A DNA stretch of 41,366 nt, from assembly GCA_947306745.1 (NCBI GenBank), contig CAMZHH010000006.1, forward strand, positions 1 through 41,366, given 5' to 3'. Below, in pieces: positions 1 to 41,366 of this stretch. The stretch's first letter is position 1, and every line of letters starts with the position of its first letter. Source of the DNA: an uncultured Candidatus Saccharibacteria bacterium (GTDB taxonomy: Bacteria > Patescibacteriota > Saccharimonadia > Saccharimonadales > Saccharimonadaceae). The position numbers and the translations under genes are program-made. Below the pieces are notes generated by a model, which did no database searches, had not been told where the DNA came from, and saw only the letters and a program-made list of their open reading frames with translations.

Positions 1-115
1 AAAGACCAGTCTTGCTGATTGGCTCAATGCGGCCATATGCATCGACATAGCGCTGCAAAGTTTTTACATCGCGATAGTCGAAATACATATTTGGATCATT
101 CTTGTATCTCTTCAT
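1..115 (-). CDS. rpsR: 30S ribosomal protein S18 (partial, truncated by window start)
   Basis: Reverse translation MKRYKNDPNMYFDYRDVKTLQRYVDAYGRIEPISKTGL; follows ssb in the canonical rpsF-ssb-rpsR order. Confidence 0.9.
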   Translation of the reverse strand, partial: MKRYKNDPNMYFDYRDVKTLQRYVDAYGRIEPISKTGL

Positions 116-128
116 TTAACTATCCTTT

Positions 129-581
129 CTAAAATGGAATTTCACTTAAGTCGATAGGCTCGTCGCTGATATCTTCTGGGGCAACATCCTGGCTAGCGCT
201 AGCGCTTGAGCTAGAACCACCACGGCTACTGCCGCCACCTTCACCGGCGTTACCGCCAACGAAGTTGAAGTCTTCAACTACGATTTCGACACGGGAGCGC
301 TTCTGACCTTCCTTGTCCTCCCAGCTACGCTGTTCAAGACGACCGGAAACTAGAATGCCACTACCCTTCTTGGCATACTGCGCGATGATTTCAGCAGCTC
401 TACCCCAAGCCGAACAGTCGATGAATGATACCGATTCCTGTTGCGAGCCTGAGCTATCTTTATAGTTGCGATTTACCGCCACGGAGAAGCTACAAACCTG
501 TGCTCCACTTGGCGTACTGCGTAATTCTGGGTCACGAGTCATGTTACCCACAATAATTGCTTTGCTAAAACCCCGCGCCAT
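129..581 (-). CDS. ssb: Single-stranded DNA-binding protein
   Basis: OB-fold SSB sequence (IIVGNMTRDPELRSTPSG...) with Gly/Ser-rich linker and acidic tail ending SEIPF. Confidence 0.97.
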   Translation of the reverse strand: MARGFSKAIIVGNMTRDPELRSTPSGAQVCSFSVAVNRNYKDSSGSQQESVSFIDCSAWGRAAEIIAQYAKKGSGILVSGRLEQRSWEDKEGQKRSRVEIVVEDFNFVGGNAGEGGGSSRGGSSSSASASQDVAPEDISDEPIDLSEIPF

Positions 582-584
582 ATA

Positions 585-935
585 CTATTCCTCCTCTTTT
601 GTTTCTTCTTGCGCTTTGCGTTCTTGGCGTTTTGCGGCCAACTTTTCACGACGTGGATCCTTGGCTACGAGCAAGTAGCGGATAACTTCATCGGTAATAT
701 TGAGTACCGAAGAAATCTTGGCTGGTGCTGCAGCTGGGAGTTCCAATTCGTAGTAATAATAGACTGCAAAGTCTTGACCCTCGATTTGATAAGCAAGCTT
801 CTTCTTGCCTTCGTTGGCTTCCTTGGTAATCTTACCACCATTGCCTTCGATAAGGGCTTTGACCTTGTCGGTCGCCGGCTCAAGATTCATCTCTAAATCA
901 GGATGAACGAGCACGGTTAGTTCGTATTCTCGCAT
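585..935 (-). CDS. rpsF: 30S ribosomal protein S6
   Basis: MREYELTVLVHPDLE... typical S6; ORF track starts upstream at 1085 but the real start is M51 preceded by an AAAGGAG-like RBS. Confidence 0.93.
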   Translation of the reverse strand: MREYELTVLVHPDLEMNLEPATDKVKALIEGNGGKITKEANEGKKKLAYQIEGQDFAVYYYYELELPAAAPAKISSVLNITDEVIRYLLVAKDPRREKLAAKRQERKAQEETKEEE

Positions 936-953
936 GAACACTCCTTTGGTTAA

Positions 954-991
954 AGCAAGAGCACAATGTTTTTTGCTAACTGTCTCTTGCT
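954..991 (-). promoter_or_regulatory. Inverted repeat in rpsF 5' leader
   Basis: AGCAAGAG (954-961) and CTCTTGCT (984-991), 8-bp perfect arms, downstream of a TATAAT -10 at 1009-1014 (minus). Confidence 0.45.
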
Positions 992-1053
992 GAGCTAATA
1001 TTGCGGTTATTATACCATACCACCCCTTAAATCGCAAGGATAACCAATGAAAA

Positions 1054-1076
1054 AGCCCGGGTCTGAGACCCGGGCT
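1054..1076 (-). terminator. Intrinsic terminator of the 1099-1860 gene
   Basis: AGCCCGGGTC-TGA-GACCCGGGCT perfect stem followed by T-run on minus strand. Confidence 0.9.
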
Positions 1077-1098
1077 CGTGTGCAAAAATCAATGTGAA

Positions 1099-1860
1099 TC
1101 AGCTAAACGGAAAAATCGGTCCGTCACCCCAAATATCACCGTTGCCTTCATGGACCTCGCCATCGCTTGCCTCATCGCGATACTCCGGATAATCCATCAG
1201 TAGATCATCCAGACGCTCATTAATAGCTTCCAAGGCCTCGTAGCCTTCGCGCTGCAACCAAACCTCGTCAAAGTCCAGTTCACGGCCATCCAGCTTACTC
1301 AACGCCGTTTCACAGGCCTCCTGGCCCATTTTCAGCATCTCATACAGGGCCGGATGAAGCTCGCCCAGGTCCTCTTCGCACCATTCGTCGTAAAGCTCAG
1401 CAAACTTGGTTGCCAGCACAAACTCCGCATTTGGTGCAGCCTCACCGAGGCTTTCGAGCAACTTGGTTCTCACCTGCATAAGAGCCTCTTCCAGTGATTC
1501 TGCCGGAATAACCATAACGAGATCACCCCGTTTGGCCAATTCTTTCGGCATCTCCTCACACTCTTTCGCCAGGCGCTGCACAGCACGCTGCTGCTCGATA
1601 GCCATCGCGGCCGCCTTCGACGGAATCAGATAATCCTCTTCATCCAGCCTATGCTCCAGCACGTTAACCATCTCGCCATTAATCGGAATCATGTCCGACA
1701 TTTCGTATAACTGGCCAATCATCGGGCCAATCAGGTTTTCCAAAACCATCAACTGACCGAGCGTTCCCACCTCATCGAGATTGCAGGCGCCAGCCAGAAG
1801 CGCACGCGTAAAATTCACACCGTTGTAAAAGGTCTTGTTCTCCATACATTCATACCCCAC
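1099..1860 (-). CDS. Hypothetical acidic protein (GTG start as listed; ATG at 1845 also possible)
   Basis: Long ORF, SD-like GTGGGGT upstream, own terminator; no family recognised. Confidence 0.75.
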   Translation of the reverse strand: MGYECMENKTFYNGVNFTRALLAGACNLDEVGTLGQLMVLENLIGPMIGQLYEMSDMIPINGEMVNVLEHRLDEEDYLIPSKAAAMAIEQQRAVQRLAKECEEMPKELAKRGDLVMVIPAESLEEALMQVRTKLLESLGEAAPNAEFVLATKFAELYDEWCEEDLGELHPALYEMLKMGQEACETALSKLDGRELDFDEVWLQREGYEALEAINERLDDLLMDYPEYRDEASDGEVHEGNGDIWGDGPIFPFS

Positions 1861-1967
1861 TTTCGTAAAATTTTTGGAAAAACACTATAAGATGCAGACC
1901 GTAAGAGGTCTAACCATATAATTATACCATACTTGGCCACAAAAGTCAATTTAATCAGCCAAAAAGA

Positions 1968-1995
1968 AGCCCCCGGGCTTTTCGTCCCAGGGGGT
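1968..1995 (-). terminator. Intrinsic terminator of the 2008-2553 gene
   Basis: CCCCCGGG...CCCAGGGGG stem followed by T-rich tract on minus strand. Confidence 0.75.
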
Positions 1996-2007
1996 AAAAC
2001 ATTTTTG

Positions 2008-2553
2008 TTAGGTTTCCAGATCGCTTACATACTTCAGCGCTACGTTTGTTGCATAGCGATGAACATGGTCATACAACTGCAGTACGTTGGCATATTCTCT
2101 CGTGCTGTCCGTTTCGCAGCGCAGGATCATACTGGATGGCGCCCATGCCAAAATCGTATCCAGTACACGGCGTTCCAGCCACAGAGTGTCCTGCACGAAA
2201 TTCAACTGCGCAGTGCGGATCTCATCGATATCTTCCCCATTCTGGTCGATATAAGCAACTAAATCCGTCAGCATTGTCAGCTGCTTCGTGAAGGTTTCGT
2301 TTATGGCGAACACCCAGTTCGTAGCCGTCGTAAGATTAACGCTTTTGCCCGCTTCCTCACGAGCTTCTCGAATCGCTTGCTCATACTGAGCCCGCAAATC
2401 GCAATCTGTAGGCAAGGCGAAATAAATCGCCTCCAAATAGCGCCGATAGCACTCTCGGTCGAGACCATTTGCGAGTGCCTTCGCAACACATGCCTGATTG
2501 CAACCTTCAAGATAAACCTGGACCTTTTCATTGGAATTAACCAAAAAGACCAC
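2008..2553 (-). CDS. Hypothetical protein (start uncertain)
   Basis: Long ORF with AGGAGGAGG upstream and terminator downstream. Confidence 0.7.
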   Translation of the reverse strand: MVFLVNSNEKVQVYLEGCNQACVAKALANGLDRECYRRYLEAIYFALPTDCDLRAQYEQAIREAREEAGKSVNLTTATNWVFAINETFTKQLTMLTDLVAYIDQNGEDIDEIRTAQLNFVQDTLWLERRVLDTILAWAPSSMILRCETDSTREYANVLQLYDHVHRYATNVALKYVSDLET

Positions 2554-2632
2554 CTCCTCCTAATCTATACGCGATCAATAACCTGAAAGAGAACACTGTC
2601 GCTACTGCTACAGTGTCCATTATTATAATATA

Positions 2633-4648
2633 TTATTCATAAATAGGCAAGTCTGGCGGAAATGGATCATATTCGTCCTGCTCCGGTGCAAAGCTATGTT
2701 TTCCCGGCTTTCGCGTCCAAAGGCCATCCGAACCACCACCAAAATCATCTTCACCGTAATCGTCCTCGTCCGTGAAACCATCGCCATCATTATCGTGATT
2801 ACCGTACGGATTATATCCTAAATCCTGCAAAAAGCGTGACGGAAAATTATAACTACGACCACCATAAGCGAAGCGCGATTGCGCATAGCTCATAAACAAC
2901 TCTTTCATCGCTCGCGTCATGCCTACATAAGCTAAGCGACGCTCCTCCTCAACATCTTCTACCGATTCATCCATCGAACGTGTATGTGGCAGTAGCCCTT
3001 CTTCCATACCCACCAAGAACACTACCGGAAATTCCAAACCTTTCGCCGCATGCAAAGTCATTAATGTAACAGAGTTCTCGCCTGCACTTTCATCCGCCGA
3101 AGACATCAGAGCCGCATCGGCCAAAAATTCATCCAAAGTCGAATAGGCGCCCACCTCACCCACTAGAGCTGTCACGTTTTCGTTACGCTCGTCGGCCTTC
3201 AACTTATCGCCATCATTTAAGTAGCCCCGGTAATCAATCCGACGTAACAACTCTTCAATGATATCCGCTGGGCCGACTCCATTGGCCACCTTTTTGCGTA
3301 AATCAGCCAAAATCGCCAAAAACTGCTCATAGGCACGCAAAATCTTTGGCGTCAAAAGTTGCGTCTCGCCCGCCATAATTTTCTGCATCGAGACAGCGCC
3401 AATGCCACGTGTCGGTACGTTAATCACGCGTTCTAATGCGACCACATCGAGTGGGTTCACAATCAAATGTAAATACGCCACGATATCTTTAATCTCTTTG
3501 CGGTCATAGAAACGTACCCCGCCAACCAACTTATACGGCAAACGCGCTTCCATAAAGGCTTTTTCAAAAGCCTGCGATTGCGCATTTGTGCGGTATAAAA
3601 CTGCATATTCCGACAATGGTCGCCCTTCAGATTTTATCTTCAAAGCCACCCAACGCGCTTCTTCTTGCTCGTCACGTACACCATGAATTTCTACCGGCGC
3701 TCCTGCGCCTTCCTCGGTAAACAAGACTTTGTCACTGCGCTGCGTATTCTTCGTAATTACCTTCTGAGCCGCATCCAAAATATTCTGCGTCGAACGATAA
3801 TTTTGTTCCAGCTTAATCACTTTCGCGCCTGGAAAATCGCGCTCGAAGTTCAAAATGTTCGTAAAATCCGCCCCGCGCCACGAGTAAATCGACTGCCAGT
3901 CATCACCTACGCAACAGATATTGCGCTTTTCGTTCACTAATAACTTCACAATCTCATACTGAATGTGGTTCGTATCCTGATACTCATCGATCAAAATATG
4001 CTGAAATTTCTGCTGCCATTTTTGGCGGATATCCGTCCGTTGACGCAATAACTTCGCAACATAAACTAGTAAATCGTCAAAATCTACCGCATCTGCCTTC
4101 ATGCGCATATCTTCATAACGCTCATATACTTCCGCAATTTGCTTCTGGTTCGGATAAAAGGCTTTCTCCAGCATCTCGTCCGGGCTCTCGCCCTCATTCT
4201 TCGCTTTCGAAATCGCCGCTTCGCATGCTTTCGGTTTTACGGTTTTATCGTTCACATGCAAATCCTTCATCGCGCGCTTAATTAAAGCCAAGCGATCATC
4301 CGTATCGTAAATCACAAAGTTCTTCGACAAACCTACACTCTCTGCCTCGATACGCAAAATCTTCACACAAATCGAGTGAAAAGTACCCATCCAAGGCATG
4401 AAACTGAAATTATTTTGCATATCCAAGAGGCCCGCCAAACGCTCACGCATTTCCCGAGCGGCCTTATTTGTAAAGGTCAGCGCCAAAATCTCATATGGCC
4501 CCACTCCATTCGCAATCAAATTCGCAATCCGATGCGTCAAAGTTTTTGTCTTACCAGAACCGGCACCCGCCAAAATCAGCACTGGGCCTTCCAGCGTCTC
4601 TACGGCCTCTTTTTGCGCCGCATTTAATCCCTCCAAAATATCAGACAT
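2633..4648 (-). CDS. pcrA: UvrD/PcrA-family superfamily 1 DNA helicase
   Basis: GPVLILAGAGSGKTKTL Walker A, IDEYQDTN, GDDWQSIYSWRGA, QNYRSTQNIL, TLHAAKGLEFPVVF, RRLAYVGMTRA motifs. Confidence 0.96.
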   Translation of the reverse strand: MSDILEGLNAAQKEAVETLEGPVLILAGAGSGKTKTLTHRIANLIANGVGPYEILALTFTNKAAREMRERLAGLLDMQNNFSFMPWMGTFHSICVKILRIEAESVGLSKNFVIYDTDDRLALIKRAMKDLHVNDKTVKPKACEAAISKAKNEGESPDEMLEKAFYPNQKQIAEVYERYEDMRMKADAVDFDDLLVYVAKLLRQRTDIRQKWQQKFQHILIDEYQDTNHIQYEIVKLLVNEKRNICCVGDDWQSIYSWRGADFTNILNFERDFPGAKVIKLEQNYRSTQNILDAAQKVITKNTQRSDKVLFTEEGAGAPVEIHGVRDEQEEARWVALKIKSEGRPLSEYAVLYRTNAQSQAFEKAFMEARLPYKLVGGVRFYDRKEIKDIVAYLHLIVNPLDVVALERVINVPTRGIGAVSMQKIMAGETQLLTPKILRAYEQFLAILADLRKKVANGVGPADIIEELLRRIDYRGYLNDGDKLKADERNENVTALVGEVGAYSTLDEFLADAALMSSADESAGENSVTLMTLHAAKGLEFPVVFLVGMEEGLLPHTRSMDESVEDVEEERRLAYVGMTRAMKELFMSYAQSRFAYGGRSYNFPSRFLQDLGYNPYGNHDNDGDGFTDEDDYGEDDFGGGSDGLWTRKPGKHSFAPEQDEYDPFPPDLPIYE

Positions 4649-4654
4649 GTCTCT

Positions 4655-4660
4655 ATTTTA
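4655..4660 (-). promoter_or_regulatory. -10 box TAAAAT, 6 nt from ATG (putative leaderless)
   Basis: minus: TAAAAT-agagac-ATG. Confidence 0.6.
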
Positions 4661-4662
4661 CC

Positions 4663-5301
4663 CTATTTCGCCTGCAATGCGTTTAGCTGATTCAGTAATA
4701 AATGATTCTGCCTACCATTTTGCGAAATCAACGTAATTACCGGTACACCGTCACCATTCACCGACGGCGCCGCACTTACAATATCGTCATATCCCTCAAG
4801 CTCGGTTAATTTCGCATTGTTATTATAGATATTCACCCACGTCACCGCGCCATCACCGTGAATCAAAATTAGATTCTCACCACTATAGCGCAAGCCGAAG
4901 CTCAGTTGCGTCGCATTCACAATCCCGCTCGTCGCGATTTTGTAGCCCCTAAAGATCATCTCGTTGGCAATGCCGGTAATTTTCCCCGCCTCAATCTTTT
5001 GATCGGCCATTTCGCCTAGTCCGTTTACTGCCTTCTTCGGCCAGTAATAAACGTCGCCATTTCCAAGCACAAATACGCGCCCGCTCACCATATTTGCAAG
5101 TTCAAATCCTTGCGCCTCCTCTTCCTCTGGCGTCGCACATCCCACATCATAATCACTCACGATCTGCTCAACAGTCTGTCCTTGGCCCAACTTATCAACC
5201 ACCACAACTGTCACCAAAACAATCGCCACTACGTAGAATAAAATTCTAACGCCGTACAAAAACCAAAGACCTTTATCTTTACACTCTCTTTCTTTCTTCA
5301 T
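4663..5301 (-). CDS. Hypothetical membrane-anchored protein
   Basis: N-terminal TM (FLYGVRILFYVVAIVLVTVVVV); start moved to M9 (MKKERECKD) because a -10 box lies just upstream. Confidence 0.75.
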   Translation of the reverse strand: MKKERECKDKGLWFLYGVRILFYVVAIVLVTVVVVDKLGQGQTVEQIVSDYDVGCATPEEEEAQGFELANMVSGRVFVLGNGDVYYWPKKAVNGLGEMADQKIEAGKITGIANEMIFRGYKIATSGIVNATQLSFGLRYSGENLILIHGDGAVTWVNIYNNNAKLTELEGYDDIVSAAPSVNGDGVPVITLISQNGRQNHLLLNQLNALQAK

Positions 5302-5308
5302 ATACCCT

Positions 5309-5314
5309 ATTTTA
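5309..5314 (-). promoter_or_regulatory. -10 box TAAAAT, 7 nt from ATG (putative leaderless)
   Basis: minus: TAAAAT-agggtat-ATG. Confidence 0.6.
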
Positions 5315-5327
5315 CCATGCATCAAAA

Positions 5328-5348
5328 AGCGCCCCTTACGGAGCGCTT
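5328..5348 (-). terminator. Intrinsic terminator of the 5354-6295 gene
   Basis: AAGCGC...GCGCTT stem with T-run on minus strand. Confidence 0.65.
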
Positions 5349-5353
5349 AATAA

Positions 5354-6295
5354 TTATTTCAATGTCGTCATTTTATCAGCCGTATAATCATAACAATCCA
5401 CCCCAGCGAATGCTGCTTTGAGCTCGTCGGTATTATAATCATTACAGCTAAGCGCTTGCTGAGTACTCATAAAGTGCTTCCATTCCCCACCATCCGTATT
5501 CCGATAAAATAATGCCGCTGCACCCGCAACCGATGCCGTTACGTGTTCATATTTACCATCAGCAGTCTTCGTAATATCATCTAGCGTTGCGCTGACATAA
5601 TACATTTCATCATCCTTAGAATCATCGCTCTTCTTCATAGCATCTATCAGGCTCTTCGCAAAAGTCTTATCTTCTTCTGTTAACCAATTGCTATTCGCAC
5701 AGTTAATACGAACTGGCGAAGACTGAGAAGAGTAATTGCAAATGTAGCCATTATCGTCAGCATAATAGATTCCACCCTCGCCGATAACTGCCGGATCATT
5801 AAATGAAATCTTTTTTAATCCATGGCTATTCATTACTTTATCGACAATCCCACTTGATGCCAGGGCCGTACTATAGTTCGTATTATTTTCCACATCGAAT
5901 ATTAAACCATACGCTCCATTCAAATTCGTTGCATAATTCTTCTCAAATTCATATGTCACGTCTGAATCATAAGTTTTCTCCAATCGAAAATGACCAAAAC
6001 TCGTACCAAACGTAATTAACTCATTTATCACATCTTGAAGAATCTTCTTAGCGCCTTTATTAGTTTCAGCAAAGTTATCAGTCTCCTGCGCTTCTTCTGT
6101 AGTTTTCGTTATACATTTTGTGTCTGTCGGCTCAATAAATTTGTCATAAATTATATAACTTCCTAGACCAACCGCCACTAGAGCAAAGAGTCCGCACAAA
6201 ATTCCCATAACTGGACTGGCCTTTCTCTGCGGTAGTGGCACTTGCACTGCCGGCTTCACCTCTGGCCGCTCCTCAAACTCACCCTTTTCTTCCAT
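5354..6295 (-). CDS. Hypothetical single-TM surface protein
   Basis: TM segment VMGILCGLFALVAVGLGSYIIYDKF; AAGGAG RBS before M9 (MEEKGEF) of the listed ORF. Confidence 0.75.
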   Translation of the reverse strand: MEEKGEFEERPEVKPAVQVPLPQRKASPVMGILCGLFALVAVGLGSYIIYDKFIEPTDTKCITKTTEEAQETDNFAETNKGAKKILQDVINELITFGTSFGHFRLEKTYDSDVTYEFEKNYATNLNGAYGLIFDVENNTNYSTALASSGIVDKVMNSHGLKKISFNDPAVIGEGGIYYADDNGYICNYSSQSSPVRINCANSNWLTEEDKTFAKSLIDAMKKSDDSKDDEMYYVSATLDDITKTADGKYEHVTASVAGAAALFYRNTDGGEWKHFMSTQQALSCNDYNTDELKAAFAGVDCYDYTADKMTTLK

Positions 6296-6329
6296 TTCAA
6301 TCTCCTTATACTTAAACATATTTTAGCAT

Positions 6330-6357
6330 AAAAAACGCCGGCGGTTACCCCGCCGGT
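6330..6357 (-). terminator. Intrinsic terminator of the 6364-6882 gene
   Basis: CCGGCGG-TTACC-CCGCCGG stem then T6 on minus strand. Confidence 0.85.
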
Positions 6358-6363
6358 GGGTCT

Positions 6364-6882
6364 TCATTCTGCACTCACTCTGATTGCCTCAAACAATCCT
6401 TCAATCGCATGGCGCGAAAGCCTAAAGCTCGGCAGTTGCCGCTTCGCTATCGCCTCGTCGCCATTTGCGCTACCCACTACGATAAACTCTCGTTTACCCC
6501 GATCGTCGTGACCATCATAGGTATCAAACCACCCCGTAAACTGCCAGTTTTTGTCCAGATAATCCTGCACAGCATCGAGATAGTAGACATCATTCGCCTG
6601 ATGCATCATCAACTTCACGTTATCGCGCGGCCCCAAACATGCCTTGTAGCTATGCACGCCAATTTCCGCCTGATGCGGACGGGGCGAGATTCGGTAGACT
6701 TTGAGCAATCCGGCCAAGTCGAAATATTCGCCATGGCAAAACTGCGCCACCACCGTATCTTTTGTTAGTGTCTTCCGCAGATGTATTGCCGTGATGACAT
6801 TACTCATCCACAAGCAAAACCCCGCCATCAACACCAACGCCATCGAAATAAGGAATAACAGCATGCGCGTGTCCATATTCAT
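6364..6882 (-). CDS. Hypothetical protein with N-terminal TM segment
   Basis: ORF with GAGAGGA RBS, hydrophobic N-terminus, own terminator. Confidence 0.7.
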   Translation of the reverse strand: MNMDTRMLLFLISMALVLMAGFCLWMSNVITAIHLRKTLTKDTVVAQFCHGEYFDLAGLLKVYRISPRPHQAEIGVHSYKACLGPRDNVKLMMHQANDVYYLDAVQDYLDKNWQFTGWFDTYDGHDDRGKREFIVVGSANGDEAIAKRQLPSFRLSRHAIEGLFEAIRVSAE

Positions 6883-6970
6883 ATGAACAATCCTCTCTTT
6901 CTCCGTTCATTCGAGCACAGAACCGGTAAAAAAACATCACAATTTCTTGCGATAAATGCAATTATACATC

Positions 6971-7000
6971 AAAAAATCCCCCTTACAAGGGGGGATTTTT
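6971..7000 (-). terminator. Intrinsic terminator of thrS
   Basis: AAAAAATCCCCC-TTACAAG-GGGGGATTTTT. Confidence 0.9.
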
Positions 7001-7006
7001 ATTTTT

Positions 7007-8758
7007 CTAGAGCTTTTCGATAAAGGCTTTAAGCTCGGTAAGTTTAACCTTCTCTTCCGAATCGCGCAAGCGCACACTAATCTCGCCCGCTTCTGCGTCC
7101 TTCGGGCCAACGATTAGCACGCAAGGAATCTTCATCTTCGTTGCTTCGCGAATCTTCTTGCCGAGGCTCTCATTACGATCATCGACCGTGTAGCGCACCT
7201 TATTATGCTCAATCGGCTCATTCAGCTCCATGCCGTCCAAGACCTCGCGAATCTTCAAAACATAATCATTTACGGAATCATTAATCGTAAGGATGCGAAT
7301 TTGCTCTGGCGCACACCAGAATGGGAACCAACCGGCTGTATGCTCAATAAAGACACTCATGAAGCGCTCAATCGAACCAATCAAAGCACAGTGAATCATA
7401 ATTGGCGTCTTCTTCGAGCCATCTTCGGCGGTATATTCAAGACCGAAGCGCGTTGGCATTGCGTAATCTAGCTGCACCGTAGCGAGCTGCCATTCGCGAC
7501 CTAACGCATCTACCGCCATGAAGTCCATCTTTGGACCATACATTGCGGCTTCGCCGATACCGATGAAGTAATCCATCTGGAATTTCTCGGCCATATCCTT
7601 AATCGCATTTTGTGCCTTCTCCCACATCTCTGGCGTGCCAATGTAGCCATCGCCATCATCACGGAACGATAAGCGCAATTTCAACTTCATGTCTACCTTA
7701 GCGTACAAATCCTTGGCTGATTCAATCAATTCGCCAAAGATATCACCGATCTGCTCTTCCGTACAGAAAACGTGTGAATCGTCCTGCGTAATAGCGCGCA
7801 CGCGACTCAAGCCGCCAAGCTCGCCTTTACGCTCGTCGCGGTAAACCATCGTCGTCTCGAGGAACTTTACTGGAAGTTCCTTATATGAACGTGGCACGCT
7901 GGCAAAAATCTGGCTATGGTGCGGGCAGTTTACCGGCTTCAAAGCTAACTCATCGCCCGATTCTGAGCTCACAAAGCGTAGCATCTCTGGGAATTTCTCA
8001 AAATGACCAGAGGTCTTATAAAGGTCAATGCTGGCAATATGCGGAATGCAAACTTTCTGATAGCCACAGCGCTCGCGGTAGCTATTTGCAAAAGCCGCCA
8101 AGCAATCGCGTAGCACCGTACCGCGTGGCGTAAAGAGTGGCAGACCTGCCCCAACCAAATCCGAGAAGCAGAACAAACCGAGTTCTTTGCCAAGTTTGCG
8201 GTGATCACGCTTCTTAGCTTCTTCCTGCTGAGCAATATAAGCATCAAGCTCTTCTTGCGTTTCGAACGCTAAACCATAAATACGCGTCAACATTTCACGC
8301 TTCTCGTCGCCACGCCAATAAGCGCCGGCAACTTTCTCAAGCTTAAATACGCCAACCTCGCCGGTATTTTCTACGTGTGGGCCACGGCACAAATCTTCAA
8401 AATCACCCAAAGTATAGAAGGAAATCACCTCATCTTCTGGCAAGTCATTAATTAACTCTTCCTTATACTTCTGGCCGTTATCTTTTGCCCACTTCAAAGC
8501 CTCGGCGCGAGATTTCTCACTACGTACAATCGGCAATTTCTGCGCAATAATCTTGCGCATTTCTTTTTCAATCTTCTTAAAATCTTCCTCGGAGATCTTT
8601 TGACCACCAAAGTCGATATCGTAATAAAAACCGTTATCAATTGCTGGGCCAATTCCGAACTGAATTGTTGTTGTGTCAGAATACAATCTCTTAATCGCTG
8701 CGGCCATAATATGGCTAAGCGAGTGACGCATTTTTTCAACATTTTGTATATCTGACAT
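7007..8758 (-). CDS. thrS: Threonyl-tRNA synthetase lacking the N-terminal TGS domain
   Basis: HSLSHIMAAAIKRLY editing-domain start, CRGPHV, KPVNCPHHSQIF, YRDERKGELGGLSRVRAITQDDSHVF class II motifs. Confidence 0.96.
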   Translation of the reverse strand: MSDIQNVEKMRHSLSHIMAAAIKRLYSDTTTIQFGIGPAIDNGFYYDIDFGGQKISEEDFKKIEKEMRKIIAQKLPIVRSEKSRAEALKWAKDNGQKYKEELINDLPEDEVISFYTLGDFEDLCRGPHVENTGEVGVFKLEKVAGAYWRGDEKREMLTRIYGLAFETQEELDAYIAQQEEAKKRDHRKLGKELGLFCFSDLVGAGLPLFTPRGTVLRDCLAAFANSYRERCGYQKVCIPHIASIDLYKTSGHFEKFPEMLRFVSSESGDELALKPVNCPHHSQIFASVPRSYKELPVKFLETTMVYRDERKGELGGLSRVRAITQDDSHVFCTEEQIGDIFGELIESAKDLYAKVDMKLKLRLSFRDDGDGYIGTPEMWEKAQNAIKDMAEKFQMDYFIGIGEAAMYGPKMDFMAVDALGREWQLATVQLDYAMPTRFGLEYTAEDGSKKTPIMIHCALIGSIERFMSVFIEHTAGWFPFWCAPEQIRILTINDSVNDYVLKIREVLDGMELNEPIEHNKVRYTVDDRNESLGKKIREATKMKIPCVLIVGPKDAEAGEISVRLRDSEEKVKLTELKAFIEKL

Positions 8759-8842
8759 CGCTGCCCTTTCTATAAATTAATAATATTTACATATTTTACC
8801 ATATTTTCCCTGTTTTGCCGAGCAATCCCATCACTATTAATC

Positions 8843-8871
8843 TTGACTTATTTAAATGTTTATGCTATAAT
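8843..8871 (+). promoter_or_regulatory. Promoter TTGACT-17-TATAAT
   Basis: -35 8843-8848, -10 8866-8871, 17-bp spacer, about 80 nt leader before the 8958 gene. Confidence 0.8.
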
Positions 8872-8957
8872 TTGCGCAATCGAGTGAGAACGCGAGATTT
8901 TTTCGCAGTCTCTTAAAGATTGGCTCGAGATCGTTCTTTGAAAAGGAGGTATATGAA

Positions 8958-10199
8958 TTGTTCTACGAACAAAACCACACGGCTCGTGAGGCCGCTCAGA
9001 CGGTAGCGAATACTGCCATGACGCTCAATCCCGTTGAGCTCGTCACACCCGTTAACGTCGACGACGAAAAGGAGCTCTGGATTGCTGCCGCCAACGAAGG
9101 CGAATTCATCAATCCGCAGTTCAAATACGACCGCGAGAAGCTTACTCAGGCCGTAATTCACGGCATTCAACTCCGTACAGCTAGCAATATTCTCTTTAAT
9201 TGCTGCTCCCCTATCACCGATATCGATCATGCTATCAAGAAAATCTTGCACCATCGCGTCGACGATGCACTTTGCACCGCCAACATGGCCGCCAGTATCT
9301 TGCTTGGCTCCAACGCCGGCGGAAGCTACGCGCAGCGCATCTATGGCACCCCAGACAAACTCCTGGTAGCAGAATGCCTTCAAGCAGCGCAGCGCACTGA
9401 ACCCGCTGAGGAATTGCCGACAAAGTACACATCCGACCAACGCGCCAAGCTCAAAGAGTGTAAATACGACGCTAGCGGAATTCAGCAAGAATTCTTACGC
9501 GTTGTTAACCTTCATGCATTCAAGAATTGGGGCGTCATCATCAGTGATCAAGCTACGGCAATCGATGTTCGCAACAAAACCTCGTACGGTCATCCGCAAG
9601 TAGTCATTCCAATCACCCGCAAAGTCGACGGACTTAAGTTGGCCGAGCTGATCGGGCACGAACTAGAATGCCATTTGCGCGATTCCGCAAATGCCGAGGC
9701 TCTGTTTGCCGAACATCTTAGCCATGCGCCGCTAGCGCCACTTATTCCACTGCTTGCCAAATCAGACGATGAGTTGTTCTATGAAGGCCACGCCAAACTT
9801 TCCGATGTCGCCATCAATGGCAACGCTTCTCTGCCAAAACCGTATTATACGCTAGCTATCGACGCCGCACTGCGCAACCAATCCTTTGCCGAAATCGGCG
9901 AATATATCTACCGCTTGCGCATCGAAAACGGCGAGGAGAAAACTAGCGCCATCAAAGGCGCTTGGACTGCCACTTATCGCGCCATGCGTGGCTCATTCGA
10001 TACGCTCGGAGGATACGCCTTCACGAAAGACTACGCATATTGGACCGGCTATCGGCTCGCTAGCGAAGTGCAACAGTTCGCGCCGCATTATCTCGACTAC
10101 GCTTCCCTCACCTATGAGGAAATTAAGCTGCTTGATGATGCCGGATTCGACCTGAAACATCCACGCTATCCCGCGATGGATTTAGCTGCCAATCCGTAA
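8958..10199 (+). CDS. DUF1704-family (tyrosine-MATCAP-like) putative metallopeptidase
   Basis: HELECH (HExxxH) at about codons 234-239, downstream FYEGHAKL (EGxA-like), and RGSFDTLGGYAFTKDYAYWTGY matching the GGFTKD-x-x-Y-x-x-G signature; TTG start about 9 nt after AAGGAGG. Confidence 0.65.
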   Translation: MFYEQNHTAREAAQTVANTAMTLNPVELVTPVNVDDEKELWIAAANEGEFINPQFKYDREKLTQAVIHGIQLRTASNILFNCCSPITDIDHAIKKILHHRVDDALCTANMAASILLGSNAGGSYAQRIYGTPDKLLVAECLQAAQRTEPAEELPTKYTSDQRAKLKECKYDASGIQQEFLRVVNLHAFKNWGVIISDQATAIDVRNKTSYGHPQVVIPITRKVDGLKLAELIGHELECHLRDSANAEALFAEHLSHAPLAPLIPLLAKSDDELFYEGHAKLSDVAINGNASLPKPYYTLAIDAALRNQSFAEIGEYIYRLRIENGEEKTSAIKGAWTATYRAMRGSFDTLGGYAFTKDYAYWTGYRLASEVQQFAPHYLDYASLTYEEIKLLDDAGFDLKHPRYPAMDLAANP

Positions 10200-10216
10200 C
10201 ATTTACCTCTCAGTCG

Positions 10217-10247
10217 ACCGCCCATCACCAGTGGGCGGTTTTCTTTT
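10217..10247 (+). terminator. Intrinsic terminator of the 8958-10199 gene
   Basis: ACCGCCCA-TCACCAG-TGGGCGGTTTTCTTTTT. Confidence 0.9.
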
Positions 10248-10283
10248 TCAAAAAAGTATGATATTATAAGCACATCCGATTGT

Positions 10284-10360
10284 GGGTTGCTAGCTCAGTT
10301 GGCTAGAGCGCCTCGTTTACACCGAGGAGGTCGGGGGTTCGAGCCCCTCGCGACCCACCA
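10284..10360 (+). tRNA. tRNA-Val(TAC), CCA encoded
   Basis: Cloverleaf folded by eye: GGGTTGC/GCGACCC acceptor, CCTCG-TTTACAC-CGAGG anticodon arm, GGTTCGAGC T-loop. Confidence 0.95.
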
Positions 10361-10417
10361 TTTCCAAAAAAATGACCACTATGGGTCAATTTTTTTATAC
10401 TGTCTAAAAAAACGTGC

Positions 10418-10423
10418 TATAAT
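10418..10423 (+). promoter_or_regulatory. -10 box TATAAT, 8 nt from ATG (putative leaderless)
   Basis: TATAAT-aaaaacac-ATG. Confidence 0.6.
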
Positions 10424-10431
10424 AAAAACAC

Positions 10432-11040
10432 ATGAAGCATAAGCGTAATCGTAGCGCTAAACACGGTTTTACTATCCTTGAGGTGGTATTAGTGCTCGCA
10501 ATTGCCGGATTAATCTTTGCAATGGTATTTATTGCGTTTCCAGCCCTGCAGCGTAGCCAGCGCAACAATCAGCGCAAACGCGACGCAGCCCTAATAGCTT
10601 CCGCCATGAATACTTGGTATACACACAATAAAGTTAGCGTCACCGATAATTACTCTAAGCTTAACGCTGAAAACGGTTTTTGTACCTTCTATAAACGCTA
10701 CGTAGGCGAAGAAACCGTAGATCCATCCACTGGTGAGCCATATAAAGTAGCTCTATGGGGATCAACCTTCGTCGTAGACTGTATCTCCGGCAAAACATAC
10801 AATCGCAAGGAATTCGATCTTGATGTTCACGGCTCTCAGAGTGGTCAAGGCAGTGATAACTGGGCCAAGATGGAACCGGGCGATATCCAGTACGACGACG
10901 GTGCAATTTGTACCGACGAAGCATTTAACGATGATATTGGCAATAACCGTTACAGTGGCGTAAAAATGTTCGCCATCCGCATGCGTCTAGAAGGCGGCGG
11001 CACACTATGTGTGGATAACGGCTACGAAATCAATAAATAA
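10432..11040 (+). CDS. Type IV pilin-like / pseudopilin protein
   Basis: Class III (prepilin) signal KHG|FTILEVVLVLAIAGLIFAMVFIAFPALQRSQRNNQRKRD. Confidence 0.85.
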   Translation: MKHKRNRSAKHGFTILEVVLVLAIAGLIFAMVFIAFPALQRSQRNNQRKRDAALIASAMNTWYTHNKVSVTDNYSKLNAENGFCTFYKRYVGEETVDPSTGEPYKVALWGSTFVVDCISGKTYNRKEFDLDVHGSQSGQGSDNWAKMEPGDIQYDDGAICTDEAFNDDIGNNRYSGVKMFAIRMRLEGGGTLCVDNGYEINK

Positions 11041-11062
11041 AAAAAACAAACATAAAAAGTAG

Positions 11063-11068
11063 TAAAAT
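11063..11068 (+). promoter_or_regulatory. -10 box TAAAAT, 7 nt from ATG (putative leaderless)
   Basis: TAAAAT-aaatacc-ATG. Confidence 0.5.
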
Positions 11069-11075
11069 AAATACC

Positions 11076-11252
11076 ATGGGCAAAACAAAAATGTCGCATC
11101 AGCAACAGGAATCCAATTCTTGGATTATTTCGATGATCGTTGTAGTGGTCGTCGTCGTTATCGCTGTTGCACTTGCAATTTGGCATCAACATCGCGAACT
11201 CTCAGATACCGATTTTCGTCCGACCGCCATCGAATATCGCGTGCATCACTAA
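11076..11252 (+). CDS. Small single-TM protein (58 aa), not in the ORF track
   Basis: MGKTKMSHQQQESNSWIISMIVVVVVVVIAVALAIWHQHRELSDTDFRPTAIEYRVHH; overlaps the 3' end of the convergent gene by 4 nt. Confidence 0.6.
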   Translation: MGKTKMSHQQQESNSWIISMIVVVVVVVIAVALAIWHQHRELSDTDFRPTAIEYRVHH

Positions 11253-12592
11253 ATATTTGTATATAAATCTATATAATCCTGCAAATGCTCCGCATCGTAA
11301 GCGGCAGCTCTGCTCATCCGTACATACAGCGCTATGATTAATAGCGCTTTTTTGTATTCCAAATCACGTTCAAAGTATGACAGCACATAATCCATCCCCA
11401 AATGTGTGAAGATTTTTACGTTTGATAATAATGCAAAGTAAAAATCGTACAGATAATCACCTACAACCGGCATCGGATCTATCACACGAATTACCCCCTT
11501 CTCTACTAAGAAGTTATGCGTACCAAAATCACCATGCATCAAGTATTTTTCCTTCAGTTCCGTTGCACCTGCTACGTCTAATGCCGCCATTACTTTATCT
11601 TGCGAAACCTGCGGAATTCGTCTTTGTGCATATTCGATTTCATCTAGCAAAAAAGCGCGCCAGCTCTCCTTCTCATCCCCTAAAAAGCCGTAGCCCGTAT
11701 GTTTATACGGCGTATATCCGCACACAATCTCACATATTTGCTCCGTCGCATCGATCGGATCAATATTGGCCTTATTATATTTTTCACCATCTATGAACTT
11801 AAAGCATACATAGCTAAGTTCCTCATTGAAACACATTACCTGCTGAAAACGACTATCCGGATAGGCGCGCAGAAACTCCAATTGCGTGCGAATCGTTTCA
11901 AAGTTCTCGATCTTGACTAAATATTGATTATCAACATTAATTACCGTCGAGACCGTCGCCCCATCACGATAAAACTTCAAATTCGCACCATTAAGATCGA
12001 CGTACAATTGTTTCTCGATATCTTTCAAAACACGCTCTACGCGACCTTCAGATAACTCATAATCGCGTATCTCGCTATTTTCAAGGTGCCAACTCCAAAA
12101 ATCCGTATCCTCATCCCAGCCAATAATCGCAAAATGAATCGCTTTCAACATCGAGCCGTGCCCCACAATGAGGACGTTCTCCATGCCTGCGCATTCACGC
12201 TTAATCTTTGCTAGAAAATCTTCCGCCCGTGCTAACAAATCTTTAACCGGCTCAATACCGCCAAAGTTCGTATTAATCTTAAAATCACCGATATTTGGCG
12301 CTCGCTCACGCATCTCGGCACCAGGTCTCCCCTCAAATTCACCGAAATAACGCTCCTTTAGCAAATCGTCATAACGAATACTACAACGTTTCCCTACTGC
12401 AATCATTGCAGTTTCGGCCGCCCGTTTCAATGGCGAAGAGTAACAAATATCAAAATCTATCCCGCGAATCTTATCGCGTAAAACTCGCGCCTGCGCAATA
12501 CCGGTTTCATTCAACGGCACATCAGTTTGCCCCTGCACAATCCCGCGCAGATTCCAATCTGTTTGGCCGTGGCGCACTAGATAGATCTTCAT
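11249..12592 (-). CDS. Histidine phosphatase (phosphoglycerate mutase-like) fused to APH/choline-kinase-like phosphotransferase
   Basis: N-term MKIYLVRHGQTDWN...GHGSMLKAI; C-term YLMHGDFGTHNFLVEKGVIRVIDPMPVVGDYLYDFYF (HGDxxxxN and IDP...GD motifs). Confidence 0.85.
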   Translation of the reverse strand: MKIYLVRHGQTDWNLRGIVQGQTDVPLNETGIAQARVLRDKIRGIDFDICYSSPLKRAAETAMIAVGKRCSIRYDDLLKERYFGEFEGRPGAEMRERAPNIGDFKINTNFGGIEPVKDLLARAEDFLAKIKRECAGMENVLIVGHGSMLKAIHFAIIGWDEDTDFWSWHLENSEIRDYELSEGRVERVLKDIEKQLYVDLNGANLKFYRDGATVSTVINVDNQYLVKIENFETIRTQLEFLRAYPDSRFQQVMCFNEELSYVCFKFIDGEKYNKANIDPIDATEQICEIVCGYTPYKHTGYGFLGDEKESWRAFLLDEIEYAQRRIPQVSQDKVMAALDVAGATELKEKYLMHGDFGTHNFLVEKGVIRVIDPMPVVGDYLYDFYFALLSNVKIFTHLGMDYVLSYFERDLEYKKALLIIALYVRMSRAAAYDAEHLQDYIDLYTNI

Positions 12593-12598
12593 CTATCT

Positions 12599-12604
12599 AG
12601 TATA
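12599..12604 (-). promoter_or_regulatory. -10 box TATACT, 6 nt from ATG (putative leaderless)
   Basis: minus: TATACT-agatag-ATG. Confidence 0.6.
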
Positions 12605-14605
12605 CTACGCCGCAGCGTCGAGATCTTCTACGTCTTCGTCTTCGTCGTCCAAGACTACATCTGGAGAATTATCATATCCATTCATAATATCTTCGTAGCT
12701 CGGGTTCTTGAAGCCGTCGGCTGGTCTCAATACAAAGTCAGGATGTGCTTCCTGGTAGTTATCAATTGATGCCTGGAAACCTGCTATCTCTAGTCTAGTC
12801 TTCGCAATAAATGCCTTGCGTTTCTCTACACTTGGCGCATTAATGCCGTCTGAACCGTTAGCAATAGATTGCTCTTGGTCGCGAATCCATTTCTCGCGCA
12901 TTCTGATATCGCCCAAATAACCACGCGTATGCAAATCGGCATTGATTCTATCCATGCGCGCATCCATTCTGCCGAACGTATCTACCTGGCCTTGTTCCTC
13001 GTCAGATAGCGACTCCGGTAAGCTGGATTCCGCTTTCTTCAACTCTTCTTCATAGTAATTCAAAGACTTAACTGAGGATTCAATTGTTGCGCGTAGGACG
13101 TTCTTACGTGCTCTCGCTTCAGACCACGGCAATGTAAAGAGTGGCATTCTGCGTAGCTCTTGGCGATGTTGCGCGATAATATCCTTCATGCGAGCGACTG
13201 AACGCTCCTTGCGCGCATAGTCTACGGTATTCTTTACGCCCTCACTGCACTTATCGAGCAGTTTACTCATAGCTTCCCAAACGCCACTTTGTTCTTGATA
13301 ACTCAAGATGGAATCCATTCTAGAATTGAGCTTCTCGGTCTCGTCCTCAAATGATTCCACGCCATCCTCGGCACGTTCGACCGCAATGCCATCTACCTCG
13401 CTCGTATCAACATTATACGTTTCTGCAGACACCGTATATTCATTCGTATTCGAAAATTCAGCCGCTGGAGGCATATCCATTGCTTGGCCAGCCATCGAGC
13501 CCTCAGTTTTATCGCCACCGCCAAGATCTTCACCGTCAGAGACTCCCTCCAAGCCATCTGGACCATCATTTCCGCCATTATATTCGTCAATTAAGCCCTG
13601 CAAGGCGTCAACATCCATTTCCTTCATTTGGCCACGGGTCAACTTCTTTACATTTTCGACCCATTCTGCCATCTTACCACCGCCAAGTTGCGCCAATAAA
13701 CCTTCTTTAACCTTTTCGGCATCTTCCTGGCTAGCTTCCGTTTCTACCGCTGGAGCTTCCTTGGTTGAAGCGCCCTCTTCTGTAGCTTCCTCAGTAGACT
13801 CTTCCGACTGTTCTACGACTTCTTCCGCAGATTCCTCTGACTGCTCCGCAGCTTCTTCAGAATCATTGTCCTCATCGCTTTCGGAGCTTTCGCTAGTTGT
13901 TTCATTAGATGTCTCAACTGGAGCTACCTCTTCAGATGCAGCTGCTTCTTCGGATGCAGTCGCCTCTTCGGTTGCAGCAGTCTCTTCGGTTGTCGCTTCC
14001 GCAGTCGCCTCTTCGGTTGTCGCTTCTGCAGTCGCCTCAGTAGTATCTTCTTCTTTTTGGTTCGACTCGGCCTCTACGCCAAAGATACGATGACCTTCCG
14101 AAGCTTCAATACGCTTGCCCCAGTCATTTGTATTTTCACCCTGCTGGCGTGGATATTTATGTAAGAGATCTTCTTTTTCTTGTTCTGTCATCTGGCTCCA
14201 ACGCGACTTCGTCGGATCATATTCGCGACCATCCTCAGATTCGGTTGCATCTTCAACCGCATCTTCAGCCGTAGCACCTTCGTAATGCTTATTTGGATTG
14301 CCGTCACGATCAGTCGGAAAATCTGGGTTAGCATTAGACTTCAACCAAGCCTCGTAAGAAAGGTCATCCTGAGTTGGATTTTCAATCTCACTCGTATCGA
14401 ATGGTGTAGTAACAATATCTGAATCGCCTTCTATTTCCGCTTCCGTATCTGGATTAGCATTAGACTTCAACCAAGCCTCGTAAGAAAGGTCATCCTGAGT
14501 TGGATTTTCAATCTCACTCGTATCGAATGGTGTTGCTAAAGAATCCCATTCGGTTTTGTTTTCGCTGTTTTTATTTTGGCCAGTATCTTGTTCTGCATTA
14601 GACAT
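12605..14605 (-). CDS. Large acidic low-complexity protein with N-terminal tandem repeat
   Basis: Two copies of TPFDTSEIENPTQDDLSYEAWLKSNANPD, Ala/Glu/Thr-rich central region, coiled-coil-like C-terminal half. Confidence 0.8.
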   Translation of the reverse strand: MSNAEQDTGQNKNSENKTEWDSLATPFDTSEIENPTQDDLSYEAWLKSNANPDTEAEIEGDSDIVTTPFDTSEIENPTQDDLSYEAWLKSNANPDFPTDRDGNPNKHYEGATAEDAVEDATESEDGREYDPTKSRWSQMTEQEKEDLLHKYPRQQGENTNDWGKRIEASEGHRIFGVEAESNQKEEDTTEATAEATTEEATAEATTEETAATEEATASEEAAASEEVAPVETSNETTSESSESDEDNDSEEAAEQSEESAEEVVEQSEESTEEATEEGASTKEAPAVETEASQEDAEKVKEGLLAQLGGGKMAEWVENVKKLTRGQMKEMDVDALQGLIDEYNGGNDGPDGLEGVSDGEDLGGGDKTEGSMAGQAMDMPPAAEFSNTNEYTVSAETYNVDTSEVDGIAVERAEDGVESFEDETEKLNSRMDSILSYQEQSGVWEAMSKLLDKCSEGVKNTVDYARKERSVARMKDIIAQHRQELRRMPLFTLPWSEARARKNVLRATIESSVKSLNYYEEELKKAESSLPESLSDEEQGQVDTFGRMDARMDRINADLHTRGYLGDIRMREKWIRDQEQSIANGSDGINAPSVEKRKAFIAKTRLEIAGFQASIDNYQEAHPDFVLRPADGFKNPSYEDIMNGYDNSPDVVLDDEDEDVEDLDAAA
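14322..14407 (-). repeat. 86-bp direct repeat copy 1 (126-bp period, in frame)
   Basis: Differs from copy 2 at one position seen by eye. Confidence 0.9.
14448..14533 (-). repeat. 86-bp direct repeat copy 2
   Basis: Near-identical to 14322-14407. Confidence 0.9.
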
Positions 14606-14663
14606 TTAGTTGATCTCTCTTATGTTTATCTTAATTATATCATCTATGTCTAAAATTAAAAAA

Positions 14664-14686
14664 TCCCCCGGTAAAAACCAGGGGGA
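14664..14686 (-). terminator. Intrinsic terminator of the 14708-15169 gene
   Basis: TCCCCCGGTAAAAACCAGGGGGA stem followed by T-run on minus strand. Confidence 0.8.
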
Positions 14687-14707
14687 ATGTGGGTTTTGTC
14701 GTACTTT

Positions 14708-15169
14708 TTATTCCATATACGACAGCCAATCTCGATACCCGTCGCGAAGTTCACTTAATATGTGCATCAAGCGCACAATTTGCTCAGCACACAACACGAC
14801 ACTACCTAAATCATTACACTGGTACTTTCGACTCCATTGTTCATATTTCAGCTCATATTCGGTCTGCTTCGCGCCATAATGGCGCACACCTTTTTGGTCA
14901 TTCACGGCCAAATGGATATCCGCCGGAGAATTAATGCGCTTCTCGCGTGACTCAATGACGAACCTTAAGCTGATCGCGTCACATAACGTATAACAAACGC
15001 GAGTTTTCCCCTGCTCAATCTGATGAATGCCTTCGGTGGTTGCGCTCTTACCGTAATAGTCCAATAAGTCATCAAGTAAGAACTGATTACCAGGCGACAC
15101 GAACCCCATCGTGTGCAGAAATAGCAGAACTCCATCCGTTGCGCTCAAGCTAAGTTGCCAAGATTGCAT
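14708..15169 (-). CDS. Hypothetical protein
   Basis: ORF with GTGGGGTGA SD-like element and own terminator. Confidence 0.7.
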   Translation of the reverse strand: MQSWQLSLSATDGVLLFLHTMGFVSPGNQFLLDDLLDYYGKSATTEGIHQIEQGKTRVCYTLCDAISLRFVIESREKRINSPADIHLAVNDQKGVRHYGAKQTEYELKYEQWSRKYQCNDLGSVVLCAEQIVRLMHILSELRDGYRDWLSYME

Positions 15170-15262
15170 ATTTTCACCCCACTTTCTAAGGTACTAGTTT
15201 TTTGGACTTTTCTTATAATAGCATTTTTCTCTTATTTAATGCTATAATCTATCTAAGCCTAT

Positions 15263-15338
15263 GGGGTGTTAGCTCAGTTGGTAGAGCGATTGGTTCGCAA
15301 TCAATAGGTCAGGAGTTCGAATCTCCTACACTCCACCA
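15263..15338 (+). tRNA. tRNA-Ala(CGC), CCA encoded
   Basis: Cloverleaf with G3:U70 pair (GGGGTGT/ACACTCC), ATTGG-TTCGCAA-TCAAT anticodon arm. Confidence 0.95.
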
Positions 15339-15360
15339 AATTTTTCATTTTTCAATAAAG

Positions 15361-15385
15361 CCGTATTTATAAAATCCAAATACGG
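15361..15385. terminator. Bidirectional terminator between tRNA-Ala and the pilus operon
   Basis: CCGTATTTATAAAATCCAAATACGG with T-rich flank on + strand. Confidence 0.7.
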
Positions 15386-15393
15386 TCTTTTTT

Positions 15394-15490
15394 CTACAAT
15401 CTAATTCGAGCAAATTTTCGCTTCATTACCAAACTTACTACTAAGCCAGTTATAGATCCGATTATTACGAAATATGGTAATAGATTTTCA
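15394..15490 (-). other. Frame-shifted coding segment: C-terminal membrane anchor of the surface protein
   Basis: After the ORF2 stop, the +1 frame encodes ENLLPYFVIIGSITGLVVSLVMKRKFARIRL* (TM plus basic tail), same frame as 16183-17328. Confidence 0.6.
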
Positions 15491-16186
15491 TTTCTGATTA
15501 GAAATCGGCAAGAATTCGCCATTCGCATCTTTTACTTGCTGACGAATGTAAATTACTGGCGACAGCACAGTATTGTTATATCTCGTCGTGCCTGCCCAGT
15601 TCGCAATATTAATACTAAAATTCAAAGAATTACCAGCATTAATTACCTGCGTGCCCATATTCGTAAAGTCCAAGGTACCATTTTTTACGGCTTTTGTTGA
15701 AATTGTAGCAACACCAGTTGTATTTGCCGGATTATCTGTATCAAATAATTCTATTTGCGTTATGCCAGGCGTTTCATCAGTTAGAAGTCTACCCATATAA
15801 GCAAAACCTTCAGACCCCGTAGCGTCACGCTGAATCTGTGTACCAGCCGGAATTATACCAAAATCATACTCTAATTCATGAATATAGTCATTCGGCTCTA
15901 AACCTAATTCAACACCAGTAACAACGCCCGCATAACCATATTGGCTACAAGCTTTATTTATATTAGTATCCTTCGTTACACCATTCGCCGAAACTACGTG
16001 CACAACGCCAATCCTACTATTTGGCGAACAGCTCAGCTCTACCGCAAGCACGCCTAAAACATTGTTATCGAAAGTGAATCTGATCGTCTTGTCATTACTG
16101 TCGACACTACCTTTGTTATTGATATAACCAATGCCTAGTGAACCCTGCGAATACTTTTCGACTCTAGCCGTAGAGTTGTAGTTCAA
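15488..16186 (-). CDS. Surface protein, middle fragment (TTG start overlaps previous stop as TTGA)
   Basis: Extracellular-type composition, no signal peptide, directly abuts the upstream fragment. Confidence 0.65.
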   Translation of the reverse strand: MNYNSTARVEKYSQGSLGIGYINNKGSVDSNDKTIRFTFDNNVLGVLAVELSCSPNSRIGVVHVVSANGVTKDTNINKACSQYGYAGVVTGVELGLEPNDYIHELEYDFGIIPAGTQIQRDATGSEGFAYMGRLLTDETPGITQIELFDTDNPANTTGVATISTKAVKNGTLDFTNMGTQVINAGNSLNFSINIANWAGTTRYNNTVLSPVIYIRQQVKDANGEFLPISNQK

Positions 16187-17328
16187 ATTATGCGCAGCTC
16201 AGTATCGTTCGGGTCCATGCTATTCCAGTTAAGCGTAACCGCTTCGCCGGACGGCAATACTTCAAAGCTTATAGTCTGCGTATTAATAAAATTAACTACA
16301 ACATCCTCGCCACTATCATCCCAATAGGTCGTCACACCATTACTTTTTACTTGATAGATTTTTCCATCTTCAGCGTCTTCTGGTATTACTATCGCATACG
16401 GAACCGCGCCGTCGCCGTTAGCACTAGCCGCAAATGTTCTTGTAATTACATAATTACCATTCGCAGCATCGCTATCGTCAATCGACCATGTAGCATCTGC
16501 ACCTTGAAGCACAATTTTTGCCGCCGGATCATCGACCGACATATAGTAAGTTACGTTTTTAATTAAACGTTTTACATCATACTCACCGAATACGATATTT
16601 CCTCTCACTAGACGATAATACCCCTCGTACGATTGATGCGTCACGCCTGGTTTTACATATACTTTACGACTCGTAACGTAGAATTTACCGCCTGTACTTT
16701 TACCATCTGGCACGCTTACATCGACGCTAGCTGTTTCTATCTCAGAGTTATTTACCATCAACTTTACTAACAATGCATCTTCAATGTAATCAGTATTAAT
16801 AATTGAATCGGCTTTTACAATGATACTAATCGATAATGCCGACGCGCCATCAACTAAGTGATAAATCCTAGTGCCAGAATTCTTAAAGTCATAGCCTAAT
16901 ACTTTTTCGTGATCGAGAGCTACAGTTTCGACGCCGCCAGAACGACTCGTATCTATTTGCGCGGAAAGATTCTGATCGGACGATCCGTCATCAACCCACG
17001 ACATTCCAACTGGCAATTTAACAACCAAATCTTTCGTGCCACTCGGTAAATTTCTCAAAGAGATTTTTGCATTATATATATTCGAATCAGCACTATTACT
17101 ACCGACGCGAGTATAACTAAAATTCGCTACAGCATCATCAATTCCCTGCGAAAAATCCACCAAGCCATTATCGTCCGTGATAGTAGCCGTCATATATACA
17201 GCAGCTGCACGCGAATTATGCAAATTAATCACATTCGCCACGATAATTGTGGTCATCAGCAAAGTCAAAAGAAAACCAAAAATTAAAACAAAGCGTTTCC
17301 TATCGATTCTTCGGCGAATTGTTTTCAT
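16183..17328 (-). CDS. Large secreted surface/adhesin-like protein of sortase locus, N-terminal fragment
   Basis: N-terminal basic + TM signal (KRFVLIFGFLLTLLMTTIIVANV), beta-rich; GGAGG RBS; downstream of sortase. Confidence 0.75.
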   Translation of the reverse strand: MKTIRRRIDRKRFVLIFGFLLTLLMTTIIVANVINLHNSRAAAVYMTATITDDNGLVDFSQGIDDAVANFSYTRVGSNSADSNIYNAKISLRNLPSGTKDLVVKLPVGMSWVDDGSSDQNLSAQIDTSRSGGVETVALDHEKVLGYDFKNSGTRIYHLVDGASALSISIIVKADSIINTDYIEDALLVKLMVNNSEIETASVDVSVPDGKSTGGKFYVTSRKVYVKPGVTHQSYEGYYRLVRGNIVFGEYDVKRLIKNVTYYMSVDDPAAKIVLQGADATWSIDDSDAANGNYVITRTFAASANGDGAVPYAIVIPEDAEDGKIYQVKSNGVTTYWDDSGEDVVVNFINTQTISFEVLPSGEAVTLNWNSMDPNDTELRII

Positions 17329-17438
17329 ATTCCTCCAAAAATAGAAATATTATTAACAACTCACACATTCCACTTACGCTTAGTATAGCAGCATATTCCT
17401 ATCATTTGATACACAAAAAACACTTTCTACCCGAATAA

Positions 17439-18236
17439 TTATAGCCCTATCAACATCAACAGCACGTCGCGCTTCCCACGATCTTGCGCATCGCAAGTGG
17501 ACAATAATAAATATCTATCTCCTTCAATATTATTTCTATATTTTGCTTCTTTAAAAATTAAATCGACGGTAGAAATATTATTCTTACTATGCTCGACATC
17601 GTATACTTTTTGCTCAACTGCGGATATTAGCGCAAATGCTACAGTACGCAACTGATATTTGCTATCGCCAACATATAATTCACCTCCAGTATGCGCGTCG
17701 AAATAATTACGATCCGAAAATTTCGTTACGTCTGAAAACATTTTTCCATATCCCATTCGATGTCCATAAAGCACAGAGAATAAGTCACTAAAATCAGCCG
17801 CATTTCGATAATCTAAAAAGACGCTCCCCGCTGTCGCCCATTCTTTTTTATAATTTCTGGCCAAATAGTAATCATTATCCCCACCCTGCAAAATGGGATA
17901 ATTAATCCCCGTACCATCAACTCGAATCCATCCAATTACATCCTCATTTATCGTTTTTAATGCTTTAAAATCCAATTCTTTGTTATTATTTTCTGGTGCT
18001 AATTTTTCAATTTCCCGCGGTAAATCTGCACTATGCACAACAATCTGCGCATCCGTTAACAAATAACAGCAAATTATCACAATAAACAACGCCATTATTA
18101 CCGCAATCATTTCTCCAATTCGTAATAGCAATCGAATTCCCAGATAGCTTAAATCTCGCGCCCCCGCCAAAGCAGAACGGCGCGACCAATGATATCCTGT
18201 TCCCCATTGAAACGTCCTACTTCGCCATTCTTCCAT
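17439..18236 (-). CDS. Sortase, class B-like (start may be internal, near 18110)
   Basis: DVIGWIRVDGTGINYPILQGGDNDYYL...GSVFLDYRN, catalytic LYGHRM, LLLSTCDAQDRGKRDVLL (TLxTC and Arg). Confidence 0.88.
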   Translation of the reverse strand: MEEWRSRTFQWGTGYHWSRRSALAGARDLSYLGIRLLLRIGEMIAVIMALFIVIICCYLLTDAQIVVHSADLPREIEKLAPENNNKELDFKALKTINEDVIGWIRVDGTGINYPILQGGDNDYYLARNYKKEWATAGSVFLDYRNAADFSDLFSVLYGHRMGYGKMFSDVTKFSDRNYFDAHTGGELYVGDSKYQLRTVAFALISAVEQKVYDVEHSKNNISTVDLIFKEAKYRNNIEGDRYLLLSTCDAQDRGKRDVLLMLIGL

Positions 18237-18469
18237 ATCACCACGTCCTCCAAATTCGGCGCGAATAATCTTTCATAAAATACCAAATCACCATCACGCA
18301 AATCTGGCGCAAGCTGATTATTATTTATTCTTTTTACACCCATAGCCATACAAATAGCTAAGATACACATACTAACTATCAGCGCACGCCAGCCCAAACG
18401 CCACCACCGATATCCATATTTCCTGTTAATTTTCATTAACTTTTGCAGAAGCGACTTTGCGAATTGCAA
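18149..18469 (-). CDS. Signal peptidase I-like protein lacking the catalytic Ser (pilus SipA-like)
   Basis: TM then NNNQLAPDLRDGDLVFYERL...EDVVIWKNGEVGRF...IIGRAV; Ser of S-M-x-P is Gln here. Confidence 0.65.
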   Translation of the reverse strand: MQFAKSLLQKLMKINRKYGYRWWRLGWRALIVSMCILAICMAMGVKRINNNQLAPDLRDGDLVFYERLFAPNLEDVVIWKNGEVGRFNGEQDIIGRAVLLWRGREI

Positions 18470-19523
18470 ATATGCCAGCTATACAAATTCCTGCCAATAC
18501 CATAAATGGCCAACCCTTTGTAACAATACCAGTTAAGACACTAGCTTCTTTTTTGTTTACGAAGTTTACTTGGTTGTTATCGCTTAACGACTCCGGAGTA
18601 CTTATATTCGCCGTCTCCAGTACTGTCCCATTATTCGTATTCGTTTCTACATCATTAATCCATGCAGTATAGCCATCGTACAAATCTTCAACTACCGTAA
18701 ACGTTGCGCCAACCGGAATTTCCATTTCGTCCCCATTCGCGCCAATTAATGCAGTTTGTCCATGTTTTAAGTAAATATAATTATCATTACCAACTGTAAA
18801 CTGCGATAAAGTTTGAATGGTCTCACCGTTGTATTCTATACTTTCATCCTGACCAGAAATCGTAAACACATCACCATCACTTGCGCCATCAACAGTTACA
18901 CGAAACTTAAAATATTGATCTCTACGAGCTAAATTGCCTTCGACATTCTTCGTAATCTTCGCATATGTTAATACAGCTTCACTAGTGAACAATACGTCGC
19001 CTTTATCGCCGGTACCATTTTTCTTCGCCTGAAGCGACAAAGTCGGAATTAGTTTACCTGTCGGCGCGCCATTAGCATCCAACTCATTACGTACAGATAC
19101 GTAAATATGATATTTCGTCGAATCTATCGGATACGCACTAGCATTCGTACTGCCAGTTTCCGAAAGAATAAAAGTATAATCGCCTACTTCCGTGAAACCA
19201 ACGCCGCTTAGATCTAAGTAATTATTCGCAGCCGCATAGCCATCGAATGCAAAAGCATGATCGAATCTTACATAAATATCATCCGGCAATCCAGTTACTG
19301 TGGCGGGATTATCTGATGCTTCCTCGATTCCATAAGTAAAAGTATTTGTTACTTGATTCTTTAATCCCGTCAGACTGCGCTGAATCGTAATCGTTTGCGG
19401 ACTATCCGAATTGCTAGAAAGCGTTACTGGCGCTTCAATTGCACTTGCCATCCCGCCACCGCTCAAGAATGTTATCAATATTGTCGAAAATGTCAAAAAA
19501 CTCTCACGAATTTTACTTCGCAT
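18426..19523 (-). CDS. Sortase-anchored pilin-like protein (FctA/Spy0128-type isopeptide domains)
   Basis: Signal peptide, YAKITKNVEGN and E-box-like segments (FTYGIEEA, FTVVEDLYDGY), C-terminal NKKEASVLTGIVTKGWPFMVLAGICIAGIFAIRK sorting-like signal. Confidence 0.8.
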   Translation of the reverse strand: MRSKIRESFLTFSTILITFLSGGGMASAIEAPVTLSSNSDSPQTITIQRSLTGLKNQVTNTFTYGIEEASDNPATVTGLPDDIYVRFDHAFAFDGYAAANNYLDLSGVGFTEVGDYTFILSETGSTNASAYPIDSTKYHIYVSVRNELDANGAPTGKLIPTLSLQAKKNGTGDKGDVLFTSEAVLTYAKITKNVEGNLARRDQYFKFRVTVDGASDGDVFTISGQDESIEYNGETIQTLSQFTVGNDNYIYLKHGQTALIGANGDEMEIPVGATFTVVEDLYDGYTAWINDVETNTNNGTVLETANISTPESLSDNNQVNFVNKKEASVLTGIVTKGWPFMVLAGICIAGIFAIRKVASAKVNEN

Positions 19524-19658
19524 ACACCTCCTTATTTGTTTTTATTTTTGCCATCAAAAATATCACGTCACCATCGACTATTTCCTCCGTTAAAATTTAT
19601 ATATCACCAATAATATCGTCAATAACGGATTAGCCAAGCATAAGTTCAATATTTTTTG

Positions 19659-21281
19659 TTATTTTTTGACGGCTTTATCTGTTACGTCAAATTTTTCCAT
19701 ATACAAACCAAGCAATAGTCTCGTCTGCGAATAGAACGCACAGAATGACGAATATACAATCGCAATAATTGGCGAAATAATCCATTGAATCACCATGAAG
19801 ATTTTTTTGGTCTTTTTATAACGAGCTGGGCGAGGAGGTAATAATTTCAAAGACAATAAAATCGAAATCGAAAGCATACATGCCGCAAAAGTCTGAATAT
19901 AGCTTACGACCATCGGCAAGTTATGCGACAACAAATCGCGCGATTCTAGCTGGAACATCAAAGGCACCCAACCACCAAACGCTACAATCGGCGCAATTGC
20001 AGCCAAAGTAACGTGGCCATCTAACAATCGAATAAATTTCGGCACCAAACTCAAGTAACGCACCGTACGCTGCTTCGAGAACATATACGTACCAACATAG
20101 GCCACATCCGAAGCCCCATAATCCCAACGACGCAATTGCACCCATTGCGCCTTTAATGTCTTGAATAAACCTTTCGATAATACTGCGTCTTGATAAATAG
20201 GCGCGCGAATCGGCACCACATCATATACACCGTCAAAATAGAACAGTGAGCGCCAATATTGGTGTCCATCTTCCACAATCGTACGCGTGCTCCAAAAATT
20301 CATTTCCACAAGCGCATCAAGTGGCTGAGAGTGTGAAGCAAAGTTGCGCAAAACGTGTGGACGCATTGTACAAATTAAGTTCCAGAAAGAGTTTGTACAA
20401 GCCACCACGCGCGTTACTGCTGGTGCATCCCAAATATTATTCGTAAATAATGACACTGGCTGATAACTCAAACGTTTGCGATCTTCACGCACGATAAACT
20501 CATAGGCGACCTGATCGAAATAGCACGGATGTGGGCGATTATCGCAGTCCAAAGTCGTCACAATCACATCACCATAACGCAAACCACGCTTCTTTACATA
20601 TTCACTTAATACCCTACCTGCGTTAGTAATATTTCCACCTTTACCAACTACCTCTCCAGGAATATCTGCGGGGTGCTTCGCAAGAATAAAACCGCCAAAC
20701 TTCTTTTTGTAGTTCTTTTCCAAAACTTTAGCTACTTTTTCGGTTTCTGGACCGCCACGCTCTTCGTACGCAATTACGATAAACATTTGGTCTTTTGGAT
20801 AAGTCGTCTTTAAAACACTCTCCAAAGTAGGAGTTAAAACATCCAAAGTTTCGTTATACATCGTAATAATCACCGCATGATACACTTGGCTCGGCTTCGG
20901 GAAATAACCCTCCTCTGCCGCCGCCATCATGCAAAGATTATTCAAATGTACATCATACTGATATTCGTTCGATTTTCTACCTTTTAGGCGCGAATAACTA
21001 TCATTTGGATCCTCTAAATCTTCCAAACGCTTACGCCAATTGACCTTTACGCCCTTTTTTACGACTTTATAACCTTGAACCGTACGAAAAGCCACCCCAA
21101 TGGCCTTCACTAAACTCATAATTACAATCAAAAGCAAATATACCGAACCAGCAATTGGCGAAATAGCCGATAATACGACCAGCAAAATCACCATCCCATA
21201 ACTTAAGATACCAGGCAAAATCTCAAAAAAACGATACAGCGGCGTGCGCTTACCCGTAGGTATCTCTGTGACTTTTGACAT
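19659..21281 (-). CDS. Membrane glycosyltransferase family 2 (processive synthase-like)
   Basis: VIITMYNE, LDCDNRPHP (DxD), TIVEDGHQYW, QLRRWDYG (QxxRW), multiple TM helices. Confidence 0.88.
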   Translation of the reverse strand: MSKVTEIPTGKRTPLYRFFEILPGILSYGMVILLVVLSAISPIAGSVYLLLIVIMSLVKAIGVAFRTVQGYKVVKKGVKVNWRKRLEDLEDPNDSYSRLKGRKSNEYQYDVHLNNLCMMAAAEEGYFPKPSQVYHAVIITMYNETLDVLTPTLESVLKTTYPKDQMFIVIAYEERGGPETEKVAKVLEKNYKKKFGGFILAKHPADIPGEVVGKGGNITNAGRVLSEYVKKRGLRYGDVIVTTLDCDNRPHPCYFDQVAYEFIVREDRKRLSYQPVSLFTNNIWDAPAVTRVVACTNSFWNLICTMRPHVLRNFASHSQPLDALVEMNFWSTRTIVEDGHQYWRSLFYFDGVYDVVPIRAPIYQDAVLSKGLFKTLKAQWVQLRRWDYGASDVAYVGTYMFSKQRTVRYLSLVPKFIRLLDGHVTLAAIAPIVAFGGWVPLMFQLESRDLLSHNLPMVVSYIQTFAACMLSISILLSLKLLPPRPARYKKTKKIFMVIQWIISPIIAIVYSSFCAFYSQTRLLLGLYMEKFDVTDKAVKK

Positions 21282-21647
21282 TTATCCTTCTCCAATGATA
21301 CTCATCAGAAACTTAAGTGCTACCATAGTAATCACCATGCTGACACCCAAGAATAGGCGCGCGATATCCTTGCCACGCTTAGAGTATAATCTTGCACTTA
21401 ATAAATTGTGCCCAATCCCTAATACAACAGCTATGACCGAAAACGAAATCAAATACCACCAGTCACTCTGGGCGTAACCGTTATTAATATCTGAATAACG
21501 TGCCCAAACTTTAGGACGATTTGGATTCGAATTAATGATTGGCAACAAAAATAGCCAAACACTTAACGCAAATTGCGCCGCCATCCACCAAAATAGACCA
21601 CGATCTTTCTTGGCGATAGCCTTAAAATCTTCTGCTAACTCTTTCAT
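21282..21647 (-). CDS. Small multi-TM hypothetical protein
   Basis: Three hydrophobic segments; abuts the GT2 gene. Confidence 0.7.
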   Translation of the reverse strand: MKELAEDFKAIAKKDRGLFWWMAAQFALSVWLFLLPIINSNPNRPKVWARYSDINNGYAQSDWWYLISFSVIAVVLGIGHNLLSARLYSKRGKDIARLFLGVSMVITMVALKFLMSIIGEG

Positions 21648-21774
21648 AGCTTTGCATTATTTTACCATATAAGAGTAAAAAATGCGAATTAGCTCATGTT
21701 TAGCCCAACCTTAAATTTTAAGCTTACTTTCATGCTACTCCACTATTATTGCTAAGGTAAACAAGGAAAAATCT

Positions 21775-22362
21775 ATGAAACAAGCACTTAGAATTACACT
21801 TAATACTATAATGTCGGTCACAATCGTTTGTCTCGGTACGGCGGCCGGCTTTACCATTTATCAAGGATGCACAAACGAAAGCGCCGAAGATTCATCCACC
21901 GTACGGAACTTCCAAAATAAGAACATGCGCGGCAATCGTAATGAAAATAACCAAATGCCAAACAATAGCCAACAGCCACCGGAAATTCCAGACGGCGAAC
22001 AACCTAACGATGACCAACAATCGCCAGAAATTCCGAACAATGATTCAAACGACGATTCCGGTTCTGCTAGCGATAGACGTGGGCGTCGCAACAATTCAAG
22101 TGCCAATCAATCTTCGGTCATAGAAACAACAGCTACCGAAAGCGAGTCAGAAGACGACACGAAAAATACTCAAAACGACATTTCCGACAACGCACCAAAA
22201 CAATTCGAAGGCATTGACGGCCCTACATCAAAGAAAGATTTACTTCCATATTTTATCTGCGTAATCTGCGAAACGTTCGGCGCAACTGTTCTTCTCACTT
22301 ATCTAGTTATTTCGCGCTTCAATAAATGTAGCATCGTAGAATTAATGTCGAATAAAAAGTAA
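21775..22362 (+). CDS. Hypothetical protein: two TM segments flanking an Asn/Gln/Ser-rich linker
   Basis: ORF with AAGGA RBS; low-complexity centre. Confidence 0.7.
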   Translation: MKQALRITLNTIMSVTIVCLGTAAGFTIYQGCTNESAEDSSTVRNFQNKNMRGNRNENNQMPNNSQQPPEIPDGEQPNDDQQSPEIPNNDSNDDSGSASDRRGRRNNSSANQSSVIETTATESESEDDTKNTQNDISDNAPKQFEGIDGPTSKKDLLPYFICVICETFGATVLLTYLVISRFNKCSIVELMSNKK

Positions 22363-22384
22363 CTATTTCAAAAAAATAAAAGTA

Positions 22385-22404
22385 GCCGGTCCCTTTGGGC
22401 CGGC
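22385..22404 (-). terminator. Intrinsic terminator of the 22443-22916 gene
   Basis: GCCGGTCCCTTTGGGCCGGC followed by T-rich minus-strand tract. Confidence 0.7.
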
Positions 22405-22442
22405 ATTATTGTCAATCCGTCGGAAAAGTTAGAGTAAAAGCG

Positions 22443-22916
22443 TCAGTCGTAGTTACAAACTACACAGTCATAGGTGCCATACCATGCCCTATACGGGCAA
22501 AACAGGTTGCCGAGATGCAGAAGGTGATCAATTCCGCACCTGCTAGAGTCGGTAGCAACTACTACCACGAAGGTCTGATCCTCAATCTTCAGAACGGCGC
22601 ATCCCACCATCGTACCACGACCATCAAAGTCAATCGGATCGAAATGCTCTGCTCCATTGGCGATTTCTTTCAAGCAGCACTTGCAGTAGTCAATTACTGC
22701 CTGCCCTCTCAGAACATCGGTCCCATTCTCTTCGTCGATCGGGATTACGTCGGAGATGCCAACATCGATGTAGCCAATCTGGTCAGTCTGAAACCCCATC
22801 ACGATCGCAGCTCCATCAAGATGATGGTATGCCGCTTTCTCATGCAGGGCCTTAATCAACCCACTCACAATTTCCTTGGACTTCTCATGTTTCGCAAAGA
22901 TCTCGTCACTCTTCAT
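22443..22916 (-). CDS. Hypothetical protein
   Basis: Protein-like composition; TAAAAT -10, SD-like GTGAGGT/GGTGGA and terminator in the matching orientation. Confidence 0.7.
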   Translation of the reverse strand: MKSDEIFAKHEKSKEIVSGLIKALHEKAAYHHLDGAAIVMGFQTDQIGYIDVGISDVIPIDEENGTDVLRGQAVIDYCKCCLKEIANGAEHFDPIDFDGRGTMVGCAVLKIEDQTFVVVVATDSSRCGIDHLLHLGNLFCPYRAWYGTYDCVVCNYD

Positions 22917-23043
22917 ATTCCACCAACCTCACTTTCATCGAAAACTATTTTCCGTGACGCCAGAAAACATGACTATTTTACCATAAAAATACACAATTCG
23001 CAAGTTTTGTCTAGAAAATCTTGCTTTTGGTCCCAGAAATGAC

Positions 23044-23049
23044 TATAAT
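23044..23049 (+). promoter_or_regulatory. -10 box TATAAT of fur-znu operon
   Basis: gacTATAATaaaaat. Confidence 0.7.
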
Positions 23050-23055
23050 AAAAAT

Positions 23056-23070
23056 TGAAAATCATTTTCA
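23056..23070 (+). promoter_or_regulatory. Fur-family operator (7-1-7 palindrome)
   Basis: TGAAAAT-C-ATTTTCA perfect palindrome over the predicted start site, before the fur-family gene. Confidence 0.75.
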
Positions 23071-23088
23071 TTTTTGAAGAGGTGTGAA

Positions 23089-23490
23089 ATGGCAAATAAA
23101 AACCGTATATTAAACCGAAATTACGTCATGCAAATTGCGCAGAGTTTTTCTACTCCCTTCACCGCTAAGGATGTCGTAACGAAAATCGATGAAGAAGGAA
23201 ATCATCTCGGCGTCACTACAGTTTATCGAATTTTAAATGAGTTCGTAAACGACAGTCTACTCCGTAAAAATCTCGGCGAAAACAATACGGCAACTTTTAT
23301 CCACCTCGAAGAATGCGAAAACGAAAACCATGTCTATTTAGAGTGCCTTAATTGCCATAAAATTATCCATGTCGACTGTCGTCATTTTAACAATTTCCGC
23401 AAGCACGCATCGCATAAGCATGGTTTCACCATTACAAACTTTCAAATGACTATTCCAGGCTATTGTTCCGATTGTCAGGAGGCAAAATGA
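23089..23490 (+). CDS. Fur-family metalloregulator (Zur-like)
   Basis: GVTTVYRILNEFV winged helix, CLNC/CSDC Zn sites, VDCRHF; ATG at 23089 preferred over TTG at 23074. Confidence 0.92.
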   Translation: MANKNRILNRNYVMQIAQSFSTPFTAKDVVTKIDEEGNHLGVTTVYRILNEFVNDSLLRKNLGENNTATFIHLEECENENHVYLECLNCHKIIHVDCRHFNNFRKHASHKHGFTITNFQMTIPGYCSDCQEAK

Positions 23491-24386
23491 ATAAAAAACG
23501 CATCCTTCGCATCACTGTCCTCTGCATCGTAATTGTTCTTATTGGCTTATTATTGTTCATACCGCGCATTGCACCAAAAACCGATGACGGCAAAATAAAA
23601 ATCGTTTCCACGACTTTTCCGACCTATGATATCTCACGCGCCCTCGCCTACGGCCTTAGTGCAAATATTAAAATGCTCGTTAAGCCAGGCGTTGAAATCC
23701 ACGAGTACGATCCGTCTCCACAAGACATTATCGACGCGCAATCCGCCGACATCTTCATCTATATCGGCGGCGAATCCGACGCCTGGGTTGATAAAATCAA
23801 TTTCAGCGAAAATACATTAGTTATTAAGCTCATTGATGCCGTCAAAACCATCGCCGAGACAGACGATACCGATAAAATCGATGAGCACATTTGGACCTCC
23901 CCTACGAACTATCTTTCAATGCTCAGTTATGCTAAAAGCCAAATTAGCGCAAAATATCCAGAATTAAATACTGCTTTATATGATAATCTATCTATTTACG
24001 GCGAAACTATCCGCGATCTCGACCAACAATATCGCGAGGCAAAAATTACACAGCCAATCATCGTCGCCGATCGCTTCCCATTTCGCTATTTAGCCAAAGA
24101 ATATCAACTCGATTATATCGCCGCATTCCCTGGCTGTGCCGAACAGACCGAAGCCAATACTGAAACTATCGCAAAGATGATTGATACTGTTAAGAAAAAT
24201 CAGACACCTTACATTTATACTCTTGAAATGTCAAACACAAAAATCGCTCAAACTATCGTAGATGCCACCAATGTTAAGATTCGTACGCTTTACTCCGGCC
24301 ACAACCTTAGTCAAGACGACTTTAATTCTGGCACCACAATGGCCGTTATCTATGAACGCAATTTAAAGGCTCTTCAGGAAAGCTAA
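23487..24386 (+). CDS. Zn/Mn ABC transporter substrate-binding protein (ZnuA/TroA family), TM-anchored
   Basis: HEYDPSPQDI, DEHIWTSP, VADRFPFRYLAKEYQLDYIAAFPGC; ATGA overlap with regulator gene. Confidence 0.92.
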   Translation: MNKKRILRITVLCIVIVLIGLLLFIPRIAPKTDDGKIKIVSTTFPTYDISRALAYGLSANIKMLVKPGVEIHEYDPSPQDIIDAQSADIFIYIGGESDAWVDKINFSENTLVIKLIDAVKTIAETDDTDKIDEHIWTSPTNYLSMLSYAKSQISAKYPELNTALYDNLSIYGETIRDLDQQYREAKITQPIIVADRFPFRYLAKEYQLDYIAAFPGCAEQTEANTETIAKMIDTVKKNQTPYIYTLEMSNTKIAQTIVDATNVKIRTLYSGHNLSQDDFNSGTTMAVIYERNLKALQES

Positions 24387-25055
24387 ATGAGCATCGTTGA
24401 AGTAAAAAATCTGAGTTTTCATTATCACGATCATCCTGTTTTTGATAAGCTAAATTTCAAAGTCGACCGTGGAGATTTTCTCTGCATTGTAGGCCCAAAT
24501 GGCAGTGGCAAATCTACTCTACTAAAATGCCTCCTTGGATTAATCAAACCAACTTCAGGCACAATTAAATTTGGCGACAACTTAAAAGCAAACCAAATTG
24601 GTTATCTACCTCAGCATACCCAAATTCCAGCCAACTTCCCCGCATCGGTTATTGAAATTGTATCTTCCGGCGCGCTTAATCAAACTAAATTATTCCAACC
24701 ATATCCAAAAACTGTCATCAATAAAGCGCTTAAACAGCTCGATATCGAAAAACTTAAAAATCGGCCATATAGTCAATTATCTGGTGGCCAGCGCCAAAAA
24801 GTTCTCCTCGCCCGCGCAATCGTGGCCGCAAATGGGCTCCTAATCCTCGACGAACCGAGCAACAATCTCGACTATGATTCGAAGCGCAATTTCTATCAAA
24901 CGCTGACCAAATTAAATAAACAGTACGCCATCATTATGGTCACTCATGACCTCGATCACCACAACTTACTTGGCAATCACATTCTATCGCTCGACCATGA
25001 TGCTCCATTCTTTGGTAATACCGCAGAATATGTCAGGAGGGTCCATGCTCGCTAG
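24387..25055 (+). CDS. Zn/Mn ABC transporter ATP-binding protein (ZnuC-like)
   Basis: GPNGSGKSTL, LSGGQRQKVLLARA, LLILDEPSNNLD. Confidence 0.95.
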   Translation: MSIVEVKNLSFHYHDHPVFDKLNFKVDRGDFLCIVGPNGSGKSTLLKCLLGLIKPTSGTIKFGDNLKANQIGYLPQHTQIPANFPASVIEIVSSGALNQTKLFQPYPKTVINKALKQLDIEKLKNRPYSQLSGGQRQKVLLARAIVAANGLLILDEPSNNLDYDSKRNFYQTLTKLNKQYAIIMVTHDLDHHNLLGNHILSLDHDAPFFGNTAEYVRRVHAR

Positions 25056-25854
25056 TTTCTTTGAAATGATGCAGTATGATTTCATTCAGCGTGCTTTTAT
25101 TGCTGGATTGATTATTTCAATCTGCGCCGCGTTAATCGGTTCCAGCCTTGTATTACGCCGCCAATCAATGATTGGCGATGGACTATCGCATGTCGCTTTC
25201 GGAGCCGTCGCAATTGCAGTCGCATTTGGTTGGGCGCCAATCGAATTTTCAATTATTATTGCTATTATCGCTGCTTTTGCAATTCTTCGTATTAATGACA
25301 ACTCCAAAATTAATAGCGACGCAATTATTGCCGCATTATCCGCATCCGCGCTCGCCATTGGTACTTTCGTAGTTTCCGTAAAAGGCGTAAATATCGATTT
25401 AAATGCCTACTTATTTGGCAGCATCCTCGCCATTTCGACGCACGATCTTATTGTTTGCGCAATTCTTGGCGCGATTATTATTGCTGTTTTTACAATACTT
25501 CGACGCCAAATTTTCGCCATTACTTTTGATGAGGTATTTGCAAAATCCATCGGTATTAAAGTTAATACCTATCAGGGCATTCTAGCTATTCTTTGCGCAA
25601 TTACGATCGTAATTGGTATGAAAATGCTTGGCGCCCTCCTCATTTCTAGTCTCATTATTTTCCCATGCCTCAGTGCTATGCAATTTTCCAGAAACTACCG
25701 CCAAAACACTATCATTTCCGTCGCAATATCTGTCATATGCTTCATTATCGGCCTAGTCGCATCATACATATTCGCCACTCCAGCTGGCGCCTCCATCGTC
25801 CTTGTCAATTTGTGTGTATTTTTACTCTGTTTCATCTATAATAAACTTAGATGA
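25045..25854 (+). CDS. Zn/Mn ABC transporter permease (ZnuB-like)
   Basis: GSSLVLRRQSMIGDGLSHVAFGAVA and multi-TM; AGGAGG before the internal ATG at 25045. Confidence 0.95.
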   Translation: MLASFFEMMQYDFIQRAFIAGLIISICAALIGSSLVLRRQSMIGDGLSHVAFGAVAIAVAFGWAPIEFSIIIAIIAAFAILRINDNSKINSDAIIAALSASALAIGTFVVSVKGVNIDLNAYLFGSILAISTHDLIVCAILGAIIIAVFTILRRQIFAITFDEVFAKSIGIKVNTYQGILAILCAITIVIGMKMLGALLISSLIIFPCLSAMQFSRNYRQNTIISVAISVICFIIGLVASYIFATPAGASIVLVNLCVFLLCFIYNKLR

Positions 25855-26621
25855 AATTCCCAAAGACGATTCGCTATAAAAGCTTCGATCAAGATTTTGC
25901 CGAAACGCGCAACCAAGATTTTCACCTTCCCGAGAATTATCAATGGACACATAGTAATCCTTTTTATCGCTTTTTTGCGATGTGTTTTTATCCCATCGTC
26001 GTCTTATTTTCACTTTGCTATCTCAAATTAACGGCACATATCACAATCAAAAATCGCTACCTTCTCCGTCACGCCCGTGAAGGATACTTTCTATACGTCA
26101 ATCATACGCAGTGGTTCGGCGACGTCGTAAATCCTTTCGTGCTCACATTCGCTAAGCATCCTTACATTATTTGTAGCCCAGCTAATTTAGGCATACCAAT
26201 TATTGGCAAAGCATTACCAACGGCTGGCGCTTTACCAATTCCAGATAATCTTCACGATATGAAGAAACTTAATGACGCTATCGAAAAACGTATTAAGCAA
26301 AAGAAGGCCATCGTTGTATATCCAGAAAGTCACATGTGGCCATATTATACAGGCGTACGCCCATTCAATCCCGCCGCCTTTCATTATCCAGCCAAATTAC
26401 ATACACCAATCTACGTCGCCACCACAACTTACAAAAAGAGTACTTATCCATGGCGTAAAAAACCAAAAATTACCATCTATATCGATGGACCATTCTATGA
26501 CGACGAAGATGCCCCACGCAAACAAAACATTAATGATTTAATGCGCTACGTACAGCTAACTATGAAACGTCGCTGCAAACATAGCACTTACGAATATATT
26601 AAATATAAACAGAAATCTTAA
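25851..26621 (+). CDS. PlsC-like acyltransferase
   Basis: YVNHTQWFGDVVNPF, IICSPANLGIPIIGKALPTAGALPIPD, VVYPESHMWPYY. Confidence 0.82.
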   Translation: MKFPKTIRYKSFDQDFAETRNQDFHLPENYQWTHSNPFYRFFAMCFYPIVVLFSLCYLKLTAHITIKNRYLLRHAREGYFLYVNHTQWFGDVVNPFVLTFAKHPYIICSPANLGIPIIGKALPTAGALPIPDNLHDMKKLNDAIEKRIKQKKAIVVYPESHMWPYYTGVRPFNPAAFHYPAKLHTPIYVATTTYKKSTYPWRKKPKITIYIDGPFYDDEDAPRKQNINDLMRYVQLTMKRRCKHSTYEYIKYKQKS

Positions 26622-27490
26622 TTCTTTTTAATGCCACGCTTATAGCCCGCAATATCGCTATAACTAAACTTATAGTCTAACTTCTTACCACACGCCTTTT
26701 CATAAGCCTCTACGCGTTCCTGGTAATCTTTTTCTGCCATAAATTTACTATTTTCTTTGTGGCTCTTCTTAGGATCCGGATAAATTGGCTCCAAAATATG
26801 AATCGTATAATCGAGCTTCACAAACTGCTCGTTATCATCCTCGTCGGTGTCCTGCATTTCAATAAAAATCGGTACAACTGGCGCTCCGGCCTGCGCAGCA
26901 AATAAATACGTGCCACGCTTGCATGGACGCGGTTTGCGATAGTTAAACCACAATTCTTCTTCTGGATAGATAACGATAAAATCGCCATTTTCAACCATAC
27001 TTTTAATTTTTGGAATAAAAGTCTTTAGGATATAATTCGGCGTTTTACGTAGCGGCACTAAACGTTGATTATAAATCAGATAACCATTAAAACCTTCCAT
27101 CGCAAGGTTTGTTTCCTGTGCTACAAGGTGAATTGGTTTATGATATTTCTTCTTAATTACGTAACGCGGAAAGATACTATCGAGAGGATTAAAGTGATTA
27201 TTTGTAATAATCGCACCTTTTTTAATCTTATCTAAGTTTTCCCAGCCTTCAACTTTAATATGCTTTTTATGCATTGCCGTAACGATATCTTCCATCAAAA
27301 ACACCGGACGACTTTTAATGAAATACCAGAGTTTATTTTTGCGATATTTAAAATATTTTTCAATCGCCTCCTCGGCTTGCTCATCAGTCAAAGATGGGTC
27401 ATCCAATTCAGCTTTCGTATTATAATTACCTGCTTTCGCAAGTTTTTTGATGTTTTCAATTACTGGACTTTTATCGCCACCAATAATCAT
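26618..27490 (-). CDS. PlsC-like acyltransferase
   Basis: ITNNHFNPLDSIF (NHx4D), DFIVIYPEEELWFNYRKPRPCKRGTYLFAAQAGAPVVPIFI. Confidence 0.85.
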   Translation of the reverse strand: MIIGGDKSPVIENIKKLAKAGNYNTKAELDDPSLTDEQAEEAIEKYFKYRKNKLWYFIKSRPVFLMEDIVTAMHKKHIKVEGWENLDKIKKGAIITNNHFNPLDSIFPRYVIKKKYHKPIHLVAQETNLAMEGFNGYLIYNQRLVPLRKTPNYILKTFIPKIKSMVENGDFIVIYPEEELWFNYRKPRPCKRGTYLFAAQAGAPVVPIFIEMQDTDEDDNEQFVKLDYTIHILEPIYPDPKKSHKENSKFMAEKDYQERVEAYEKACGKKLDYKFSYSDIAGYKRGIKKN

Positions 27491-28456
27491 CTAATTCCTC
27501 GTTTCCTGCCCACTTTCAAAAATCTTTTTAAAAGTCACTTCGGCCTTCAAAATTTCTTTAACGCGTTCCGTCATTTGCGCCAAGCGTTCTTCATCTCCCT
27601 TTACGCTCTTCTTTGAGAAAGTTTTCTTTTCTTTCTCAATGGTTTTATAAAATGCCGAGTGCTTTGCATACTCCCAAAATAATTCTTCGTAATCCGTACC
27701 GTCATAATGCCATGGCTTAAAGAATAAGTTATAGTGCACAATTTTTGGGTCTTTCATCGGATGATGATCCGGTGTTGGCATTGCATTCCATGCAATATCC
27801 AAATATTTTACGCGACCCACGCACATTGCATTTAAGTAATCCTGATCTGGCGCCACCGTATCAAAATCATATTTATTTAACAAATACAAAAAGTGTTCGC
27901 AAAATTCTTCTTCGCGGAATTTTTCAAAATCAATTACCAACACACCAGAATTAAAATACCTGTCGTGCTGAATGCCAACCGCATCATCAAAATATTTACA
28001 GAACAACGGATTTCCCTGCGTCGACATATCTACGCAAGCTGCAATCAGATTTCCCTTCAAATCAGTCTCAAATAACTTCGCCACATCATCGTTTACGATA
28101 ATATCGCTATCTAAATATAAACCTTTGTCATACTGCGGAAACATTTCCGGCAAGAAAATACGATAATAAATCGTTGGCGTAAAATAATCTGCCTTCAGTT
28201 GTGTCGACTTGCGATCAGAAATACCACTCAAAGTCTCTTGCATTTCTATCGCAATAATATTTACATTTTCTTCGTGACCAACATTTAGCTTCTGCAACTT
28301 GCGCAACGAACGACGAGTTAAATTATGATATACCACATGTAAGTTATACTGGTATTTCTCGCTCGTATGATCAATCAAAGAAGCCAATGCTGTCGATAAA
28401 TACGGTGCATAATTTTCGTCAACGCTAAAAAATACTGGCACTATTTTCTTTTTCAT
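27491..28456 (-). CDS. Glycosyltransferase family 8
   Basis: VPVFFSVDENYAPYLSTALASL, KGLYLDSDIIVNDDV (DxD), FNSGVLVIDF, DQDYLNA. Confidence 0.93.
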   Translation of the reverse strand: MKKKIVPVFFSVDENYAPYLSTALASLIDHTSEKYQYNLHVVYHNLTRRSLRKLQKLNVGHEENVNIIAIEMQETLSGISDRKSTQLKADYFTPTIYYRIFLPEMFPQYDKGLYLDSDIIVNDDVAKLFETDLKGNLIAACVDMSTQGNPLFCKYFDDAVGIQHDRYFNSGVLVIDFEKFREEEFCEHFLYLLNKYDFDTVAPDQDYLNAMCVGRVKYLDIAWNAMPTPDHHPMKDPKIVHYNLFFKPWHYDGTDYEELFWEYAKHSAFYKTIEKEKKTFSKKSVKGDEERLAQMTERVKEILKAEVTFKKIFESGQETRN

Positions 28457-29268
28457 TTTTCAATCCTATCCTTCACGGCCAGATACTCTTCAAGGACATC
28501 ATCAAAAGCGTGACATTTCAACACGCTATGCATTTTCTCAATATTCCACGGTTTAATCTTCTGTGTATGAAAAACCGGCCAAAATCTAAAAGTAGTCGAG
28601 AAATGACGAAATACTGTCTCGCCAGTCTCTTGTTTCTGCTCATTAAATTTACGATCCACCAATAGCTTTTTCTTTGCATAAATATTAATCGAAGTCTGAT
28701 CTGGCAACATCATCTTAGCCCACTTGATTCGATTACGCGTCTTCTTAAATAGACCGCTCTCACGAATTAATTCCATATTCATCAACAGTACGCCAGAATT
28801 CATATAATCTTTTTCGCGCAAATTAGTGCGAATCCAGTGCTGACCATAATAATCTACCGCGCCAATGATCTCGTATTCTGAATTATCCATCTTATAGAGC
28901 AAATTCGGCTCTTTTAGCGCGACGACATCCGTATCAAGATACAGAAGCTTCTTTGGTAATTTATCTACTAAATCCGAATAAAGACGCAATAAACAATACG
29001 GCGTAAAGAAAGTAGATAGATTCGCGCGCGGCATATCGGATTGAAATTCTTTAGTCGCGTCAATTAAGGTAATTTTGTGCTTTGGATTCTTCTTTTGTAG
29101 GACTTTCTCAAGTTCGCGCATGCTTTTTTCGGTTATTTCCTTATAGCCGCGCATTTTCATCGTCATCACAAAAATATTCAAATTCGTCTTTGTATTTTTT
29201 GCTAAAGACAACGTCGAGATAATCAGGCCATCGAGGATATTTCTATCACCACAATACAATACGTTCAT
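28453..29268 (-). CDS. Glycosyltransferase family 8
   Basis: LLYLDTDVVALKE (DxD), YMNSGVLLMNM, DQTSINI. Confidence 0.92.
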   Translation of the reverse strand: MNVLYCGDRNILDGLIISTLSLAKNTKTNLNIFVMTMKMRGYKEITEKSMRELEKVLQKKNPKHKITLIDATKEFQSDMPRANLSTFFTPYCLLRLYSDLVDKLPKKLLYLDTDVVALKEPNLLYKMDNSEYEIIGAVDYYGQHWIRTNLREKDYMNSGVLLMNMELIRESGLFKKTRNRIKWAKMMLPDQTSINIYAKKKLLVDRKFNEQKQETGETVFRHFSTTFRFWPVFHTQKIKPWNIEKMHSVLKCHAFDDVLEEYLAVKDRIEK

Positions 29269-29273
29269 AATAG

Positions 29274-29714
29274 CTATTCCTCATTATAGCATGCTACTAC
29301 ATAATCGTCTTGTAGCCACACTTCAGCTTCTTTTAAGGCTAACGCGTTAATATTATGAAAGCCAAGCGCGATTCCCTTTCCTTTCGCCTTGGCATAACTT
29401 TCCTTAATGGCCCACACCCGGGTGAAATCTTCCGCCGTCTTTATCCATGCCAGCTCCTCTGGCGTACATATCCTTTTCATGGCATGTTTTTTCATACATA
29501 CCTTTTGTATGTCGATGCCAATTTCCTTATCTGATATCGCGCAAGCAACATATTCTCCGCTATGGCTCAGATTAAAAAACAGTTCTCCACTTTCTAAATA
29601 CGGCTTTCCGTATTCGTTATAGCGGAGCTTATAATTCGCAATTCCGTTTAAACGCAAAACTTCGTCTAATAATTCCTTAGACGAAGTATGTTTTTTAAGA
29701 TAAATTTTACGCAT
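29274..29714 (-). CDS. 4'-phosphopantetheinyl transferase (Sfp/AcpT type)
   Basis: FFNLSHSGEYVACAIS, EIGIDIQ, RVWAIKESYAKAKGKGI; start at MRKIYL overlapping the ACP stop. Confidence 0.88.
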   Translation of the reverse strand: MRKIYLKKHTSSKELLDEVLRLNGIANYKLRYNEYGKPYLESGELFFNLSHSGEYVACAISDKEIGIDIQKVCMKKHAMKRICTPEELAWIKTAEDFTRVWAIKESYAKAKGKGIALGFHNINALALKEAEVWLQDDYVVACYNEE

Positions 29715-29943
29715 CCCGTTCTTGGTGCTTCTCGATATACTCAATGATATCACCTACAGTCTGTAAGCTTTTGATATCCTTATCTTGAATTTCGACACCA
29801 AATTCTTCCTCAAACGCGCCTACCAAGTCAACCAAATCCAATGATTCTACGTCGAGATCTTCCACCAAGTTCGTCTTTTCGTTGAGTTTTTCTTTATCAA
29901 CATCCAAAGTCTCGGCAATCAAATTGATGACTTTATTCTTCAT
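29707..29943 (-). CDS. acpP: Acyl carrier protein
   Basis: LVEDLDVESLDLVDLVGAFEEEFGVEI. Confidence 0.92.
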   Translation of the reverse strand: MKNKVINLIAETLDVDKEKLNEKTNLVEDLDVESLDLVDLVGAFEEEFGVEIQDKDIKSLQTVGDIIEYIEKHQERDA

Positions 29944-31519
29944 TATTATCTTCCTCTATTAGCTTACTGCGAAGAATCTTACCGTTGTTATTTCTAGGCA
30001 TTGGATCACTACGCAAACGGACCATCGCAATCTGACGGTTCCTCGCTTTATCCTTGTTGTATTTATAAATTATATCATCAAAATACTCTTCGTCGCCAAA
30101 ATACGCGTCATTTGGATAAATTGAGGCGATTATTTTATTGCCATACTCATAAACCGCTACCTCTGCTACTCCCTCATCGCGCGCCAATGCGGCCTCAATT
30201 TCCTCTGGACTAACGTTCTCGCCGTTGCTAAGAATAATCAAGTTCTTTTTACGACCAGTCACATAGATAAAGCCATCCTCATCAATACGGCCTAAATCAC
30301 CCGTATAAAGATTACCGTTCTTCAAAACTTCGGCAGTGGCTTTCTTATCTTTATAATACCCCTTCATTACAATATCGCCACTTATGACAATTTCACCGTC
30401 AATAATCTTAACATCTACTCCGCGACAAGGCTGACCAATGCTACCATCGCGACGCCAATTATTACGATTAACCGATACAACCGGAGAACATTCCGTAATG
30501 CCATAGCCATTCAAAATCTCCACACCGATACTGCGGAACCATTGAATATACTTCGTGTCCAGATGTGCGCCGCCGCAAATAATATATTCCAAATTTCCGC
30601 CAAATTCTTTTAGCACTGAGCCGAAAATTTTCTTGCGCATATCAATGCCAATCTTCATTGCGCCATTACTTAATTTAATTCCGAACGATAATTTCTTATC
30701 GCTCTTCTGACGACGCGCCTGGCGCCAAATTTGACGGTACAAAGTTTCTACCACCATTGGTACAGCAAATACCGTATCCGGTTCGGCAACCTTAAAGTCA
30801 TCAATTAAATGCTTCAAACTACCGCTCACAAAAGTACGATTATGGTAGTAATACGGCATCAATGCAGAAGTAACGAACCCGAAAGCATGATGATATGGCA
30901 AGAAACTAATCACCTTTCCGCCAGGTGTAAAGATAGCCGAGGCGCCATAAATATCCGCTGCAATATTTTTTTGCGATAGCACAACAGCCTTGCTAAAACC
31001 AGTCGTACCAGACGTAAAGAAGATCATCGCATCCGCTTCGACGTCTACTTTAAACTTCTTACTCAATTTCTTACCAGCTCTAATATAACTATCAATCTCT
31101 TCGAGCGGAAAGGTATTGCGCAAGTATTGTTCTACCTGTTCACAGTAATTCAACGAGTAATAAATCGCATACACGTCTGCAGTCTTTAGCTGACGACGCA
31201 TGGTCTCCTCGTCGCCATCTTTATCAATCGCCACGCACACATTGCCACTAATCATAATAGCCAAGGCAGTTATGATCCAGTTGTAGCTATTCTCGCCAAT
31301 CACGGCAATATGTTTATTTTTATACTTGTTTGCAAAATACGCCGCTAAATTGCGCACATCATCGTAAGTTTGAGCAAAAGTCTTTTTTCTAACTTTGCCG
31401 TCATCATTGAACATAAAGGCGATTTTCTTCTCATCGTCTTTATATAGCTCAACTAAATCTTTGATACTATGTATTTCCGGATTCTCATAGTAATCATATG
31501 GCGCATTAGGCTTTTTCAT
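29933..31519 (-). CDS. AMP-dependent acyl ligase (FadD / acyl-ACP synthetase-like)
   Basis: MIFFTSGTTGFSKAVVLS, GYGITECSPVVS, YTGDLGRIDEDGFIYVTGRKKNLIILSNGENVSPEEIE, NGKILRSKL. Confidence 0.93.
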   Translation of the reverse strand: MKKPNAPYDYYENPEIHSIKDLVELYKDDEKKIAFMFNDDGKVRKKTFAQTYDDVRNLAAYFANKYKNKHIAVIGENSYNWIITALAIMISGNVCVAIDKDGDEETMRRQLKTADVYAIYYSLNYCEQVEQYLRNTFPLEEIDSYIRAGKKLSKKFKVDVEADAMIFFTSGTTGFSKAVVLSQKNIAADIYGASAIFTPGGKVISFLPYHHAFGFVTSALMPYYYHNRTFVSGSLKHLIDDFKVAEPDTVFAVPMVVETLYRQIWRQARRQKSDKKLSFGIKLSNGAMKIGIDMRKKIFGSVLKEFGGNLEYIICGGAHLDTKYIQWFRSIGVEILNGYGITECSPVVSVNRNNWRRDGSIGQPCRGVDVKIIDGEIVISGDIVMKGYYKDKKATAEVLKNGNLYTGDLGRIDEDGFIYVTGRKKNLIILSNGENVSPEEIEAALARDEGVAEVAVYEYGNKIIASIYPNDAYFGDEEYFDDIIYKYNKDKARNRQIAMVRLRSDPMPRNNNGKILRSKLIEEDNNEE

Positions 31520-31531
31520 ACAGTCTTATCT

Positions 31532-31537
31532 ATTATA
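31532..31537 (-). promoter_or_regulatory. -10 box TATAAT of the acyl-ligase operon (12 nt from ATG)
   Basis: minus: ggTATAATagataagactgtATG. Confidence 0.6.
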
Positions 31538-31553
31538 CCACTCACGTAAAGAG

Positions 31554-31559
31554 TATAAT
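31554..31559 (+). promoter_or_regulatory. -10 box TATAAT, 8 nt from ATG (putative leaderless)
   Basis: TATAAT-aataagat-ATG. Confidence 0.6.
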
Positions 31560-31567
31560 AATAAGAT

Positions 31568-31945
31568 ATGAAGAAGACGAAAATTGCCCTTTGCGGCAGC
31601 ATGAAAGTTAAAGCACAAATTATCGCTCTAGGCGAAGAGCTCGAAAAGCGTGGCTACGAAGTATTACTACCAGAAGAATGTATCAAATCACTGCCAAAAG
31701 CCGAAGCTTCTCGCGCCCACTTCAAACGCATTATCGAGCAAGCCGACAAAGTCCTCATCGTCAATGCAACCGCCCATGACACTGAAAACTACATCGGCCC
31801 AAATAGCTTTGCCGAAATCGCTTTCGCCTTCTATTTCAACAAGCCTATTTATCTCTGGCATGATATTTATGAGCTATTCCGCGACGAGCTAGAAGCTTGG
31901 GGCGCTGTCTCCCTTAAAGGCAATTTAAATAATTTGGAGCAATAA
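31568..31945 (+). CDS. Nucleoside 2-deoxyribosyltransferase-like protein
   Basis: KIALCGSM N-terminus, ELEKRGYEVLLP, ADKVLIVN, YIGPNSFAEIAFAFYFNKPIYLW (GxxSxxEIAxA with putative catalytic E83). Confidence 0.72.
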   Translation: MKKTKIALCGSMKVKAQIIALGEELEKRGYEVLLPEECIKSLPKAEASRAHFKRIIEQADKVLIVNATAHDTENYIGPNSFAEIAFAFYFNKPIYLWHDIYELFRDELEAWGAVSLKGNLNNLEQ

Positions 31946-34822
31946 ATGAAAGCCAAGACCACTGATTCTTACGCCGAATTGGATCCCGTTTTTGTCGGAC
32001 GCAAAGAAGAGTTAAAACGTTTTAATTATAAATACGAAGATTTCAAAAAGCACTATCCTGACAATAACATCAATATAATAAATTACTACGGCATTGGCGG
32101 TATTGGTAAAACCTCTCTGCTCAATCACATTCAAGACATTCTCAATCAAAATAACGAAAAATATTATTTTGTTGATCTAAAGAACAATACAAATCCTAGT
32201 CTCATACTAAAAAACGCCAGCATCAGTTTAGCGAGAGCTTACGATTTTGAATTCCCAAAATTCGATCTTGCCATGTTAGCATATCTACGCCGCACCCTAA
32301 GCGTTACCGAACATGCTGAAATTGAATCTTTCATTGGGCGTAGCAAGTTATTAAGTTTATTATTTGATGCTTCGAGTTTTATCCCTAGCGAGACACTCGC
32401 ACTTACAACTTCAATTATCAAACTCGCAGACTCCACCATCGCATACGTGCGCAATATTTTTGACGACGATCCTAAAACTGCCGTTCAAAAAATCGAGTCT
32501 CTCTCCACGGACGAATTAATCAAACGTCTTCCCGCTTATTTTGCGGCCGACATGCGCGAAAACATTAAAAAGCTCAACGACCCATTTTTCTTCCTTATTG
32601 ATACTTTCGAAAACCTCGTCGACGAAGTCGAAACTAAAGGCCACACCGCATATTACGACAATTGGCTTCGTGGCGATAATGGCCTAATTCAAAACATGCC
32701 AAATTGCCTTTGGATTATTGCCGGTCGCGAAGAATTAAAATGGGATCAAGAAAATAAGGACTGGAAAACGGCTATTCATAAATACGAACTACACGATTTT
32801 TCCGAAGAGGAAACTCTCGAATTGTTGAACGCCCAAAACGTCGCCAGTGACAATATTAAGAAAGCTATCTATAAACTCACCAATGGTACACCGTTTTACG
32901 TTGACACCTGCGTGCGTCGTTATTACAGTCTGCTCGACCGCAACGAAATCGTAACTCCAGAAAAATTTGGCCACGACAAAGATGAACTTATGGAACGTTA
33001 CACGCGCGATTATGATTTAGAGACTAAACAAATTATTTACGTGCTATCATTCGTTCAAAGTTTTAGCAGAGATAAAGCCCAAACCATCTTAGAAAAGGTG
33101 ATTCCAAACTATTCACGCGAACGCTTCCAGAAATTGTTAAATCTATCCGTTATTTCGATCGACAATAATGATAATTACTACATCCAAAATACAATTTCAC
33201 AAATCTTCCGCACTAATTGCGATGAAGATTTGTATCAGAAAATTCTCAATCAACTCGGCGCATATTATTTAGAAGAAAAGCAATATTCGGATTTTCTAAC
33301 ATTATACGAACGAAAAATCTTAACAAATAAAGAAAACCAAAACGCTCTGGAAGCCATTGCTGACGAACTGAACAGAAAATTCAATCACGTACTGCCAAAA
33401 TACATATTCAGTCATTCGTATGATGCGAATTTTTATTACCAAAATCAAAAATACCTTGGCCTACTACCTATTTCATTAGTCCTAGCCAAATATTCCGACA
33501 CAAACAACGAAGATATCGTAACATTCGTCGAACAAATTACCGATAAAATTATTACAGAAAAATATCAAAACTTTAAATATCTCGTCGAATATCACTACAA
33601 CTATAGCAATGCCACATTAATTAATTACTATCGTAGTATCACGCCCATCAGTAAACAGAAAAAAGATTATTACAAAACCTTAATCCGTTGCGAATCACTA
33701 TCTGGAACTCCCGAATCAATCACAGAAACCGTCAATCAAGCCTGGGCGGAAATTACTAACCAATCAGATCGTTTCGATATCTTGCAATACGCTAAACTAT
33801 CAGCCACATTTAAACCATTCGTTGAGCAACTAGACTTATCGTCCGACAATTTCGACAGCACATCACGTTTCGCCTGTGCAGCATTTTTAGCATTTCTCTT
33901 CACTGGTAATCGCTACGATTTATTCACCGTGGATAAAGCATTCATCGACTATTCCGAGTGTAAAAAATATCTCGATATTTGCGAAAAACTTTTGCAAAAT
34001 AATGCCCAATCATCATTCAATGATTACGCAACTTTTATGATGGCAAAAATCACATATTCAAGAAATAGCCAAATCGAACATTCTGAAATCAAAAAATTTA
34101 CCACCGATTTTATAGAAAAGCTAAGAGCCCTGCCCGACTCTTCGGCTGAAAAGTTGACATATTTAGTTCAGTCATTCAATTTAGCTGATGATGGCTTTCT
34201 AGATATACCTTCCGGCAGCATTAATTTCACCTACATCAACGAAGACCATTGTCCATTAAAAGATGTTACCCTCCGTGTCTATGACGCAGATGGACATTTC
34301 CTAGCCGAAGTCGTTACCGACGAACAAGGCAAAGCATCGGTTATTCTAAACGTCCTATACGGTATGCATTATTTATATAAATCAATTAGCACTCCAAAAT
34401 ACTATCGAGACGCAAACTATATTAACGACCCTTACCTCTACCATTTTTATCTCAGCCCAGAACAACCAGATTTACATACTACCGTTACCATTGCCTATCC
34501 AAAAGGAGGCATCGCTTTTCAATTGCTTGATCAAAACGAATTGCCAATTCCAAATCAAAAAATTAAGATTCGTAAAGCAAATGGCGATGAAATTGTTGAG
34601 CTCAAAACTAACGAAAACGGCCAAGCTGGTGCACGTAATTTACCATGCGGACAATATTCGTACCAATTCCTCACGGCCACTGACAAAAGCGAACATCAAT
34701 TTGAAATTGAGTCGGATAAACAAGTTATTATAAAAGATTTAATTGACGAAAAGCTTACTGGCAAAGCATTTCACGAATCGCCGAAAGCTAAAAAACGTAG
34801 TCTACTCCGCCACAAAAAATAG
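31946..34822 (+). CDS. STAND-type NTPase with helical region and C-terminal beta-sandwich repeats
   Basis: VFVGRKEELKRF, YYGIGGIGKTSLL (P-loop), FFLIDTFENL (Walker B), LWIIAGREEL; ATG immediately follows the upstream stop. Confidence 0.82.
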   Translation: MKAKTTDSYAELDPVFVGRKEELKRFNYKYEDFKKHYPDNNINIINYYGIGGIGKTSLLNHIQDILNQNNEKYYFVDLKNNTNPSLILKNASISLARAYDFEFPKFDLAMLAYLRRTLSVTEHAEIESFIGRSKLLSLLFDASSFIPSETLALTTSIIKLADSTIAYVRNIFDDDPKTAVQKIESLSTDELIKRLPAYFAADMRENIKKLNDPFFFLIDTFENLVDEVETKGHTAYYDNWLRGDNGLIQNMPNCLWIIAGREELKWDQENKDWKTAIHKYELHDFSEEETLELLNAQNVASDNIKKAIYKLTNGTPFYVDTCVRRYYSLLDRNEIVTPEKFGHDKDELMERYTRDYDLETKQIIYVLSFVQSFSRDKAQTILEKVIPNYSRERFQKLLNLSVISIDNNDNYYIQNTISQIFRTNCDEDLYQKILNQLGAYYLEEKQYSDFLTLYERKILTNKENQNALEAIADELNRKFNHVLPKYIFSHSYDANFYYQNQKYLGLLPISLVLAKYSDTNNEDIVTFVEQITDKIITEKYQNFKYLVEYHYNYSNATLINYYRSITPISKQKKDYYKTLIRCESLSGTPESITETVNQAWAEITNQSDRFDILQYAKLSATFKPFVEQLDLSSDNFDSTSRFACAAFLAFLFTGNRYDLFTVDKAFIDYSECKKYLDICEKLLQNNAQSSFNDYATFMMAKITYSRNSQIEHSEIKKFTTDFIEKLRALPDSSAEKLTYLVQSFNLADDGFLDIPSGSINFTYINEDHCPLKDVTLRVYDADGHFLAEVVTDEQGKASVILNVLYGMHYLYKSISTPKYYRDANYINDPYLYHFYLSPEQPDLHTTVTIAYPKGGIAFQLLDQNELPIPNQKIKIRKANGDEIVELKTNENGQAGARNLPCGQYSYQFLTATDKSEHQFEIESDKQVIIKDLIDEKLTGKAFHESPKAKKRSLLRHKK

Positions 34823-34830
34823 CCTCATGC

Positions 34831-34836
34831 TACAAT
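34831..34836 (+). promoter_or_regulatory. -10 box TACAAT, 6 nt from ATG (putative leaderless)
   Basis: TACAAT-aaaagc-ATG. Confidence 0.5.
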
Positions 34837-34842
34837 AAAAGC

Positions 34843-35916
34843 ATGAGCACTTCGCAAGAACCAAAAAAGGATTATGCGCCAATTGTCACGACAATCTTCA
34901 TCGTCATTGCCGGTATTATTGGCGGCATTATATTAATATTTACCACTCTTAATTCCAATCACCATATTCCGCAAAATGGCGAATCTGACTTCATTGAAGT
35001 GACTAGTATAGAAGACCTCGCGCCAAATCTTCAAACCGGCAAAATCTATTCCACCCTAGAAGACGTCGAAAAAGACTTTGAAATCGACTCGACCGATGAT
35101 TTTGATTTTGAAAATAATTCATACGCTCTAGTCGTCGTTTACTATAATATTTTTTCTCAAAAAGACGTCACGCCAGATTACTACACTTATGAAGATAGCG
35201 ACCATATTAAAATCGGCATCAGCTACACCGAACTATGTAGTGAAGGTGGCGTTTATCGCGATTTCGCCTATTACTTGATTCCAGTTGCGCCAGACACACA
35301 AAAAATTCAAATCACCAAAGAAACGACCCCGCGAAATTCCGCCTGCGAAGAAAACAATAATCTATATGAGGTTAAAAAGCCGATTATTTACCTCTACCCA
35401 ACTTCAACTATCGACGTGACCGTAAAGCTCGCTCATCCAGAACTGATTACTAGCAGCTATCCAAAATACCAAGATGTCTGGCAGGTTACTGCCGATCCGA
35501 CCGGCAAGCTAATCGACAAAACCACCGGCCGCGAACTCTATTCCCTCTACTGGGAAGGCGCCAATCGTAACGCCAAAATGCATGAAGATGGTTTTATCGT
35601 CAAAGGCGCCGACATGGCCAGCTTCCTAGAGGCCAAGCTCGCAAAGCTCGGTCTTACCGACCGCGAGGCCGAAGAATTCATCATCTACTGGCTTCCAATT
35701 CTTGAACAAAATAACTACAACTACATTCGATTCGAAACGCTCGCCGAAATCAATTCTTATATGCCGCTCGAAATCAATCCAAACCCAGACACACTCATCC
35801 GCGTCATCATGGATTATAAACCGCTTGACGCGCCAATCGACATCACTGAACAAAAGCTCACCACGCCGACCCGCACTGGCTTCACTGTCGTGGAGTGGGG
35901 AGGGGTTAAAATATGA
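34843..35916 (+). CDS. Membrane-anchored protein with conserved-looking KPIIYLYP...YWEG domain
   Basis: N-terminal TM; KPIIYLYPTSTIDVTVKL...SLYWEGANRNAKMHEDGFIVKG...FIIYWLPILEQNNYNYIRF. Confidence 0.75.
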   Translation: MSTSQEPKKDYAPIVTTIFIVIAGIIGGIILIFTTLNSNHHIPQNGESDFIEVTSIEDLAPNLQTGKIYSTLEDVEKDFEIDSTDDFDFENNSYALVVVYYNIFSQKDVTPDYYTYEDSDHIKIGISYTELCSEGGVYRDFAYYLIPVAPDTQKIQITKETTPRNSACEENNNLYEVKKPIIYLYPTSTIDVTVKLAHPELITSSYPKYQDVWQVTADPTGKLIDKTTGRELYSLYWEGANRNAKMHEDGFIVKGADMASFLEAKLAKLGLTDREAEEFIIYWLPILEQNNYNYIRFETLAEINSYMPLEINPNPDTLIRVIMDYKPLDAPIDITEQKLTTPTRTGFTVVEWGGVKI

Positions 35917-36347
35917 GCAAAACCGCCAAAAAATCCGACACGATTCGAAAAACCGTGTCCATCATCTGCAGTATTCTTCCCGCCCTCGCCGCGCTCTATG
36001 GCCTATGGGGTGGCATTAATAGCATCAACGCCGACTATATGGCTCGGCTAGGCGTTATCTTCATTTGGCCATCAGTCATCGCTCTCGCTATCATTATTAC
36101 CGATTTGCTAATCACTTTCGATATCATTAAAGGCGGTCAATTCTTCTCTTTCGCCAGCTCGGCCGTCAAAATCATCTTCATTCTCATCTTGATTCCAAGC
36201 CTACTTTATAACGTGCGACAAGAAATGATGCACAATATGTCTAACCTAACGTTTGACCTACTCCTAATCGGAACTCTCGCCATGGCCGCCGTTCCATCGG
36301 TTCTAAACTTTATTCGCCGCGCCTCAGAAGCAAAGAATAAAAAATAA
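35913..36347 (+). CDS. Multi-TM hypothetical protein
   Basis: ATGA overlap with the upstream gene; about four hydrophobic segments. Confidence 0.75.
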   Translation: MSKTAKKSDTIRKTVSIICSILPALAALYGLWGGINSINADYMARLGVIFIWPSVIALAIIITDLLITFDIIKGGQFFSFASSAVKIIFILILIPSLLYNVRQEMMHNMSNLTFDLLLIGTLAMAAVPSVLNFIRRASEAKNKK

Positions 36348-36358
36348 GCAACAAAAAA

Positions 36359-36434
36359 TGGAGCCGTTGACTGGGATCGAACCAGCGACCTGCTCGTTAC
36401 GAATGAGCTGCTCTGCCAGCTGAGCTACAACGGC
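36359..36434 (-). tRNA. tRNA-Thr(CGT), CCA encoded
   Basis: GCCGTTG/CAACGGC acceptor, TTCGTAA anticodon loop, GGTTCGATC T-loop. Confidence 0.94.
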
Positions 36435-36468
36435 GTCCGTACGATTATTATATCACAATCTATCAAAA

Positions 36469-36491
36469 GAGCCCAGCATTCCGCCGGGCTC
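36469..36491 (-). terminator. Intrinsic terminator of the 36502-37416 gene
   Basis: GAGCCC...GGGCTC stem then TTTT on minus strand. Confidence 0.6.
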
Positions 36492-36501
36492 ATTAGTTCT
36501 C

Positions 36502-37416
36502 TCAGTCAATATCGCTTTGATTGAATTTTGCTTCGTAGATAAAATATCGATTCTGCGTTAGTCCGGTCCCGTTCATTAGCACGTATGCCTTTCCGTTTGC
36601 GAAATCAATACTCTCCATTTCAAGATACGGTTCTTTCACGATAAATGCGCGCAAGCGCTCAGTATTTACGTCAAACTGATAGATAATATTTTCATTCATA
36701 TCAAGTCCAACTTCCCAAGCGTTATGCATATCTTCTTTGTCAATCCAGTTAACCAAGTAAGCCTTGTCGTGATAATAGCCAATGTCTTGATTCGTAAACA
36801 TCGTATTCGTGTATTGTTCGGTTATAAGCCCACCAAATAAGCCAGTGGTACTATATAACATGGTGCCAGAACGTAAGTAATACTGACCAACTCCATCGTA
36901 GGCAATACCAGTAGCGCCAGTCGGCAGTTCAAATGTTTCGAGCATCCGAAAATCTTCCGCGTTAATTCGCGCAGCGAGATTATAATCCCCGCTATTACCT
37001 CGAATGCTCACCGCAATTAATTCATTTGAGTTTGGATTATAAGTCATGCCATTAGCATGCCCAAGTTCCATGGTTTCACCGCTCGTAAAAAAGTTGCCAG
37101 TAACGTTCGAAAGATCGTTCCGGTCAATAATTATCAGCTGATTATTTGTTTCTCCGCCTTCAGCCGCACTTCCACGTGGGCGTCCAGCAATTACAAAATA
37201 ATCTTCCGTGATTGCAATACTTTGCACCGAGCCGACACCTTCAGGCTTATCGCCTTCATAGATCAGCTCCAAAGACAGCGGCGTTACCTCGTCGACTCCA
37301 AGAGTCAATGCGTCTAACGTCGATTTCCTTGGCCCTGGAATATACTCCCAAGCTAGCAATCCTAAGATCACCACTGCACATAAAATCTTCATACCACATC
37401 TCTTCAAAACAACCAC
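36502..37416 (-). CDS. Hypothetical membrane-anchored protein, possibly beta-propeller-like
   Basis: N-terminal hydrophobic anchor, repeated ITEDYFVIAGR / ANGMTYNPNSNELIAVS / ATGIAYDGVGQYYL blade-like segments; alternative starts possible. Confidence 0.7.
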   Translation of the reverse strand: MVVLKRCGMKILCAVVILGLLAWEYIPGPRKSTLDALTLGVDEVTPLSLELIYEGDKPEGVGSVQSIAITEDYFVIAGRPRGSAAEGGETNNQLIIIDRNDLSNVTGNFFTSGETMELGHANGMTYNPNSNELIAVSIRGNSGDYNLAARINAEDFRMLETFELPTGATGIAYDGVGQYYLRSGTMLYSTTGLFGGLITEQYTNTMFTNQDIGYYHDKAYLVNWIDKEDMHNAWEVGLDMNENIIYQFDVNTERLRAFIVKEPYLEMESIDFANGKAYVLMNGTGLTQNRYFIYEAKFNQSDID

Positions 37417-37545
37417 CTCCAGAAATAATACAGAGAGAACTTTTAAGGTACTATATTAGTATTTTTACATATTTTTTCGCTTAGGTCAAATCCTCGACTT
37501 TCTACTTGCATTCTCCTCGGTTTTCGTATATACTAATCTCAATGC

Positions 37546-37622
37546 GGGCTCGTAGCTCAGTTGGTTAGAGCGCCTCCCTGTCACGGAGGAGGTCGCGCGT
37601 TCGAGTCGCGTCGGGCCCGCCA
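37546..37622 (+). tRNA. tRNA-Asp(GTC), CCA encoded
   Basis: GGGCTCG/CGGGCCC acceptor, discriminator G, CCTCC-CTGTCAC-GGAGG anticodon arm. Confidence 0.95.
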
Positions 37623-37635
37623 TTTTAAGAAATTT

Positions 37636-37659
37636 CACCCTCCGGGGTGCTATTTTTTT
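37636..37659 (+). terminator. Terminator after tRNA-Asp
   Basis: CACCC-TCCG-GGGTG then cta T7. Confidence 0.75.
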
Positions 37660-37726
37660 ATTTAATTTCCTCTTCAGTGCGCCCATGGGGTGATTTTTTG
37701 TGAATTACGCCGAAAGGCGGGCGGAA

Positions 37727-37751
37727 TAAAAAAAATACACCCCATGGGTGT
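37727..37751 (-). terminator. Terminator after tRNA-Gly
   Basis: minus: ACACCC-ATG-GGGTGT then ATTTTTTTT. Confidence 0.75.
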
Positions 37752-37754
37752 TTG

Positions 37755-37829
37755 TGGTGCGGGTAGAGGGAGTCGGACCCTCATCTCATGCTTGGGAAGC
37801 ATACATAATAGCCGCTATACGATACCCGC
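37755..37829 (-). tRNA. tRNA-Gly(CCC), CCA encoded
   Basis: GCGGGTA/TACCCGC acceptor, TATGC-TTCCCAA-GCATG anticodon arm. Confidence 0.94.
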
Positions 37830-37869
37830 AAAACTCTCCTAAATTATACCATGCACACTGTGCTTATGT

Positions 37870-37875
37870 TAAAAT
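37870..37875 (+). promoter_or_regulatory. -10 box TAAAAT, 8 nt from ATG (putative leaderless)
   Basis: TAAAAT-atactcat-ATG. Confidence 0.5.
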
Positions 37876-37883
37876 ATACTCAT

Positions 37884-38870
37884 ATGCAGCCCAATAATTA
37901 TTTTTATGGCGCAACCCAACAACAAAGGCAACCAAACTATCAATACCAACAGACACCGAACATCCCTACTCCAAAAAAGCGCAACGTTAGCACGATCATC
38001 TGCATCATCTTGTCCGTCATTATTGCCGGCCTCATCATTTTTATTCTCGTCGACAAATTAATCTTCACAAAGAGCGAAATCATCACGCTCGAAGAATCCG
38101 CTCGCGTCGACCTTTCTCCACTCTCCCAAATTAACCCAGACGAAGTGGCCTACAAGGACGCTCTCGCCGGCCGTATCTTCACCGTCGACTCCACTTACCA
38201 TCAATACATTAAATTCATTTCAAACGAAAAATACGAATTCCATTATTGGCGCAATCCTGACACCGACCACTACTACCTAATTCCTAGCATCGACAATGGT
38301 ACATTTACCGTAGAAGGAAAAGAAATCAAACTTAGCGGTGGCGATTCGTTTAAGATTGTTCACAATTACCTCGTTAAAAGCACAAATAGCCATTCCAGCA
38401 ATACCGGTGCTATCTACTTCGATAACTATTCCCTTACGCAAACTTCTCAATACTTTGATGATGCCCTCACGAGCTATATTGAAAAAATCCGCAAAGCCGA
38501 TCCAACGCTCGCGAAGGTAGAATTAGCACGCGTAAGCCTCGACTACTTATCTTGTAAGGCCGACAAGGTAGAGATTGAAGATCCAGATAACGAGTTCGCC
38601 TGCACTGGCACTTACGTCTATTATTTTAATGACGAAGCCGCCGAAAAAATCATCCAAGACACGCCAAACTATCATACTTTTCACGACGTAATTCTCTACG
38701 AAAAAAGTTACTATCGCTATAGCTTTAATCATATTTACACTGACAATGCTCGCCATTCCCTCACCAATCGTAGCCCATTTACTATTCGAGTCAATTCCGA
38801 TAACAGCTTCCGCGTTACGAGCATCAAGGACGACTACAAGCTCGAACAAACCGACGGCCAAGACAGCTAG
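37884..38870 (+). CDS. Hypothetical single-TM protein with Q/N/Y/P-rich N-terminus
   Basis: MQPNNYFYGATQQQRQPNYQYQQ..., TM STIICIILSVIIAGLIIFILV; start moved from 37851 to fit the -10 box. Confidence 0.75.
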   Translation: MQPNNYFYGATQQQRQPNYQYQQTPNIPTPKKRNVSTIICIILSVIIAGLIIFILVDKLIFTKSEIITLEESARVDLSPLSQINPDEVAYKDALAGRIFTVDSTYHQYIKFISNEKYEFHYWRNPDTDHYYLIPSIDNGTFTVEGKEIKLSGGDSFKIVHNYLVKSTNSHSSNTGAIYFDNYSLTQTSQYFDDALTSYIEKIRKADPTLAKVELARVSLDYLSCKADKVEIEDPDNEFACTGTYVYYFNDEAAEKIIQDTPNYHTFHDVILYEKSYYRYSFNHIYTDNARHSLTNRSPFTIRVNSDNSFRVTSIKDDYKLEQTDGQDS

Positions 38871-38873
38871 GCA

Positions 38874-38902
38874 TTGCTTTTTACGCGCTTTTATGGTATA
38901 AT
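38874..38902 (+). promoter_or_regulatory. Promoter TTGCTT-17-TATAAT, -10 8 nt from ATG (putative leaderless)
   Basis: -35 38874-38879, -10 38897-38902, ATG 38911. Confidence 0.65.
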
Positions 38903-38910
38903 AGAAAGAT

Positions 38911-39651
38911 ATGAAGCTTTCTCGCTATAAGCATGACTCTGAATTCTCTTACGCACTTGGCGCCACTCTTGTTTATGAACTTCTAAAAACTCAACCAGAG
39001 CTCATTCAGCGCGTTTTTGTGCGCCCAGGCATTTCTTATGGCGAAGACCTTGCAAAGCTCATAGCGGAGCTAAAAACGCGTCATATCGACATTTTAGAAA
39101 GCAGCAAAGCCTTCAATATTCTCAATGCGAAAGATAACTGTCTATTAATGGCCGAATTTCGCAAACCCGATACAAATCTCGAATGGACCACGGATACTCC
39201 GCATCTCGTACTAGTTAATCCTTCCGACGCAGGTAACCTCGGCACTATCATGCGTAGCGCTGTTGCTTTTGGTTATAAAAATCTCGCTATCATTACACCG
39301 GCCGTCGACCCATACGATCCAAAAGTCATCCGCGCATCAATGGGCGCAGTTTTTCATTTAAATATTCAACAATTCCCTACATTCGACAATTATCAGAGCC
39401 AATACGGTGAAACCGATGGCCGAAAACGCGCGCTCTATGCCTTTATGCTTGACCAAAACGCCAAACAATTACAGCAGCTCAGTCTAGAGGATAGCTACTT
39501 CGCTCTAATCTTCGGCAACGAAGCTTCCGGTCTTCCAGTCGAATTCGCCAAAATCGCACAGCCTATTTTTATACCGCAGAGCCCAAACGTCGACAGCCTC
39601 AATCTCTCCGTCGCCACCAGCATTGCGCTATATACTTTCCGTCAAAAATAG
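38911..39651 (+). CDS. SpoU/TrmH-family RNA 2'-O-methyltransferase
   Basis: LVNPSDAGNLGTIMRSAVAFGY, LIFGNEASGLP, SLNLSVATSIALYTF. Confidence 0.93.
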   Translation: MKLSRYKHDSEFSYALGATLVYELLKTQPELIQRVFVRPGISYGEDLAKLIAELKTRHIDILESSKAFNILNAKDNCLLMAEFRKPDTNLEWTTDTPHLVLVNPSDAGNLGTIMRSAVAFGYKNLAIITPAVDPYDPKVIRASMGAVFHLNIQQFPTFDNYQSQYGETDGRKRALYAFMLDQNAKQLQQLSLEDSYFALIFGNEASGLPVEFAKIAQPIFIPQSPNVDSLNLSVATSIALYTFRQK

Positions 39652-39677
39652 CCCCCGTGTAAGAGGGGCTATTTTTT
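39647..39677. terminator. Intrinsic terminator between convergent genes
   Basis: AATAGCCCCCGTGTAAGAGGGGCTATTTTTT. Confidence 0.85.
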
Positions 39678-40788
39678 ATTCTTCCTTGTTTTCTTCTTGC
39701 TCAGTAGCGGACTCTTCTGAAGTATCTTCATCCGTTTCCGCATCGGCATTTGTGTCGATATCAATCGTAATCTTCTCTACAATCTTGCCTTCATCGCGCA
39801 TCTTCTGCATCAAATTACCAAACCACTTAAATTGAATCCAAATCGATTGATAGCTAACCGTAGTATCGGATTTAGCGGTAAGTTTGATGTAATAATAGCC
39901 ATCACCGTTCTTGGAATAAATTCGCTTCGATACGTCGCCCACATTCTCGAGTTTCACTGCTTCCGCCACGCGACCGTTATCGAGATTATCATAGCTAACG
40001 TCGGTCACTTCCTCAAAAGTAATTGATTTATCTTCCTTAAGTACGTCTGCCACAGCTTTAAAATCGTTATTATTAGCGGTAATTAATTCCTCTACCTTCT
40101 CTGCTTTCTTCGAGGCGTCTTTATCTAATTCAATTGATACTTTCTTGCGCGACAAAGATAGCATAATCAAACGACGGTATTCTTTAATACTCAAACCAAA
40201 ATTATCGCGTACAATACCCTCAAACGCCTCTTCGCTACGCAATTCGCCATCAATCGTACGATGTTCTTTAATTACGGCATCAATTTCTTCATCGGTAACT
40301 TCCTTACCAATTTCTTTGAGCTTCATCATCGCCACACTATATTCTTCGGCATCATTTAGAGCCTGGCGCATAAATTGCTTCTTCTGCGTTTGCGATTCTT
40401 CTGAATCATCGAATTCACCCTGCTGACGTTCAATCGAACGAATCGAGCTACGATACAACATTAGATAATCACTAAAACGCACGCTCACGCCGTCCGCATC
40501 AGCTACCGAAAGTGGAATTACGCGCGTAAAACGATACATCACTTCACTAGTGTTGTGTGCCTTATATAACTGCACCCAGCCCACAATCACAAATACAATA
40601 ATCGCAATCAGACCAATTGCAATCGCATTAATAATCAAACGATGCTTCGCATACTGAAATGGATACTTGAATTTTTTACCCTTTGCCAAAATTTCATCGC
40701 GGCTTTCCTCGATGTTTTGCTGAGTAATACTAGTACCTTTCGCTTTCTTCTCGCGCTTTTCTTTGATTTTTTCTGTAATTTTACTCAT
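39676..40788 (-). CDS. Membrane-anchored SurA/PrsA-like (parvulin-type chaperone-like) protein
   Basis: TM followed by SurA_N-like helical region and a possible PPIase-like C-terminal part (VAEAVKLENVGDVSKRIYSKNGDGYYYIKL); start at MSKITEK with AAAGG RBS. Confidence 0.6.
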   Translation of the reverse strand: MSKITEKIKEKREKKAKGTSITQQNIEESRDEILAKGKKFKYPFQYAKHRLIINAIAIGLIAIIVFVIVGWVQLYKAHNTSEVMYRFTRVIPLSVADADGVSVRFSDYLMLYRSSIRSIERQQGEFDDSEESQTQKKQFMRQALNDAEEYSVAMMKLKEIGKEVTDEEIDAVIKEHRTIDGELRSEEAFEGIVRDNFGLSIKEYRRLIMLSLSRKKVSIELDKDASKKAEKVEELITANNNDFKAVADVLKEDKSITFEEVTDVSYDNLDNGRVAEAVKLENVGDVSKRIYSKNGDGYYYIKLTAKSDTTVSYQSIWIQFKWFGNLMQKMRDEGKIVEKITIDIDTNADAETDEDTSEESATEQEENKEE

Positions 40789-41269
40789 GTGAACCTTTCC
40801 GTGCATTATGTACGGCGTCTTCTAATTCATTATACACTGTTTCAGGTTTGCTTACCGCGCTTAAGATTAAATCTCCTGCACCAGTCTGTACTAAAATCGT
40901 GCCGTAATTAAACATCGTCGCAAACATCCCGTGTACGCCAAAAGAGCTACTCTGAATCTTTTCCAAATCAAGATCCACCACGGTCTTCGTAAATATCCCC
41001 TTCTGGCGAACCTGGCGCAGGCGTTGATTCGTAATCATATAGTAACTAAAATGCCACAAGACTAGACTTTTTAGAAAACCGAGCAAACCAATTACACCAA
41101 TCCCGGCCCAGACAAAATAAATCTGGCTAATATTCGGCCAACCCAACACCGGCAAATAACCTAAACCCACCATCACTAGCATAAACACCAACCCCTTCCA
41201 AGCAGTCACGATATGACGGCGAAAAACGAAGATTACCTCTTCTCCACTACGCTGGCCTTCAAAATCCAT
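40781..41269 (-). CDS. PH (bPH2/YdbS-like) domain membrane protein
   Basis: GEEVIFVFRRHIVTAWKGLVF, two TM, YYMITNQRLRQVRQKGIFTKTVVDLDLEKIQSSSFGVHGMFATMFNYGTILVQTG. Confidence 0.82.
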   Translation of the reverse strand: MDFEGQRSGEEVIFVFRRHIVTAWKGLVFMLVMVGLGYLPVLGWPNISQIYFVWAGIGVIGLLGFLKSLVLWHFSYYMITNQRLRQVRQKGIFTKTVVDLDLEKIQSSSFGVHGMFATMFNYGTILVQTGAGDLILSAVSKPETVYNELEDAVHNARKGSHE

Positions 41270-41275
41270 AAGCAT

Positions 41276-41281
41276 ATTATA
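41276..41281 (-). promoter_or_regulatory. -10 box TATAAT, 6 nt from ATG (putative leaderless)
   Basis: minus: TATAAT-atgctt-ATGGATTTT. Confidence 0.6.
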
Positions 41282-41290
41282 ACATCAAAA

Positions 41291-41366
41291 TGGTGACCCG
41301 GGTGCGAGTCGAACGCACAACCTCCTCCTTAGGACGGAGTTGCTCTATCCATTGAGCTACCAGGCC
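41291..41366 (-). tRNA. tRNA-Arg(CCT), CCA encoded
   Basis: GGCCTGG/CCGGGTC acceptor, CTCC-GTCCTAA-GGAG anticodon arm; ends exactly at the window edge. Confidence 0.93.

Follow-up and report, generated by a model that had tools for sequence, protein, structure and literature searches.

A candidate split module of an NDT-fold protein and a STAND NTPase in a Saccharibacteria genome

Introduction

Fusions of DRHyd domains to STAND or iSTAND proteins have already been described (Kaur et al. 2020, PMC7159879; PMC8195603), so the idea of joining a nucleoside 2-deoxyribosyltransferase (NDT) fold to a STAND protein is a known one. DRHyd, TIR and SLOG domains belong to one fold class (PMC9503650). In DNPH1, which shares the NDT-like fold, the nucleophile is a glutamate, E104, and the general acid is an aspartate, D80 (PMC10603095).

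Here we describe two abutting genes in a stretch of 41,366 nucleotides (the window) from a Saccharibacteria genome of 935 kb in 36 contigs. A first-pass annotation had proposed that these genes encode a nucleoside-deoxyribosyltransferase-like protein and a STAND NTPase, transcribed from one promoter and acting as a split sensor/effector pair.

Results

Layout of the locus

Both open reading frames were found on the + strand where the first-pass annotation had placed them (Table 1), as were the CGSM start of the small protein, its GPNSFAEIAFA segment containing E83, and the P-loop GIGGIGKT of the larger protein (residues 49-56). Judged by sequence, both frames exceed what chance would give: the 125-aa frame is a member of a conserved family, and for the 958-aa frame remote homologues align over residues 1-440. 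The TAA of the small gene abuts the ATG of the NTPase gene, with zero bases between them, and translational coupling from the first gene to the second is plausible through the GGAG 6 nt upstream of the NTPase start. The abutment is weak evidence when taken alone, because a third of the same-strand neighbors in the window are equally tight (gaps of -20 to +5 in 11 of 33 pairs).

That one promoter serves both genes is plausible, as a TATAAT box precedes the first ATG, but this box has no -35 partner (the promoter scan gave no two-box site there) and promoter-like sites in the region occur at the level of chance (14 vs 12.6 +/- 3.6 in shuffles). The GC content was 0.451 in the small gene, 0.376 in the NTPase gene and 0.444 in the gene downstream of the pair, and the lower value of the NTPase gene would also fit separate origins of the two genes.

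Table 1. Coordinates of the genes, motifs and signals of the locus, given as positions in the window
Feature	Position	Strand	Basis
TATAAT, -10-like box, 8 nt 5' of the small-gene ATG	31554..31559	+	sequence
Small gene, 125 aa, NDT/DNPH1-fold (DRHyd-type) protein	31568..31945	+	ORF, AlphaFold, Foldseek, family alignment
E83 codon, candidate nucleophile	31814..31816	+	E in 61/61 aligned rows
GGAG, Shine-Dalgarno-like, in the 3' end of the small gene, 6 nt upstream of the large-gene ATG	31936..31939	+	sequence
Large gene, 958-aa STAND NTPase with C-terminal SpaA/CnaB-like domains	31946..34822	+	ORF, Pfam, alignment with relatives
Walker A GIGGIGKT, residues 49-56	32090..32113	+	G49, G51, G52, G54 and K55 invariant in 7 relatives
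Walker B-like FLIDTFE, residues 216-222	32591..32611	+	motif and alignment
GRE, sensor-1-like, residues 260-262	32723..32731	+	G260 and R261 invariant
GxP (within NGTP), typical of STAND NTPases, residues 314-316	32885..32893	+	G314 and P316 invariant
First beta-rich (prealbumin/CnaB-like) region, residues 769-799 of a larger domain	34250..34342	+	Pfam bMG3 1.1e-6, under gathering score
SpaA (CnaB-like) domain, residues 861-931	34526..34738	+	Pfam SpaA 6.2e-10, over gathering score; PDB collagen adhesion protein 6.8e-8

Fold and conserved residues of the small protein

An AlphaFold model of the small protein, based on an alignment of 26 family members, had a pLDDT of 94.8 and a pTM of 0.88. 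Foldseek comparison with the PDB ranked the nucleoside 2-deoxyribosyltransferase of T. brucei (2a0k) and human DNPH1 first, each with a probability of 1.00; the E-values of the NDT/DNPH1 matches were 7e-4 to 8e-3 and their TM scores about 0.6. SPARTA TIR domains ranked behind these, which is expected because TIR, DRHyd and SLOG domains form one class (PMC9503650). On the basis of the model, the small protein is assigned a Rossmann-like fold of the NDT/DNPH1 (DRHyd) type. Pfam, NCBIfam and PADLOC, searched with the single sequence, gave no match above threshold, searches of PDB sequences with the protein or its profile gave no usable match, and Pfam PF05014 (Nuc_deoxyrib_tr) did not match the window protein, one relative reaching 19.8 bits vs a cut-off of 28.8.

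In the alignment of the small family, the columns S11, N66, Y75, G77, E83, A87 and E107 were invariant, and D60 was kept in 54 of 61 rows. By hhalign, E83 was placed on the Glu of the DNPH1-like GIELG motif in a short and weak match (19 columns, 3% probability). E83, which lies at the expected place, is a likely candidate for the catalytic residue of the protein, and cleavage of an N-glycosidic bond is its predicted activity. The earlier description of the protein as nucleoside-deoxyribosyltransferase-like agrees with the fold found by AlphaFold and Foldseek and with the family-wide invariance of E83.

Distribution and context of the small-protein family

Members of the small family were found in 36 of the 151 sampled genomes of the taxonomic family and in 81 of 287 from the phylum. 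At one locus (L009, 433-2421), the small-family domain forms the N-terminal part of a ~306-aa frame that continues as a DUF84/NTPase_I-T domain (Pfam, E 1e-20), and this gene lies directly downstream of a gene for the ribonucleotide reductase small chain (3e-74). Similar loci (L011, L013, L025, L029 and L031) carry the small-family domain in frames of ~303-309 aa, likewise downstream of the ribonucleotide reductase small chain; DUF84 was confirmed by Pfam in L009 and the other long forms were judged alike by sequence. Frames of this type point to a two-domain enzyme that would clean the nucleotide pool. Standalone members adjoin genes for NUDIX (two loci), Maf, DUF84 and YfbR-like HD proteins. 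From these fusions and neighbors, the role of the small family looks like nucleotide hygiene.

A motif search and reading of the neighbors revealed no STAND gene beside a small-family member at any of 56 loci, for which flanks of ~1.5 kb made the adjacent gene visible and not the wider islands. The family is kept without a STAND partner in a hygiene-like context. At the level of the family, this metabolic setting answers to an outcome that the first-pass annotation had named as evidence against its own proposal, the small protein being conserved alone as a salvage enzyme.

The copy in the window differs from the rest of its family. Its branch is the longest in the family tree (1.3, the median being 0.32), and among the 61 aligned rows K69 is missing from this copy alone. 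Two further copies are present in the same genome, a canonical one (G000:C3) and another (G000:C16) that lies beside a PF05014-like (DNPH1-type) gene (L039, 4716-5600). The divergence of the window copy and its missing K69 are traits expected of a protein recruited to a new role, and such recruitment is conceivable.

Motifs and domains of the NTPase

The 958-aa protein is classed as a STAND NTPase by its Walker A and B motifs, sensor Arg and GxP motif. The first-pass annotation had made the same assignment, and alignment with relatives bears it out in that the Walker residues are conserved, with the Walker B Asp replaced by Glu in one of seven aligned STAND proteins. Pfam models of the AAA/NACHT type all scored below their cut-offs for the window protein (NACHT 19.6 of 26.7 bits, nSTAND6 13.4 of 27.7, NB-ARC 12.5 of 23.5); one relative (L067) exceeded the NB-ARC cut-off (24.5 vs 23.5 bits), and profile matches to solved NB-ARC chains were weak. 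The PADLOC models gave no convincing match, the AriA model reaching 7e-4 over the P-loop and the small family scoring at chance level.

No N-terminal effector domain was recognised in the 958-aa protein, whose homology to its relatives begins within the first 20 residues, and no TPR was called in it. AlphaFold placed helices at residues 427-745 in a model that was too poor for a fold search (mean pLDDT 41.8, three sequences). The hydropathy maximum was 1.26 in a 19-residue window, and because there is no strongly hydrophobic segment the protein is likely cytoplasmic. Its SpaA/CnaB-like end is unusual for a STAND protein, to our knowledge. Other SpaA matches in the same genome fell in long ORFs of 1582 and 2372 aa, and Pfam scans of other STAND relatives detected no SpaA domain in any of them. 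One narrow literature search, a weak negative, found no papers joining NACHT with prealbumin-like domains.

Relatives of the NTPase and their neighborhoods

Relatives of the NTPase were rare, aligning with residues 1-440 at 24-30% identity. Six genomes contained them: two Saccharibacteria of another genus in the same taxonomic family (G277 and G430) and, from Bacillota and Proteobacteria, a member of the Oscillospiraceae, a member of the Selenomonadales, Vibrio mytili and a Lachnospira. The relatives were mostly solitary genes, several with TPR or TPR-S. No close relative of the 958-aa protein was found in the first scan of genome contigs, in viral contigs or in phages, and short phylum-wide matches to the NTPase profile, at about 16-23 bits, were not counted as relatives. 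A phage-encoded origin of the pair was rejected, the search of phages giving no relative of the NTPase and weak matches to the small family.

None of the six STAND relatives had a small-family gene beside it, and a profile search found no member of the small family anywhere in their genomes. Conserved pairing, which the proposal of a sensor/effector module had led one to expect, was therefore not borne out from either side (0/56 small-family loci and 0/6 STAND relatives), and rare adjacency of the homologues was the outcome that the first-pass annotation had said would count against it.

An Mrr gene was observed near one of the Saccharibacteria relatives, PDDEXK_4 and WYL genes upstream of the Lachnospira relative, and a tyrosine-recombinase-like gene, identified by eye, directly before one further relative. 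These surroundings, although the cases are few, suggest that some of the relatives lie among conflict systems. A plasmid of Priestia megaterium (NZ_CP026738.1) also encodes a relative of the NTPase, with 25.5% identity over 25% of the query. At this locus (L123, 4163-8496) a HEPN-annotated gene is followed in the same direction by the STAND-TPR gene, with Mrr and DUF87 genes nearby, and the two may be a sibling two-gene module. In the Selenomonadales genome, two related STAND NTPase genes were seen close together on the same strand (L070, 2265-6502).

The insertion slot

The acyl-ligase gene upstream of the pair (29933-31519) is present in 13 of 41 genomes of the genus, that of the window included. 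In four relatives (L057, L063, L064 and L066) ~20-30 bp separate it from the gene orthologous to that at 34843, and both the small gene and the STAND gene are absent; other species hold other genes in this slot. Because these four relatives show the slot without either gene, the two were probably gained together as a cassette in this lineage, two steps or losses elsewhere being the alternatives. No convincing pair of direct or inverted repeats was found at the ends of the insertion.

The variable slot as a whole extends from the acyl-ligase gene to a SpoU methylase gene (31520-38900) and contains three tRNA genes (36359, 37546 and 37755). On the other side, positions 26618-31519 contain the acyl-ligase (AMP-binding), an acyl-carrier-like 78-aa ORF, a phosphopantetheinyl-transferase-like ORF and two glycosyltransferase-like ORFs on the - strand, and several of these recur beside the acyl-ligase in relatives. 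Directly 3' of the cassette are two membrane-protein-like ORFs (34843-36347), the first of which is kept beside the acyl-ligase in relatives that lack the cassette.

Discussion

We tentatively favor the hypothesis, to which we give slightly less than an even chance, that the two genes form a split conflict module in which a STAND sensor-switch is paired with a separate, nucleotide-cleaving partner of the NDT fold. Its direct basis is the fold, the conserved residues, the adjacency of the genes and their shared presence or absence in the slot; from these we infer the enzymatic activity, the control by the STAND protein and the role in defence. Under this hypothesis, a two-gene cassette would have been acquired as a unit by a Saccharibacteria-type lineage, and the helical middle and SpaA/CnaB-like end of the STAND protein would sense a signal of invasion or stress. 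The signal would lead to ATP-driven assembly of the STAND protein, which would activate or release the co-translated NDT-fold enzyme. The enzyme may then cut the N-glycosidic bond of a nucleotide, with a dNMP or an NAD-like molecule as its substrate, so that replication of mobile elements would be starved or the cell halted. In effect, the module would be a two-gene counterpart of a DRHyd-STAND or TIR-STAND immune receptor. We consider it doubtful, at the same time, that all of the following hold: that a split immune receptor exists in Patescibacteria, that a recruited hygiene enzyme serves in it as a trans-acting effector, and that the sensor end of its STAND protein is made of adhesin-type SpaA/CnaB domains.

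A module is made plausible by the fold with E83, the STAND motifs in a protein with no effector of its own, the joint absence from the slot, the abutting genes, the diverged small copy with a canonical one (G000:C3) retained elsewhere in the genome, the defence-like surroundings of some STAND relatives (one with a HEPN gene upstream) and the published fusions of DRHyd domains to STAND-type proteins. Against it are its occurrence in a single genome with no second pair, the lack of the partner gene at all 56 small-family loci and beside all six STAND relatives, the housekeeping appearance of the small family, the commonness of abutment, the weakness of the matches to libraries of known defence systems and the difference in GC. 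Of the sensor/effector pair as first proposed, the NDT-like fold, the STAND motifs and the joint slot absence are in its favor and the expected co-occurrence of homologues is not; set against the homologue tests, the divergence of the local copy and the joint absence of both genes in relatives keep the proposal plausible.

The main rival is that the two are chance neighbors in a variable slot, one an enzyme that cleans the nucleotide pool and the other an orphan STAND protein, working independently and sharing a transcript by accident. This is a serious possibility, if short of probable, and it would account for the hygiene context of the small family (the DUF84 fusion, the ribonucleotide reductase small chain, NUDIX, Maf and YfbR-like genes), for the mostly solitary STAND relatives and for a layout seen in a third of the window's same-strand gene pairs. 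It fits less well with the pair being jointly missing from the slot in four relatives, and with a small protein that is unusually diverged in a genome that keeps a canonical copy. Alternatively, the NTPase may be a whole defence or regulatory device, with the small enzyme as its accessory, or as an immunity factor, clearing away a toxic or signalling nucleotide that arises elsewhere. The solitary STAND relatives in six genomes, several with TPRs, are in line with a self-sufficient NTPase, and the best-studied protein of the DNPH1-type fold is a hydrolase of unwanted nucleotides (PMC10603095), but the cassette contains no recognised gene for making a signal; we think this arrangement unlikely. 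Least probable is that the locus has no selected function, being a chimera, degenerate or newly assembled, of a STAND protein and adhesin-derived SpaA domains. Such domains do occur in the two long ORFs of the same genome and were not found in the other STAND relatives scanned, but the intact frame of 958 codons and the conserved catalytic residues argue for selection.

If the pair does cooperate, an ultra-small genome would offer a case of a house-cleaning nucleotide enzyme that has become an immune effector separate from the NLR-like switch controlling it. Regardless of the pairing, our data point to DNPH1-fold proteins that form a group across the phylum and are fused to, or encoded beside, house-cleaning NTPases and ribonucleotide reductase. 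A nucleotide-cleaning role is a concrete and testable guess for this small family, which Pfam does not clearly recognise.

Comparison with known systems

The small protein resembles DNPH1 and the nucleoside 2-deoxyribosyltransferases (PF05014, DRHyd superfamily) in its fold, in a conserved Glu at what is probably the catalytic site and in the house-cleaning context of its family, and is unlike them in that it misses PF05014, which its relatives reach weakly. The NTPase has the Walker A/B, GRE and GxP motifs of NB-ARC, NACHT and AP-ATPase STAND proteins with C-terminal TPRs, and its relatives have TPR or TPR-S; unlike these, it has no called TPR, ends in SpaA/CnaB-like domains and lacks a recognised effector in the same chain. 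The pair on the Priestia plasmid is similar in having a related NTPase preceded by a shorter gene of the same orientation, with Mrr and DUF87 genes in the vicinity, but there the upstream gene is annotated as HEPN and is not NDT-like. With the DRHyd-STAND, DRHyd-iSTAND and TIR-STAND conflict systems, the locus shares a nucleotide enzyme of the TIR/DRHyd class tied to a STAND-type module. In those systems the enzyme is fused, whereas here it is encoded by a separate abutting gene, comes from a metabolism-linked family and is found in this arrangement in one genome. The use of a hygiene-family protein as a separate partner would be at most a variant of the DRHyd-STAND idea.
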